Assembly: GCA_013335935.1 (NCBI GenBank) | Contig: JAAXUP010000016.1 | Span: 1-32,447, forward strand | DNA from: Eubacteriaceae bacterium | Lineage (GTDB): Bacteria > Bacillota > Clostridia > Eubacteriales > Alkalibacteraceae | Reading direction: 5' to 3' | DNA: 32,447 bases | Part shown: positions 1 through 32,447 of the stretch, piece after piece | How the letters are laid out: each line of letters opens with the position of its first letter | Numbering within the stretch: the stretch's first letter is position 1 | Notes under the pieces: generated by a model | Seen by the model: only the letters and a program-made list of their open reading frames with translations | Told to the model about the DNA's origin: nothing | Database searches by the model: none | Translations under genes and position numbers: made by a program

Positions 1-351
1 GCAAAGCTTTTTCCCTATTGACCCTTCCACCTCCACAAAAGTTGAAGAACCTGAAGGGTAAATTTCTTTTGCATCAGGGAAAAACAGGATGTCAGCTTCT
101 GCAGACGCAGCAAGCTTTGAATCCCTGTCCAAATCCCTGGGATAGGCTTCAAAATCTTCCCCTGGTGCAAACTGGGTGGGGTTGACAAAAATGCTTACAA
201 TGGCGATGTCATTTTCAGCCTTGGCTTTTTTGATCAGGGACAGATGTCCTTCATGAAGGTATCCCATGGTTGGGGCAAAGCCGATGGTTTTATTTATTCC
301 ATACTCCTTGACAGCGTTTTTCAGTTCAGCGATGGATCTGGTTATTTTCAT
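1..351 (-). CDS. panC: Pantothenate synthetase PanC, N-terminal part (cut by window edge)
   Basis: Joins pantoate and beta-alanine with ATP to make pantothenate in the cytoplasm. Only the first 117 residues are present; the reading frame runs open off the left edge. The recognisable nucleotidylyltransferase signature lies at about residues 28-38 (TMGYLHEGHLS), followed by FVNPTQFAPGEDF at about 55-67 and YPRDLD just after, all typical of PanC. The ATG lies 4 bases after the panB stop, so it is the third gene of the DUF2520-panB-panC operon and presumably shares its promoter. Whether panD follows cannot be seen. Confidence 0.95.
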   Translation of the reverse strand, partial: MKITRSIAELKNAVKEYGINKTIGFAPTMGYLHEGHLSLIKKAKAENDIAIVSIFVNPTQFAPGEDFEAYPRDLDRDSKLAASAEADILFFPDAKEIYPSGSSTFVEVEGSIGKKLC

Positions 352-355
352 TTCG

Positions 356-1192
356 TCACCTGGTGATTTCTTCAATGATTTGGTCATCGATGCTGAAGGT
401 GTGCTTTTCCTCCGGGAATTTCAGTGACTTTACCTCTGATACATAACCTTCCACGGAAGCCTTGATGGTTTCATTCAAAGCGGCATAGCGTTTAGAAAAT
501 TTAGGGGATTGACCTGAGTACATGCCCAGAAGATCATGGATGACAAGCACCTGACCGTCACAGTATCTGCCGGCACCGATCCCGATGGTGGGGATGGATA
601 CTTTTTCAGTGATGATTTTAGCCAGTTTTTCAGGTATTCCTTCCAGAACGATGGAGAACGCGCCTGCCTTCTCAAGGGCAACCGCATCTTCGATTACCTT
701 TAAAGCCTGAGCTTTGTCCTTGCCCTGGACTTTGAAGCCCCCAAATACATTTACTGACTGGGGGGTCAGTCCAATATGGCCCATAACAGGAATCTGTGCT
801 TTTACGATGGCTCTGACCTTGTCGGCAACATCCACACCACCCTCAAGCTTAACCGCGTGGGCTTTTCCTTCCTGGATAAGTCTTCCTGCGTTTCTGACGG
901 ATTCCTCTATGCTGATGTGATAGGATAAAAAAGGCATATCCCCTACGATAAAGGCATTTTCCGCACCTCGTGCAACGGCTTTGCAGTGGTACACCATATC
1001 GTCCATAGTTACTTCCAGAGTCGACTCATAACCCTGAACGACCATTCCCAAAGAATCCCCTACCAGGATGGAGTCAATTCCGGCTCCATCAACTATTTTT
1101 GCCATGGAATAATCATATGCGGTCAGCATAGTGATTTTTTCCTGATTTTCTTTTGCTTTAAAAAAAGAACTCACTGTAAATTTACTTTTCAT
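356..1192 (-). CDS. panB: 3-methyl-2-oxobutanoate hydroxymethyltransferase PanB
   Basis: First committed step of pantothenate synthesis: transfers a hydroxymethyl group from methylene-tetrahydrofolate to ketoisovalerate. The 278-residue product has the family blocks [51 protein letters not shown] and [15 protein letters not shown], and normal family length. I chose the ATG at 1192 because an AAGGTG ribosome site sits 6 bases upstream; an in-frame GTG at 1201 would add three residues and overlap the upstream gene. The upstream DUF2520 gene ends at 1194, so the two are translationally coupled or nearly so. Confidence 0.96.
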
Positions 1193-1193
1193 T

Positions 1194-2060
1194 TCATTCA
1201 CCTTTCATCAATATATTCTTTAACTTCGTATATTTTATCGAATCCATCCTTTTATCCCTGATCATGTCCAGAGTCGCGATCCCCAGGGTTTGATACAGAG
1301 CGAAGGATTCAGGAAATTGAGTTTCGATTGCCAACATATGCTTGGCAATGGTGTTTTCATCTCCCCGGGCGAGGGGGCCAGTGAGGGAGTTGACCGTCCC
1401 AGATTTTTCAATATTGCTAAAGGTAGCGCTGATAAGGGGCATAAATGCGGCAGCGATATTTTCCTTATTGATTCCTGCTCCCTGAAGCATGGCAAAACCT
1501 GAATCGATCAAGGTCACCAGGTAATTTGAGAGCACACAGGCAGCTGCGTGGTATAAAATTTTACTCTCCTTAGGGATAATAAAAAATTGATTATTTGTCG
1601 TGTCTAAAAGCTTTTGCGCTTGTTCATTCCCCTGAATGTTCCCCTCAAGAGTAAATTTAGTTTCACTGAGATTTTCAGAGGCTTTCAGGCTCTCTGAAAA
1701 AGTCATGATGGGATGCAGGGAACAAAGTCCGCAGCCGATTTTACCCAGAGGATCGAAAATATCCGTGGAGAGAGCGCCACTGGTATGTATAAGGGTGTGT
1801 TCCTTGGATAATTCCGAAGAGATCCTCAGAAGATCGACGATGTTTGAAATCTGGTCATCTCCTGTTGTAATAAAAATGACTTTACTAGACTGTACAAGAG
1901 ATTCCATATCTTCAAACGCAGCAGTGCCTGTCAGGGTTGATGCAAGTTGGGAGGAGCTTTCGCTCCTGCTAAAATATCCTGTTACAGAAAGTCCTTTTTT
2001 TGTGAAATAGATGCCTAAAGCAGTTCCAACTTTGCCGGCACCAATAAAACCGATTTTCAT
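1194..2060 (-). CDS. Rossmann-like, DUF2520-type oxidoreductase in the pantothenate operon
   Basis: 288 residues. The N-terminus [16 protein letters not shown] is a dinucleotide-binding Rossmann motif (GxGxxG-like), followed by YFSRS, which fits NADP preference. The C-terminal half is all-helical, with [19 protein letters not shown], as in DUF2520 proteins and related NADP-dependent acid dehydrogenases. Proteins of this type are common beside panB and panC, and a ketopantoate-reductase-like role is often supposed; the window shows no panE. The frame is open further upstream to 2144, but those residues are encoded by the leader hairpin. The ATG at 2060 has AAGGA eight bases before it, so I start there. 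Substrate is not shown by the sequence. Confidence 0.85.
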
Positions 2061-2107
2061 ACCATCCATCCTTATAAGTAATTTATCAAAAAGCCACCCT
2101 GAACGAC

Positions 2108-2152
2108 AAAAAAAGGTCTTTCGCACTGAACCAGACATGTGCAAAAAGACCT
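2108..2152 (-). terminator. Terminator-like hairpin in the leader of the pan operon
   Basis: Read on the minus strand, AGGTCTTTTTGCAC (2152-2139) can pair with GTGCGAAAGACCT (2126-2114) and is followed by a run of T (2113-2108). This is an intrinsic-terminator shape. It lies between a good promoter at 2179-2206 and the first gene start at 2060, with no minus-strand gene upstream for it to end, so an attenuator is the natural reading. Confidence 0.65.
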
Positions 2153-2178
2153 AAGTATCCCAAATAAATACCCTAGTT

Positions 2179-2206
2179 AATATACAGTCTCTGTCCAGAG
2201 GATCAA
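2179..2206 (-). promoter_or_regulatory. SigA-type promoter of the pan operon
   Basis: On the minus strand TTGATC (2206-2201) and TATATT (2184-2179) are separated by 16 bases. It would start transcription near 2172, giving a leader of about 110 bases that carries the terminator-like hairpin before the DUF2520 gene. Confidence 0.55.
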
Positions 2207-2215
2207 AGCAGTTTT

Positions 2216-2293
2216 TAGACTGGGAAAGTTCGACTAACTTGCTGGGGTCCAAACTTTCCCAGTCTACTTGAATACGCGTCGAAGACGCTATTC
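2216..2293 (+). repeat. Two-hairpin repeat element, copy 1
   Basis: Hairpin 1: TAGACTGGGAAAGTT (2216-2230) pairs perfectly with AACTTTCCCAGTCTA (2252-2266) around a 21-base loop. Hairpin 2: GAATA and GCGTC (2270-2280) pair with GACGC and TATTC (2284-2293). A second copy lies at 30310-30385 in the same orientation, with the same loop length and a conserved loop, but a differently sequenced, still fully paired outer stem. It sits between the divergent pan operon and hexokinase gene. Confidence 0.8.
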
Positions 2294-2414
2294 TTGTGTT
2301 GATTTAATCAATGCATTTAATGTGCAGCTCATTATGATGCCGCCATGAATTTACAATACATTAAAATTTAAGTTATTGCAAGAAGTTTCGGAAATTATCT
2401 TGGCTGTTTGATTT

Positions 2415-2433
2415 CAACCGGTTGGTGTATAAT
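2415..2433 (+). promoter_or_regulatory. Probable -10 region and palindrome before the hexokinase gene
   Basis: TATAAT at 2428-2433 is a consensus -10 box, but I see no good -35 at the normal distance. A 10-bp palindrome, CAACCGGTTG (2415-2424), occupies the spacer, where a bound regulator could control a weak promoter. The leader to the ATG would be about 25 bases. Confidence 0.45.
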
Positions 2434-2463
2434 ATGTATAGGTCAATAGAAGGATGTGATTTT

Positions 2464-3783
2464 ATGAGCATCGATTACATAAAAAGCGAAGTGGATAAGT
2501 TTTTAGCTGACAATGGGATGAGCCCTTTTGATATTGATTTTAAAAAAGAAACCCGCCTCTTCACGGAGGAAATGATAAAGGGTCTCGAAGGCAGGGATTC
2601 TTCTTTGAAGATGATTCCGGCATTTATCGATCCCTCTTCAATTCTGGAAAATGATAAACCAGTGATTGCCATTGACGCCGGGGGGACGAATTTCAGGAGA
2701 GCACTGATCACACATAAAAATAATTCACTTCAGGTGGATGAATTTCAAGGTTTCCCCATGCCAGGCATGAGGGATAAAATCAGTAGTGATGAATTTTTTG
2801 ATACGATGATTGGATATCTCAAGCCGATACTTGATAAAAGCGAACGAATTGGTTTTTGCTTTTCCTATCCGGTTGAGATATTACCTTCAAAGGATGGAAT
2901 AATTTTAGGGCTTACGAAAGAAATAAAGGTTGATGGAATAATAGGAATTGAATTAGGGCAGGAAATAAACAGAAGGCTCGAAGTATCCGGAATCAAGGGA
3001 GATAAGAAAGTTGTGGTGCTTAATGATACCACTGCCTGCCTCTTAAGCGGCAAGGCCATGTCAAAAGGTAAAAAATTCGACTCCTATATTGGGCTGATCC
3101 TGGGAACTGGAACAAATACCTGCTATATCGAAAGAAATGAAAATGTGAAAAAAAGCGGTTGTCTGAAAGAAAATCCCGGTGAAACGTTGATTAATCTTGA
3201 GTCAGGGGGTTACGCAGGAATCAAAAATGGGAAAATCGATCAGCTGGCTGATAGGAAAACCATTAATCCTGGTGAACATATTTTTGAAAAGATGATTTCA
3301 GGAGCATACCTGGGAGCGATGGTTCTTGAGACTCTGAAAAGAGCATCGGAGGAAGAATTTATTTCCAGTGGTTTTTCAAGAGAAATTCAAGCCCTTGATA
3401 AACTTTCCTCAGCGACTGTATCAGAATTTTACGAAAATTCCCGGTGTTATGGGGATATCCTGAGGGACCTGATCGATGGCTATGGCACGGACAATGACAG
3501 AAAAGCCGTATATTTCATCATAGACAATCTTCTGGAGCGGTCTGCAAAGATCTTAGCCATAAATGTAAATGGCATCCTAAATAAAATAGACAAGGGAAAA
3601 AATCCTGAAAAGCCCGTTTGCATCGTCATAGAGGGATCGACCTTCTATGGTTCAAAAAAATACCAGGATAAATTTGACAAGTATATGGAATTGATTAAGG
3701 AACAATATGGTTACCATACAGAACGGATCAAGGTGGATAACGCCAGTCTTTTAGGCAGTGCTATCGCCGGATTGCTGGATTGA
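2464..3783 (+). CDS. Hexokinase (eukaryotic-type hexokinase family)
   Basis: 439 residues, phosphorylates glucose or other hexoses with ATP. The phosphate-binding motif is at residues 66-81 (PVIAIDAGGTNFRRAL); FCFSYP, then VVLNDTTACLLSG with the likely catalytic Asp, and LILGTGTNTCYIE follow in the order found in the yeast and mammalian hexokinase family rather than in ROK or Glk glucokinases. GSTFYGSKKYQ near the C-terminus is the late adenosine-site block. Length matches one eukaryotic hexokinase unit. The ATG at 2464 is chosen because the protein aligns from here and AAGG precedes it; a longer frame from 2422 begins inside the promoter. It is a single-gene unit closed by the terminator at 3783-3827. 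Confidence 0.88.
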   Translation: MSIDYIKSEVDKFLADNGMSPFDIDFKKETRLFTEEMIKGLEGRDSSLKMIPAFIDPSSILENDKPVIAIDAGGTNFRRALITHKNNSLQVDEFQGFPMPGMRDKISSDEFFDTMIGYLKPILDKSERIGFCFSYPVEILPSKDGIILGLTKEIKVDGIIGIELGQEINRRLEVSGIKGDKKVVVLNDTTACLLSGKAMSKGKKFDSYIGLILGTGTNTCYIERNENVKKSGCLKENPGETLINLESGGYAGIKNGKIDQLADRKTINPGEHIFEKMISGAYLGAMVLETLKRASEEEFISSGFSREIQALDKLSSATVSEFYENSRCYGDILRDLIDGYGTDNDRKAVYFIIDNLLERSAKILAINVNGILNKIDKGKNPEKPVCIVIEGSTFYGSKKYQDKFDKYMELIKEQYGYHTERIKVDNASLLGSAIAGLLD

Positions 3784-3827
3784 TAAGAAAAAGGATTTGA
3801 AGGCAGTCTTCAAATCCTTTTTCTTAT
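3783..3827. terminator. Bidirectional terminator between hexokinase and trans-sulfuration genes
   Basis: A perfect 20-bp stem (3783-3802 with 3808-3827) around a 5-base loop, A-rich on the left and T-rich on the right, so it can work on both strands. It includes the last base of the hexokinase stop codon and the stop codon of the converging gene. Confidence 0.9.
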
Positions 3828-4963
3828 ATTTCGATGATTGCCTTATCAAGGTCTTCTATCAAATCATCCACATCTTCAATGCCAATGGACAGTCTTAAAA
3901 GCCTTTCATCCACACCAAGCCTGTTTCGTATCTCTTCCGGGATAGCCGAATGAGTCTGGGCTAAAGGATAGGTGATCAGGGTCTCTACTCCTCCAAGGCT
4001 TTCGGCAAAGGAAATCAGCTTTACGTTTTTAAGAATACATTCAGCCAGAACTCCGGATTTCACAGAAAATGAGATCATGCCGCCAAAACCTTTTGACTGG
4101 ATCTTATTCACTTCATATCCAGGGTGAGTTTTAAGGCCAACATAAAACACTTTTTCCACCAGGTTATGACCTTCTAGCCAATGGGCGATTTTATTTGCAG
4201 ATATTTCCTGCTTCTCAAGCCGGACGGCCAGGGTTTTCATCCCGCGGATCAATAACCAGCTGTCGAAGGGAGACAGCACAGCACCAATGGACTTTTGTAT
4301 CAAGGTAAGATCCTCTGCAAGGTCAGCTCTGTTGGTCACCAGAAGTCCAGCCAGGGTGTCGTTATGTCCTCCAAGATATTTGGTACCGCTGTGGATAACG
4401 ATATCAGCACCAAGCTTCAGAGGCTGCTGGTAGTAAGGTGTCATGAAGGTATTATCCGCAATGGTGATCAGGTTATTTTTTTTAGCAAAAGCAGCTATTT
4501 TTCTTATGTCAGTTACCTTCATCATTGGATTTGAAGGGGTTTCAATAAAAATTGCCTTCGTATTTTTTTCCAGTGCTGTAATGAGATTATCTGGGTCGGT
4601 GGTATCTGTGTAGGTAAAGGTGATGCCATGTCTTGAAACGATTTCTTCAAATAACCGATAGGTCCCGCCGTAAAGGTCGTCTGACACAATGATATGATCA
4701 CCAGTGGAGAAAAGTTCGGTGACTGTCGATATAGCGGCCATCCCGCTGGAAAACGCAAAACCTTTTAGGCCTCCCTCAAGCACCGCGATGGATTTTTCCA
4801 ACTCTTCTCTTGTGGGATTTAACAGCCTGGAGTAGTCATAGCCGGTAGTCTCATTAGGACCAGGGTGAATAAAGGTTGCGCTTTGATAGATGGGTATGCT
4901 GATTGCTCCGGTTAAAGGGTCACATTTAGTAGTTCCGTGAACTAATTGGCTTTCAATTTTCAT
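3824..4963 (-). CDS. Cystathionine gamma-synthase / beta-lyase family PLP enzyme
   Basis: 379 residues, the usual size for the Cys/Met-metabolism PLP family. Visible blocks in order: YDYSRLLNPTREELE, FSSGMAAISTV, DDLYGGTYRLFE, IETPSNPMMKV, ADNTFMTPYYQQPLKLGAD, then SGTKYLGGHNDTLAG, whose Lys should carry the pyridoxal phosphate. The family includes cystathionine gamma-synthase, beta- and gamma-lyases and methionine gamma-lyase, and the sequence alone does not settle which. I looked upstream for a SAM (S-box) or T-box leader and found none. It has its own promoter at 5041-5069 and stands alone. Confidence 0.88.
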   Translation of the reverse strand: MKIESQLVHGTTKCDPLTGAISIPIYQSATFIHPGPNETTGYDYSRLLNPTREELEKSIAVLEGGLKGFAFSSGMAAISTVTELFSTGDHIIVSDDLYGGTYRLFEEIVSRHGITFTYTDTTDPDNLITALEKNTKAIFIETPSNPMMKVTDIRKIAAFAKKNNLITIADNTFMTPYYQQPLKLGADIVIHSGTKYLGGHNDTLAGLLVTNRADLAEDLTLIQKSIGAVLSPFDSWLLIRGMKTLAVRLEKQEISANKIAHWLEGHNLVEKVFYVGLKTHPGYEVNKIQSKGFGGMISFSVKSGVLAECILKNVKLISFAESLGGVETLITYPLAQTHSAIPEEIRNRLGVDERLLRLSIGIEDVDDLIEDLDKAIIEI

Positions 4964-5040
4964 CGTAGTACCTCATTTCTAAACTAATTGTGCAGTTCTA
5001 TTTCAAATAAAACATTAATAGTCATATATAATTAATAATG

Positions 5041-5069
5041 ATTATAAATATAAACAGCCTAAAAGTCAA
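5041..5069 (-). promoter_or_regulatory. SigA promoter of the trans-sulfuration enzyme gene
   Basis: On the minus strand TTGACT (5069-5064), 17 bases, TATAAT (5046-5041). Near consensus at both boxes; the leader is about 70 bases with no obvious riboswitch. Confidence 0.8.
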
Positions 5070-5093
5070 TCAGCTACTGGAAAGTTACAGGAG

Positions 5094-5122
5094 TTGCGTA
5101 TCATTTAATAAAACCATATAAT
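5094..5122 (+). promoter_or_regulatory. SigA promoter of the DUF6483-like gene
   Basis: TTGCGT (5094-5099), 17 bases, TATAAT (5117-5122) on the plus strand, back to back with the promoter at 5041-5069. Leader about 47 bases to the ATG. Confidence 0.7.
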
Positions 5123-5176
5123 CGGAATATAGACAAGTTCAGATATTTAAATGGTTGCTCAGGAAGGAGCTTAGCG

Positions 5177-5536
5177 ATGTATAAGGATGATTTCATAATC
5201 AAAATGATAAAAGGTATCGCCGAAGTATTAGCCAAGATGATGTTCAATAAAAATATCAAGAATTATGAAGTATGCCACCAAATGGCTGAAGATGCTTTTA
5301 AAGAATATTTTGGCATAGACAGGGATTTGGTCATGCTGCTTCCCGCAAAGGCTTCAGCGGAACTGATCTTTGGGTATAAAAGCATCGACAATGATGCGGT
5401 GTCTGCCATTATCCAGCTACTTGATGATGACGCGTCAGTTTATAAGGAAGAAGAACGGTACAACGAAGCAGAAATAATTTACAGGAAATCTACAGAATTT
5501 GAAGAACTTTTAGAAAATGTGAGGGAAGATGACTAA
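5177..5536 (+). CDS. Small DUF6483-like protein
   Basis: 119 residues, acidic and helical. It opens MYKDDFIIKMIKGIAEVLAK, the pattern of a small Firmicute family annotated DUF6483; members have no assigned function. The C-terminal third (DDDASVYKEEERYNEAEIIY) resembles one tetratricopeptide-like helical hairpin. No transmembrane segment, signal peptide or cysteine cluster. The start has an AAGGAG ribosome site eight bases before the ATG. It has its own promoter and terminator, so it is a single-gene unit. Family assignment is from memory of the N-terminal pattern and moderately sure; function unknown. Confidence 0.75.
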   Translation: MYKDDFIIKMIKGIAEVLAKMMFNKNIKNYEVCHQMAEDAFKEYFGIDRDLVMLLPAKASAELIFGYKSIDNDAVSAIIQLLDDDASVYKEEERYNEAEIIYRKSTEFEELLENVREDD

Positions 5537-5568
5537 ACCGAAGCGATTAGCAGCTATCAACCGCAAAA

Positions 5569-5616
5569 AAAACGGAAGAAAGAACCTCGCTGAGTTGAGA
5601 GTCTTTCTTCCGTTTT
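5569..5616. terminator. Bidirectional terminator between DUF6483-like and hemerythrin genes
   Basis: Perfect 15-bp stem AAAACGGAAGAAAGA (5569-5583) with TCTTTCTTCCGTTTT (5602-5616). T-rich on the right; eight A on the left give a T tract for the minus strand. Confidence 0.88.
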
Positions 5617-5617
5617 G

Positions 5618-6172
5618 CTAGATATACTTCCCTTCCAGTTCTTCAAGAAGACGAATATATTTCGCCTGGATCCCATTTTCGGAAGCTGTATTTTCAAATT
5701 CTTCGCACTGGCTGTTGATCTTCTCAAGGGTTTCTGGTTTAAGCCCCTTTTCAGCAAATTTATAGACAACGCCATCTTCCTTGTCGATGTGTCTGTGGAG
5801 CAGATGAGTATAGGATATGGCGTTGGCTAAAATATCAAGTCTTGATTCATCATCCCCTGCCTTGACCCTCACGATTGCGGCCTCGAGTTCCTGCATATGG
5901 AGTCTTCCCAGATCATGCTCCACCAGCATTCCGTTTTTTACCAGCTTCTCCGCAGCCGGACCCTGTTCTTCCACCATTCGGTTAAACAGCAGGTCTTCTT
6001 CTTTCCCGTGGTGATGCTTATCGGCATAATTCTTTACGAAATCAATCATTTGGTAAAGATCCTCAAAATCAACCGGTTCTCCTTTGAGGATTTTGTAGCT
6101 GTACTTTCTAAGTACGGCAAGCATTCTTTTAATATAAACATGTTCATCGATCATTAACTGTATGCTGTTCAT
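5618..6172 (-). CDS. Hemerythrin-like (HHE domain) diiron protein
   Basis: 184 residues. The histidine and acidic pattern of HHE cation-binding proteins is complete: H11 in DEH, H53-H55 with E58/E59 (KHHHGKEED), H86 and H92 (VEHDLGRLHM), H123, H126 and H128 with nearby D130 and E132 (THLLHRHIDKED). Such proteins bind a diiron centre and serve in oxygen or nitric-oxide handling or iron-sulfur repair; which applies here is not shown. The ATG at 6172 follows the upstream stop by one base, indicating coupling; a longer frame to 6250 lies inside the upstream gene. Last gene of a three-gene operon with a 211-aa unknown protein and a DUF1858 protein. Confidence 0.88.
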   Translation of the reverse strand: MNSIQLMIDEHVYIKRMLAVLRKYSYKILKGEPVDFEDLYQMIDFVKNYADKHHHGKEEDLLFNRMVEEQGPAAEKLVKNGMLVEHDLGRLHMQELEAAIVRVKAGDDESRLDILANAISYTHLLHRHIDKEDGVVYKFAEKGLKPETLEKINSQCEEFENTASENGIQAKYIRLLEELEGKYI

Positions 6173-6173
6173 G

Positions 6174-6809
6174 TTATGCACCGATCCTTCTGATTTCCTG
6201 GGTATCCTCAGAAATTCTTGAGAAATTGAGGGTTTCGCTGATATTTCCAATGAATGCTTCGATCCATTGGTCTCTCAGACGATAGAAATTACTGACATCT
6301 CCATTGACTTGACTCCAGGGAGTGCTGTGAAGGCAAATTGCCCTCTTCCAAGTGATTTTATCAATATCGGAAGAGACCACTTCATTTACCCTGTCGCAGG
6401 GCATCCCATCAAGGATAAAATCGTTCAGAGAATTAAAAGCCGCTTCCGGCTGGTCAATTTTTTCTTCAATACTTAAAGCTGCCGATCTGCCTTGCTTCTC
6501 AAATACCTTGCCGATACCTTCAATCAATGAAGGATCGATATCGAGAGTTTTTGTAATAAGAGCGGCATGTCGTAGTTCTGCCCGCTGGATTTTATCCTGC
6601 AGCCAGCCATGAATATTTCCGGTATCGATGATTTCTTCAAGAGGTCTGTTTCCTGTGGGGTAGCCGAACTCGTTGTAGATTTCCTCAGTCCATTGGGCGG
6701 CAGGCAGTCCTGCTTCTTTTGCAAAGCCTATCAGCTCAAGTTCCAGGGCTTCGAACCAGTTGATTTTATTGTAGAGCCAATAATGTACTTTTCCTAAGAA
6801 TAAACTCAT
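6174..6809 (-). CDS. Unrecognised 211-aa protein in the hemerythrin operon
   Basis: I do not recognise this family. It is soluble, with no signal peptide and no transmembrane segment, mostly helical, and rich in Trp and aromatic residues near the start ([17 protein letters not shown]). There are two cysteines, in [10 protein letters not shown] and [11 protein letters not shown], both in the C-terminal half, and scattered histidines that could bind metal or haem, though no standard motif is visible. The start ATG overlaps the stop of the DUF1858 gene by four bases (ATGA), and its own stop is one base before the hemerythrin start, so translation of all three is coupled. This placement argues for a shared role with a diiron protein and a small cysteine-containing DUF1858 partner. 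Homologue and structure searches would be needed to go further. Confidence 0.75.
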
Positions 6810-6997
6810 TTTTCCCCTCCGTTAAGCGCCTCTACCAGGGCGTCCGCGTCTACACCATGAACACTTGCAGCTTCTGCCAAGGTTTCAGCCTGTGCGGAAG
6901 GACAGCCAACACATCCCATCCCAAATCCCATTAGCGTCTGTGCGAGATTTCTGTCCTGTTTTAATACTTCGCCTATTGTCATATCTTTATTTATCAT
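6806..6997 (-). CDS. DUF1858 small protein
   Basis: 63 residues. It shows the DUF1858 pattern: [10 protein letters not shown] near the N-terminus, then [20 protein letters not shown] with the CxxC-P motif, and a [13 protein letters not shown] helix at the end. The fold is related to the N-terminal domain of ScdA/RIC iron-sulfur repair proteins, which precedes a hemerythrin domain in one chain; here the two domains are separate genes in the same operon. A likely role is metal, NO or sulfur chemistry through the CVGC pair (inference). An AAAGG site lies 11 bases before the ATG. First gene of the operon. Confidence 0.88.
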
Positions 6998-7043
6998 TTA
7001 AATTCCAACCTTTCGTTTAGCCAACAATTTTTTTTCCGGGCTA

Positions 7044-7052
7044 TGCTATAAT
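7044..7052 (+). promoter_or_regulatory. Extended -10 promoter before the thioredoxin-like gene
   Basis: TGCTATAAT at 7044-7052 is an exact extended -10 element (TG-N-TATAAT). No convincing -35 is present, as is usual for extended -10 promoters. The same stretch on the minus strand contains TATTAT (7053-7048), which could be the -10 of the divergent DUF1858 operon. Confidence 0.55.
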
Positions 7053-7077
7053 ATTACTATGAAATATCACTGGAATC

Positions 7078-7093
7078 GGTAGCTATGGATACA
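7078..7093. promoter_or_regulatory. Possible second (imperfect) Crp-type operator
   Basis: GGTAGC-TATG-GATACA resembles the perfect TGTATC-N4-GATACA palindrome at 25969-25984: the right half is identical and is followed by the same AAAG, and the left half matches four of six. Its centre is about 44 bases upstream of the likely minus-strand start of the hemerythrin operon. Weak by itself. Confidence 0.3.
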
Positions 7094-7128
7094 AAAGAAC
7101 AAACAATTTATAAAACGGGAGAGAAATA

Positions 7129-7437
7129 ATGATGTTGAACATTAAAATACTTGGATCCGCCTGTGCAGTGAGCGATGAATATATGGAAGTTGTTGAAAAT
7201 CTGGCAAAGTCAAAAGGGCTTGAATTTTTCATTGAAAAAATCACAGAGGAGGAACTGATGAAGCCCTATGGGGTGACTGTTGACTGCATGTATGGGTACT
7301 GTCCCGGCTGCAAATTCAATCATGAAGGGTCAAAAGGCAAACACACTCCAGCCCTTGTGATCAATGAAGAGTTGAAACTCCACAGTATATTTCCAATGGA
7401 TGATATTTTCATTGAAATCTTAGAGGAGTCAAGATAA
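7129..7437 (+). CDS. Thioredoxin-fold small protein with a C-x4-C-x2-C motif
   Basis: 102 residues. The start (NIKILGSACAVSDEYMEVVENLAK) and end (TPALVINEELKLH then a short helix) match the small thioredoxin-like proteins whose first block normally reads GxxCPxC; here that site is C12-A-V-S, so the usual CxxC pair is absent. Instead C53, C58 and C61 (DCMYGYCPGC) lie in mid-protein, possibly a metal or cluster site. Transcribed divergently from the DUF1858-hemerythrin operon, which suggests a redox or metal theme. Two consecutive ATG codons are possible starts; GGGAG precedes them. Fold assignment is reasonable, function unknown. Confidence 0.7.
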   Translation: MMLNIKILGSACAVSDEYMEVVENLAKSKGLEFFIEKITEEELMKPYGVTVDCMYGYCPGCKFNHEGSKGKHTPALVINEELKLHSIFPMDDIFIEILEESR

Positions 7438-7542
7438 AAGGACACTTTATGGGTACATATTTATAGAATGTGAAAGTTCGTTTAAATCGCGGATATCCAT
7501 ACTTTTTAAAAATGTACACTGATTAAAATAGGGAGAGTGATT

Positions 7543-7611
7543 TTATGGATTCAGGACCCGTGAGTCGCGAGAAAAAGTATAAGGAACGATCTGCCGGCTA
7601 TGAATCCATAA
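7543..7611 (+). ncRNA. Structured leader of the CorA-type gene (candidate cis-regulatory RNA)
   Basis: A perfect 11-bp inverted repeat, TTATGGATTCA (7543-7553) and TGAATCCATAA (7601-7611), encloses 47 bases and would form a closing stem like that of an aptamer domain. I compared it by eye with the M-box, NiCo, fluoride and yybP-ykoY patterns I know and saw no match. The stem contains the start codon of the short ORF at 7545. A second hairpin follows at 7639-7675. Confidence 0.4.
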
Positions 7612-7619
7612 ATATATAG
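7545..7619 (+). CDS. Possible 24-aa leader peptide upstream of the CorA-type gene
   Basis: A short ORF beginning ATG GAT TCA with GGGAGAG ten bases upstream, ending at TAG 7617-7619. The product would be 24 residues, basic in the middle (SREKKYKERS). It lies wholly within the leader of the transporter gene, so translation of it could affect the downstream hairpin, as known for the corL and mgtL leaders of enteric bacteria. It may equally be a chance ORF in a structured RNA. Confidence 0.35.
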   Translation: MDSGPVSREKKYKERSAGYESINI

Positions 7620-7638
7620 AGGGTTGACTCTTTATGTC

Positions 7639-7675
7639 AGGATTTTTGAACCGGTGAGTTTCAAACAAAAATCCT
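7639..7675 (+). promoter_or_regulatory. Hairpin just upstream of the CorA-type start
   Basis: AGGATTTTTG (7639-7648) pairs perfectly with CAAAAATCCT (7666-7675) around 17 bases. No T run follows, so it is not a standard terminator; it ends six bases before the purine-rich ribosome site AGAAGGTG (7681-7688) and could control its access. Confidence 0.5.
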
Positions 7676-7694
7676 AAAGAAGAAGGTGACTCAT

Positions 7695-8627
7695 TTGATT
7701 AAAATTTATAAAAATGAAGGAAAGAAGTTAGTTGAACTTCAGGAGTTTGAGGATGGAGCATGGATCAATCTGTCCATGCCAAACAGTACTGAACTGAACA
7801 GAGTCAGCGAATATTTAAACGTAGATATTTCAAATTTACGGGCTGCTCTTGATGAAGAGGAAAGATCAAGGATAGAAATCGAGGATGACTGCATCCTGAT
7901 CATTGTTGACGTTCCCATCGTTACATTGGAAAATGACATCAACAAATATTCAACATTACCTCTGGGAATTATCCTGACAAATGAGAATATTGTTACGGTA
8001 TGTCTCCAGGAAATCCCAGTCTTTAAAGATTTCATCCTAGGTAGAGTCAAGGAATTTTACACCGTCAAGAAAACCAGATTTATTCTGCAAATTCTTTTTA
8101 AGAATGCCTCATACTATCTTAATTATCTGAGGCATATCGACAGGATGAGCAGCACAGTGGAAAGAGAACTGCATAAATCTCTGAAAAACAGGGAGCTTAT
8201 TGAACTTCTTGAACTGGAAAAGTCGCTGGTATATTTTTCAACTTCACTTCGAGGAAATGAAATCGTACTGGAAAAGATGCTCAAGCTGGATGCCATAAAG
8301 AAGTATCCTGAGGACACGGATCTTTTGGAAGATGTAATCATAGAAAACAGACAGGCTATTGAGATGGCAAATATCTACTCCAACATTCTTAGCGGGACAA
8401 TGGATGCCTTTGCCTCAGTCATTTCCAATAACCTTAATATGGTCATGAAATTCCTGACCTCGGTAACCATCGTTATGGCCATTCCCACCATCATTGCCAG
8501 CCTGTTTGGAATGAACGTACCAGTGCCCCTATCCAGCAATCCCTATGCTTTTCCGCTGATTTTTATGATAACCATTGGGGTGTCAGCCCTTGTAGCCATT
8601 TATATGATGAAGAAAAAATTATTTTGA
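7695..8627 (+). CDS. CorA-family divalent cation transporter
   Basis: 310 residues. Inner-membrane channel of the CorA type, normally for Mg2+ (also Co2+ or Ni2+ in relatives). A long cytoplasmic N-terminal domain is followed by two C-terminal membrane helices; the signature GMN is at about residues 272-274 (ASLFGMNVPVP) between them, and the chain ends with a basic MMKKKLF tail. I chose the TTG at 7695: the AAGGTG site lies six bases upstream. An in-frame GTG at 7686 overlaps that site. It is preceded by a long structured leader. No terminator is evident before the riboflavin promoter. Ion specificity is not shown. Confidence 0.9.
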   Translation: MIKIYKNEGKKLVELQEFEDGAWINLSMPNSTELNRVSEYLNVDISNLRAALDEEERSRIEIEDDCILIIVDVPIVTLENDINKYSTLPLGIILTNENIVTVCLQEIPVFKDFILGRVKEFYTVKKTRFILQILFKNASYYLNYLRHIDRMSSTVERELHKSLKNRELIELLELEKSLVYFSTSLRGNEIVLEKMLKLDAIKKYPEDTDLLEDVIIENRQAIEMANIYSNILSGTMDAFASVISNNLNMVMKFLTSVTIVMAIPTIIASLFGMNVPVPLSSNPYAFPLIFMITIGVSALVAIYMMKKKLF

Positions 8628-8643
8628 TCATACAAAATTCACA

Positions 8644-8672
8644 TTGACAAAATAAAAACGACATGGTATTAT
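8644..8672 (+). promoter_or_regulatory. SigA promoter of the riboflavin operon
   Basis: TTGACA (8644-8649), 17 bases, TATTAT (8667-8672): a consensus -35 and near-consensus -10. The predicted start near 8679 is just before the FMN riboswitch. Confidence 0.88.
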
Positions 8673-8687
8673 CTTATCAATTGAATA

Positions 8688-8802
8688 TGAACTTTCGGGG
8701 CAGGGTGAAATTCCCGACCGGCGGTAATAGTCCGCGAGCCAAAAATGGTTGAACTGGTGTAATTCCGGTACCGACAGTAAAGTCTGGATGAGAGAAAGTA
8801 TA
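8688..8802 (+). ncRNA. FMN riboswitch (RFN element)
   Basis: The conserved RFN blocks are all present: TTCGGGGCAGGGTGAAATTC, CCCGACCGGCGGTAATAGTC, CGCGAGCC, GAACTGGTG then AATTCCGGTACCGACAGTAA and AGTCTGGATGAGAGAA. It senses flavin mononucleotide and controls the downstream rib genes through the terminator at 8858-8888. The outer closing stem is ATGAACTTTC with its partner near GAGAAAGTAT. Confidence 0.97.
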
Positions 8803-8857
8803 CGACATATGCTATACGTTTGTTTTTGTATAGGGTAGTTGATTAAGAATTGTTGAC

Positions 8858-8888
8858 GCTCCGAAGTAATCTTACTTCGGAGCTTTTT
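8858..8888 (+). terminator. Riboswitch-controlled terminator before ribD
   Basis: GCTCCGAAGTAA (8858-8869) pairs perfectly with TTACTTCGGAGC (8872-8883), followed by TTTTT. It is the expression platform of the FMN riboswitch and should form when FMN is bound. Confidence 0.92.
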
Positions 8889-8905
8889 GTCGTGTTGTTT
8901 GCCCA

Positions 8906-8951
8906 TAAAGCATCAGGACCTTTCCCCCTTATGTTTGTGCCTGATGCTTTA
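8906..8951 (+). other. Second hairpin between riboswitch terminator and ribD
   Basis: TAAAGCATCAGG (8906-8917) pairs perfectly with CCTGATGCTTTA (8940-8951) around a 22-base loop. It is followed by AGGCGGC, not by T, so it is not a terminator. It lies 36 bases before the ribD start; a role in message stability or processing is possible. Confidence 0.6.
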
Positions 8952-8987
8952 AGGCGGCAATAATAGATTGAAATAAGGAGACTTCCC

Positions 8988-10103
8988 TTGGACGAATATT
9001 TTATGAAAAGAGCTTTAGAACTTGCTGAAAAAGGCGAAGGATGTGTAAATCCAAATCCTCTTGTTGGTGCCGTTGTGGTAAAAAACGGTAAAATAATCGG
9101 AGAAGGCTATCATGAGTATTGTGGCGGTGCCCACGCTGAAATCAATGCCTTTAGAGATGCTGGGAGGGATCTGGCTGGGTCAACTCTGTATGTAACCCTT
9201 GAACCTTGTTCTCATCACGGGAGAACACCCCCGTGTGCGGAAGCCATTGTAAAAAATAAAATTGCTGAAGTGGTTATTGGGATGAAAGATCCTAATCCAC
9301 TGGTCAGCGGTAGTGGGATAAAAATCCTGTCTGATAATGGGATCAAAGTCAGGATCGGTGTTTTGGAGGAAGAAGCCCGACGTTTAAATGAAATATTTAT
9401 AAAATTTATTACCTGGAAGCGGCCGTTTTGTCTCATGAAGACTGCAATGACCCTGGACGGGAAAATTGCCACAGAAACCGGGGAATCAAGATGGATTTCC
9501 AATGAACAGTCAAGAGCCTACGTACATGAGATCAGAAATAAATATGCTGCAATAATGGTGGGAATCGGAACAGTTTTAAAGGATGATCCTAGTCTTACCT
9601 GCAGACAAGGGGAAGACGAAAAAGAACCTGTCAGAATAATCATCGATTCTAATTTGCGGATACCATTAACGGCTAAGGTATTAAACTGCAGGACACCTTC
9701 AAAAACCATTATCGCCGCAGTTGAAGGTACTGATCCGGAAGGTATTAAAAGGATCGAAGAAAAAGGGGCAAAAGTAATGCTTACTCCACCGATTGACGGC
9801 AGAGTCGATTTCCCTTTCCTCATGGATTTGTTGGGCAAGGAAAATATCGACAGTATACTTCTTGAGGGAGGCGCTGAACTGAACTATAGTGCATTGAAAA
9901 GTGGAATCGTGGATAAGGTGATCAGCTTCATCGCTCCCAAAATTATAGGTGGCAGAAATGCTCCCACCCCAGTAGGCGGAAAAGGTGTAAGAAACCTTCA
10001 GGAGGCATTCATGTTTGAGAATATAAAGGTAAAAAGTTTCGGGGACGATGTGATGATAGAGGGCTATCCCATTATCAATTCATCTGAAAGGAAGGTTGAA
10101 TAA
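8988..10103 (+). CDS. ribD: Bifunctional riboflavin deaminase/reductase RibD
   Basis: 371 residues. Deaminates and then reduces the pyrimidine product of GTP cyclohydrolase II. The N-terminal deaminase domain (1 to about 145) has NPNPLVGAVVVKNG, the zinc site GGAHAEINAF and EPCSHHGRTPPCAEAI. The C-terminal reductase domain starts near RPFCLMKTAMTLDGKIAT and includes DSILLEGGAELNY. The start is TTG at 8988 with AAGGAG seven bases upstream; the next ATG would remove part of the conserved N-terminus. First gene of ribD-ribE-ribBA-ribH, under FMN riboswitch control; it ends directly against the ribE ATG. Confidence 0.97.
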   Translation: MDEYFMKRALELAEKGEGCVNPNPLVGAVVVKNGKIIGEGYHEYCGGAHAEINAFRDAGRDLAGSTLYVTLEPCSHHGRTPPCAEAIVKNKIAEVVIGMKDPNPLVSGSGIKILSDNGIKVRIGVLEEEARRLNEIFIKFITWKRPFCLMKTAMTLDGKIATETGESRWISNEQSRAYVHEIRNKYAAIMVGIGTVLKDDPSLTCRQGEDEKEPVRIIIDSNLRIPLTAKVLNCRTPSKTIIAAVEGTDPEGIKRIEEKGAKVMLTPPIDGRVDFPFLMDLLGKENIDSILLEGGAELNYSALKSGIVDKVISFIAPKIIGGRNAPTPVGGKGVRNLQEAFMFENIKVKSFGDDVMIEGYPIINSSERKVE

Positions 10104-10760
10104 ATGTTCACAGGACTGATTGAAGAAAGCGGAAAGATCCTTGATATCAAACGGGGAGCCTTGTCTGCCCGAGTTACCATACAGGGGAACAAAGTTTTAG
10201 AGAATGTTAGAAAAGGAGATAGTATTGCGGTAAATGGCATCTGCCTCACAGTTACTGACTTCACAAATCAGAATTTTTCAGTAGATGTCATGCCGGAAAC
10301 AATAAGGATGAGCAGTCTCGGAAGCGCTCAGCGAGGCAGCAAAGTGAATCTTGAAAGAGCTCTCAGGCTGGGCGACCGGATGGGAGGACACATTGTTTCA
10401 GGTCATATTGACGGTACAGGAATTGTGATTGCTTCCCAAAGGGAGGATAATGCGGTGCGTATAAAAATCGAAGCTAAGCCGGAAATCATGAAATACATCA
10501 TCGCCAAAGGGTCCATAGCCCTGGATGGCGTAAGCCTTACCGTTGCTGATATCTCGGACACGTGGTTTGAAGTATCCATCATTCCCCTGACAGGGGAGGA
10601 AACAAATCTTCTTGGGAAGAAGTCGGGTGACAGGATAAACATCGAATGTGACCAGATCGGTAAATACATTGAACGGCTGATGCAGTTTGGCAAGGACCAG
10701 CCAGGAAATTCTTCAAAACGAGGGATAGACCTTGAGTTTCTGCTGGAAAATGGATTTTAA
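10104..10760 (+). CDS. ribE: Riboflavin synthase, alpha chain
   Basis: 218 residues. Dismutates two lumazines to riboflavin. Begins with the classic MFTGLIEE and contains two homologous lumazine-binding repeats: roughly 1-95 (VNGICLTV, VDVMPETIRMSSLG) and 96-195 (GGHIVSGHIDGTG, LDGVSLTVADISDTWFEV, IPLTGEETNL). Normal length. It starts immediately after the ribD stop, and is the second gene of the operon. Confidence 0.97.
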   Translation: MFTGLIEESGKILDIKRGALSARVTIQGNKVLENVRKGDSIAVNGICLTVTDFTNQNFSVDVMPETIRMSSLGSAQRGSKVNLERALRLGDRMGGHIVSGHIDGTGIVIASQREDNAVRIKIEAKPEIMKYIIAKGSIALDGVSLTVADISDTWFEVSIIPLTGEETNLLGKKSGDRINIECDQIGKYIERLMQFGKDQPGNSSKRGIDLEFLLENGF

Positions 10761-10772
10761 AAGGCGTTAAAA

Positions 10773-10796
10773 TGTTGAAGTGTTGAAGTGTTGAAG
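10773..10796 (+). repeat. Three tandem copies of an 8-base repeat
   Basis: TGTTGAAG occurs three times head to tail at 10773-10796, in the 224-base gap between ribE and ribBA. The same gap also holds a run of related AGCTAAT/GGCTAAC units (about 10947-10967) just before the ribBA ribosome site. No gene, promoter or hairpin of note is visible in the gap. Confidence 0.8.
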
Positions 10797-10984
10797 TATG
10801 GAAATGCTTAAATCTGGCATACTTAGGACTTGTTTGGTGGTTGGGTGGTTAGCGAAATACAAAAGCGTTGAAGAGCGAAAGTGCATTTAGGCGAATAATG
10901 TTAAAGTGTACAGATGATTTAAAAAATAACGATGATAATATTGAATAGCTAATGGCTAACAGCTAATAAGGAGGAAATATAACA

Positions 10985-12175
10985 ATGAAATTTAATACGA
11001 TTGAAGAAGCTTTGGAAGATATTAGAAATGGTAAAATGATCGTCGTGGTGGATGACGAAGACAGGGAGAACGAAGGGGATCTGCTGATGGCGGCTGAAAT
11101 GGCAACCACGGAAACCATCAATTTTATGGCCACACATGGCAGAGGACTGATCTGTATGCCCATGGAAAAGGACAGATTGAAGGAGCTGGGAATAAAGCAG
11201 ATGATCCAGGAAGTCACGGATCCAAAAGAGACTGGATTCACGGAAACGGTAGATGCCGCTGAGACGACCACAGGTATTTCTGCCGTTGAAAGGGCATTTA
11301 CCATACGAAAACTGGTTAATAAAGATTCTAAAGCAAGCGACTTTACAAAACCGGGACATATATTTCCTCTCATCGCTAAAGACGGAGGAGTCCTGGTCAG
11401 AACGGGACACACGGAAGCAGGAGTGGATATCGCAAGACTTGCAGGTCTTTATCCGGCCGGCATCATATGCGAGATCATGAATGACGACGGAACCATGGCA
11501 AGGATCCCTGACCTGGAGACTTATGTGGAGAAACATAATCTGAAGATCATCACCATCGCTGATCTGATTGAATATAGGAAGATCAACGAAAAACTGGTGG
11601 AAAGAGTGACAGAAGCCAAAATGCCTACCCGCCATGGGGATTTTAAGGTCATTGGCTACAGGGATGTAATAAGCGGACAGGAACATATTGCCTTGGTAAA
11701 AGGGGACATATCAGGTGATAAGCCTGTGTTGACAAGAATACACTCTGAATGTCTTACCGGTGAAGTTCTGGGCTCATTGCGATGCGACTGCAAGGATCAG
11801 TTTGACGCTGCCGCAGTGATGATCGAAAAAGAAGGTTCAGGAGTGATCGTTTATCTCAGACAGGAAGGTAGAGGAATAGGGCTGCTAAATAAACTTAAGG
11901 CATATGCCCTCCAGGATCAGGGAATGGATACAGTAGAGGCAAATATTGCTTTAGGATTTCCTGCAGATATGAGGGACTATGTTACGGGAGCTCAGATCCT
12001 TAAAGATCTGGGAGTCAAAAAAATTAAGCTGATGACCAATAATCCGGAGAAAATACAAAACACAGAGTATTACGGAATAATTGTCAGTGAGAGGGTTCCT
12101 ATCGTAACCGACCAGAATGTATCAAATATGGAATATTTAAAGACCAAAGAAGAGAAAATGGGACATATATTCTAA
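10985..12175 (+). CDS. ribBA: Bifunctional DHBP synthase / GTP cyclohydrolase II RibBA
   Basis: 396 residues. Supplies both riboflavin precursors: 3,4-dihydroxybutanone 4-phosphate (N-terminal) and the pyrimidine from GTP (C-terminal). The DHBP domain shows VVVDDEDRENEGDLLMAAE, FMATHGRGLICMP and RTGHTEAGVDIARLAGL; the cyclohydrolase domain, from about residue 205, shows RIHSECLTGEVLGSLRCDC (zinc cysteines) and LRQEGRGIGLLNKLKAYALQ. An excellent AAGGAGG lies 11 bases before the ATG. Third gene of the operon, 224 bases after ribE. Confidence 0.97.
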   Translation: MKFNTIEEALEDIRNGKMIVVVDDEDRENEGDLLMAAEMATTETINFMATHGRGLICMPMEKDRLKELGIKQMIQEVTDPKETGFTETVDAAETTTGISAVERAFTIRKLVNKDSKASDFTKPGHIFPLIAKDGGVLVRTGHTEAGVDIARLAGLYPAGIICEIMNDDGTMARIPDLETYVEKHNLKIITIADLIEYRKINEKLVERVTEAKMPTRHGDFKVIGYRDVISGQEHIALVKGDISGDKPVLTRIHSECLTGEVLGSLRCDCKDQFDAAAVMIEKEGSGVIVYLRQEGRGIGLLNKLKAYALQDQGMDTVEANIALGFPADMRDYVTGAQILKDLGVKKIKLMTNNPEKIQNTEYYGIIVSERVPIVTDQNVSNMEYLKTKEEKMGHIF

Positions 12176-12236
12176 AGTTGGAAAACATGATAAGTAATAT
12201 CAATGCAAATAATAATAAAAAATGGAGGATTTTAAA

Positions 12237-12698
12237 ATGAAAACATATGAAGGCAAGTTAATATCACAGGAGAAAAAATTCGGTATTGTCGTAGCAAGGT
12301 TCAATGAGTTCATAGGAGGAAAGCTGCTATCAGGTGCAATAGATGGTCTTGTAAGACATGGCGTAAATGAGGAAGACATCGAAATCGCATGGGTGCCGGG
12401 AGCGTATGAAATTCCATTGGTGGCTAAAAAGATGGCGAAAGGAAAGAAATACGATGCTGTAATTTGCCTGGGAGCCGTCATTAGAGGTTCTACTCCTCAT
12501 TTTGATTTTGTAGCAAATGAAGCGGCAAAGGGTATTGCAATGGTTTCTCTGGATACGGAAATACCTGTAATATTTGGGGTGCTTACGACAGATACCATCG
12601 AGCAGGCCATAGAAAGAGCAGGTACAAAGGCAGGAAACAAGGGCTATGAAGCCGCAGTTACAGCAATCGAAATGGTTAATCTTCTTTCTGAGTTCTAA
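12237..12698 (+). CDS. ribH: 6,7-dimethyl-8-ribityllumazine synthase RibH
   Basis: 153 residues. Condenses the aminopyrimidine with dihydroxybutanone phosphate. Diagnostic blocks: [55 protein letters not shown] with the catalytic His, and [19 protein letters not shown]. The ATG at 12237 has GGAGG eight bases upstream; a frame-open ATG at 12222 overlaps that site. Fourth gene of the operon, followed one base later by a HAD phosphatase gene. Confidence 0.97.
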
Positions 12699-12699
12699 G

Positions 12700-13353
12700 A
12701 TGTTTAATGATGTAAGTACTGTCATTTTCGATTTTGACGGCACCCTGCACAACAGCATTCTGATCTACGGACCGGCATTCAGAAAAGCCTATGCTTTTTT
12801 GGTCAAAACCGGAAAAGCTCCTGAGAGGGAGTGGCAGGATGAAGAAATTTCCATATGGCTTGGGTATAACAGTCAGGACATGTGGAATGAATTCATGCCT
12901 GGACTTGATTTTGATTTGAAGCGAGAAGTCAGCTCCATTATTGGAGAAGAGATGCTTAAACTGATTGATTCGGGTCATGCAAAGCTCTACGAGGGTGCTT
13001 TAGAAGTTGTTAAAGAATTGAAAAGAAGAGGAATCGATCTGGTTTTTCTCAGCAACTGCAAGAAAGCATACAGAGATGCGGTCACCAGGGCATTTGGGCT
13101 GGATGAATATTTTTCTTGTCTTATTTCTACGGAGGAATTTGATTTCATTCCCAAATACGATATCATACGAAAAGTCAGCAGCAAATTTCAGAAGGAAATT
13201 CTCATCGTTGGTGACCGGATCCAGGATATTGAAGCCGGATTTATGAATGATATCCGTACGGTAGGCTGTGTCTACGGATTCGGAAAAGCTGAAGAATTTA
13301 AGCTTGCGGATGCGCTGATAAAGGATATACGAGATCTTCCAGATCTTCTGTGA
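12700..13353 (+). CDS. HAD-family phosphatase at the end of the riboflavin operon
   Basis: 217 residues. HAD motif I is VIFDFDGTLHNS at about residues 9-20, motif II is FLSNCKK, and motif III is ILIVGDRIQDIEAG; a helical cap lies between motifs I and II, as in the phosphoglycolate-phosphatase-like group. The start is one base after the ribH stop, so the gene belongs to the FMN-controlled operon. Riboflavin synthesis needs a phosphatase for 5-amino-6-(5-phosphoribitylamino)uracil, an activity assigned to HAD enzymes in other bacteria; position suggests this is the local one (inference). A general sugar-phosphate or nucleotide phosphatase is the alternative. Confidence 0.85.
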   Translation: MFNDVSTVIFDFDGTLHNSILIYGPAFRKAYAFLVKTGKAPEREWQDEEISIWLGYNSQDMWNEFMPGLDFDLKREVSSIIGEEMLKLIDSGHAKLYEGALEVVKELKRRGIDLVFLSNCKKAYRDAVTRAFGLDEYFSCLISTEEFDFIPKYDIIRKVSSKFQKEILIVGDRIQDIEAGFMNDIRTVGCVYGFGKAEEFKLADALIKDIRDLPDLL

Positions 13354-13359
13354 AAATGG

Positions 13360-13393
13360 CACCGGACAGTGAAGCTGTGCCGGTGTTGTTTCA
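13360..13393 (+). terminator. Terminator of the riboflavin operon
   Basis: CACCGG-ACAG (13360-13369) pairs with CTGT-G-CCGGTG (13375-13385) with one bulge, then TTGTTT. Placed just after the HAD gene stop. Confidence 0.75.
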
Positions 13394-13468
13394 TCAACTA
13401 AAGATACCAAATTCCTGGGTTATGAGATATAATTAGAGAAGAAAGTATGAAACAGGAGGGTTTTTATA

Positions 13469-13924
13469 ATGAAATTCGAGATCGTTGAAAACACTGATCA
13501 ACTGGTTTTATGCATAAGAACCAAAACGACAATTCAAGCACTCCCTAGGATTATTGGGCAAAATTATATGAAAATCGTAGAATACATGACACAGGTTGGT
13601 GAGAATCCAATGGAAGCCCCATACACAGCATACTATAGTTTTGATAAAGAGAACGTTGATGTGGAAATGGGTTTTCCCGTCAAAAAAGCGTATGAAGGAA
13701 GCGGTGAAATAATATCTTCAATTTTGCCCGGAGGGCAGTATTTGACCTTTCTATTTAAAGGGCCTTACAATGAGATGGCACCGGTTTATGAAGAAATGGA
13801 ACAATGGATCAAGGATAATGGTTATCAGAAACCTCATGCTTACTACGAATATTATTATAATTCACCACAGGATGTGCCCGTTAGTGAGCTTCTTACGAAA
13901 ATAGCCATGCCATTGAAAAAATAA
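13469..13924 (+). CDS. GyrI-like effector-binding domain protein
   Basis: 151 residues. Stand-alone GyrI-like (SOUL/effector-binding) domain: an N-terminal strand with TDQLVLCIRTKTTIQALP, the mid block APYTAYYSFDKENVDVEMGFPV and the late GPYNEMAPVYEEMEQWIKDNG followed by EYYYNSPQDVP. Such domains bind small hydrophobic ligands and occur alone or fused to MerR or AraC regulators; no DNA-binding part is present here. AGGAGG precedes the ATG by 10 bases. Single-gene unit ending at the hairpin 13939-13967. Ligand unknown. Confidence 0.82.
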   Translation: MKFEIVENTDQLVLCIRTKTTIQALPRIIGQNYMKIVEYMTQVGENPMEAPYTAYYSFDKENVDVEMGFPVKKAYEGSGEIISSILPGGQYLTFLFKGPYNEMAPVYEEMEQWIKDNGYQKPHAYYEYYYNSPQDVPVSELLTKIAMPLKK

Positions 13925-13938
13925 TAAGCAAATGAAAG

Positions 13939-13967
13939 GATACCTCTGCTTGAAGTGCAGGGGTATC
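13939..13967 (+). terminator. Hairpin after the GyrI-like gene
   Basis: GATACCTCTGC (13939-13949) pairs with GCAGGGGTATC (13957-13967), 11 bp with one G-U pair. The T tract is poor (TGTTATAATG), and the birA promoter overlaps it, so termination may be partial. Confidence 0.6.
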
Positions 13968-13976
13968 TGTTATAAT
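13950..13976 (+). promoter_or_regulatory. Extended -10 promoter of birA
   Basis: TGTTATAAT at 13968-13976 is an exact extended -10 element; TTGAAG (13950-13955) is a short-spaced (15 bases) possible -35. The boxes are embedded in the preceding terminator hairpin. Start near 13983, leaving a leader of about 17 bases. Confidence 0.55.
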
Positions 13977-13999
13977 GTGATAGGAAAGCAGGAAGCGAA

Positions 14000-14989
14000 A
14001 TGCCATCAATGAAGGACAATATACTCGAATATTTCGAAAGTCAGCCTGGTATCGTCATATCGGGAGGATTTATTGCAAAGGAACTTCACATCAGCAGAAC
14101 TGCTGTTTGGAAAAACATAAAAACCCTCATTGAGGAGGGCTACGATCTTATTACGGTCCCGCAAAGAGGGTATTATCTTGATAAAAACAGCGACAAACTT
14201 TCAGAAAAGCTGATCAGGAAAGAACTGAGAACGAAGGTAATTGGAAAAGACCTCAGGATCTACCCGACCACAACATCAACCAATGACCTGCTGAAGGAAA
14301 TCGCCAAGTCAGGAGGCGCAGAAGGTACTGTAGTGATATCAGAGGAGCAGACAAAAGGCAAAGGCCGAATGGGGAGAAGTTTTTATTCCCCTCAAGGGCA
14401 GGGAATTTACCTCAGCATACTTTTAAGACCTGATAAGTCCGCAGACAAAGCCGTATCTATCACCATTACGTCAGCAGTCGCCGTTGCAGAAGCTATTGAC
14501 AAGGTTGCAGGGGTGGATACCAGGATAAAGTGGATCAACGACCTTTTTCTTCAGGAGAAGAAAATCTGCGGCATACTCACGGAAGCTTCCATGGAAATGG
14601 AAAGCGGAAAGCTGGAATATGTGATCGTAGGGATCGGAATCAACGTGAACAAAAAAAACTTCCGAGTCCCTGAGCCTCTTGAAGGCGTCATTGGCTATAT
14701 TTCTGAATCAGGAGGTATCGATCTTCCTATCTCCCGAAACAGACTGATTGCAGAGATTTTAAATGCGCTGGAGGCGGTTTATTTCAAGGACGATTTTTCT
14801 TCAGTACTAAAGACTTACAAAGATAAATCGATTGTTTTAGGAAAATTTGTAGAAGCATCCATCGATGGAAAGCTGCAAAGAGTAAAAGCGATGGATATTG
14901 ACGAGGATGGCAGACTGATCATTCAGAAGGAAAGCGGTGACATTTATAAGTTGAACTCCGGAGAAGTGTCAATAAAACACTGGGAATAA
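14000..14989 (+). CDS. birA: BirA, biotin-protein ligase and biotin operon repressor
   Basis: 329 residues. Attaches biotin to carrier proteins through biotinyl-AMP and, in bifunctional forms, represses biotin genes. The N-terminal winged helix is visible at about 18-55 (GGFIAKELHISRTAVWKNI, then VPQRGYYL), so this is the repressor-ligase form. The ligase core has TTSTNDLLKEIA, EQTKGKGRMGRSFYSP, GIYLSILLRP, and IKWINDLFLQEKKICGILTE; a small C-terminal SH3-like domain ends the chain. AGGA lies six bases before the first ATG; a second ATG three codons in is possible. No biotin genes are in the window. Confidence 0.94.
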   Translation: MPSMKDNILEYFESQPGIVISGGFIAKELHISRTAVWKNIKTLIEEGYDLITVPQRGYYLDKNSDKLSEKLIRKELRTKVIGKDLRIYPTTTSTNDLLKEIAKSGGAEGTVVISEEQTKGKGRMGRSFYSPQGQGIYLSILLRPDKSADKAVSITITSAVAVAEAIDKVAGVDTRIKWINDLFLQEKKICGILTEASMEMESGKLEYVIVGIGINVNKKNFRVPEPLEGVIGYISESGGIDLPISRNRLIAEILNALEAVYFKDDFSSVLKTYKDKSIVLGKFVEASIDGKLQRVKAMDIDEDGRLIIQKESGDIYKLNSGEVSIKHWE

Positions 14990-15062
14990 TGAGCAGAGCA
15001 GAGTACTACATAAGATTAAGAAGGGGATTTTAATAAGACCCCGGTTAGGAGATCGTAAATAA

Positions 15063-16184
15063 ATGCAGTTATCTTTTTATTTGATCGTATTGTCGCCATA
15101 TCTGGCTATACTGCCTGTAATTGGAATGTTTTATAAAATATTTAAAGAGAAAATGACGGTTTCACTTGATCCCTTGAACGCAGGTGTTTTTCTGCTTTTT
15201 GTGTGGGCACTGATTTCAGGTGTCATCAACAGGGATATCATGTCCACCCTTTCTTCCTTTGTGATCCTTCTTTATCTGAGTATCAATATTTATTTTCAGA
15301 CGTATTATAATAATGAAATCAAAATAAACAAGCTGATAATGTCCATCTGGAAAATATCTCTTATCAGTGGGGTCATTGGGATCATGGAAAAGGCCGCTTC
15401 GTATTTTATCGACATGACCTGGGTCGCGAATTATTTCTGGAGCCCAACTTATAAGCCGTCCGCAGAAAATTATCGAATCTATTCAACCTTCGGGAATCCG
15501 AATATTGCAGGAGAATGGTTTGCTTTGATGGTTCTTGTAAGCATCTATTTGTTTGAGAAGGCTAAAAGCGGAACGAAAAAATATTATCTTGCGGCAATGC
15601 TGCTGTTTTCAGCCGCATTGATTTTTACAGGGTCAAGGGGAGCCGTCGTTGGACTTGAGATGGCCATACTGGTTTATGCACTATTCAGCAAAAACAAGAA
15701 AACTCGAATAGTGCTGATCTCAATATTTCTTGGTGTCCTTGCTATTGCGCTGCTTTCGCCGGAAATCAATCATACTGACAGCGCCCGGAATAAGTGGTGG
15801 ATCCTGTGCCTTGCACTATTTACAGAAAAACCTGTATTTGGATGGGGAATGTTTGGGATCCTGGAGCAAACCGGTAATATCCATGCACATAATATCTGGC
15901 TTTCTCTTGCAGCGACTTTGGGGATCGGAGGAGTGCTTGTTTTCACATGGATCCAGACCTACCTCTTCAGAGGACTTAAGAGGCTTTATGATGAGGGCAG
16001 CATGGTGGTTCCGCTGCTGGCAGCAGTACAAGGTCTTATCCTTACCCATGGATTGGTCGATTTTGTCATGATGGCGCCTCAGGGAGGGATCATGTACCTG
16101 GTGGCTTCAGCTATGATCAGCAGCCTTACCTTGAAATATGACAAATATCCTGTTTTGCAGATGAAAAAGATAAGTCAATTATAA
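15063..16184 (+). CDS. O-antigen ligase-like (Wzy/WaaL family) membrane protein
   Basis: 373 residues, about ten hydrophobic segments. The family blocks TFGNPNIAGEW (142-152), TGSRGA (189-194) and HAHNIW (274-279) in an outer loop identify the O-antigen ligase/polymerase family. In a Gram-positive background it would polymerise or attach a surface glycan or exopolysaccharide rather than LPS O-antigen. No glycosyltransferase genes lie beside it, so the glycan is unknown. An AGGAG site is 11 bases before the ATG. It may be co-transcribed with birA (73-base gap). Confidence 0.85.
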   Translation: MQLSFYLIVLSPYLAILPVIGMFYKIFKEKMTVSLDPLNAGVFLLFVWALISGVINRDIMSTLSSFVILLYLSINIYFQTYYNNEIKINKLIMSIWKISLISGVIGIMEKAASYFIDMTWVANYFWSPTYKPSAENYRIYSTFGNPNIAGEWFALMVLVSIYLFEKAKSGTKKYYLAAMLLFSAALIFTGSRGAVVGLEMAILVYALFSKNKKTRIVLISIFLGVLAIALLSPEINHTDSARNKWWILCLALFTEKPVFGWGMFGILEQTGNIHAHNIWLSLAATLGIGGVLVFTWIQTYLFRGLKRLYDEGSMVVPLLAAVQGLILTHGLVDFVMMAPQGGIMYLVASAMISSLTLKYDKYPVLQMKKISQL

Positions 16185-16228
16185 AGAATTAAGCATATGA
16201 ACCGTAAAGAATTGGAGAACTAATGTGA

Positions 16229-16258
16229 TTGAAGCCATGAGGCAGGGGTAATTATACT
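16229..16258 (+). promoter_or_regulatory. Probable promoter of the desulforedoxin-exonuclease pair
   Basis: TTGAAG (16229-16234), 18 bases, TATACT (16253-16258). A second TATAAT lies at 16260-16265, slightly downstream. Confidence 0.55.
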
Positions 16259-16286
16259 ATTATAATAAAATTAAGGAGGGATCATT

Positions 16287-16415
16287 ATGGCGCAATTAGG
16301 TGAAGTATTCCTATGTGAACTATGCGGTAACGAAGTAACGGTAACGAAAACAGGAGGAAATCCTGAAATATTTTGTTGTGGTCAGTCGATGACGAAAGTA
16401 AAAGCTGCAGAATAA
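16287..16415 (+). CDS. Desulforedoxin-like 42-aa iron peptide
   Basis: A 42-residue gene, ATG at 16287 with a strong AAGGAGG eight bases upstream. Cysteines C10-x2-C13 and C30-C31 sit in LCELCGNEV and IFCCGQSM, the exact spacing type of desulforedoxin and of the N-terminal domain of desulfoferrodoxin (superoxide reductase), which bind one Fe(SCys)4 per chain. Length matches free-standing desulforedoxin. No superoxide-reductase domain follows; the next gene, 23 bases on, is exonuclease III, probably in the same transcript. A role as small electron carrier or oxidative-stress partner is inferred. Confidence 0.88.
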   Translation: MAQLGEVFLCELCGNEVTVTKTGGNPEIFCCGQSMTKVKAAE

Positions 16416-16438
16416 AAGAACAAAAGTAGGGAGACTGA

Positions 16439-17194
16439 ATGAAATACATATCGTGGAACGTAAACGGGCTTCGTGCAAATGTGAACAAAGGATTTATGGA
16501 TTTTTTTTCCAAAGAGGATGCGGATGTATTTTGTGTCCAGGAAACGAAACTTCAGGAGGGTCAAATCAATCTGGAGATTGAAGGCTACCAGCAGTATTGG
16601 AATCATGCGGACAAAAAGGGTTATTCCGGAACAGCAGTATTCTCAAAAATCAAGCCTATCAGTGTGGAATATGATATGGGAATCGAGGCAAATGACAGAG
16701 AAGGCAGGGTCATAAAACTTGAATTTAAAGATCATTTTTTCATAACGGTTTATACTCCGAATTCCCAAAGGGATCTTGCCAGACTGGATTACCGGATGAA
16801 ATGGGAGGAAGATTTTCTTAACTATCTGAAGAACACAGAAAAGATCAAACCGGTCATTGTGTGCGGAGACTTGAATGTTGCCCATAAGGAGATCGATCTC
16901 AAGAATCCTAAAACCAACAAAAGAAATGCCGGGTTCACAGATGAGGAACGAGGTAAGTTTTCTGAGCTTATTGAAGCTGGGTTTGTGGATACCTTCCGAC
17001 ATTTCTATCCGGAAACTGAAGGTGCTTATACCTGGTGGTCCTACATGTTCAAAGCCAGAGCGAATAATGCCGGATGGCGTATCGACTATTTTATGGTGTC
17101 TGAATCTTTAAAAAACAGACTGGTGGATGCGTTGATTTATTCGGATGTACAGGGTTCGGATCATTGTCCCATAGGGCTCATATTAAAAGACTGA
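16439..17194 (+). CDS. xth: Exodeoxyribonuclease III (AP endonuclease)
   Basis: 251 residues, the usual size. Cuts DNA 5' of abasic sites and has 3'-5' exonuclease and 3'-phosphatase activity in base-excision repair. Motifs: [13 protein letters not shown] at the start, VQETKLQ with the catalytic Glu, [38 protein letters not shown], and the terminal GSDHCPIGL with the Asp-His pair. GGGAG precedes the ATG. Follows the desulforedoxin-like gene by 23 bases; the pairing of repair and iron-peptide genes fits an oxidative-stress unit. Confidence 0.95.
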
Positions 17195-17238
17195 TTAAAC
17201 CGAAAATCCCCTGCTCAGGCAGGGGATTTTCGGTTTAA
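17195..17238. terminator. Bidirectional terminator, exonuclease III / YiiX-like gene
   Basis: A perfect 20-bp stem (17195-17214 with 17219-17238) around TCAG. The loop holds the first base of the stop codon of the converging minus-strand gene, whose last residues are encoded in the stem. Confidence 0.85.
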
Positions 17239-17799
17239 TGGATATTTTGAATCCCGGAGGTACGCCGAGTTAATAAAGTCCCTGTAATGTTTAAGTTTTC
17301 CCACATATAGAGGTGTAAGCTTGCTGCAGTTTTCGAAATCCCTGGCAGAAGCCAAATTGGAAGGCTTTTCAAAAAGAGCATTTCCGCTGTATTCAAATGC
17401 TGAAGCAACAAATTGAGAACAGAAATATGCATTATATCTGGGGATATTGATATTAAACATGATGCCAAAGAGGCCAATAAAATTATAGCGGTAGCGATCC
17501 TTATTCGATTCGAAGTTGCTGACATATTCTCTGATTTTACCGTAAGTTTCATCATCCACATTTTCTAAACAATAGACAGCGCACTCGGCGTTTACAAAGA
17601 GTTGTCCCTGTATATTCTCTCTGACAAATCCCCCTATGATGGGATTATGATATTTTTTTCTGCCAAAGCTAAATACATCCTTCAATTCCTCGTCGAAGGA
17701 TATGGATACATGATTGAAGGGATCCTTGGTATATAGTTTGATAAGTCGGGTCATTACTGAGCCGGTATCGGTAAGCAGAATATATAAATTCTTTCTCAT
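17215..17799 (-). CDS. YiiX/YycO-like permuted papain-fold hydrolase
   Basis: 194 residues, no signal peptide. The block PFNHVSISFDEEL (His at about residue 30) and the later NAYFCSQFVASAFEYSG (Cys at about 127) give the circularly permuted Cys-His order of the YiiX/YycO group of NlpC/P60-like proteins, which act on amide or thioester bonds. GLFGIMFNINIPRYNAYFCS is the characteristic stretch leading to the cysteine. Start at the ATG 17799 because AGGAG is eight bases upstream; an in-frame start at 17820 overlaps it. The last residues (LNRKSPA) and stop are encoded by the terminator hairpin. Substrate unknown. Confidence 0.78.
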   Translation of the reverse strand: MRKNLYILLTDTGSVMTRLIKLYTKDPFNHVSISFDEELKDVFSFGRKKYHNPIIGGFVRENIQGQLFVNAECAVYCLENVDDETYGKIREYVSNFESNKDRYRYNFIGLFGIMFNINIPRYNAYFCSQFVASAFEYSGNALFEKPSNLASARDFENCSKLTPLYVGKLKHYRDFINSAYLRDSKYPLNRKSPA

Positions 17800-17841
17800 T
17801 CTAATAACTCCTATGGTCAAAATTATTGTAAACCAACTACG

Positions 17842-17869
17842 ATTATATCAGAAAAACGCATTTTGGTAA
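17842..17869 (-). promoter_or_regulatory. Probable promoter of the YiiX-like gene
   Basis: Minus strand: TTACCA (17869-17864), 16 bases, TATAAT (17847-17842). Consensus -10, fair -35. Confidence 0.5.
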
Positions 17870-17976
17870 ATAGACGGAATTATTCATACTTAAAATAGCG
17901 TGAGGGATGTTTCCGGTATTTTTGTTAAGGGTATCTATTAGAAGGAATAACATTATACAGACAAGGAGACGATGTG

Positions 17977-18825
17977 ATGAAAGAGGCCAGACAAATCAAA
18001 GAAATTATCCACGGCAGTGCAGGAAGAGATGGGGCGGGAGTAAATTTACAGAGAGTTTTTTCCCATTCCAAAACCAAGGAGCTTGATCCGTTTTTGATGT
18101 TAGATGCATTTGATTCTAAAAATCCTGACGATTACACAAAAGGATTTCCGTGGCATCCACATAGAGGAATAGAAACTGTGACTTATCTGATAAGCGGGAA
18201 AATCGAGCATGGTGACAGTATGGGAAATACCGGAACGATTGATGAAGGATGCTGTCAGTGGATGAGCGCCGGCAGCGGAATAATTCATCAGGAAATGCCT
18301 AAAGCCAGCGATCATATGCTGGGCGTTCAGTTATGGGTCAATCTGCCTGCCAAATTAAAAATGTCCGACCCGGCTTACCGGGATATCCGGAAAAAAGATG
18401 TGGTGGTTGTAAAGGAAGATAATGCAACGGTTAAAATTATCGCCGGAGAATATAAAGGCAGTTCCGGTCCGGTCACTGGAATAGCTGTGGGACCAACGTT
18501 CTTAGATATTGAAGTTGATCCGGAAAGTGAATTTGTTTTGGATACCCGGAGCAGCGATACACTTTTTACATACATTATGTACGGTAAAGGAAAATTCTGC
18601 GGTAATGATGAAGAGTATGGCAAAGGTTCAGGCATACTATATACAGAAGGAGATTTTATCAAGATCGCTACCGGAATGGAAAGTATCAGGGTTCTTGCAT
18701 TTTCAGGACAGAAGCTTAACGAGCCCATCGCCTGGAGCGGCCCCATTGTTATGAATACCCAGGAGGAACTGGATTTGGCATTTAAGGAACTGGGTGAAGG
18801 TACCTTTATCAAACATAAACAGTAA
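17977..18825 (+). CDS. Pirin family protein
   Basis: 282 residues, cupin fold. The pirin metal ligands are in place: H60 and H62 (WHPHRGIETVTY) and H104 with E106 (SGIIHQEMP). The C-terminal cupin half includes SGQKLNEPIAWSGPIVMNT. Known pirins include iron-binding redox-sensing proteins and quercetin dioxygenases; the sequence does not decide. AAGGAG lies eight bases before the ATG at 17977; a GTG immediately before it is the alternative start. It appears to be a single gene between two divergently or independently transcribed units. Confidence 0.9.
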   Translation: MKEARQIKEIIHGSAGRDGAGVNLQRVFSHSKTKELDPFLMLDAFDSKNPDDYTKGFPWHPHRGIETVTYLISGKIEHGDSMGNTGTIDEGCCQWMSAGSGIIHQEMPKASDHMLGVQLWVNLPAKLKMSDPAYRDIRKKDVVVVKEDNATVKIIAGEYKGSSGPVTGIAVGPTFLDIEVDPESEFVLDTRSSDTLFTYIMYGKGKFCGNDEEYGKGSGILYTEGDFIKIATGMESIRVLAFSGQKLNEPIAWSGPIVMNTQEELDLAFKELGEGTFIKHKQ

Positions 18826-18835
18826 GAAAAATTTA

Positions 18836-18864
18836 TTGAAGAGGCTGTAAATAACTGTTATATT
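18836..18864 (+). promoter_or_regulatory. SigA promoter of the TM1266-like gene
   Basis: TTGAAG (18836-18841), 17 bases, TATATT (18859-18864); start near 18871 and a ribosome site AAGGAG at 18883. Confidence 0.65.
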
Positions 18865-18896
18865 GAGAGTATAAATACCAATAAGGAGTGATTTTT

Positions 18897-19160
18897 ATGT
18901 CGACTTACAATGTAATGACTGTCCTTGTCAACCAAAGAACGACAGAAGCTAAACTGCTTCAGGAAGCACTTACGAAATATGGATGTATCATAAAAGTCAG
19001 ACTCGGATTACATGAAGTAGGTGACCGTTGTTCAGAAGAAGGCTTGATCATTTTGCAGCTGGCAGAGGATGACGCTCAGGTAGATGAGCTTAAATGTGCC
19101 CTGAATTCCCTGGAAGGTGTTGTAGCTAAAAATACAAGGATCACTTCAGGTGAGGAATAA
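18897..19160 (+). CDS. TM1266-type (ACT/NikR-like) putative regulator
   Basis: 87 residues with one ACT-like ferredoxin fold. The order VMTVLVNQR, LQEALTKYGCIIKVRLGLHE, EGLIILQLAEDDAQVDELKCALNSLEGVVAK matches the TM1266 family, which is usually encoded beside the [FeFe]-hydrogenase maturation genes hydEFG and is annotated as a putative regulator. No hydrogenase gene is in this window. Two cysteines (C33 region and RCSEEG) are not typical ligands. AAGGAG lies eight bases before the ATG at 18897. Its own promoter and terminator make it a single-gene unit. Confidence 0.75.
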   Translation: MSTYNVMTVLVNQRTTEAKLLQEALTKYGCIIKVRLGLHEVGDRCSEEGLIILQLAEDDAQVDELKCALNSLEGVVAKNTRITSGEE

Positions 19161-19184
19161 AAATTAATAACCTCAGATATAAAT

Positions 19185-19214
19185 GAAAATCAGTACCCCG
19201 AGGTACTGATTTTC
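19185..19214 (+). terminator. Terminator of the TM1266-like gene
   Basis: GAAAATCAGTACC (19185-19197) pairs perfectly with GGTACTGATTTTC (19202-19214), loop CCGA; weak T tract after (TGTTGTG), but TTTT lies in the right arm. Confidence 0.8.
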
Positions 19215-19272
19215 TGTTGTGACACGAGAATAATGCGTGGCCTGCACTGCAAATGAACAGGGAGGAATGAAG

Positions 19273-20208
19273 ATGGACAAGGGACCATTGATATTAAACG
19301 TTAAGCTGGTTATCGGTATAAGCGCATGCTGCATGGGTGCCCATGTAAGATACAACAGCAAGGGATGGGATATGCTGATGAATCTCGGAAGAGAAAAAAG
19401 TGAGTTTGTATGGTGCCCAGTGTGTCCTGAAGTATTTTCAGGTATGGGCGTGCCACGTGATCCCATCCATATATCAGGGGAAAGCGGGAAATCAGTATGG
19501 CAGGGAGAAGGGAAGATTAAGTCCAGGTCGGGAAAGGAACTGACTGAAAACCTGAAAACAGGATGCCAGGTAAGCCTTGACATCTTAAAAAGGACGGGAG
19601 CAAAAGCCTATATCTACATGGATGGAAGTCCAACCTGTGGGGTCTACCGGACTACTCTGAAGAATAAAAGGACAGGAAAGCCACCAGGAGTATTTGGAGC
19701 GTTGCTTCATGATGAAGGATATTTTCTGATTCCGGCGACTGACCTGCAAAGTCCCGTGAAGTGGTGGGATTGGAAGAGAAGGCTCCTTGCATTTCTTTGG
19801 CTCCAGGATGCAGTCATAATTAATAAAAGAGAACTCTATGAAGTCTGGTACAAATATAAATTCTTATGTCAGGAGCTGGATGAAAAATGGGCAAGAGAGA
19901 AAGGCAGAGAACTGGCTGCTTTGAAAAATGAAGTCGATAGGGATTATATAGAGAACTTTCGAAACGAGATCCTTGAATTGTTGAGAAAACCTTCGACGCT
20001 CAATAAGATCGTCAATAGACTGTGGAAACACTACAGCCACTACAGGAAGGTAACCGGCGAAACCATTGAGGGCATTTCAGGTCAGGATTCGTTTAGGAAT
20101 GCAACAACTGCAGCCCGGGAGCTTAATAAAATTGAGAGGGCTTCTGAAGAGAAGGGGATTGTCTTTGGAACATCCCCTGTAATTTTAAGAGGAAATAAAA
20201 ACAGATGA
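19273..20208 (+). CDS. DUF523 (TudS/YbbK-like) protein with an extra C-terminal domain
   Basis: 311 residues. Residues 11-160 are DUF523: VIGISACCMGAHVRYN (C19, C20), WCPVCPEVFSGMGVPRDP (C48, C51) and DGSPTCGV (C122). Characterised DUF523 proteins (TudS) use a [4Fe-4S] cluster to remove sulfur from thiouracil; relatives may act on other thio-compounds. The C-terminal half (about 175-311) is a helical, charged domain beginning LLAFLWLQDAVIINKRELYEVWYKYKFLCQE, which sits where YbgA/DUF1722 lies in fusions but shows only a loose likeness. AGGGAGG precedes the ATG at 19273 by seven bases; an ATG at 19267 is too close to it. Confidence 0.82.
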   Translation: MDKGPLILNVKLVIGISACCMGAHVRYNSKGWDMLMNLGREKSEFVWCPVCPEVFSGMGVPRDPIHISGESGKSVWQGEGKIKSRSGKELTENLKTGCQVSLDILKRTGAKAYIYMDGSPTCGVYRTTLKNKRTGKPPGVFGALLHDEGYFLIPATDLQSPVKWWDWKRRLLAFLWLQDAVIINKRELYEVWYKYKFLCQELDEKWAREKGRELAALKNEVDRDYIENFRNEILELLRKPSTLNKIVNRLWKHYSHYRKVTGETIEGISGQDSFRNATTAARELNKIERASEEKGIVFGTSPVILRGNKNR

Positions 20209-20216
20209 AATAAAAA

Positions 20217-20249
20217 GGAACCCAGCGCCCGAACGGGCACTGGGTTTCC
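20217..20249. terminator. Terminator between DUF523 gene and 525-aa regulator
   Basis: GGAACCCAG and GCCC (20217-20229) pair with GGGC and CTGGGTTTCC (20234-20249), one C-A mismatch, tetraloop GAAC. TTT within the right arm serves the plus strand, and TTTTT follows on the minus strand. Confidence 0.75.
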
Positions 20250-20257
20250 ATGAATAA

Positions 20258-21835
20258 TCAGGACTTTAAGATGTCCAGAGCCTTTTCCAACAGGATAATA
20301 ACTTCTTTCTTGCTTTTATAAAAGGAAGGGATTTTTGCCTTGAAGTCATCGAAATAATGATCGATAGCTCGGAGGAGATTCGACTCATCAAGTACAATAG
20401 ACAGATATTTTCCGCTCCTTCTGTTGCAGACATTAAAGGTTGCCCCATGATTCTCTTTGTAAAAGATATTCAATTTGTCGTAACCCAGGTCGTGATTGAT
20501 CGTATAGAAATACAGGTTATAATTTTCATATTCTCTCAAATGACATAAAAGAGTTTCGAGAAGAGAGATAAGCTCTTTGCCTTTTACGACTAAAGTTCCC
20601 TCAGAAAGGAAACTGCCAAAAGAGTGCCGGTACATTTTTGTATGTACGATTTCGTCAAGGATATTTAAGTTGACGTAATCGGTATAGTTGTAATAGGCAA
20701 TATTCTTGTTAAAAGAACTGACCATGCTTTCATATAAGCCGATATCTAAAGGGTTATGAAAATAAGCGCTGATGAGTTTTTGAGGAAGCAGAAATGAATT
20801 GAAATGATTCCGTATGGCAGAATAACACCCAGGATATTCACTGAGCGTTGACCACTGATCGATATAATCCACTTTGTTTTCCTTGTTGTAAAAGCTTAGC
20901 AGCGTCTCGCACTTCCGAATATAACTGTAAAAATTTTGTTCAAATATTCTCACGGATATGGGATCATCATAATAGAAGGTGTAATTCTCATTTACAGTGT
21001 CAGAATTTGAATAGGAAACAATTGCTGCCCCATCTTTCTTAATAAAATAAGTCCTTTTAAGTTCAGAATCCAGGTATTTGGGGTAGTAGTATGAGCTGAT
21101 TTTTCCCTTCAGGTGTAGGGGTATCCAGTAATTCAAGATATTATATATTTCGGAAACCTGTCTGTTGACGGAATGTATGATGGTTATATGGTGCTTTTCA
21201 TCCACAAGTTTTTCCAGCATTTTTGACCAGGTATTTAGAAAGACTGGATCCTCCGTCATCCAGAGCATATCCTCTTCGCTCATCAGAAGAAGTTCATGTT
21301 TTTTGTCCGAACCCAGTATGGATTTTAAGAAATTGATGACTGAATTTCTTTTTCCTTGATTTCCTTGATAGAGCTTCACGTTGATCGTTTGATTTTTTCC
21401 TGTTAAACCTGTTTCGAAATGGTTGATATTGGAACTGTCAGGTACAGCATCGGCCTCAGTGATAAGCCTGTTGATTCTTTCAACGATCCCAGAGGATAAA
21501 GAAGGTGATTCAGTGCTTCTTAAGGGTGTTTGAACACCGGAATTCACAAGCCAGTCGGCTAAGATCTGGAGATCCGAATAGATGGGAGAGAGCATCGCTC
21601 TTGAAGCATGTTCCTTTATGATCTCCTTCAGGTATTTTTTTTGATAGTCATAAATGCAAAAATTAAGAAGGTATTCGGAAATAGATAGTAGGTAAGGTGA
21701 TTTATGGCTGATATCTCTTTTGCCTGTTCTCCAGCGACTTATCAATGAAGGGTCGACATTTATTGATTTTGCCAATTTGCTGTTGTTGATTTTAAGAAAG
21801 TCCATTAATAAATTGAGATTATTAGCATAACTCAT
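20258..21835 (-). CDS. Large XRE-type transcriptional regulator with unrecognised C-terminal domains
   Basis: 525 residues. The N-terminus (about 1-45) is a helix-turn-helix of the XRE/Cro type: LLMDFLKINNSKLAKSINV then DPSLISRWRTGKRDIS. Residues about 150-320 form a domain with HELLLMSEEDMLWM, HHITIIHSVNRQ and RTYFIKKDGAAIVSYSNS, faintly like the phospholipase-D-like effector part of TrmB-type regulators; I am unsure. The C-terminal 200 residues are Tyr- and Asn-rich and unlike anything I recognise. GGAGGTG is seven bases before the ATG at 21835. Four TGACA/TGTCA half-sites upstream suggest autoregulation. Targets unknown; it is flanked by terminators and stands alone. Confidence 0.75.
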   Translation of the reverse strand: MSYANNLNLLMDFLKINNSKLAKSINVDPSLISRWRTGKRDISHKSPYLLSISEYLLNFCIYDYQKKYLKEIIKEHASRAMLSPIYSDLQILADWLVNSGVQTPLRSTESPSLSSGIVERINRLITEADAVPDSSNINHFETGLTGKNQTINVKLYQGNQGKRNSVINFLKSILGSDKKHELLLMSEEDMLWMTEDPVFLNTWSKMLEKLVDEKHHITIIHSVNRQVSEIYNILNYWIPLHLKGKISSYYYPKYLDSELKRTYFIKKDGAAIVSYSNSDTVNENYTFYYDDPISVRIFEQNFYSYIRKCETLLSFYNKENKVDYIDQWSTLSEYPGCYSAIRNHFNSFLLPQKLISAYFHNPLDIGLYESMVSSFNKNIAYYNYTDYVNLNILDEIVHTKMYRHSFGSFLSEGTLVVKGKELISLLETLLCHLREYENYNLYFYTINHDLGYDKLNIFYKENHGATFNVCNRRSGKYLSIVLDESNLLRAIDHYFDDFKAKIPSFYKSKKEVIILLEKALDILKS

Positions 21836-21867
21836 GGGGATCCACCTCCGGATTAATAATTTAATGA

Positions 21868-21898
21868 TGACATATAGTGACATTGTGTGTCAATGACA
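21868..21898. promoter_or_regulatory. Cluster of TGACA/TGTCA half-sites before the 525-aa regulator gene
   Basis: TGACA at 21868 and 21878, TGTCA at 21888, TGACA at 21894: the first three begin exactly ten bases apart, and the second and third form the inverted repeat TGACA-TTGTG-TGTCA. The spacing fits one helix face. Likely operator of the adjacent regulator. Confidence 0.45.
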
Positions 21899-21968
21899 AA
21901 TCACCTAAATAAATGAAAAAATATGGAAAAACCTTTATAATAGGTTTAAGTAATTAATTTGTCATAAT

Positions 21969-22114
21969 TCCCGATTGTTAGTGGTGTAATATTTTATCTG
22001 GGACACAGAAGTTTTTTGGGGGATGCATTAGGAACGGGTTGTGTCCGGATAACATGATGATTGCACGAACAAATATCTCTGAAATGGGATAGACATCGGG
22101 ATTTATTTTTTTGC
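21969..22114 (+). ncRNA. Candidate structured RNA between the regulator and Fur genes
   Basis: No ORF explains this 280-base gap. TCCCGAT (21969-21975) and ATCGGGA (22095-22101) can close a domain; inside, TCTGGGACACA (21997-22007) pairs with TGTGTCCGGA (22040-22049) with one bulged G. A T-rich tract (22102-22114) follows the closing stem, as in a terminator. A TATAAT at 21938-21943 lies upstream. The pairs are few, so a chance fold cannot be excluded. Confidence 0.3.
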
Positions 22115-22117
22115 ATT

Positions 22118-22555
22118 TTACTCTTCATTAATTTTTTTATCACATTCTGAACAAACTCCATAAAGCTCCAGGTTGTGTTCTACGAGTCTGAAGTTATTTC
22201 TTTCCGTTATCTTTCGAAGTTCCTCCAGGGGGCAAAAATCAAAGCTTTCCACTTTCCCACAGTCCAGACAGACCATATGATGGTGGTGTTCGTCTGAGCA
22301 AACTAATTTATAGAGCGATTTACCTTTGCTGTCTGAAGTTTTATGAAGAAGCCGGAGTCCCTCCAGTAAAATCAGGTTACGATATACAGTTGTGATATTT
22401 GTAGCAGGATAGTCTTTTTGGCATTCCGTTAACAGTTCTTCAGCGGTGACCATTGTTTCACTGAATTTATCTAAAACTGACAGCAGAGATAATCTCTGGT
22501 TGGTCAGTTTAAAACCGGCTTCTTTCATACGTTTTTCAAGCTCATGGATTTTCAT
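22118..22555 (-). CDS. Fur-family metalloregulator, probably Zur
   Basis: 145 residues, full Fur length. The N-terminal winged helix includes GFKLTNQRLSLLSVLDK and NITTVYRNLILLEGL; the C-terminal part has HHHHMVCLDCGKVESF and GVCSECDKK, giving the two CxxC pairs of the structural zinc site, and the His cluster of the sensing sites. Divergent to znuA-znuC-znuB, with a Fur-type palindrome in between (22648-22662), so zinc is the most likely co-repressor; Fur or PerR function is the alternative. GAGGAG precedes the ATG by six bases. Confidence 0.9.
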   Translation of the reverse strand: MKIHELEKRMKEAGFKLTNQRLSLLSVLDKFSETMVTAEELLTECQKDYPATNITTVYRNLILLEGLRLLHKTSDSKGKSLYKLVCSDEHHHHMVCLDCGKVESFDFCPLEELRKITERNNFRLVEHNLELYGVCSECDKKINEE

Positions 22556-22609
22556 TTTTTACTCCTCTAAATGTGCACTAAGATAATTCCATTATAATAC
22601 AATACCATG

Positions 22610-22638
22610 TTGACTACTACAAGAATAAGGGATAAAAT
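22610..22638 (+). promoter_or_regulatory. SigA promoter of the znu operon
   Basis: TTGACT (22610-22615), 17 bases, TAAAAT (22633-22638); start near 22645. Confidence 0.78.
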
Positions 22639-22647
22639 TAAACTAAA

Positions 22648-22662
22648 TGCAAACGATTTGCA
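22648..22662. promoter_or_regulatory. Fur/Zur-type operator
   Basis: TGCAAACGATTTGCA: TGCAAA and TTTGCA inverted around CGA, which equals a 7-1-7 Fur-family layout with one mismatch. It covers the first transcribed bases of the znu promoter, where a repressor would block initiation. Confidence 0.65.
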
Positions 22663-22679
22663 ATAAGGAGTGGATTTCA

Positions 22680-23555
22680 ATGTTGAGAAGCAGAAGGCTT
22701 CTGATATTTGCCATGATATTGATTTTGCTAAGTTTAGCTTCATGTTCCCAAGGCGACACAACAAAAGACCAAAATGATAAATTGACGATTGCTGTTTCCA
22801 TCGTTCCCCAAGCTGCATTTGTGGAGAAAGTGGCAGGAGACCTTGTGGAGATCGTAACCTTGATTCCGCCGGGAAATAATCCGGAAAATTATCAGCCAAA
22901 ACCTAAGGATATAGCATCCCTTAGTATAGCTGCGCAGTATTTTACTGTTGGTGTGCCCGCAGAAGAAGGCATAGTCTCGAAAGCGGCAGATTTGAATCCC
23001 AATTTGGAAATCATTCATTTGGAAGACGTCGTCGGAGCAGCCTATCCTGACCTTGAAATTTCTAAGGAAGGAAGAGATCCCCATATATGGGTTTCGCCGA
23101 AAAGAGCCATCGTAATGGTAGAGTCAATCAGAGACAATTTAGTGAGGATAGACGCGGATCATGCTTCGGTTTATAAGAGGAACGCTCAAGCCTATATTTC
23201 TGAATTAAAAGCGGTGGACGCTGAAATCAAACAGATCATTAGAGAAACCCAACAAAAGGCTTTTTTGATCTATCATCCGTCACTAGGATATTTCGCTGAT
23301 GATTATGGTCTTGAAATGGTATCCATAGAAGAAGACGGAAAAGAAGCAACGACCGTAAGATTGAAGGAAGTCATTGATTTTGCGAAAAAAAATAATATAC
23401 AGGTGATATTTTACCAGGTGGAGCATGACAAAACCCAAGCCCAGACCATCGCCGAAGAAATTGGAGGAAAAGTCGAGGAAATCGAACCCCTTTCTTACGA
23501 TTATGTGGGAAATCTCAGAAAAATGGCTGGAATTTTCAGGGAAGTTTTAAATTAG
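22680..23555 (+). CDS. znuA: Zinc ABC transporter substrate-binding lipoprotein
   Basis: 291 residues. Signal peptide with a lipobox LASC (Cys at 22) anchors it outside the membrane. Cluster A-I metal-binding fold: TIAVSIVPQAAFVEKVAGD, DPHIWVSP (H135), YHPSLGYFADDYG (H199) and YQVEHDKTQA (E248). At the first usual ligand, where ZnuA has PHxYEP, this protein reads PENYQP, with Glu69 in place of His. No His-rich loop. AAGGAG lies 10 bases before the ATG at 22680. First gene of znuA-znuC-znuB, under the Fur-type operator. Zinc is inferred from context; manganese or iron is possible. Confidence 0.9.
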   Translation: MLRSRRLLIFAMILILLSLASCSQGDTTKDQNDKLTIAVSIVPQAAFVEKVAGDLVEIVTLIPPGNNPENYQPKPKDIASLSIAAQYFTVGVPAEEGIVSKAADLNPNLEIIHLEDVVGAAYPDLEISKEGRDPHIWVSPKRAIVMVESIRDNLVRIDADHASVYKRNAQAYISELKAVDAEIKQIIRETQQKAFLIYHPSLGYFADDYGLEMVSIEEDGKEATTVRLKEVIDFAKKNNIQVIFYQVEHDKTQAQTIAEEIGGKVEEIEPLSYDYVGNLRKMAGIFREVLN

Positions 23556-23566
23556 GGGGCAGCAAT

Positions 23567-24295
23567 TTGGATATCATAAAATTGAATGGAGTTTTTGTCA
23601 GATATAATACAGACTGGGTACTTGAGAATATTGATTTGACCATCAAAGAAAAAGAATTTTTAAGCATCATCGGACCAAATGGCGGAGGAAAGACAACCTT
23701 GATCAGAACCATTATGGGATTGAATGAACCTGAAATCGGTGAACTATGGGTAAAGGAAGGACTTAGGATCGGATACGTCCCGCAATTCACCCGCTTCGAC
23801 AGAAGTTTTCCCATAAATGTTTATGATACCATCATTTCCGGCAGACTTTCTTCCCAAATAAAAGCATTTAGTCGTTTTTCAACTTCTGATCGAAGGCTTG
23901 CCGACGAAACCATAACCCGAATGAATCTTGGCCGGCTAAAGTTTAAACAAATCGGCAGACTGTCAGGGGGGCAGCTTCAGAAAGTGCTTATTGCAAGGGC
24001 CCTGGTCGCAGAACCTGATGTGCTGCTGCTGGATGAGCCCACTGCTAATCTTGATGCAGAAAATAAAGAGGAAATCTATTCCATACTCCAGGAATATAAC
24101 CAGGAAAAGACGATCGTTTTGATTACCCACGATCTTGAATATGTCAACGATAAGAAACGTGAGATCATGGTCCTGAACAAGAAAGTGATTTACCGGGGGG
24201 AGACGCCTCAAAAACATGAATTGGCATGCATCAACGGAGATATGTCTGGAATGATTAATCGCTCTGCTGAGAAGGATGGTGGGAATGATGTTTGA
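23567..24295 (+). CDS. znuC: Zinc ABC transporter ATP-binding protein
   Basis: 242 residues. Walker A GPNGGGKTTL at about 38-47 (the double Gly is typical of metal importers), signature LSGGQLQKVLIARAL, Walker B LLLDEPTANLD, and switch His in LITHD. Starts with TTG at 23567, with AGGGGG upstream; the 11-base gap from znuA indicates one operon. Its end overlaps the znuB start by about ten bases. Confidence 0.94.
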   Translation: MDIIKLNGVFVRYNTDWVLENIDLTIKEKEFLSIIGPNGGGKTTLIRTIMGLNEPEIGELWVKEGLRIGYVPQFTRFDRSFPINVYDTIISGRLSSQIKAFSRFSTSDRRLADETITRMNLGRLKFKQIGRLSGGQLQKVLIARALVAEPDVLLLDEPTANLDAENKEEIYSILQEYNQEKTIVLITHDLEYVNDKKREIMVLNKKVIYRGETPQKHELACINGDMSGMINRSAEKDGGNDV

Positions 24296-25103
24296 TCTTA
24301 TTATGAACTACCGATTTATGCAGAATGCCCTGATCAGTGCAATTCTATCCAGTGTGATTTGTGGTATCATCGGAACGATCATTGTGGAAAAGAAGCTTGT
24401 CAGCATGAGCGGAGGAATCGCACACACTTCTTTTGGAGGGATCGGACTGGGATATTTGCTGGGGATAGAACCTCTCATTGGAGGGCTGTTGTTCGCCTTG
24501 GGAGCTTCCATGGGCATTTCTTATATAAAACGGAACACCAACACCAATGCGGATACTTTGATCGGCATGTTCTGGGCAGTAGGGATGGCTCTGGGCGTGA
24601 TTTTCATTGCCCTGACTCCGGGATATCCGCCGGATATGACGTCCTATCTTTTTGGTGACATCCTCACCGTGTCTCAATCCTATGTAAAAGTGATCGCTTT
24701 TCTTGCCGTATTGGTGATCGTTGTCATAGGGAGTATTTTTCAGTACTGGAAAGGGTATCTTTTCGACGATGAATATATGCGGATTCTGGGGATAAATACA
24801 ATTATGCTGGAGTATCTGCTATACGTCCTTATCGCCTTTAGCGTAGTCATTCTGATCAAGGTCGTTGGAATCGTTCTGTCCATTGCACTTCTGACTATTC
24901 CACCAGCCGCAGCGAAAATCATGTCCAATAACCTCAAAGGCATCATGAGCTTTTCAATCATTATAGGATGTATCACCAGTGTTGGAGGCATGTTTGTTTC
25001 CTACTACTTCAATATCCCATCAGGCGCAACGATCATACTGCTTTCCATAATGGTGTATTTTATCCTTTTTATCTTCAGAAAATTGATTCCTGCAAAGGAA
25101 TAA
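24285..25103 (+). CDS. znuB: Zinc ABC transporter permease
   Basis: 272 residues, about eight membrane helices, ABC-3 family. Blocks: VICGIIGTIIVEKKLVSMSG, GIAHTSFGGIGLGYLLGI, then TYPPDMTSYLFGDILTVS-like loop, and VVGIVLSIALLTIPPAAAKI. The ATG at 24285 has AAGG nine bases upstream and overlaps the znuC stop; the ATG at 24276 lies inside that site. Last gene of the operon, closed by a strong terminator that begins at its stop codon. Confidence 0.93.
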   Translation: MMFDLIMNYRFMQNALISAILSSVICGIIGTIIVEKKLVSMSGGIAHTSFGGIGLGYLLGIEPLIGGLLFALGASMGISYIKRNTNTNADTLIGMFWAVGMALGVIFIALTPGYPPDMTSYLFGDILTVSQSYVKVIAFLAVLVIVVIGSIFQYWKGYLFDDEYMRILGINTIMLEYLLYVLIAFSVVILIKVVGIVLSIALLTIPPAAAKIMSNNLKGIMSFSIIIGCITSVGGMFVSYYFNIPSGATIILLSIMVYFILFIFRKLIPAKE

Positions 25104-25145
25104 GGACAGGTTTCCTGTGAGATTCATTCAGGAAACCTGTCCTTA
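25101..25145 (+). terminator. Terminator of the znu operon
   Basis: Perfect 17-bp stem (25101-25117 with 25129-25145), starting with the znuB stop codon, followed by TATT. Long enough to act on both strands. Confidence 0.85.
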
Positions 25146-25183
25146 TATTAAATACGATCAAGGATTTTCAAACCTTCATCTAA

Positions 25184-25903
25184 TTAAACGTCTAAGATAC
25201 TGCCATCAGTTCCAACAGTCACTACCTGCCATGGAATCATTTTGCCACTGCTTCTCATGGCGTCAATGACCGCATTTGTTATCCCACCGCAGCAAGGCAC
25301 TGACATTCTGAGGACTGTGATACTTTTAATATTGTTAAGTTTCAGGATATCTGCAAGCTTCTCTGAATAGTCCACACTGTCCAGTTTAGGGCACCCGATA
25401 ATGGTGACCTTGTTTTTCATGTAGTCGGCGTGAATATTTGCATAGGCAAAGGCCGTACAGTCTGCGGCTACCAGAAGGTGTGAATTGTTAAAGTAGGGGG
25501 CGTTTGCGGGAACAAGCTTTATTTGTACAGGCCAGGAACCCAGCTGAGAAACCGGCTTTTCGTAATTTGCCTGAACCCCTTGAGTAGTGTCAGCTACCGG
25601 TTTTCTATCGATCGTCTTGGTCTGAGATCCCGGACATCCACATGCAGATGCAGCAGGCTCACTTGCTTTTTCTTTCCGGACTTCAGCAGCCTTCATATCA
25701 AATTCAGCAGCATCCTTTTCTTCCAGTGTCATTGCACCAGTAGGACATTTCGGCATGCATTTTCCCAATCCATCACAATAGGAATCCGATATCAGACGGG
25801 CCTTTCCATCGATCAGTTTTAACGCTCCTTCGTGACATGCGGATATGCATAGTCCGCAGCCTACACATTTTGACTCATCTATATTGATTATCGTTCTTTT
25901 CAT
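25184..25903 (-). CDS. 4Fe-4S ferredoxin-like protein with C-terminal Cys-rich domain
   Basis: 239 residues. The N-terminal part carries CVGCGLCISAC (C13, C16, C19, C23) and CDGLGKCMPKCP (C43, C49, C53); the second motif lacks one standard Cys, a feature I associate with this anaerobe family. A linker holds ACGCPGS; the C-terminal domain (about 115-239) has LGSWPVQIKLVPANAPYF, AADCTAFAYANIH, GCPKLD and PCCGG. The protein is cytoplasmic and is probably an electron carrier or sensor-type partner. It is divergent from a Crp/Fnr regulator with a shared palindrome between them, like hcpR with its ferredoxin target frdX. Hcp itself is not in the window. Confidence 0.85.
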   Translation of the reverse strand: MKRTIINIDESKCVGCGLCISACHEGALKLIDGKARLISDSYCDGLGKCMPKCPTGAMTLEEKDAAEFDMKAAEVRKEKASEPAASACGCPGSQTKTIDRKPVADTTQGVQANYEKPVSQLGSWPVQIKLVPANAPYFNNSHLLVAADCTAFAYANIHADYMKNKVTIIGCPKLDSVDYSEKLADILKLNNIKSITVLRMSVPCCGGITNAVIDAMRSSGKMIPWQVVTVGTDGSILDV

Positions 25904-25940
25904 TAATCATTCTCCTCTTTGTGTTGTGTTCTATGCTCAT

Positions 25941-25951
25941 ATTATATTATA
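25941..25951 (-). promoter_or_regulatory. Likely -10 region of the ferredoxin-like gene
   Basis: TATAAT occurs twice on the minus strand (25951-25946 and 25946-25941) without a good -35. With the second box the palindrome at 25969-25984 would be centred about 41.5 bases upstream of the start, the class II activator position for Crp-type proteins. Confidence 0.45.
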
Positions 25952-25968
25952 ATTAGTATCAATAAATC

Positions 25969-25984
25969 TGTATCTCTGGATACA
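25969..25984. promoter_or_regulatory. Crp/Fnr-type operator
   Basis: TGTATC-TCTG-GATACA, a perfect 6-4-6 inverted repeat in the divergent space between the ferredoxin-like gene and the Crp-family gene. A further AGTATC half lies at 25955-25960. The 16-bp layout is that of Crp/Fnr sites, but the half-site differs from FNR (TTGAT) and Crp (TGTGA). Confidence 0.65.
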
Positions 25985-26005
25985 AAAGCGTGATCAGGAG
26001 AAGAA

Positions 26006-26698
26006 ATGATAGAAAAATATTATAGGATCCTTGAAAAAAACCCACTTTTCAGCGACATTGATGACTACAGTATTGAGCAGTTGATGGAGTGCCTTAATCC
26101 AACCGTAAAAAACTATAAAAAGCACGAATTCATAGCCTTTGCCGGAGATGAATTCACTTCCATGGGGATCGTTCTGGATGGCCAGATTTCCATTGTGAAG
26201 GAAAACGCCTCAGGAACGAGGGTAATGATGTCCCTCCTTGATCCGGGAAGCATGTTTGGGGAGATGATCGCCTTTACGAATTCCGCAAAATGGCCGGCAA
26301 CGGTTCAGGCGACAAAGAATGCAACAATTATGTTCATGAGGAAGGATGCCATAATCGGCGAATGCCACAGAATGTGTACCTGGCATAAAACCCTGATCCG
26401 AAATATGCTTAAAATCGTATCTAACCGAGCGGTCATGCTGAATAAAAAAGTTGAGTATCTCTCCATTAAAAGCATGAGAGGTAAGCTCAGTACTTACTTT
26501 ATCGAAGAATTTAGAAAAACAGGGCAGAAGCTGCTGAAACTTTCCATGAACAGAAATGAACTTGCTGATTTTCTAAATGTTTCCAGACCTTCCATGTCAA
26601 GAGAACTGGCAAGAATGAAGGAAGAAGGAGTCATCGACTACAACAAGAACCAGGTGGATATTCTGGATCTGGAGTCTTTGAAATTTATGGCAGAATGA
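26006..26698 (+). CDS. Crp/Fnr-family transcriptional regulator
   Basis: 230 residues. A cyclic-nucleotide-binding-type beta roll (about 15-130: FIAFAGDEFTSMGIVLDGQI, LDPGSMFGEMIAF), a long dimer helix and a C-terminal winged helix (LSMNRNELADFLNVSRPSMS, about 178-197). It lacks the N-terminal Cys cluster of FNR, but has GECHRMC in the dimer-helix region. The arrangement with a divergent ferredoxin gene recalls HcpR, a nitrosative-stress regulator; this is inference. AGGAG lies five bases before the ATG. First gene of an apparent regulator-methyltransferase-MarR operon. Confidence 0.92.
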   Translation: MIEKYYRILEKNPLFSDIDDYSIEQLMECLNPTVKNYKKHEFIAFAGDEFTSMGIVLDGQISIVKENASGTRVMMSLLDPGSMFGEMIAFTNSAKWPATVQATKNATIMFMRKDAIIGECHRMCTWHKTLIRNMLKIVSNRAVMLNKKVEYLSIKSMRGKLSTYFIEEFRKTGQKLLKLSMNRNELADFLNVSRPSMSRELARMKEEGVIDYNKNQVDILDLESLKFMAE

Positions 26699-26719
26699 AA
26701 AATGAATGAGGCGGATAGG

Positions 26720-27532
26720 ATGAATGTAATGGATTTCGAAGAATTATGGGACAAAATCCCCAATGAAAGAGAACTCTCAGATTTGAAAAGCTATTGGGAT
26801 TTAAGGGCTGAGGAATTCAACGCCGACAAAACCAATAATTGCGATTATGCAGAAGAGATACTCCTGGAGAAGGGGTTGATCAATAGCGAGAATCATATTT
26901 TAGATATTGGCTGTGGTCCCGGAAAATGTGCAATAAAATTGTCAGACCGTGTAAAGAGCGTAACCGGAATCGATATATCGGAAAACATGATTGCTTTGGC
27001 AAGAAACAACGCGCTTGAGATGAACGTAAAAAATGTCAGTTTTGAAGTGATGCCCTGGGAGAAGGCTGATCTAGGAGAAAGAGGCTGGGAAAAAAAATTC
27101 GATATCGTACTGGCATCCATGACGCCTGGAATCAGCAGTGCCCAGACACTGGAAAAGATGAACCAGGCAAGCCGGGGATACTGCTTTTTAAGCTCTTTTG
27201 TTCAGAGACGGGATCTCATGCTGGAGATCAAGGAACATCTCGGGGAGTCTAGTACAGCAGAGAGACAGGAAAATAAAATATATATCGCTTTCAATATTCT
27301 TTGGCTTTCAGGCTATTATCCAGAGATCATTTATAGAGATGTTGAAATAAATTCATCCTACACTTTTGAAAAGGCTTGCCGAATGTACTCAAGACAGTTT
27401 TCGGCGGATGGTGAAAAATCTGAAAAAATAAGAAAATTCCTCCTTGAAAGAGTCAATGATGAAGGAATGATCCAGCAGCAGTACATGGCTAAAATCGCAT
27501 GGATGTACTGGAAAATTAATGCAAGGAGCTGA
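26720..27532 (+). CDS. Class I SAM-dependent methyltransferase
   Basis: 270 residues from the chosen start. Motif I ILDIGCGPGKCAIKL and the acidic residue at the end of strand 2 (VTGIDISENMIALA) define the SAM site; FDIVLASMTPGI is motif II/post-II. The substrate is not shown. Starts at 26702, 26720 and 26729 are all in frame; GAGG eight bases before 26720 makes that the best supported, not certain. It lies just after the Crp-family gene and five bases before the MarR gene, so it probably shares their transcript, which hints at a regulator-linked role. Confidence 0.85.
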   Translation: MNVMDFEELWDKIPNERELSDLKSYWDLRAEEFNADKTNNCDYAEEILLEKGLINSENHILDIGCGPGKCAIKLSDRVKSVTGIDISENMIALARNNALEMNVKNVSFEVMPWEKADLGERGWEKKFDIVLASMTPGISSAQTLEKMNQASRGYCFLSSFVQRRDLMLEIKEHLGESSTAERQENKIYIAFNILWLSGYYPEIIYRDVEINSSYTFEKACRMYSRQFSADGEKSEKIRKFLLERVNDEGMIQQQYMAKIAWMYWKINARS

Positions 27533-27537
27533 CCAAA

Positions 27538-27966
27538 ATGTTTAAACTTGAAAATTGCGTTTCTTACATTGCTACAAATGCAAGCAAAGACCTCACTGAA
27601 GGCTTTGAACGAAAACTCAGTACCCATGGAATTTCGAGAGTGCAGTGGACGGCGCTGTATTATATTGGCCGGCAGGGAGAAATAAGCCAGAAGGAACTTG
27701 CTGACCTTATGAGGATCAAGGAATCTTCCACCACCAGACTGGTTGATCGTATGGAGAAGGAAGGCTATATCAAGAGGCAGACGGATGAAAACAACCGAAG
27801 AAAAGTAAATCTTTTATTGACTCCTCAGGGGAGGGAGTTAAGAGAAAATAGCCTGCACTACGGACAGGAATACAGCGATTTCATTTCTCAAAACATCCCT
27901 CCGGAAGATATGGAGACCTTCATGAGAGTTTTGGATATTATGAAACAAAATTCAAATAGATGTTGA
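27538..27966 (+). CDS. MarR-family transcriptional regulator
   Basis: 142 residues. Winged helix with GEISQKELADLMRIKESSTTR and the wing KRQTDENNRRKVNLLLTPQG, flanked by dimerisation helices. MarR proteins commonly respond to oxidants, phenolics or antibiotics. AAGGAG is eight bases before the ATG. The stop codon lies inside the -35 box of the downstream osmC-type gene, whose promoter carries a 28-bp palindrome; that gene is the obvious target. Confidence 0.93.
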   Translation: MFKLENCVSYIATNASKDLTEGFERKLSTHGISRVQWTALYYIGRQGEISQKELADLMRIKESSTTRLVDRMEKEGYIKRQTDENNRRKVNLLLTPQGRELRENSLHYGQEYSDFISQNIPPEDMETFMRVLDIMKQNSNRC

Positions 27967-28001
27967 ATTATTCGCTAATACTTAGTATACTAAGTATTAG
28001 C
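27963..28001 (+). promoter_or_regulatory. OsmC-gene promoter overlapped by a perfect 28-bp palindrome (MarR-type operator)
   Basis: Promoter: TTGAAT (27963-27968), 17 bases, TATACT (27986-27991). Operator: the perfect palindrome at 27974-28001, each arm GCTAATACTTAGTA, covers the spacer and -10 box. A repressor bound here would block polymerase directly. The TACTTAGTATACTAAGTA core has the size and AT-rich symmetry of MarR/OhrR sites. Confidence 0.8.
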
Positions 28002-28028
28002 ACACTAAGATGAATGGAGGAATAAAGA

Positions 28029-28466
28029 ATGGCAGATTTAAAATTTAGTATCAAAGCAAAATGTGAAAACCCTACAAAAATGGTAGTAAACACAAGAGGC
28101 TTTACCATGGTAATTGACGAGCCTAAAAGTTTGGCGGGGACGAATGATGGAGCAAACCCCGTAGAATATTTGATAGCGGCTTTAGCAGGATGCCTTAATG
28201 TTGTCGCCCACATGGTGGCCAAGGAGATGTGCTTTGATTTAAGAGGTTTGGAAATTGATATTGATGGCAATCTGGATCCAATGAAATTTATGGGTAAATC
28301 GGATGTAGAAAGAACAGGATATAAGGAAATCAGGGTGAATATTAAACCTGACACCGATGCGGATGAGGAAACCTTGAAAAAATGGCTGGAAATCGTAGAA
28401 CAAAGATGCCCTGTGAGTGACAATATTGCCAATGCAACACCAGTAGTAATCAAACTGGCAGAATAA
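28029..28466 (+). CDS. OsmC/Ohr-family protein
   Basis: 145 residues. The two reactive cysteines of the family are present: C55 in LAGCLNVVA and C127 in EQRCPVSDN. NPVEYLIAALAGC is the hallmark helix. Such proteins reduce organic hydroperoxides, though the branch with RCPVSDN also contains members of unknown substrate. Own promoter with MarR-type operator; AGGAG is about nine bases before the ATG. Terminated at 28482-28510. Confidence 0.92.
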   Translation: MADLKFSIKAKCENPTKMVVNTRGFTMVIDEPKSLAGTNDGANPVEYLIAALAGCLNVVAHMVAKEMCFDLRGLEIDIDGNLDPMKFMGKSDVERTGYKEIRVNIKPDTDADEETLKKWLEIVEQRCPVSDNIANATPVVIKLAE

Positions 28467-28481
28467 TTAATACAACAAAAG

Positions 28482-28518
28482 AAGCGGGCCGATAACGAAT
28501 CGGTCCGCTTTCAAATTT
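28482..28518. terminator. Terminator between OsmC and MltG genes
   Basis: AAGCGGGCCGAT (28482-28493) pairs with ATCGGTCCGCTT (28499-28510), 12 bp with one G-U pair, then TCAAATTTTT. Serves the plus-strand gene; an A-rich left flank may serve the minus strand. Confidence 0.8.
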
Positions 28519-29568
28519 TTATTTTAGTATTTCTGCTTTTTTCTTGTTATGCTCTTCTAAAGTTTTTGAATAATAGGTTTTGTTATCGCCATAAACATCA
28601 GAGAGGAAATAGTAATACTCGTGCTCTGCAGGTTCAAGGGTGGCAGCAATGGAAACTTCACTGGGTGAATTTCCAGGTCCGATGGGGAGACCGTCAATCA
28701 TATATGTATTATAGGGGGAATCTACCTTAAGATCGTTTGTGGTGTATACCAGCTTATGCACACCCAGAGCCATTTGAAGCGTAGCGCAGCTTTGGAGCCT
28801 CATATCCACCTTCAGTCTGTTGTAGAAAACACCGGCGACGATTGGCCTGTCTTCATCAAACCTGGCTTCGTATTCCACGATGGAAGCAAATGTAAGTATT
28901 TCATGAATACTTAAGCTGCTGCTTTCGATTTTTGACTTGTATCCAGCTAACACCCTATCCATCTGATCCAGCAGTTTATAACCGGCTTCCTCAGGGGTGA
29001 TGTTTTTGCTGTTGAAGTGATAGGTATCCGGGAAGAGATAACCGTTCAAAGGATATTTTATTCCGGCCTTCTTAACATCTTCCGTGACGAACCAGTATTT
29101 TTCTATAGCAGAATCAACAAACTCATCGCTGTTCCACACTTTCAGGATGTCCTCCGCACTGGTGGTCGTTTTTTCTGAGAGGATGGCTGCCATTTCATCC
29201 AGTGCTTTTCCTTCCGGGAAAGTTACCACGATGGTATCGGGAAAAACTGCCTTGCCGGAAAAGATTTTTGCGGTTAGTTCAGGGGTCGTCATGGCAGAGG
29301 ATACTTCGTAATACCCTGCCTTCAGGTTTGAATATTTGCCTATTTTAGCGTTGATCCTGAAAGCGAAGGCATTCTTTATCAGCCCTTCTTTTTCCAGCTT
29401 TTCAGCTAAATCAACAATGGAACTGCCCGATTCTACCTGGAAAGTTATCGTTTTGCCGCCGCGGTCTGCCGGCTCAAGCATGGAGTTATAAGTCTTGTAG
29501 GCTCCACCCCCTGCTATGAGCAGTATAAGTACAATAGCTATGGCTATCTTTGATTTAATATTGGACAT
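28519..29568 (-). CDS. mltG: Endolytic transglycosylase MltG (YceG-like)
   Basis: 349 residues. Cleaves nascent peptidoglycan strands and limits glycan length. One N-terminal membrane helix (about 8-25) anchors the domain outside the cell. A LysM-like region (TFQVESGSSIVDLAEKL) is followed by the YceG core: YPLNGYLFPDTYHF, ILTFASIVEYEA with the catalytic Glu, VFYNRLKVDMRLQSCATLQM, and DGLPIGPGNSP. GAGGTG lies nine bases before the ATG at 29568; a GTG four codons earlier overlaps that site. Confidence 0.94.
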   Translation of the reverse strand: MSNIKSKIAIAIVLILLIAGGGAYKTYNSMLEPADRGGKTITFQVESGSSIVDLAEKLEKEGLIKNAFAFRINAKIGKYSNLKAGYYEVSSAMTTPELTAKIFSGKAVFPDTIVVTFPEGKALDEMAAILSEKTTTSAEDILKVWNSDEFVDSAIEKYWFVTEDVKKAGIKYPLNGYLFPDTYHFNSKNITPEEAGYKLLDQMDRVLAGYKSKIESSSLSIHEILTFASIVEYEARFDEDRPIVAGVFYNRLKVDMRLQSCATLQMALGVHKLVYTTNDLKVDSPYNTYMIDGLPIGPGNSPSEVSIAATLEPAEHEYYYFLSDVYGDNKTYYSKTLEEHNKKKAEILK

Positions 29569-29602
29569 TAAAATTTTCACCTCATAAATATTATTTTACT
29601 CT

Positions 29603-29631
29603 ATAATATCATATTAACCTGTGATTCACAA
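29603..29631 (-). promoter_or_regulatory. Probable promoter of mltG
   Basis: Minus strand: TTGTGA (29631-29626), 17 bases, TATTAT (29608-29603). The -35 lies directly after the T tract of the rubrerythrin terminator. Confidence 0.6.
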
Positions 29632-29660
29632 AAAAAACCGGCTGAGAAATTCAGCCGGTT
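29631..29660 (-). terminator. Terminator of the rubrerythrin gene
   Basis: AACCGGCTGA (29636-29645) and TCAGCCGGTT (29651-29660) form a perfect 10-bp stem; on the minus strand a run of T (29637-29631) follows. Confidence 0.88.
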
Positions 29661-29681
29661 GTAAATCGAAACTTTAATATT

Positions 29682-30218
29682 TTAGTAGTTCGTTGCTCTT
29701 AATTCAAAATATGCCTTGGGGTGATTGCACACCGGACAAATTTCCAATGCGGCGCTACCAGTATGAACATGTCCGCAATTTCTGCAAACCCAAGCCTGTG
29801 GGGCATCCTTTTGGAAAACCGTATTGGCTTTTACGTTTGCAAGAAGCTTTCGGTATCTCTCTTCATGCAGCTTCTCAACAGCAGCGACACCGGAAAATTT
29901 TGTTGCGATCTCTGCAAAGCCTTCTGCTGCAGCAGTTTCTGCAAAACCTTTGTACATGTCGGTCCACTCGTAGTATTCCCCCTCAGCAGCAGCCAGAAGA
30001 TTTTCTTCTGTGCAGCCAATGCCGTTTAAATACTTGAACCATAATTTGGCGTGCTCTTTTTCATTTCCGGAAGTTTCAGCAAAAATGGCACTGATCTGCT
30101 CATAGCCCTCTTTCTTGGCCACAGAGCCGAAGTAATCGTATTTGTTTCTTGCTTGTGATTCACCTGCAAAAGCAGTCCATAAATTCTTTTCTGTTTGGGA
30201 TCCTTTTAAATCTTTCAT
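29682..30218 (-). CDS. rbr: Rubrerythrin
   Basis: 178 residues. Peroxide reductase of anaerobes. An N-terminal four-helix diiron domain ([39 protein letters not shown]) is followed by a C-terminal rubredoxin domain with [10 protein letters not shown] and [11 protein letters not shown]. Domain order is classical (not reversed). The ATG at 30218 has AGGAGG ten bases upstream; the longer frame to 30266 has no site. It lies between its terminator and the second repeat element. Confidence 0.95.
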
Positions 30219-30309
30219 ATCAAGTTGTCCTCCTCTAATATATTTGAATGATTTTGCCGTAGGCACCTATTAAGATATACCCATGGAAATATGATCCAAT
30301 CATTTATTT

Positions 30310-30385
30310 TAGCATAGGAAAGTTCGACTAGCTCGCTGGAGTCCAAACTTTCCTATGCTACATGAATAATGCGTCGACGCTATTC
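30310..30385 (+). repeat. Two-hairpin repeat element, copy 2
   Basis: Hairpin 1: TAGCATAGGAAAGTT (30310-30324) pairs perfectly with AACTTTCCTATGCTA (30346-30360) around a 21-base loop. Hairpin 2: GAATA-AT-GCGTC with GACGC-TATTC (30364-30385). The following TGTAGCATA can also pair with TATGCTACA (30354-30362), giving an alternative fold. Its right end overlaps the last codons and stop of the glutaredoxin gene. Confidence 0.8.
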
Positions 30386-30634
30386 CTGTAGCATAAGATC
30401 CAATTTTCCGCTGTCATTAAGGGCCTTCAGGTCTGTGTAGCCTCCAATAAATTTGCCACCAATAAATATGAAGGGTACTGTTCTGTGACCGGTTTTTAAT
30501 GCCTGTTCCTGAAAAGTATCGTCATCATTGTCGATATTGATTTCTGTGAAACTGATATTTTTTGAAGATAGCAATTTCTTTGCATAGTTGCAAAATGAGC
30601 AGTAACTCCATGTATAAATGATTACTTCTGACAT
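30380..30634 (-). CDS. grxC: Glutaredoxin
   Basis: 84 residues. Thioredoxin-fold redox protein with active site C12-S-F-C15 (YTWSYCSFCNYAKKLL) and the glutathione-binding TVPFIFIGGKFIGGYTDL. GGAGG lies five bases before the ATG. The last residues (LMLQE) and the stop codon are encoded by sequence of the repeat element at 30310-30385, so the present C-terminus may have been set by arrival of that element (inference). It is upstream of rubrerythrin in the same direction, but 160 bases and the element separate them. Confidence 0.92.
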   Translation of the reverse strand: MSEVIIYTWSYCSFCNYAKKLLSSKNISFTEINIDNDDDTFQEQALKTGHRTVPFIFIGGKFIGGYTDLKALNDSGKLDLMLQE

Positions 30635-30685
30635 ATTGACCTCCTGAATTGTAATACGATATTATTTACCCAATATTCATGCAAT

Positions 30686-30724
30686 AAAACAAAATCGAAT
30701 CTGAAATCACTTCCAGATCCGATT
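30686..30724 (-). terminator. Terminator of the glutamate-synthase-like gene
   Basis: AATCGAATCTG (30693-30703) pairs with CAGATCCGATT (30714-30724), one A-C mismatch; on the minus strand it is followed by TTTTGTTTTATT. Confidence 0.75.
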
Positions 30725-30736
30725 CTGCATGGTATT

Positions 30737-32329
30737 TTAACCTTTCAGGATATCCATTGCTTCTTCACGATAGCAGTCCATAAGGTAAGGAATTTTTGTT
30801 ACCTTGGCACATTCGTCCGTCAAAGACATCAGTTCCCTTCGTGTGATGGAATCTACGTTGAAGCATCGTGCGCCGGCCATAAGCTGCTGAAGACCAACCT
30901 TGAGTTTGTCAGCATAACTATAGATGCCGATGGCGCCTAAAGGTATTTTATCGATTTCGCTAGAGCCAACCATTTTTTTGACCTGCTCGTAGCAAACGAA
31001 AATCTCCTCAGGAGTGGTACCGAACTCACTGACGGTTCTTGGAAGATCGCCGTCTTTCATCCATTGATCGATATTCTTTCCAACCATGCCGGGTATCATC
31101 AAGGCTCTCCCCATGCATACGGCTTTCACGTAAGGAGCGCCTAATGCGATTGCTTTGAATAATCCGTCTTCAGAACTGAAACCGCCGGCGAAGGCAAGGT
31201 CAGGAACTCGCTCTCCTTTGTCATCCAGGATTTTTGCGAATTCATATGCTGCTGAATGCAGGTAGAGTGATGGCATGCCCCACTCCTCCATCATTCTCCA
31301 TGGGCTCATTCCTGTTCCTCCAGGAGCGCCGTCAATGGTTAGAAGATCGATTTTAGCATTGGAGGACCATTTGATTGCCATAGCCAGCTCTCTCAGGCCG
31401 TAGGCTCCGGTTTTAAGGGTGATCCTTTTAAAGCCTAGCTTTCTCAGCCTTTCCACTTCACCCATGAAGTCATCTTCACTGACAAAACCCAGTCTGGAAT
31501 GTCTTTCAAACTCCTTGATGGAGCCATGTTCATATGCCAGCTGATTTACTGGGTCAGAAGGATCCGGTGTAACGATGTATCCTCTTCTCTGAAGCTCAAG
31601 AGCTCTTTCCAGAGAATTGATTTTGATCTCTCCTCCGATGCATTTTGCCCCTTGTCCCCATTTAAGTTCAATAGTCTCAATATTATGTTTATCAATAATA
31701 TATTCAGCAACACCTAGTCTGGTGTCCTCGACGTTCATTTGGATAAGGATTTCTCCCATGTCGTTATGATATTTTTTGTAAGCCTCAATACGTCTGTCCA
31801 TGTCTGGGGCCTTAATGACTTTGTTGTCTTTATTGAGTTCAAGGGCAGGATCGATACCGCATACGTTTTCACCGCATACGATGGTGACACCGGAAATTGC
31901 AGCACCAACTGCAAAATGCTCCCAGTTCTTTCTGGCGATTTCGGTGGAGCCTAACGCGCCGGTGAAAACCGGTAGGGCCATTTTGACCTTTTTATCCCAC
32001 CCGTAGGATGTTTCTGTATTAACGTTAGGGAATCGGGCTGTATCAGGATCTCCCACGACTCCGTCAGGTAAACCGTTTGCACCCATGGCATATCCCTGGA
32101 TGTTAAGATGTGAGTAATCAATGGGGTAGTCTTTATCTCCCCCTGCGGTGATATATCCAAAAGGACCTGGATAGATCAGTTCCCTGCCTCGGAAAGTAGC
32201 TTTAAAAACTTCGCAGTTGCCCTTGCAGCCATCGATACATCGTGAACAAATGCCGCTTGAAGGGACAACGTTCTTTGATCGGTTGGATGTTCTTGTTGCA
32301 TCATTGCCATTTGGTGTTTGCAAATTCAT
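30737..32329 (-). CDS. FMN-binding glutamate synthase-like protein
   Basis: 530 residues, corresponding to the FMN/alpha-ketoglutarate synthase domain of GltB, without the glutaminase domain. An N-terminal four-cysteine segment (C28, C31, C35, C39 in ICSRCIDGCKGNC) could bind a cluster. The core includes GALGSTEIARKNWEHFAVGA, IELKWGQGAKCIGGEI and LLTIDGAPGGTGMSPWRMM, the last being the catalytic flavin region. Such stand-alone proteins occur in anaerobes and archaea; whether they make glutamate is not general knowledge. AAGGAGG precedes two adjacent ATGs (32332, 32329); I use the second. Monocistronic, with palindromes in its promoter. Confidence 0.88.
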   Translation of the reverse strand: MNLQTPNGNDATRTSNRSKNVVPSSGICSRCIDGCKGNCEVFKATFRGRELIYPGPFGYITAGGDKDYPIDYSHLNIQGYAMGANGLPDGVVGDPDTARFPNVNTETSYGWDKKVKMALPVFTGALGSTEIARKNWEHFAVGAAISGVTIVCGENVCGIDPALELNKDNKVIKAPDMDRRIEAYKKYHNDMGEILIQMNVEDTRLGVAEYIIDKHNIETIELKWGQGAKCIGGEIKINSLERALELQRRGYIVTPDPSDPVNQLAYEHGSIKEFERHSRLGFVSEDDFMGEVERLRKLGFKRITLKTGAYGLRELAMAIKWSSNAKIDLLTIDGAPGGTGMSPWRMMEEWGMPSLYLHSAAYEFAKILDDKGERVPDLAFAGGFSSEDGLFKAIALGAPYVKAVCMGRALMIPGMVGKNIDQWMKDGDLPRTVSEFGTTPEEIFVCYEQVKKMVGSSEIDKIPLGAIGIYSYADKLKVGLQQLMAGARCFNVDSITRRELMSLTDECAKVTKIPYLMDCYREEAMDILKG

Positions 32330-32356
32330 CATAAAACCTCCTTTTAATCAATTACA

Positions 32357-32374
32357 AATGTATTGTAATACATT
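32357..32374. promoter_or_regulatory. Palindrome in the promoter region of the glutamate-synthase-like gene
   Basis: AATGTATT-GT-AATACATT, a perfect 8-2-8 inverted repeat 28 bases before the gene start. An overlapping TACA-AA-TGTA lies at 32353-32362. TATAAT-like boxes on the minus strand (32385-32380, 32377-32372) lie just upstream, so the site would sit near the transcription start, a repressor position. Confidence 0.5.
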
Positions 32375-32447
32375 ATAATATTATATATAAAATTAGATGC
32401 GAATTAAACTCTAAAATAATAAAAAACAGTGATAATTCAAATAATAA

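Follow-up and report, generated by a model that had tools for sequence, protein, structure and literature searches.

The window, that is, the whole stretch of DNA analysed here, comprises 32,447 nt of an Eubacteriaceae bacterium (GCA_013335935.1, contig JAAXUP010000016.1, forward strand). On its plus strand, at 7695-8627, it carries a corA gene with a TTG start that falls in line with those of relatives; the original prediction had called this gene CorA-type, and a match to PF01544 (9.1e-55) identifies it as a Mg2+ channel of that type. The corA ribosome site (AAGAAGGTGA) is read directly at 7680-7689 (+). A small thioredoxin-like gene (PF13192) at 7129-7437 lies immediately 5' of the corA leader, and an FMN riboswitch (RF00050) at 8687-8803, the sole Rfam match in the window, precedes the riboflavin genes that come after corA. 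A corA locus from the same order (L095) likewise has an FMN riboswitch 3' of corA. Within 7400-7720 we found no terminator-like site and, on the plus strand, no sigma-70-like promoter.

Upstream of corA, a leader ORF (MDSGPVSREKKYKERSAGYESINI; 7545-7619, +) runs for 24 codons from an ATG at 7545 to a TAG stop at 7617-7619, as had been proposed, and has its own purine-rich ribosome site (GGGAGAGTG) at 7531-7539 (+), a match to the Shine-Dalgarno consensus on direct reading. The ORF begins MDSGPVSREKK, and we assign it on its N-terminal motif and on its homologous position before corA; it is a short ORF with acidic and proline residues in its first codons, 5' of a Mg2+ transporter gene. Codons 1-5 (M-D-S-G-P; 7545-7559, +) form the conserved motif and the presumed pause or drop-off site. 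Asp2 and Pro5 are present and position 4 is Gly rather than Asp, so that there is a single acidic residue near the start. The leader has one Pro codon, one Asp codon and no run of any codon.

Several RNA elements overlap or follow this ORF on the plus strand. A perfect stem between 7543-7553 and 7601-7611 had been reported, and when its coordinates were re-read one further pair was gained, giving a perfect 12-bp helix (P1) whose 5' strand (7542-7553) lies over the leader start codon and whose 3' strand (7601-7612) lies in leader codons 19-23. Among 200 dinucleotide shuffles of 7438-7694, a single one formed a perfect stem of at least 11 bp, and the leader fold (-43 kcal/mol, z -2.36) was equalled by 3 of 200 shuffles. 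A hairpin termed P2 (7614-7637; 7614-7623 with 7628-7637, with a TTGA loop and G-U pairs) comes from the predicted fold only. The 10-bp hairpin P3 (7639-7675; 7639-7648 with 7666-7675) proved exact on re-reading, and it is not an intrinsic terminator because no T-run follows it. The short elements named in the original prediction, TGAGTC (7561-7566), GACTC (7626-7630) and GACTCA (7688-7693), are all present, and the suggested pairing of the first with the last forms the central part of a 9-bp helix, GUGAGUCGC at 7560-7568 with GUGACUCAU at 7686-7694, in the best fold predicted for RNA on which a ribosome stands at the leader stop. In that fold, the putative anti-ribosome-site segment in leader codons 6-8 (GTGAGTCGC, 7560-7568) pairs with a target (GTGACTCAT, 7686-7694) that ends at the base before the corA start; a ribosome at codon 5 covers 7560-7568. 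When the leader stretch was shuffled 1000 times, 24 of the shuffles matched its duplex with the corA ribosome site (-14.4 kcal/mol).

A leader family upstream of corA

Relatives were drawn from two partly overlapping samples of corA loci (e.g., L004 and L084 are the same place). One comprises 80 loci from a scan of genome contigs; the other comes from 391 Clostridia genomes, of which 139 have a CorA match at E 1e-40 or better, and 134 of these 139 upstream regions were read. Loci L242-L271, L322, and L324 were left out of the analysis, and the minus-strand loci L091, L096, L103, L104, L110, and L111 were left out of one reading of the loci. A leader was defined as an ORF of 8-60 codons within 300 nt that has 5 bases matching the ribosome-site consensus and begins M[DE]xxP or Mxx[DE]P.

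Such a leader precedes corA in 42 of the 134 Clostridia regions and in 28 of the 80 regions of the contig-scan sample. Dinucleotide shuffles, a control that covers this rule alone and corA loci alone, gave means of 0.6 and 0.35 and maxima of 3 and 1 in 20 rounds, while the reverse strand gave 0 and 2, respectively. At neighbouring genes, a rule-fitting ORF was found at 3 of 126, and two of these are corA leaders assigned to the wrong start. Eighteen of 40 families have the leader, and the window's family has it at both of its corA loci; 92 of the 134 Clostridia regions lack it, and two large families have it at 0 of 17 and 0 of 15 corA genes.

The window and its closest relatives share the N-terminus MDSGP, while other relatives begin MDADP, MDCDP, MDSDP, MDTDP, MEGDP, MDVGP, MNPDP, MKPDP, or MSTDP. 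Among 59 corA leaders with Pro5, Asp or Glu stands at position 2 in 47 and at position 4 in 44, the latter position being Asp in 42 and Gly in 8. The Pro5 codon varies (CCT 38, CCG 11, CCA 9, and CCC 1), the Asp codons also vary synonymously, and selection therefore appears to act on the peptide. The corA leaders have 12-50 residues, of which about five are kept and the remainder varied. Beyond the ORF start and the ribosome sites, no RNA sequence conservation was found in the corA upstream regions compared. Judged from these sequences, the start of the short ORF is kept among relatives and the stem sequences are not. The kept ORF start strongly supports a leader-peptide reading.

An intrinsic terminator was rejected as the general output: the window has none, and an ad hoc rule picked out a terminator-like element in 6 of 82 leaders. 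One relative (L008) has a terminator-like hairpin and T-run between leader and corA, where the stretch after the leader stop could serve as antiterminator. A few relatives such as this one may use transcription attenuation in place of ribosome-site control.

Association with magnesium channels and M-boxes

We also searched the 391 Clostridia genomes for an Asp-Pro leader pattern independently of the downstream gene, which gave 19 matches as compared to 1 for the reversed-pattern control. Their positions identify 15 of the 19 as leaders of corA loci found in the same genomes, and two lie directly 5' of a gene with MgtE_N and CBS domains; of the remaining two, one falls on the beginning of an HtrA-like protease gene and the other looks like a chance match. 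The protease (L290, G273:C16) itself starts MDRDPYSEYNDY after a strong ribosome site, which is an early Asp-Pro in a full-length protein. MgtE is a Mg2+ channel that is not homologous to CorA. Among the best-scoring 30 mgtE loci, which are not a random draw, 13 have such a leader, and 7 of these 13 read MDxxPLP. The mgtE of the window's own genome (L321) has neither a leader ORF nor an M-box.

The M-box (RF00380) is likewise tied to Mg2+ importers, but unlike the leader it is an RNA aptamer, and it is absent from the window, where no match reaches the gathering score and 7438-7760 is empty even at E up to 10. The Rfam covariance-model search gave no match to any known class in the corA leader, metal riboswitches included. 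The earlier statement that the M-box and other metal riboswitches do not match therefore holds for the window, and true M-boxes do precede the same kind of leader elsewhere. Among the 39 leader-bearing loci scanned, 11 have an M-box 5' of the leader and on its strand (8 of 25 corA and 3 of 14 mgtE), the upstream DNA being only 400 nt at 2 of the 25 corA loci and about 550 nt at 12 of the 14 mgtE loci. These tandem loci, with an M-box and an MDxxP-type leader, are L011, L014, L016, L095, L119, L124, L128, and L131 for corA and L280, L284, and L298 for mgtE. Each would place two presumed Mg2+ sensors on a single mRNA.

A second type of leader, with EPDP, DPEP, or EPEP among the first 14 residues, was found in 18 of the 80 contig-scan corA loci, with a TTG start in all 18; a Thermolongibacillus locus (L021) has such a leader with an ATG start. 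Sixteen of the 18 records are labelled Bacillales. The other two, labelled Chryseobacterium sp. ISL-80 (L050) and Pseudomonas sp. ISL-84 (L063), have a Bacillaceae-like corA and leader, which suggests that these genomes are mislabelled. The 18 leaders are alignable and share three helices. Helix A joins the leader ribosome site to a later part of the leader, helix B joins leader codons to RCTTCCTC, and helix C joins CTTCCTC to the corA ribosome site; helices B and C are mutually exclusive because CTTCCTC belongs to both. Helices A and B are paired in 91.8% of alignment cells as compared to 40-58% when slid, and helix C in 96.8% as compared to 48-78%. Two-sided changes were seen at one pair in helices A and B, which is not above slid or shuffled versions, and at one pair in helix C. 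Two-sided covariation is scarce and is weak evidence here, and the persistence of pairing is the better evidence.

Ribosome position and access to the transporter ribosome site

Across leaders that cannot be aligned, a more distal stretch of the RNA is complementary to the leader ribosome site and start, which is the layout of P1. Forty-four of 67 distinct corA leaders ranked among the best 3 against 60 shuffles for this complementarity, and the window leader ranked 4th. Over 81 corA and mgtE leaders, the mean z is -2.49, as compared to -0.24 for a control segment 60-90 nt upstream. Leaders were counted as distinct when they differ within the first nine residues, and p values are optimistic because some distinct leaders are related.

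We computed the energy needed to open the transporter ribosome site in 78 leaders with stretches of RNA covered by a ribosome, the early position reaching from the leader ribosome site to +28. The mean opening energy is 5.74 for free RNA, 2.70 with an early ribosome, and 3.22 when the leader stop is covered, while shuffles give 3.35, 3.25, and 2.87, respectively. The drop from free to early is -3.04 as compared to -0.10 in shuffles (Wilcoxon p 4e-11, which is optimistic in that leaders are related). Over all 78 leaders there is no clear difference between early and late, the early position being favoured by more than 1 kcal/mol in 26 and the late position in 22. In the 35 leaders whose stop lies 45 nt or more upstream of the transporter, the values are 2.51 early and 5.01 at the stop, and 22 favour early as compared to 3. 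The contrast between early and late is confined to leaders with a stop well upstream, because a ribosome at the stop opens the site over the whole set; in nearer-stopping leaders, a stop ribosome would sit on or beside the transporter ribosome site, which is outside the calculation. As computed, the opening of the ribosome site depends on ribosome position across the family.

When a single footprint was moved along the ORF, the site was open in the family while the footprint lay at codons 1-5 (3.0-3.5) and was shut once it had reached about codon 10 (5.1-6.1). The Asp/Pro motif would therefore mark the end of the stretch in which a stationary ribosome holds the importer open. Bacillaceae leaders have the motif at codons 6-10, later than the codons 1-3 that open the site, so repeated drop-off and re-entry must be assumed there.

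The window follows the expected order with small differences, its opening energy being 2.1 for free RNA, 1.6 with the region from the start to codon 5 covered, and 4.0 when the ribosome has reached the stop. With single footprints, codons 1-2 gave 7.3 and 6.3 and codon 3 gave 1.2, while the values were 2.7 for codons 4-5 and 4.1-4.3 for codons 16-22. The shut state at codons 1-2 runs against the model, and the value at codons 4-5 exceeds that of free RNA. P1 crosses the anti-ribosome-site helix, and a pseudoknot, which is beyond these folds, may therefore form in free RNA. In these models the RNA of the window itself gives a weak and mixed signal; the leader is a family member by its ORF, position, and P1, and the calculations lend weak support to a switch of its own.

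Known systems, proposed mechanism, and alternative readings

The closest known system to the window leader is MgtQ of Salmonella, described in the available text of PMC8092293 as a translation-aborting ORF of 8 codons that precedes mgtB inside an operon. It has the acidic codons Asp2 and Glu5, a strong ribosome site, and stems 1:2 and 3:4 that alternate with 2:3; the mgtB ribosome site becomes accessible only when a ribosome occupies the beginning of the ORF, a logic that is proven in Salmonella (PMC8092293). The window leader and its relatives share with it the short ORF, the ribosome site, early acidic codons, and a downstream Mg2+ transporter; exclusive structures set by ribosome position are predicted for the family, with a weak and mixed signal in the window. 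They differ in having 12-50 codons, Pro5 always, and corA or mgtE in Bacillota, whereas MgtQ serves the P-type ATPase gene mgtB in Enterobacteria. The Pro4 codon of MgtQ acted via the stem and not via the peptide (PMC8092293), which calls for caution about proline here, while the synonymous variation of Pro5 argues for the residue. As far as can be computed, the window element would work like MgtQ.

Other systems resemble the leaders in part, as described in the accessible portions of the cited papers. In MgtL, the leader of mgtA, an early EPDP destabilises the E. coli ribosome (PMC11282234), and low Mg2+ turns the importer on, the leader acting by way of Rho-dependent termination (PMC11282234, PMC11552253). 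The Bacillaceae leaders carry EPDP or its permutations, but their predicted target, unlike that of MgtL, is the transporter ribosome site. CorL, the leader of corA in E. coli and Salmonella, combines a short ORF with two exclusive structures and Mg2+-responsive expression (PMC11552253), and short ORFs with predicted exclusive structures likewise lie 5' of corA here; CorL reportedly has fewer acidic and Pro residues and acts via Rho (PMC11552253), and the window leader differs from it by its M-D-x-x-P start. In Mycobacterium tuberculosis, an M-box and the uORF Rv1805A, with a conserved Pro at position 7, precede the pe20 operon; the M-box controls the ORF, which is reported as mycobacteria-specific (PMC12810186). 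The order of M-box and conserved short ORF with a conserved Pro is the same, whereas the leaders here have Pro5 and precede corA or mgtE. A gammaproteobacterial corA motif (PMC6429828) and a Thioalkalivibrio mgtE motif (PMC11109978) were set aside, each being confined to its other group in the available text of its paper. The available text of PMC8632094 mentions neither corA, mgtE, nor magnesium, and that of PMC13009471 holds nothing bearing on these leaders.

The ORF family combines its motif, its position, and a recurring P1 layout with ties to two unrelated Mg2+ transporters and to M-boxes. We consider a ribosome-sensed leader-peptide switch for the Mg2+ channel to be the best reading of the window leader, and a likely one, in which the awkward translation of a Met-Asp-x-x-Pro leader probably signals scarce magnesium. 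At Asp2 and Pro5 of the window leader, for which relatives usually have Asp4-Pro5, a newly started ribosome would pause or fall off, more so at low Mg2+. Ribosomes on or re-entering codons 1-5 would mask the P1 5' strand, and in the window also the putative anti-ribosome-site stretch of codons 6-8, leaving the corA ribosome site open so that corA would be made. With enough Mg2+, the ribosome would reach the leader end, the inhibitory pairing would form, and corA would be shut. We infer the pause or drop-off at the motif, its Mg2+ dependence, and the direction of control by analogy, the pause or drop-off at low Mg2+ because of MgtL, MgtQ, and the stalling at Asp-Pro repeats in Bacillus subtilis without EF-P. 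The original prediction had left the choice between a cation-responsive switch and a leader-peptide system; the leader peptide is strongly supported, its ORF start being kept, and a metal-binding aptamer is not supported, as Rfam gave no match in the leader and the regions compared show no RNA sequence conservation beyond the ORF start and the ribosome sites. The leader is probably cation-responsive, through the ribosome.

Other readings of the same features were weighed. A direct riboswitch, with Mg2+ or another cation bound by the RNA and with an incidental short ORF, would fit the strong stems, the cation-channel gene, and a fold better than shuffles, but this is very improbable given that the leader lacks an Rfam match, that relatives keep the ORF start but differ freely in their stem sequences, and that the Mg2+ aptamer, where it exists, is a separate M-box upstream. 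An attenuator that reports the charging of tRNA-Pro or tRNA-Asp draws on the Pro5 and Asp of the leaders and on Salmonella mgtP, which the available text of PMC8092293 describes as responsive to charged tRNA-Pro. It is quite unlikely, as the single Pro and single Asp codon of the window form no single-codon run, 7400-7720 has no terminator-like site, and Mg2+ channels lie downstream in both the corA and the mgtE cases.

The leader might instead sense a general difficulty of elongation, such as loss of EF-P or ABCF or the action of antibiotics, with Mg2+ import controlled since ribosomes need Mg2+; ribosomes of Bacillus subtilis without EF-P do stall at Asp-Pro repeats, which YfmR relieves (PMC11381351, available text). 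We regard this as unlikely, because the tandem M-boxes and the two unrelated Mg2+ channels fit Mg2+ as the signal. The conserved start and ribosome site would also suit a functional micropeptide that acts on the channel, an extremely improbable reading when only about five residues are kept in corA leaders of such varied length and sequence.

Beyond the window, we think it reasonably probable that a large class of Mg2+ sensors based on the ribosome, as yet undescribed, exists in Bacillota, in which short M-D-x-D-P or EPDP leaders open the ribosome sites of corA or mgtE, often behind an M-box. Together with MgtL and MgtQ, nascent-chain ribosome instability would then be a recurrent, probably convergent, Mg2+ gauge. 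No description of such leaders in Bacillota was found in open-access full texts, most subscription papers and preprints being outside the search, and in the portions of the literature examined Mg2+ sensing via ribosome instability on acidic or Pro leaders appears only for enterobacterial mgtA, mgtB, and possibly corA. If true, a tandem mRNA would gauge Mg2+ twice, by RNA binding and by ribosome stability, which would explain why an M-box and a leader ORF share one 5' region. With the same logic at work before corA and mgtE in Clostridia and Bacillaceae, the ribosome would become a general sensor of Mg2+, and Bacillus-like systems would be available for direct tests of Asp-Pro stalling and its relief by EF-P and YfmR (PMC11381351, available text).

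A minor observation concerns the second, distant CorA gene of the window's genome (L323, G000:C140), where an 8-codon ORF, MECPSVWV, lies at 675-701 with a ribosome site, about 95 nt 5' of the gene. It falls outside the family rule, with Pro at position 4, yet it is MgtQ-like in size.
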